8,990 nt of DNA from Candidatus Zixiibacteriota bacterium (GTDB taxonomy: Bacteria > SM23-81), in the NCBI GenBank assembly GCA_030628225.1, contig DAOVRJ010000090.1, forward strand, positions 1-8,990, read 5' to 3'. This document shows, piece by piece, positions 1-8,990 of the stretch. A program made the position numbers and the translations under genes. The notes beneath the pieces were generated by a model. That model was not told where the DNA came from. It made no database searches and worked only from the letters and a program-made list of their open reading frames with translations. Within the stretch, counting starts at the first letter, position 1. Each line of letters begins with the position of its first letter.

Positions 1-863
1 ATCGGTTCGAAATCGAGTGGTTCTGGCCCGTTCGGCCGGATCTGCGTCTGAGAGCTGAACAGCGGTTAACCTACGTCGACTATGAGAAGAGCACAACCTA
101 TTTCCATGACTATTGGCTCGGCCAGATCGCGGCGGGCGTGCAGCTGGATCTGGGTTTGGTGTGGAATCTGGCTGTGGACTATTACTTAGCCAAAAAGGAA
201 GTTCCCGACTCCAGCGGGCTGGACTATCAAAGTCACTTGTTGACCTCCTCATTGGACGGCTTTGTAGGTTGGAAGTTCATGTTTCGTCTGGATGGCCAGA
301 TGGAAAGGCGGCGAGCTGAGCAGCAAGAGAAGCGGCAGGATTATCTGGACCTGACCGGTGACGGTGAGCTGGAGTATGAACTGAGCTCCAATATCAGTCT
401 GGTGTTCAAAGGAGATTTTGAGCATATGTTTTACGATAATTCCGACGAAATCTACTATAACTTCTGGACAGCCACCGGCAAGCTGGGATTATCCCGAAAT
501 ATCCATCCTGCCTTCAGCGTGTCTCTGCTGCCCATGTTGCGTCGATCAAAGGCTAAGGACACATCCATCGGCGAAACCTACCATGAGCTGGGAGTGGAGT
601 TGGATCTGGATTACAGTGGGATAGGCCGGCTATGGGCCAATCTGGCCATAGAATTTGGAGCGCGCGATTATGAGGAAACTGAAGAAGAAAGTTTTTACAG
701 CGGGTATACCTACCTTCATCCCACCCTGCTGTTGAATTACCGCATCAGCGATGAGGTCAGCATCGATCTTTTCGCCGACCATGAGCCGGAATGGCACAAG
801 CAAAAAGAGGATGATTTCGCCACCAGCCTCTTCTCCTGTTCCCTGAATTATCGCTTTCGGTAG
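1..863 (+). CDS. Outer-membrane beta-barrel-like protein, 3' part only
   Basis: The reading frame is open from the left edge (first full codon at position 3) to TAG at 861-863, so the true start lies outside the window. About 286 residues are visible. They show short alternating polar/hydrophobic stretches rich in Tyr, Trp and Phe separated by acidic turns, and the chain ends in the aromatic-rich strand LNYRFR. This pattern is typical of transmembrane beta-strands of outer-membrane barrels, where the last strand usually ends in an aromatic residue; here one Arg follows the final Phe. No enzymatic motif is visible and I cannot name a family. A likely role is an outer-membrane channel or anchor, but the missing N-terminus could hold other domains such as repeats or a periplasmic part. 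An intrinsic terminator follows 33 bp after the stop, so this gene ends its transcript. Internal GTG at 138 is not a convincing start because the same barrel-like pattern continues upstream of it. Confidence 0.75.
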   Translation, partial: RFEIEWFWPVRPDLRLRAEQRLTYVDYEKSTTYFHDYWLGQIAAGVQLDLGLVWNLAVDYYLAKKEVPDSSGLDYQSHLLTSSLDGFVGWKFMFRLDGQMERRRAEQQEKRQDYLDLTGDGELEYELSSNISLVFKGDFEHMFYDNSDEIYYNFWTATGKLGLSRNIHPAFSVSLLPMLRRSKAKDTSIGETYHELGVELDLDYSGIGRLWANLAIEFGARDYEETEEESFYSGYTYLHPTLLLNYRISDEVSIDLFADHEPEWHKQKEDDFATSLFSCSLNYRFR

Positions 864-896
864 GATAGGTCCTCCAGTATTGCGGGGAGAGTAGCT

Positions 897-922
897 CGCG
901 CTCAAAAAGAGCGCGGTTTTTT
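897..922 (+). terminator. Rho-independent terminator after the barrel gene
   Basis: A perfect 7-bp stem, CGCGCTC (897-903) and GAGCGCG (909-915), encloses a loop of five A residues and is followed by GTTTTTT. This is a textbook intrinsic terminator. It separates the barrel gene from the transcript that starts near 985. Confidence 0.9.
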
Positions 923-949
923 CATGTCTGCAGCCGGAGCGATTTTATC

Positions 950-978
950 TTGACAAAGGTCCGGGGATGTTGTAATGT
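950..978 (+). promoter_or_regulatory. Candidate sigma-70-type promoter
   Basis: A perfect -35 hexamer TTGACA lies at 950-955. Two -10 readings are possible: TAATGT at 973-978 with a 17-bp spacer but a weak match, or TGTAAT at 971-976 with a good match but a 15-bp spacer. It lies just after a terminator and upstream of a 379-bp noncoding stretch, a sensible place for the promoter of the DUF4159 gene. That would give a leader of about 260 nt. Confidence 0.55.
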
Positions 979-1011
979 TAAACGGTGAGAGGGAGGTAGA
1001 GAGGTCGTTGT

Positions 1012-1079
1012 TTTCCAGGCGCGAGCTTCGACAGACGAGCATCGTAACCAGCTTCGACGAAGATAAACGAGCTTGGAAA
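1012..1079 (+). promoter_or_regulatory. Structured leader segment with closing stem and direct repeats
   Basis: TTTCCAGGC (1012-1020) can pair with GCTTGGAAA (1071-1079), 9 bp with one G-U wobble, closing a 50-nt interior. Inside, AGCTTCGAC occurs twice (1024-1032 and 1050-1058) and ACGAGC twice (1035-1040 and 1067-1072). The segment would be transcribed from the promoter near 950. I recognise no known riboswitch or small RNA. It may be a regulatory leader or just another short-word intergenic repeat. Confidence 0.35.
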
Positions 1080-1085
1080 TAACAT

Positions 1086-1206
1086 AGGATTCAAGGAGTC
1101 AAGGGGTCCAGGATTCGAGGGGAAAGGCAATTGAAAGCCTGGTATCCTTACCGGGGTTGTGGTCGGGGGTCCCTTGAACCCTGGAATCCTTAAATCCTCG
1201 AATCCT
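1086..1206. repeat. Pair of inverted octamer arrays
   Basis: Five consecutive 8-bp units of the form AGGRKTCN run from 1086 to 1125 (AGGATTCA, AGGAGTCA, AGGGGTCC, AGGATTCG, AGGGGAAA). Five more in the opposite orientation run from 1167 to 1206; read on the minus strand they are AGGATTCG, AGGATTTA, AGGATTCC, AGGGTTCA and AGGGACCC. The two 40-bp arrays are separated by 41 bp and could fold into a long imperfect hairpin. They lie in the presumed 5' leader of the DUF4159 gene, ending 36 bp before its start codon. They do not encode anything convincing. Confidence 0.85.
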
Positions 1207-1230
1207 ATCTTTCAAAAGACAGAAGCTAAC

Positions 1231-1235
1231 AGGAG
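1231..1235 (+). promoter_or_regulatory. Ribosome binding site deciding the DUF4159 start
   Basis: AGGAG lies 7 nt before ATG at 1243. The frame is also open upstream to a GTG at 1159, but that extension would translate the octamer repeat array and would put the signal peptide in mid-protein, so 1243 is preferred. Confidence 0.7.
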
Positions 1236-1242
1236 CAGCTAC

Positions 1243-1944
1243 ATGTCCAAGCGAGACCATCGCAGATGGGTTTCCTGTCTCCTCCTGGGCCTCGTCATCC
1301 TTATGGGGGAAGCCTACACCCATACCCTGGCCCAGGGCCTTGGCTGCGGCGATAAGCTGGCCGTGGCCAGGCTGCAGTATGGTGGGGGAGGTGATTGGTA
1401 TAACGACCGGTCCATTATTCCCAACCTGATGTGCGAGGTCAACAGAAGGACCGAGATAGAAGCCCTGGAGGAGGAGATCATCCTGGAGCTGACCGACGCG
1501 GAGCTGTTTCAGCACCCCTTTCTGTTCATGACCGGCCACGGCAACATCCGGCTCAGCGAAGAGGAGATCCAGCGGCTGCGCCTGTATCTCACCCACGGCG
1601 GCTTCCTGTACGCCGATGACGATTACGGCATGGACGAGGCCTTTCGCCGGGAGATCAGAAGGGTTTTTCCGGAGAAAGAGCTGCTGGAGCTGCCCTTCAG
1701 TCACCCCATCTATCACACGCTGTACGATTTCCCCTCCGGCCTGCCCAAGATCCACGAGCACGATGGCCATCCACCTCAGGGTTTGGGCCTGTTCCACGAG
1801 GGCAGGCTGATTCTCTTCTACACCTATGAGACCAACATCAGCGACGGCTGGGCCGATGCAGAGGTGCATCAGGATCCCCCGGAGATCAGGGAGCAGGCCT
1901 TTCGGATGGGGCTAAATATCATCATCTACGCCTTGTTGTACTAA
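1243..1944 (+). CDS. Secreted DUF4159-domain protein
   Basis: The product is 233 residues. Residues 1-31 form a classical Sec signal peptide: a basic start (MSKRDHRR), a hydrophobic core (VSCLLLGLVILMG) and a plausible cleavage site after TLA at residue 31. The mature part matches the DUF4159 family as I know it: an N-terminal ARLQYGGGGDWYND motif, a central FMTGHGNIRLSEEE segment, GGFLYADDDYGMD, then SHPIYH, PKIHEHDG, FHEGRLI and a final segment resembling the family's C-terminal GVNIxxYAL. The fold is expected to resemble a glutamine-amidotransferase-like sandwich, but no catalytic function is established for the family. The location is likely periplasmic. The domain takes up nearly the whole mature protein, and the gene ends 52 bp before the next one, so the two may be cotranscribed. 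The family call is strong; the biochemical function is unknown. Confidence 0.88.
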   Translation: MSKRDHRRWVSCLLLGLVILMGEAYTHTLAQGLGCGDKLAVARLQYGGGGDWYNDRSIIPNLMCEVNRRTEIEALEEEIILELTDAELFQHPFLFMTGHGNIRLSEEEIQRLRLYLTHGGFLYADDDYGMDEAFRREIRRVFPEKELLELPFSHPIYHTLYDFPSGLPKIHEHDGHPPQGLGLFHEGRLILFYTYETNISDGWADAEVHQDPPEIREQAFRMGLNIIIYALLY

Positions 1945-1985
1945 AATCAGAGCTGGGCAAGGATCTTTTGGCAATTTCATGTAGT

Positions 1986-1990
1986 GGAGG
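1986..1990 (+). promoter_or_regulatory. Ribosome binding site of the ACT-like gene
   Basis: GGAGG, part of the longer purine run GGAGGAAGG, sits 6 nt before ATG at 1997 and fixes that start. Confidence 0.7.
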
Positions 1991-1996
1991 AAGGTC

Positions 1997-3901
1997 ATGG
2001 CCACTTCCAGGACCAAGGGCCAGAGGGTGCCGGCGGTGCCGGATATACTGCGCAAGAGCTTGCGCAGGGAGAGGATCCAGGTTTCACCTAAAAGGCTGGC
2101 TCAGTATCTCCAGGAGCTTCGCGGCGCCCGGCGTGTCTTTCCCCTCGACCAGGAACGAGCGATGTTCGTGGGATTGATGGAACAGTGGCGAAAGACCAAG
2201 GATGCCAAGACCGTGGTATTTATCTCCAGAATGGACAACGAGGAATCTTTCCCGACCACGGTGAGCTTCGGCGTTTTGGGCTCCGACTGGCCTGGTCTGT
2301 CAGAGAGCTGTATCGGAGTGCTTCACCAGAAGGGCTGGAACATCGTATTCGCCAAAGGAATGGTGGTAGAGCATAAAGGCCAGCAGTTAGGCGTGGTGAT
2401 CATGGCCGTGGAGGTGAGGTCCGCCGAAGAGATGAAACGGCTGGCCAAAGAGAGGGAAAGGCTGGCTGAATCTCTGTCCAAAGCCAGCATCGGAAGCCTG
2501 GCCAAGGCCTATCTCATCGCCCGGGAGGGCAGGCGCCTGGAGACATACAGCCGGGTCATCGAGGCAATTGCCAGGCAGTGTTCTGCGGAGGAACGGGAGG
2601 GACTTTTAGGCCCAAAGGGTGAGGCGGTGATGTTCTTTGCCAGCCGGCCCGAGGAGTACGTTTTCGAGAGAAAGACCAAGGATCTGGTCGACCAGATCAT
2701 AACCAATTATCGTTTTCTCAAAAGGGTGAGGGAGACCGGCGGCCGTCCTCAGGTGTGGATTAAGAGCCTGAAGACGGTCCGGGAGCACCTGACCGGGATC
2801 ACGGTGGCCGGGTACGATCGGGAGTTTTCCCTTAACGATTGCCTGGAGGCCATCGGACATGCCGTTCCCGGTTTTAAGCGCAAGTTCAACAAAGAATTCA
2901 CTACAGATGATGGCATTACCATGTATCGTCTGGAGATCTGCAATAGCCAGGCTCAGCCTTTTCCCCGGGAGGAGACAGACCACATTCGCAGGGCCTTGCT
3001 CCAGATGGCCACCAGCAAGAAATTTCAGCGAGCCAAGTGGACCGAAGCCCCTGGTGGCTTCGAGCACTATGTTCGAGCCATCATTCCCTTTCTGCTGAAG
3101 GAGTTCAGGATCTCCCAGATACCACAGGTGTACATGAGCGTGGCCACGTCCACCGATTTCTTTCTGGAGTTTAAGATTATCATCATTCTGTCCGGAGATA
3201 GGACCACCCAGGAAAAGAAGATCTTCAGATGCGTGGAGGCCCTGGAACTAGCTTCCGGGCTAACTGTTCTGTCTACGAAGCCGCCCAGGATCATGGGCAC
3301 GGAGGGGATCAATATCATCGATTTGCGGGCCGACCTGGACCGTTTCTCCGACCGGCAGGGGGTATATGAGACCATCGAGGAGCAGTTGGGCCGGGTGATC
3401 GGTCAGTTCAGGGATTTCGACGAGGGCATGCGCATCATGGAGACCAAAAAGCTCAGCCAGGTGCGGGAGCATTTCAGGAGAACCCGGGAAGTCCTGGTTC
3501 GGGAGTTTTACTACCAGCTGGAGGATTTTTATCGGGTCAGCGCTTCCGTGGAGGAGCTGGCCCAGCAGATCCGCATGGGCATCCGCACCATCAGGCGCCT
3601 GGCCAGATCGGATACACCCTTCGTCATCGAGGGCAAGAACGCGCAGATGGGCAGGGGGGCTGGCATGAGCACAGCCACTCTGGTCTGTATTGCCTTCGAT
3701 CCCCAAATCCCGGGCTTTACCGGATGTTTGAGCACCTTGAGCTCCTATGAAACGACCATGAGCAGAGTGGAGCGGGAGGAAGCCACGGTGCTGCTCCTTA
3801 AGCTGGCCAAGGAAGGGGCTGCCCTTGATGCCGCCGGCTTAAGGCAGCTTCTTCGAGAACTGCGTAAGTCTCTCACAGTCTGCATCATGGGGATAGACTG
3901 A
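1997..3901 (+). CDS. Large ACT-like domain protein of unknown function
   Basis: A 634-residue soluble protein with no signal peptide and no membrane segment. Residues about 88-140 look like an ACT domain: a beta-strand (TTVSFGVLGSDWPGLSES), a helix (CIGVLHQKGWNIVFAKG), then strands ending GVVIMAVEV. Residues about 141-165 are a charged helix. Residues about 265-315 repeat the logic of an ACT fold (GITVAGYDREFSLNDCLEAI, then KFNKEFTTDDGITMYRLEI), and 375-420 may be a third strand-rich unit. Residues about 450-540 are mostly helical and Arg/Glu-rich. A Gly-rich segment, QMGRGAGMSTAT, lies at 550-561. I recognise no catalytic domain and cannot name the family. ACT units bind small ligands such as amino acids and regulate attached or partner proteins; the tandem layout recalls the regulatory N-terminus of large NAD-glutamate dehydrogenases, but the dehydrogenase domain is absent. 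A cytoplasmic ligand sensor is an inference. It lies 52 bp after the DUF4159 gene. Confidence 0.8.
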   Translation: MATSRTKGQRVPAVPDILRKSLRRERIQVSPKRLAQYLQELRGARRVFPLDQERAMFVGLMEQWRKTKDAKTVVFISRMDNEESFPTTVSFGVLGSDWPGLSESCIGVLHQKGWNIVFAKGMVVEHKGQQLGVVIMAVEVRSAEEMKRLAKERERLAESLSKASIGSLAKAYLIAREGRRLETYSRVIEAIARQCSAEEREGLLGPKGEAVMFFASRPEEYVFERKTKDLVDQIITNYRFLKRVRETGGRPQVWIKSLKTVREHLTGITVAGYDREFSLNDCLEAIGHAVPGFKRKFNKEFTTDDGITMYRLEICNSQAQPFPREETDHIRRALLQMATSKKFQRAKWTEAPGGFEHYVRAIIPFLLKEFRISQIPQVYMSVATSTDFFLEFKIIIILSGDRTTQEKKIFRCVEALELASGLTVLSTKPPRIMGTEGINIIDLRADLDRFSDRQGVYETIEEQLGRVIGQFRDFDEGMRIMETKKLSQVREHFRRTREVLVREFYYQLEDFYRVSASVEELAQQIRMGIRTIRRLARSDTPFVIEGKNAQMGRGAGMSTATLVCIAFDPQIPGFTGCLSTLSSYETTMSRVEREEATVLLLKLAKEGAALDAAGLRQLLRELRKSLTVCIMGID

Positions 3902-4051
3902 ATTCCTCTGTATTGTTGCCAATCTTACCCGGCAGGTTTTTTAGAGCCAAACGCGTTGAATGCTGAGCCGTTCTTTGCTATCCCTCCAGGCCGGGAAAAC
4001 GTCCCATCTATTCTGCCGATAAAATGCTTAGCCCTGAGGATGTGGTGATCC
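3902..4051 (+). other. 150-bp intergenic gap
   Basis: There is a weak terminator-like element: TTGCC (3916-3920) can pair with GGCAG (3931-3935) around a 10-nt loop, followed by GTTTTTT (3936-3942). A weak promoter-like pair, TTGAAT at 3956-3961 and TATCCC at 3979-3984, has 17-bp spacing. Neither is convincing alone, but together they fit a transcript boundary between the ACT-like gene and the tld run. Confidence 0.35.
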
Positions 4052-4915
4052 TTGGACTCCGTGCAACATAGAAAAGAAGCCCTCAGAGCTTATGGCTATG
4101 TGGGCCTGGCCGTCATTCTGCTGGCCGAGATACTGATGTTCCTGCGGGTGGAGCCCGTCTATACCTTCTTCACGCCCATCGTCTGGTCGGGCTACATCCT
4201 GTTTGTTGACAGCATCATCTGCAAGATCCAGGGGCGCTCCCTGATCAGCCATCGCCGGGGGGAACTTCTGTTCATGCTCTTTTTCTCTCTGGCTTTCTGG
4301 CTGATCTTCGAGCTCTATAATCTGCATATTAAAAATTGGCACTATGTTGGGTTTCCCCGGCAGTTGTGGGCCACGTGCCTGGGTTGTGGCTGGGCTTTCG
4401 CCACCATCCTGCCGGCCATTCTGCTCACCGCCAGGTTACTGGAGCTGGTGGGTTTTCCCAAAGTGACCGTGCCCAGGGTCAGGATAGGTGGAGGACTTCG
4501 CTGGACGCTCATCGTCCTGGGCGCTCTTTGCCTGACGGTTCCGCTACTGCTGCCCTTCTCCATGGCCAGGCACCTGATCGCTCCCATATGGCTGGGTTTC
4601 ATCTTCCTGTTTGATCCCATCAATCACATGCGGGGTAGATGGTCCCTTCTGGGAGATCTTGGGCGCGGGGATCTGTCCCGGATATTAGTGCTTTTCGCCT
4701 CCGGTCTCATCTGCGGTCTTCTGTGGGAGTTCTGGAACTACTGGGCAAAGGCCAGGTGGATCTATGCCGTTCCCTTTGCCTTCGGTCCCAGGATCTTCGA
4801 GATGCCCCTGGGGGGATATCTGGGCTTTTTACCCTTTGCCATTGAATGTTATGTGATGTGTGTCTTTGTGATGACCCTTCGCCAACGGAGCTGGTTTCCG
4901 GGACGAGAGGTTTGA
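4052..4915 (+). CDS. Duplicated polytopic membrane protein of unknown function
   Basis: A 287-residue hydrophobic protein with roughly seven or eight membrane segments. It is an internal duplication: residues about 37-130 align with about 174-275. Shared landmarks are TPIVWSGYILFVD (41-53) with APIWLGFIFLFD (177-188), RGEL (69-72) with RGDL (205-208), FELYN (86-90) with WEFWNY (225-230), WHYVGFP (96-102) with WIYAVPF (236-242), and a Gly-rich helix after each. An Asp (53, 188) and a Glu (87, 226) within or beside membrane helices are kept in both halves, suggesting a functional site or a symmetric pore. I cannot assign a family. The frame opens after a TGA at 4046-4048, so TTG at 4052, 11 nt after GAGGA (4036-4040), is the earliest start; GTG at 4061 is an alternative. 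The stop overlaps a possible tldD start (TGATG), implying one operon. Confidence 0.8.
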   Translation: MDSVQHRKEALRAYGYVGLAVILLAEILMFLRVEPVYTFFTPIVWSGYILFVDSIICKIQGRSLISHRRGELLFMLFFSLAFWLIFELYNLHIKNWHYVGFPRQLWATCLGCGWAFATILPAILLTARLLELVGFPKVTVPRVRIGGGLRWTLIVLGALCLTVPLLLPFSMARHLIAPIWLGFIFLFDPINHMRGRWSLLGDLGRGDLSRILVLFASGLICGLLWEFWNYWAKARWIYAVPFAFGPRIFEMPLGGYLGFLPFAIECYVMCVFVMTLRQRSWFPGREV

Positions 4916-4927
4916 TGACTGCTGAGA

Positions 4928-4933
4928 GGGAGG
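4928..4933 (+). promoter_or_regulatory. Ribosome binding site deciding the tldD start
   Basis: GGGAGG lies 5 nt before ATG at 4939. A second in-frame ATG at 4915, overlapping the upstream stop, has GAGAGG (4905-4910) 4 nt before it. The 4939 start puts the twin arginines at the very N-terminus, as is usual for Tat signals, so it is preferred. Confidence 0.65.
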
Positions 4934-4938
4934 TTTCT

Positions 4939-6450
4939 ATGAGAAGAAGAGAATTCCTCAAAAAAAGCGCTCGCGGCACCGGTGTCATCATGGTCTCGCC
5001 TCTTTTGCTGAGTGCTCTGGGCACCGGAGAAGGTCTTTGCCTGGAGACCGGGGCCTCGCCTCTGTTGGATTTGGGCAGGGAAGACCTGGACAAATTGCTG
5101 GGCATAGCACTGGCCAGGGGGGGCGACTTCGCCGATATCTATGTGGAACGGCGCCTGAGACGTCACATCGTCATGGAGGAGAACCGCATCGCCTCCATCC
5201 ATCTGGGGATAGATCGGGGCGTGGGGGTGCGGGTGATCGCCGGCGACGCCACCGGGTATGCCTACTCGGAAGATCTTTCCCTCAAGAAGCTGCAGGAGGC
5301 GGCTGGCACAGCCTCTGCGGTGGCCCGCTCCGGTGGTAAAACCACCCCGGTGTCTGTTTCCCGGGGCACGGTTTCCGATCTCATCCCGGCCAGGATTCCG
5401 CTGGAGAGCGTAGCCGAGGACGAAAGGCTACAGGTGATCGGCCGGGCCAACGACGCGGCCAGATCTTATGATGGCCGGATCAGACAGGTCACCGTCACCT
5501 ACCTTGAGGAGGTCAAGGAGATCGCCATGGCTAACTCCGAGGGGGTCTGGGTGGAGGACAGGCAGCCGCTGATCTACTTCATCGTCAACGCCCTGGCTAC
5601 CGGGGGCGGCGCAAGACATCGCGGCCGGCGGAGGATCAGCGCTCACTCGGGATTCGAGCTCTTCGACGGGGACAGGCCGGAGGAGGTGGGTAAAGGAGCC
5701 GCCCGGGAGGCGGTGACCATGCTGGCAGCCATCGAGGCTCCCGCCGGTCAGATGCCGGTGATCACCTCCAGCGGATGGGGGGGCGTGCTGTTCCACGAGG
5801 CCGTGGGCCACGGGCTGGAGGCCGATGGCATTCAGCGGGGGACCTCTTTCTACGTCGGCAAGGTGGGCCAAAAGGTGGGCTCTGAATTGGTCACCCTGGT
5901 GGATGACGCCACCGTGCCCGGTCTCCGCGGATCCTTCAATGTGGACGATGAGGGAACTGTTTCCCAGCGCAAGGTGCTCATCGAGAAGGGCATCCTCCGC
6001 GGCTACATGTACGACAAGCTGACCGCCAGGCAGTTAGGGGCTTCATCCACGGGCAGCGGCCGCCGGCAGTCCTTCAAGCACTATCCCCTGGTGCGCATGA
6101 CCAACACCTTCGTGCTGGCCGGGCAGGCCAAACCGGAGGAGGTCTTTGCTGCCACCAAGAAGGGCTTATATGCGGCGGAATTCGTCGGGGGGGTGGTGGA
6201 CACCACTTCAGGGAGCTTCACCTTCACTGTCCGGGAGGCCTACCTCATCGAGAATGGCCGGATGACCAGTCCGGTGAAGGGGGTCACGCTCATCGGCAGC
6301 GGCCCCGAGGTGCTGCGGACCATCGACATGGTGGCCGACGACCTGGACTATGCCCCCGGCACATGCGGCAAGGGCCAGTGGGTGCCCGTCACCTGTGGGG
6401 AGCCCACCCTGCGCATAGGCAAGATCACCGTGGGAGGGACTAAGACCTGA
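4939..6450 (+). CDS. tldD: TldD family metalloprotease with Tat signal
   Basis: A 503-residue protein of the TldD/PmbA family. The N-terminus MRRREFLKKSARG followed by a hydrophobic stretch (GVIMVSPLLLSALG) is a twin-arginine signal peptide, predicting folded export through the Tat pathway. The metal site motif HExxxH is intact as HEAVGH, residues 286-291 (His286, Glu287, His291). The family's C-terminal metal-ligand Cys is Cys476 in TCGKGQ, and the end (LRIGKITVGGT) is typical. In characterised systems TldD supplies the zinc site of a TldD-TldE heteromer that degrades unfolded peptides and processes microcin B17 leader or CcdA. The protein is slightly longer than E. coli TldD because of the signal. 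Cys34 near the signal end lacks a proper lipobox (Leu at -1), so lipidation is unlikely. It lies between the duplicated membrane protein and tldE, all in one direction. Family call very secure; Tat export strongly suggested; substrate unknown. Confidence 0.95.
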   Translation: MRRREFLKKSARGTGVIMVSPLLLSALGTGEGLCLETGASPLLDLGREDLDKLLGIALARGGDFADIYVERRLRRHIVMEENRIASIHLGIDRGVGVRVIAGDATGYAYSEDLSLKKLQEAAGTASAVARSGGKTTPVSVSRGTVSDLIPARIPLESVAEDERLQVIGRANDAARSYDGRIRQVTVTYLEEVKEIAMANSEGVWVEDRQPLIYFIVNALATGGGARHRGRRRISAHSGFELFDGDRPEEVGKGAAREAVTMLAAIEAPAGQMPVITSSGWGGVLFHEAVGHGLEADGIQRGTSFYVGKVGQKVGSELVTLVDDATVPGLRGSFNVDDEGTVSQRKVLIEKGILRGYMYDKLTARQLGASSTGSGRRQSFKHYPLVRMTNTFVLAGQAKPEEVFAATKKGLYAAEFVGGVVDTTSGSFTFTVREAYLIENGRMTSPVKGVTLIGSGPEVLRTIDMVADDLDYAPGTCGKGQWVPVTCGEPTLRIGKITVGGTKT

Positions 6451-6516
6451 GATACAGTTGAGGAGACAGTAACAGTGGCACTTCCCGACAAGAAATGAAC
6501 AGGTTGGATTCTTCGC

Positions 6517-6521
6517 GGAGG
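6517..6521 (+). promoter_or_regulatory. Ribosome binding site deciding the tldE TTG start
   Basis: GGAGG, within the extended match GGAGGTGAG, lies 6 nt before TTG at 6528. An in-frame TGA at 6522-6524 closes the frame just upstream, so no longer N-terminus, and hence no signal peptide, can be hidden there. Confidence 0.8.
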
Positions 6522-6527
6522 TGAGTT

Positions 6528-7865
6528 TTGAAGCCCAAAAAAATGGCTGCTAGGATGCTGGACAGGCTGGTCGGCCACGGAGCCACTGAGGCCGAGGTCT
6601 TTCTGGGCCAGGGCAGCAGGTTGAGAATTGAGGTGCGCCAGCAGAAGCTGGAATACCTGAAGCAGGAGAGCTTTCAGGGGATGGGACTGCGGGTTTACGC
6701 TGGCCAGCGCATGGCCTTTGTGGATATTGCCGACTTCTCCGAAGAGACCCTTGAGCTGATGGCCAAAAAAGCGGTGGAGCTGGCCAGAATGGCCGGTTCG
6801 GACCCGGCCCACGGTCTGCCGGAAAAAGAAGGAAAGGTGACCGGTCAGGAGGTGGTGGACCAGAACATCTCTTCAATCTCGCTGGAGGAGAAGCTGGCCA
6901 GGTTGATGAAAACGGAGCGGCTGGCCATGGAGCACGACCCGATCATCACCCTGTCTAACGGGGCCTCTTATTCCGATGTGTTTCGCGAGGTGACCATCGC
7001 CAACACTCATGGCCTGTCCCACAGCTACAAGGAGACCAGATTTTCCATAAGCGTCTCGGTGGTGGCCACCAAAAACGGTCACAAGAAAGACGGCTGGGAC
7101 AATTGTAGCCGGCGCAGCTACCGGAGTCTACGCAAGGCCCATCAGATGGCCCGCAGAGCCGGTGAGATGGGTGTATCCCTGGTGGGAGGGGAGCCGGTGC
7201 CCAGCGGTGAGGTTCCCGTTGTCTTCGATGCCCGGGCGGGAAGAGGGTTGATCGGCGGGCTGGTGCGAGCCGTCAATGGCAAGGAGGTACACCTGGGCAA
7301 TTCCTTTTTGACCGGCAAGCTGGGCCATCCTATTGCCTCAGAGCTGGTCACCATCGTGGATGATGGCACTCTGGGCCAGGGCGTGGGTTCCGCCCCCGTG
7401 GATGGCGAGGGAGTGGCCACGCGGCGCAAGGTGGTGGTGGAGAAGGGTGTGCTGAAGGCATTTCTGTACGACACCTACGGTGCCCGCAAGGCCGGTGCTG
7501 TTTCCACGGGAAACGGTATGCGCGGATCTTACGGCAGCCTTCCCGGCATTGGAGCCACCAATTTTTACATGGTCGAGGGCGACAGGTCAGCGAAAAAGCT
7601 GATTAAGGACTTAGGGCAAGGATTATATGTTCAAGAAACGATCGGTTTTGGGGTGAACACAACTGCAGGCAGCTATTCGGCAGGGGTCTTCGGCAGCTGG
7701 ATCGAAGATGGAAAACTCACCAAGCCGGTGGCCCAGGTGACCATCGCCGGAGATCTGCTGGACATATTGACCTCCATCGATGCCGTGGGCGATGACCTGG
7801 AGTTCGACGGCCGCATAGCCTGCCCCAGCTTTCGGGTGGCCAAGATGACCGTGGCGGGAACGTGA
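6528..7865 (+). CDS. tldE: TldE/PmbA family protein, partner of TldD
   Basis: A 445-residue protein, close to the usual length of TldE (PmbA). The start is TTG, supported by a near-perfect Shine-Dalgarno site and an in-frame stop just upstream. The N-terminus (MKPKKMAARMLDRL) is cytoplasmic in character, with no Sec or Tat signal. At the place where TldD has HEAVGHGL this protein has DARAGRGL (residues 234-241), so the HExxxH metal site is missing, as expected for TldE. Shared family segments include SELVTIVDDGTL, VDGEGVATRRKVVVEKGVL, STGNGMRGSYGS, and the C-terminal FRVAKMTVAGT. TldE pairs with TldD in an inactive-subunit/active-subunit complex. It follows tldD by 77 bp in the same direction and is presumably cotranscribed. 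How it meets an exported TldD is the open question. Family call very secure. Confidence 0.94.
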   Translation: MKPKKMAARMLDRLVGHGATEAEVFLGQGSRLRIEVRQQKLEYLKQESFQGMGLRVYAGQRMAFVDIADFSEETLELMAKKAVELARMAGSDPAHGLPEKEGKVTGQEVVDQNISSISLEEKLARLMKTERLAMEHDPIITLSNGASYSDVFREVTIANTHGLSHSYKETRFSISVSVVATKNGHKKDGWDNCSRRSYRSLRKAHQMARRAGEMGVSLVGGEPVPSGEVPVVFDARAGRGLIGGLVRAVNGKEVHLGNSFLTGKLGHPIASELVTIVDDGTLGQGVGSAPVDGEGVATRRKVVVEKGVLKAFLYDTYGARKAGAVSTGNGMRGSYGSLPGIGATNFYMVEGDRSAKKLIKDLGQGLYVQETIGFGVNTTAGSYSAGVFGSWIEDGKLTKPVAQVTIAGDLLDILTSIDAVGDDLEFDGRIACPSFRVAKMTVAGT

Positions 7866-7924
7866 GGGAAGGGGGAAGTCCACCCCTCCTGATGCTCCCT
7901 TTGGTCGCATCCCACCACGCTTTA

Positions 7925-7943
7925 GCGGCGCCTGCGGTGCCGC
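7925..7943 (+). other. GC-rich hairpin downstream of tldE
   Basis: GCGGCGCC (7925-7932) pairs with GGTGCCGC (7936-7943), 8 bp with one wobble around a 3-nt loop. No U-tract follows on either strand, so it is not a canonical intrinsic terminator, though it may stop transcripts with help or protect a 3' end. Confidence 0.4.
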
Positions 7944-7945
7944 AA

Positions 7946-8056
7946 TTGCAAATTGAAAAATGCAAAGTGCAAATTTCAAAATGACATCGACAAATTATTG
8001 GTCTGAGGTTTCACCGGTTTGCAGAATCCATTTTTCATTTTACACTTTTCATAAAA
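7946..8056. repeat. Composite repeat copy A, left part: inverted heptamer arrays
   Basis: Heptamers of the form NTGCAAA run in one direction (TTGCAAA 7946, TTGAAAA 7953, ATGCAAA 7960, GTGCAAA 7967, TTTCAAA 7974). After a spacer, reversed heptamers follow (CATTTTT 8029, CATTTTA 8036, CACTTTT 8043, CATAAAA 8050). The arrays could pair across the spacer. The reversed array resumes on the far side of the insertion sequence at 8682, so the element landed in it. Confidence 0.75.
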
Positions 8057-8058
8057 GC

Positions 8059-8100
8059 ATGGCAGGATACCCCCGCTCGTGAGCGGGGGAGGAATGCCAT
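8059..8100 (+). repeat. IS left-end hairpin, extended
   Basis: The 20-bp palindrome at 8070-8089 is flanked by ATGGCA (8059-8064) and TGCCAT (8095-8100), which pair as an outer 6-bp stem separated from the inner stem by 5-nt strands on each side. The right end lacks this perfect outer stem. Strand asymmetry of this sort is expected where only one DNA strand is recognised. Confidence 0.75.
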
Positions 8101-8115
8101 ACCGATTTGGGGATT

Positions 8116-8162
8116 GTTAAGGGGCAAGATCCCCTTAACACAATTCCGCTAAAGCGGGATTG
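8116..8162 (+). promoter_or_regulatory. Two tandem hairpins in the tnpA leader
   Basis: GTTAAGGGG (8116-8124) pairs perfectly with CCCCTTAAC (8131-8139). Immediately after, CAATTCCGC (8141-8149) pairs with GCGGGATTG (8154-8162), 9 bp with one wobble and a 4-nt loop. In IS200 of Salmonella, leader hairpins limit read-through from outside and repress tnpA; these may do the same. Confidence 0.7.
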
Positions 8163-8171
8163 CGATTCTGT

Positions 8172-8206
8172 CCTCCCGTGGTTATCTTTAGATAACCGAT
8201 GGGAGG
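8172..8206 (+). promoter_or_regulatory. Hairpin sequestering the tnpA ribosome binding site
   Basis: GGTTATC (8180-8186) pairs with GATAACC (8191-8197) around TTTA, and CCTCCC (8172-8177) pairs with the Shine-Dalgarno sequence GGGAGG (8201-8206). The folded RNA therefore hides the ribosome binding site that lies 8 nt before GTG at 8215. This matches the known translational silencing strategy of IS200 elements. Confidence 0.8.
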
Positions 8207-8214
8207 GCGGAAAC

Positions 8215-8646
8215 GTGTCTATTAGAAAAGCAGCCCATGTTACCTATAATATTCAGTACCACTTTGTTTGGATTCCCAAGTATCGGAAGATGGTCCTCGA
8301 TGATGAGATAGCTCAGGAGTTGGAGGGGTTGATTTATGGGATTGCCGAGCGATATGGGTTTAGCATTGAGGATTTGGCGATTGCCCCCGATCACGTCCAT
8401 CTGTTTTTGTCGGCTCCGCCGCGGTATTCGCCCAGCAGGATTATGGGCAAGATGAAAGGTATTACAGCGGACAAGTTGTTTCAGCGTTTTCCCCGTATTA
8501 AGAAGATGCTCTGGGGAGGTCATCTGTGGTCGAGAGGTTACTATGTTGGAACCTCAGGCGACAAAGTGACCAATGATTTGATAAAGAAGTACATTCAGTA
8601 TCAGCGGAAACAGGACGATCAGCTCGATCAAGGCAAATTGTTTTAA
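8215..8646 (+). CDS. tnpA: IS200-type Y1 HUH transposase TnpA
   Basis: A 143-residue transposase of the IS200/IS605 family, full length for the group. Residues 8-25 hold the opening strand and the family signature YHFVWIPKYRK. The HUH metal motif is His60-Val-His62 in DHVHLF. The catalytic tyrosine is most likely Tyr126 in KKYIQYQ, with Gln130 one helical turn on, matching the YIxxQ arrangement of the family. GTG at 8215 is chosen because GGGAGG lies just upstream and the protein then begins where family members begin; the frame is open farther upstream to 8107 but that part is leader hairpins. TnpA excises and inserts the element as single-stranded DNA, cutting beside the end hairpins. All key residues are present, so it appears functional. 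Translation is probably kept low by the leader hairpin covering the ribosome binding site. Confidence 0.95.
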   Translation: MSIRKAAHVTYNIQYHFVWIPKYRKMVLDDEIAQELEGLIYGIAERYGFSIEDLAIAPDHVHLFLSAPPRYSPSRIMGKMKGITADKLFQRFPRIKKMLWGGHLWSRGYYVGTSGDKVTNDLIKKYIQYQRKQDDQLDQGKLF

Positions 8647-8656
8647 GCCGTTGAAG

Positions 8657-8676
8657 CCCCCGCTCGTGAGCGGGGG
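8657..8676 (+). repeat. IS right-end hairpin
   Basis: The perfect 20-bp palindrome CCCCCGCTCGTGAGCGGGGG is identical to the left-end palindrome and lies 10 bp after the tnpA stop codon. It is preceded by TTGAAG and followed by TAATTCAC, where the right cleavage site should lie. Confidence 0.85.
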
Positions 8677-8681
8677 TAATT

Positions 8682-8754
8682 CACTTTACATTTTGCATTC
8701 TGCATTTCATTAAAAAAGCGACCCCAAGCAGAGCCGCCCTTCTCACATCAGCAT
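8682..8754. repeat. Composite repeat copy A, right part
   Basis: Reversed heptamers resume after the insertion sequence (CACTTTA 8682, CATTTTG 8689, CATTCTG 8696, CATTTCA 8703), followed by an A-run, a hairpin and the block CGCCCTTCTCACATCAGCAT (8735-8754). The same order occurs in copy B. Confidence 0.75.
8712..8737 (-). terminator. Minus-strand intrinsic terminator, copy A
   Basis: Read on the minus strand, GCGGCTC (8737-8731) pairs with GGGTCGC (8724-8718) through five Watson-Crick pairs and two G-U wobbles, then a run of six U (8717-8712). As plus-strand RNA the two wobbles become A-C mismatches, so the fold makes sense only for minus-strand transcription. Confidence 0.6.
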
Positions 8755-8797
8755 GGTGGCGTCGGGACACTTCCCCCTCCCATCCCCACTGCCCCGA

Positions 8798-8935
8798 ATG
8801 AAAAATGAAGAACGCAAAGTGCAAATTTTAAAATGAACTTCGCCCAGAGGATTCGTTTGTCAATTTTTCACTTTTCATTTTTCATTTCTTTAAAAAGGGC
8901 GACCCCTCTCAGGATCGCCCTTCTCACATCAGCAT
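8798..8935. repeat. Composite repeat copy B, uninterrupted
   Basis: Forward heptamers (ATGAAAA 8798, ATGAAGA 8805, ACGCAAA 8812, GTGCAAA 8819, TTTTAAA 8826, ATGAACT 8833), a 21-bp spacer, reversed heptamers (CACTTTT 8869, CATTTTT 8876, CATTTCT 8883), an A-run, a GC hairpin and the same 20-bp block CGCCCTTCTCACATCAGCAT (8916-8935). This is the intact form of the unit split by the insertion sequence in copy A. Confidence 0.75.
8892..8920 (-). terminator. Minus-strand intrinsic terminator, copy B
   Basis: GGGCGA (8897-8902) and TCGCCC (8915-8920) form a 6-bp stem with an inner CCT/AGG stem (8905-8907, 8911-8913). On the minus strand it is followed by five U (8896-8892). It lies 27 bp beyond a possible minus-strand stop codon at 8948-8950, the usual distance for a gene's own terminator. 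Confidence 0.7.
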
Positions 8936-8947
8936 CACAAAAAACCC

Positions 8948-8990
8948 TCACCCCTCCGCCACCGCCCGCCCCTCCGCCACCGCCCGCCCC
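8948..8990 (-). CDS. Possible C-terminus of a minus-strand gene
   Basis: Read on the minus strand, the frame from the right edge gives GRAVAEGRAVAEG then TGA (8950-8948), followed shortly by a good minus-strand terminator. The coding part is made of an 18-bp tandem repeat (8951-8968, 8969-8986, and the start of a third) that is in phase with the frame as a six-residue repeat. Only 13 full codons are visible, so no product can be named. The terminator context is the main support; the stretch might instead be noncoding low-complexity DNA. Confidence 0.35.
   Translation of the reverse strand, partial: GRAVAEGRAVAEG
8951..8990. repeat. 18-bp tandem repeat at the right edge
   Basis: CCCCTCCGCCACCGCCCG occurs twice exactly (8951-8968 and 8969-8986), and four bases of a third copy follow before the window ends. 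The array may continue outside. Confidence 0.9.

Follow-up and report, generated by a model that had tools for sequence, protein, structure and literature searches.

TldD/TldE, a two-subunit bacterial protease known from work inside the cell, has been studied as a processor of microcins and of CcdA. In the 8,990-nucleotide stretch analysed here (the window; contig DAOVRJ010000090.1 of the Candidatus Zixiibacteriota assembly GCA_030628225.1), a tldD gene whose product begins with a twin-arginine (Tat) signal is followed by a tldE gene whose product has none. A question raised by this arrangement is where the pair works and how the untagged subunit would get there. The first-pass annotation had offered three readings: TldE rides through the Tat channel bound to TldD, the pair is split between compartments, or the signal serves as a membrane anchor. 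We favour the first. Judging from sequence, and with a probability of roughly 75%, this TldD/TldE metalloprotease would work outside the cytoplasm after assembly in the cytoplasm and joint Tat export, with TldE as the hitchhiker.

The tldD/tldE pair of the window

Both window subunits contain the three PmbA/TldD domains, and the TldE sequence matches PmbA chains. The HExxxH motif is present on TldD (HEAVGH, residues 286-291), which also has Cys476 and Lys478, and is absent from the TldE frames. Across 47 TldDs, H286, E287, H291, E294, D296, C476 and K478 were invariant. By spacing, window H286, H291, C476, K478, E294 and D296 match the E. coli TldD residues of the metal site and the clamp, namely His262, His267, Cys454 and Lys456, with Glu270 and Asp272 (PMC5810440). 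Foldseek comparisons of the structure models gave TM scores of 0.88/0.92 for TldD against E. coli TldD (5nj5) and 0.90-0.93 for TldE against the PmbA chains of 5nj5/5njb and 3qtd. The window pair thus shares with E. coli TldD/TldE (PmbA; MEROPS M103, PDB 5NJ5) both folds (TM about 0.9 each) and a metal site of HExxxH plus Cys that only TldD carries, with TldE as the partner. By domains and motif, the two genes are a TldD/TldE (M103) metalloprotease pair, with predicted peptidase activity.

The difference from E. coli lies at the N-terminus of TldD. The match to E. coli TldD starts at residue 45, past the signal, and the first Pfam domain begins at residue 65; with its Tat signal, the window pair is expected to be extracytoplasmic. 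TldD starts at an ATG with AGGGAGG in front (MRRREFLKKSARGTGVIMVSPLLLSALGTGEG), and its N-terminus (MRRREFLKKSARGTGVIMVSPLLLSAL) is a twin-arginine signal, consisting of an RRxFLK-type motif and, after it, an uncharged stretch of moderate hydrophobicity. In the TldD model, residues 1-38 are unstructured (pLDDT <50), whereas the TldE model is folded from residue 3. Since the TTG start of tldE lies one codon past an in-frame TGA and is served by a GGAGG site (Table 1), there is no room for a signal on TldE.

Both readings of the first-pass annotation, a clear twin-arginine signal on TldD and a signal-less TldE starting at a TTG after an in-frame stop, held up on comparison with relatives. The orthologues in the sister genome (Zixibacteria SM23_81, L044) are 80% (TldD) and 75% (TldE) identical, and both starts are kept: the tldD ATG directly follows an in-frame TAG, and the tldE start region reads GGAGGTGAGCT-TTG with a TGA in frame, as in the window. 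Non-conservation of the N-terminal segment had been named as grounds for rejection; the segment instead proved conserved: nine TldDs with identities of 41-80% all have R3, R4 and F6, and the remaining signal residues are variable. Between the window and the sister genome, the RR, F and L codons of the signal differ silently only, and pN/pS is 0.38 for signal codons 1-35 and 0.19 for the mature part.

Profile searches responded weakly to this N-terminus. The Pfam Tat models gave no match to the window TldD signal, and among NCBIfam models the only match was a weak one of residues 2-30 to PRK09898 (ferredoxin-like protein; E 0.036). The TldD of a paralogous pair in the same genome (C18) matched TIGR01409 below the cut-off (E 0.055). 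At this length of sequence the curated Tat HMMs are too weak to be decisive.

Upstream, the order of the DUF4159, 634-aa and 287-aa genes before tldD is the same in the sister genome. The 287-aa membrane protein gene ends 23 bases upstream of tldD and keeps this position in no genome but the sister genome; it is probably in an operon with tldD but outside the two-gene unit. A search of 20 neighbourhoods for a substrate or RiPP cluster turned up no widely common gene apart from tldD and tldE, so the unit is the two-gene tldD/tldE pair.

Table 1 Features of the window (positions in the 8,990-nucleotide stretch)
Feature	Position	Strand	Domains or basis
DUF4159 protein, Sec-like N-terminus	1159-1944	+	
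634-aa protein	1997-3901	+	no Pfam match
Multi-pass membrane protein, 287 aa	4052-4915	+	no Pfam match
tldD, catalytic subunit, 503 aa	4939-6450	+	PF01523/PF19290/PF19289
TldD Tat signal peptide and linker, residues 1-40, MRRREFLKKSARGTGVIMVSPLLLSALGTGEGLCLETGAS	4939-5058	+	RRxFLK motif, uncharged hydrophobic stretch
tldE GGAGG ribosome site (from 6518) and TTG start (6528), in-frame TGA 6522-6524	6518-6530	+	sequence reading
tldE (pmbA), non-catalytic subunit, 445 aa, without signal	6528-7865	+	PF01523/PF19290/PF19289
IS200/Y1-type transposase, just downstream of tldE	8107-8646	+	PF01797

One-sided signals in the host genome and in other bacteria

The asymmetry extends beyond what the first-pass annotation had described, both to another pair of this genome and to many other bacteria. 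The host genome holds four TldD/TldE pairs, on C221 (the window), C18, C44 and C255. The C18 pair shows the same one-sidedness, its TldD beginning IPRREFLKKGAQGGVILVASPMILRGVLGSVAEA and its TldE MAYEDLAQ. No signal was seen in the C44 and C255 pairs, the start of the C255 TldD lying outside the part read. The C44 pair is in reversed order, with a TldE-type gene before tldD and a signal on neither. As to the Tat machinery, whose absence from the genome the first-pass annotation would have counted against export, tatC is present (E 1.7e-68); tatA/B were not found in the host's 92%-complete, 306-contig assembly, though they were found in the sister genome (E 3.8e-21; tatB not told apart from tatA), and tatA is present in four further genomes tested.

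A survey of TldD/TldE pairs, as the first-pass annotation had proposed, covered 80 named loci, a 386-genome sample, one small phylum and plasmid records, the phylum-centred surveys comprising 1-7 genomes each. Candidates were called by a twin-arginine-plus-hydrophobic rule, which 0.9% of shuffled N-termini match. The sample was collected using Tat-bearing queries and does not amount to a census; within it, 23 distinct HExxxH TldDs pass the rule, from candidate phyla, Aminicenantes, Myxococcota and Parabacteroides distasonis. A neighbouring TldE without a signal stands beside all 23 (L155 and L180 included; the adjoining TldE frame of L180 is split), and none of the 118 screened TldEs passes. 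One further match (L071) was dropped as false, the rule having extended into a domain helix. Most relatives have no signal, for example those of Acidobacteriota and Myxococcaceae. Among the plasmid records examined, a Tat case was found in P. distasonis alone (1/3).

On the TldD tree, which was built quickly and has some long branches, the Tat label needs five changes, at least four of which are forced by well supported branches; the signal has thus appeared or disappeared repeatedly, in every case on TldD. Distances in the TldD and TldE trees are correlated (Spearman 0.85, reached in 0 of 500 permutations), and the two subunits are co-inherited.

Two members combine the Tat motif with a lipobox, namely the P. 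distasonis TldD (RRDFIKTGGMVMLGTLAAPSLLGSC; N-terminus MNINRRDFIKTGGMVMLGTLAAPSLLGSC) and the G094 TldD (RRDFLKGAAAAGSLLCMSAVLPGC). By sequence these are Tat lipoproteins, which argues for export. In other members AxA-type c-regions are good (AEA in C18, AQA in L155, AEA in L116); the window TldD has no strong signal-peptidase site, the best guess being ALG/T. Separately, locus L166 (G222, 3990-5600) encodes a TldD-like protein with a Tat-lipobox signal in which LQETIGQ stands in place of the lost HExxxH, and there is no TldD/TldE neighbour within the 9.6 kb covered. In P. distasonis (L196 8630-9871, NZ_OY725834.1), a radical-SAM/SPASM gene that is annotated as an anaerobic sulfatase maturase shares an overlap with the beginning of the Tat-lipobox tldD.

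A probable joint route out of the cytoplasm and its alternatives

The presence of the same one-sided tag in many unrelated bacteria suggests that the tagged TldD probably carries TldE out. We know of no way for TldE to leave the cytoplasm without TldD. E. coli has a stable heterodimer but an unstable TldD homodimer, and activity there needs both subunits (PMC5810440). Tat is able to transport hitchhiker complexes of up to 135 kDa (PMC4273604), and the signal it uses can belong to the catalytic subunit, an arrangement seen in formate dehydrogenase (PMC10924467). On these grounds, cytoplasmic assembly followed by joint export is the simplest account. TldD and TldE would fold and pair in the cytoplasm into a closed hollow shell as in E. 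coli, and the folded heterodimer would then pass the Tat translocase by means of the TldD signal, the signal-less TldE being carried along solely through its binding to TldD. Once exported, the pair would have its metal site (His286, His291 and Cys476) in TldD alone, with TldE closing the chamber, and may nibble unfolded peptides from their N-termini.

Other explanations have to be weighed against this account. TldD may leave alone through Tat and act outside as a homodimer, while TldE stays in the cytoplasm in another role. An active Sulfolobus TldD homodimer has been reported, as cited in PMC5810440, so TldD could in principle exit alone, and the exported-looking L166 protein, which lacks HExxxH, has no TldE homologue in the 9.6 kb around it; however, TldE adjoins every HExxxH Tat-TldD, the TldE trees track the TldD trees, and the instability of E. 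coli TldD homodimers, together with the need for both subunits, also makes solitary export improbable. It is quite improbable, too, that a second internal start yields a signal-less TldD and hence complexes in both compartments: some members have possible start codons between the signal and domain 1, but the genome already has two pairs in which no signal was seen (C44 and C255). The weak response of the curated HMMs and the absence of tatA from the assembly would fit an N-terminal stretch that is chance or relic sequence of no use in export. The invariance of RR and F over the whole identity range, the fact that the RR, F and L codons vary by silent substitutions alone, the pN/pS of 0.38, the lipobox relatives and the low shuffle rate all speak against such a relic, which we regard as very improbable.

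Whether the exported pair is released is a separate matter. The TldD N-terminus could stay uncleaved and, as a Tat anchor, hold the heterodimer on the outer side of the cytoplasmic membrane, a tentative suggestion that we hold to be possible but on balance unlikely. It fits the window TldD, where no AxA site is convincing, and the lipobox forms of P. distasonis and G094 would likewise be membrane-tethered; the good AxA-type c-regions of C18, L155 and L116 point the other way. Because TldE would still hitchhike, anchoring is a variant of joint export and does not exclude it. Joint export is the reading that we favour among the three offered by the first-pass annotation, given the asymmetry of all 23 pairs, the repeated label changes, the co-inheritance of the subunits and the stability of the E. 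coli heterodimer.

Relation to known complexes and significance

HybO/HybC hydrogenase, formate dehydrogenase and PaoABC likewise consist of one subunit with a Tat signal and a signal-less partner, and form stable complexes with a mass similar to or above that of TldD/TldE. These are cofactor-containing redox enzymes, some with shown interdependence in export, whereas TldD/TldE is a metalloprotease whose export we infer. Among solved structures, the TldE-type protein BT3649 of Bacteroides thetaiotaomicron (PDB 1VPB; E 1.9e-202) comes nearest to the P. distasonis TldE; it was solved without a partner and described as a putative DNA gyrase modulator. We found no paper naming the BT3649 gene and its neighbours. 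The structural paper on TldD/TldE names neither periplasm nor cytoplasm (PMC5810440). Among the openly accessible full texts searched, none describes TldD as a Tat substrate. TldD/PmbA and twin-arginine/Tat overlapped in a single full text, a hot-spring community paper (PMC11508158) where each word occurs once or twice. On this open-access basis, the novelty of a Tat-exported TldD is provisional.

Taken across the survey, the data make it fairly likely that the TldD/TldE family includes widespread, unrecognised extracytoplasmic peptidases, in which a Tat (sometimes lipoprotein) signal has been put repeatedly on the catalytic subunit alone and TldE always hitchhikes. If true, this would extend Tat co-translocation to a protease, and to a cargo as simple as two proteins and one metal. 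P. distasonis is a named species that offers a test ground for exported TldD/TldE. If it is true in many phyla, part of the function of the TldD/TldE family would move to the cell envelope.
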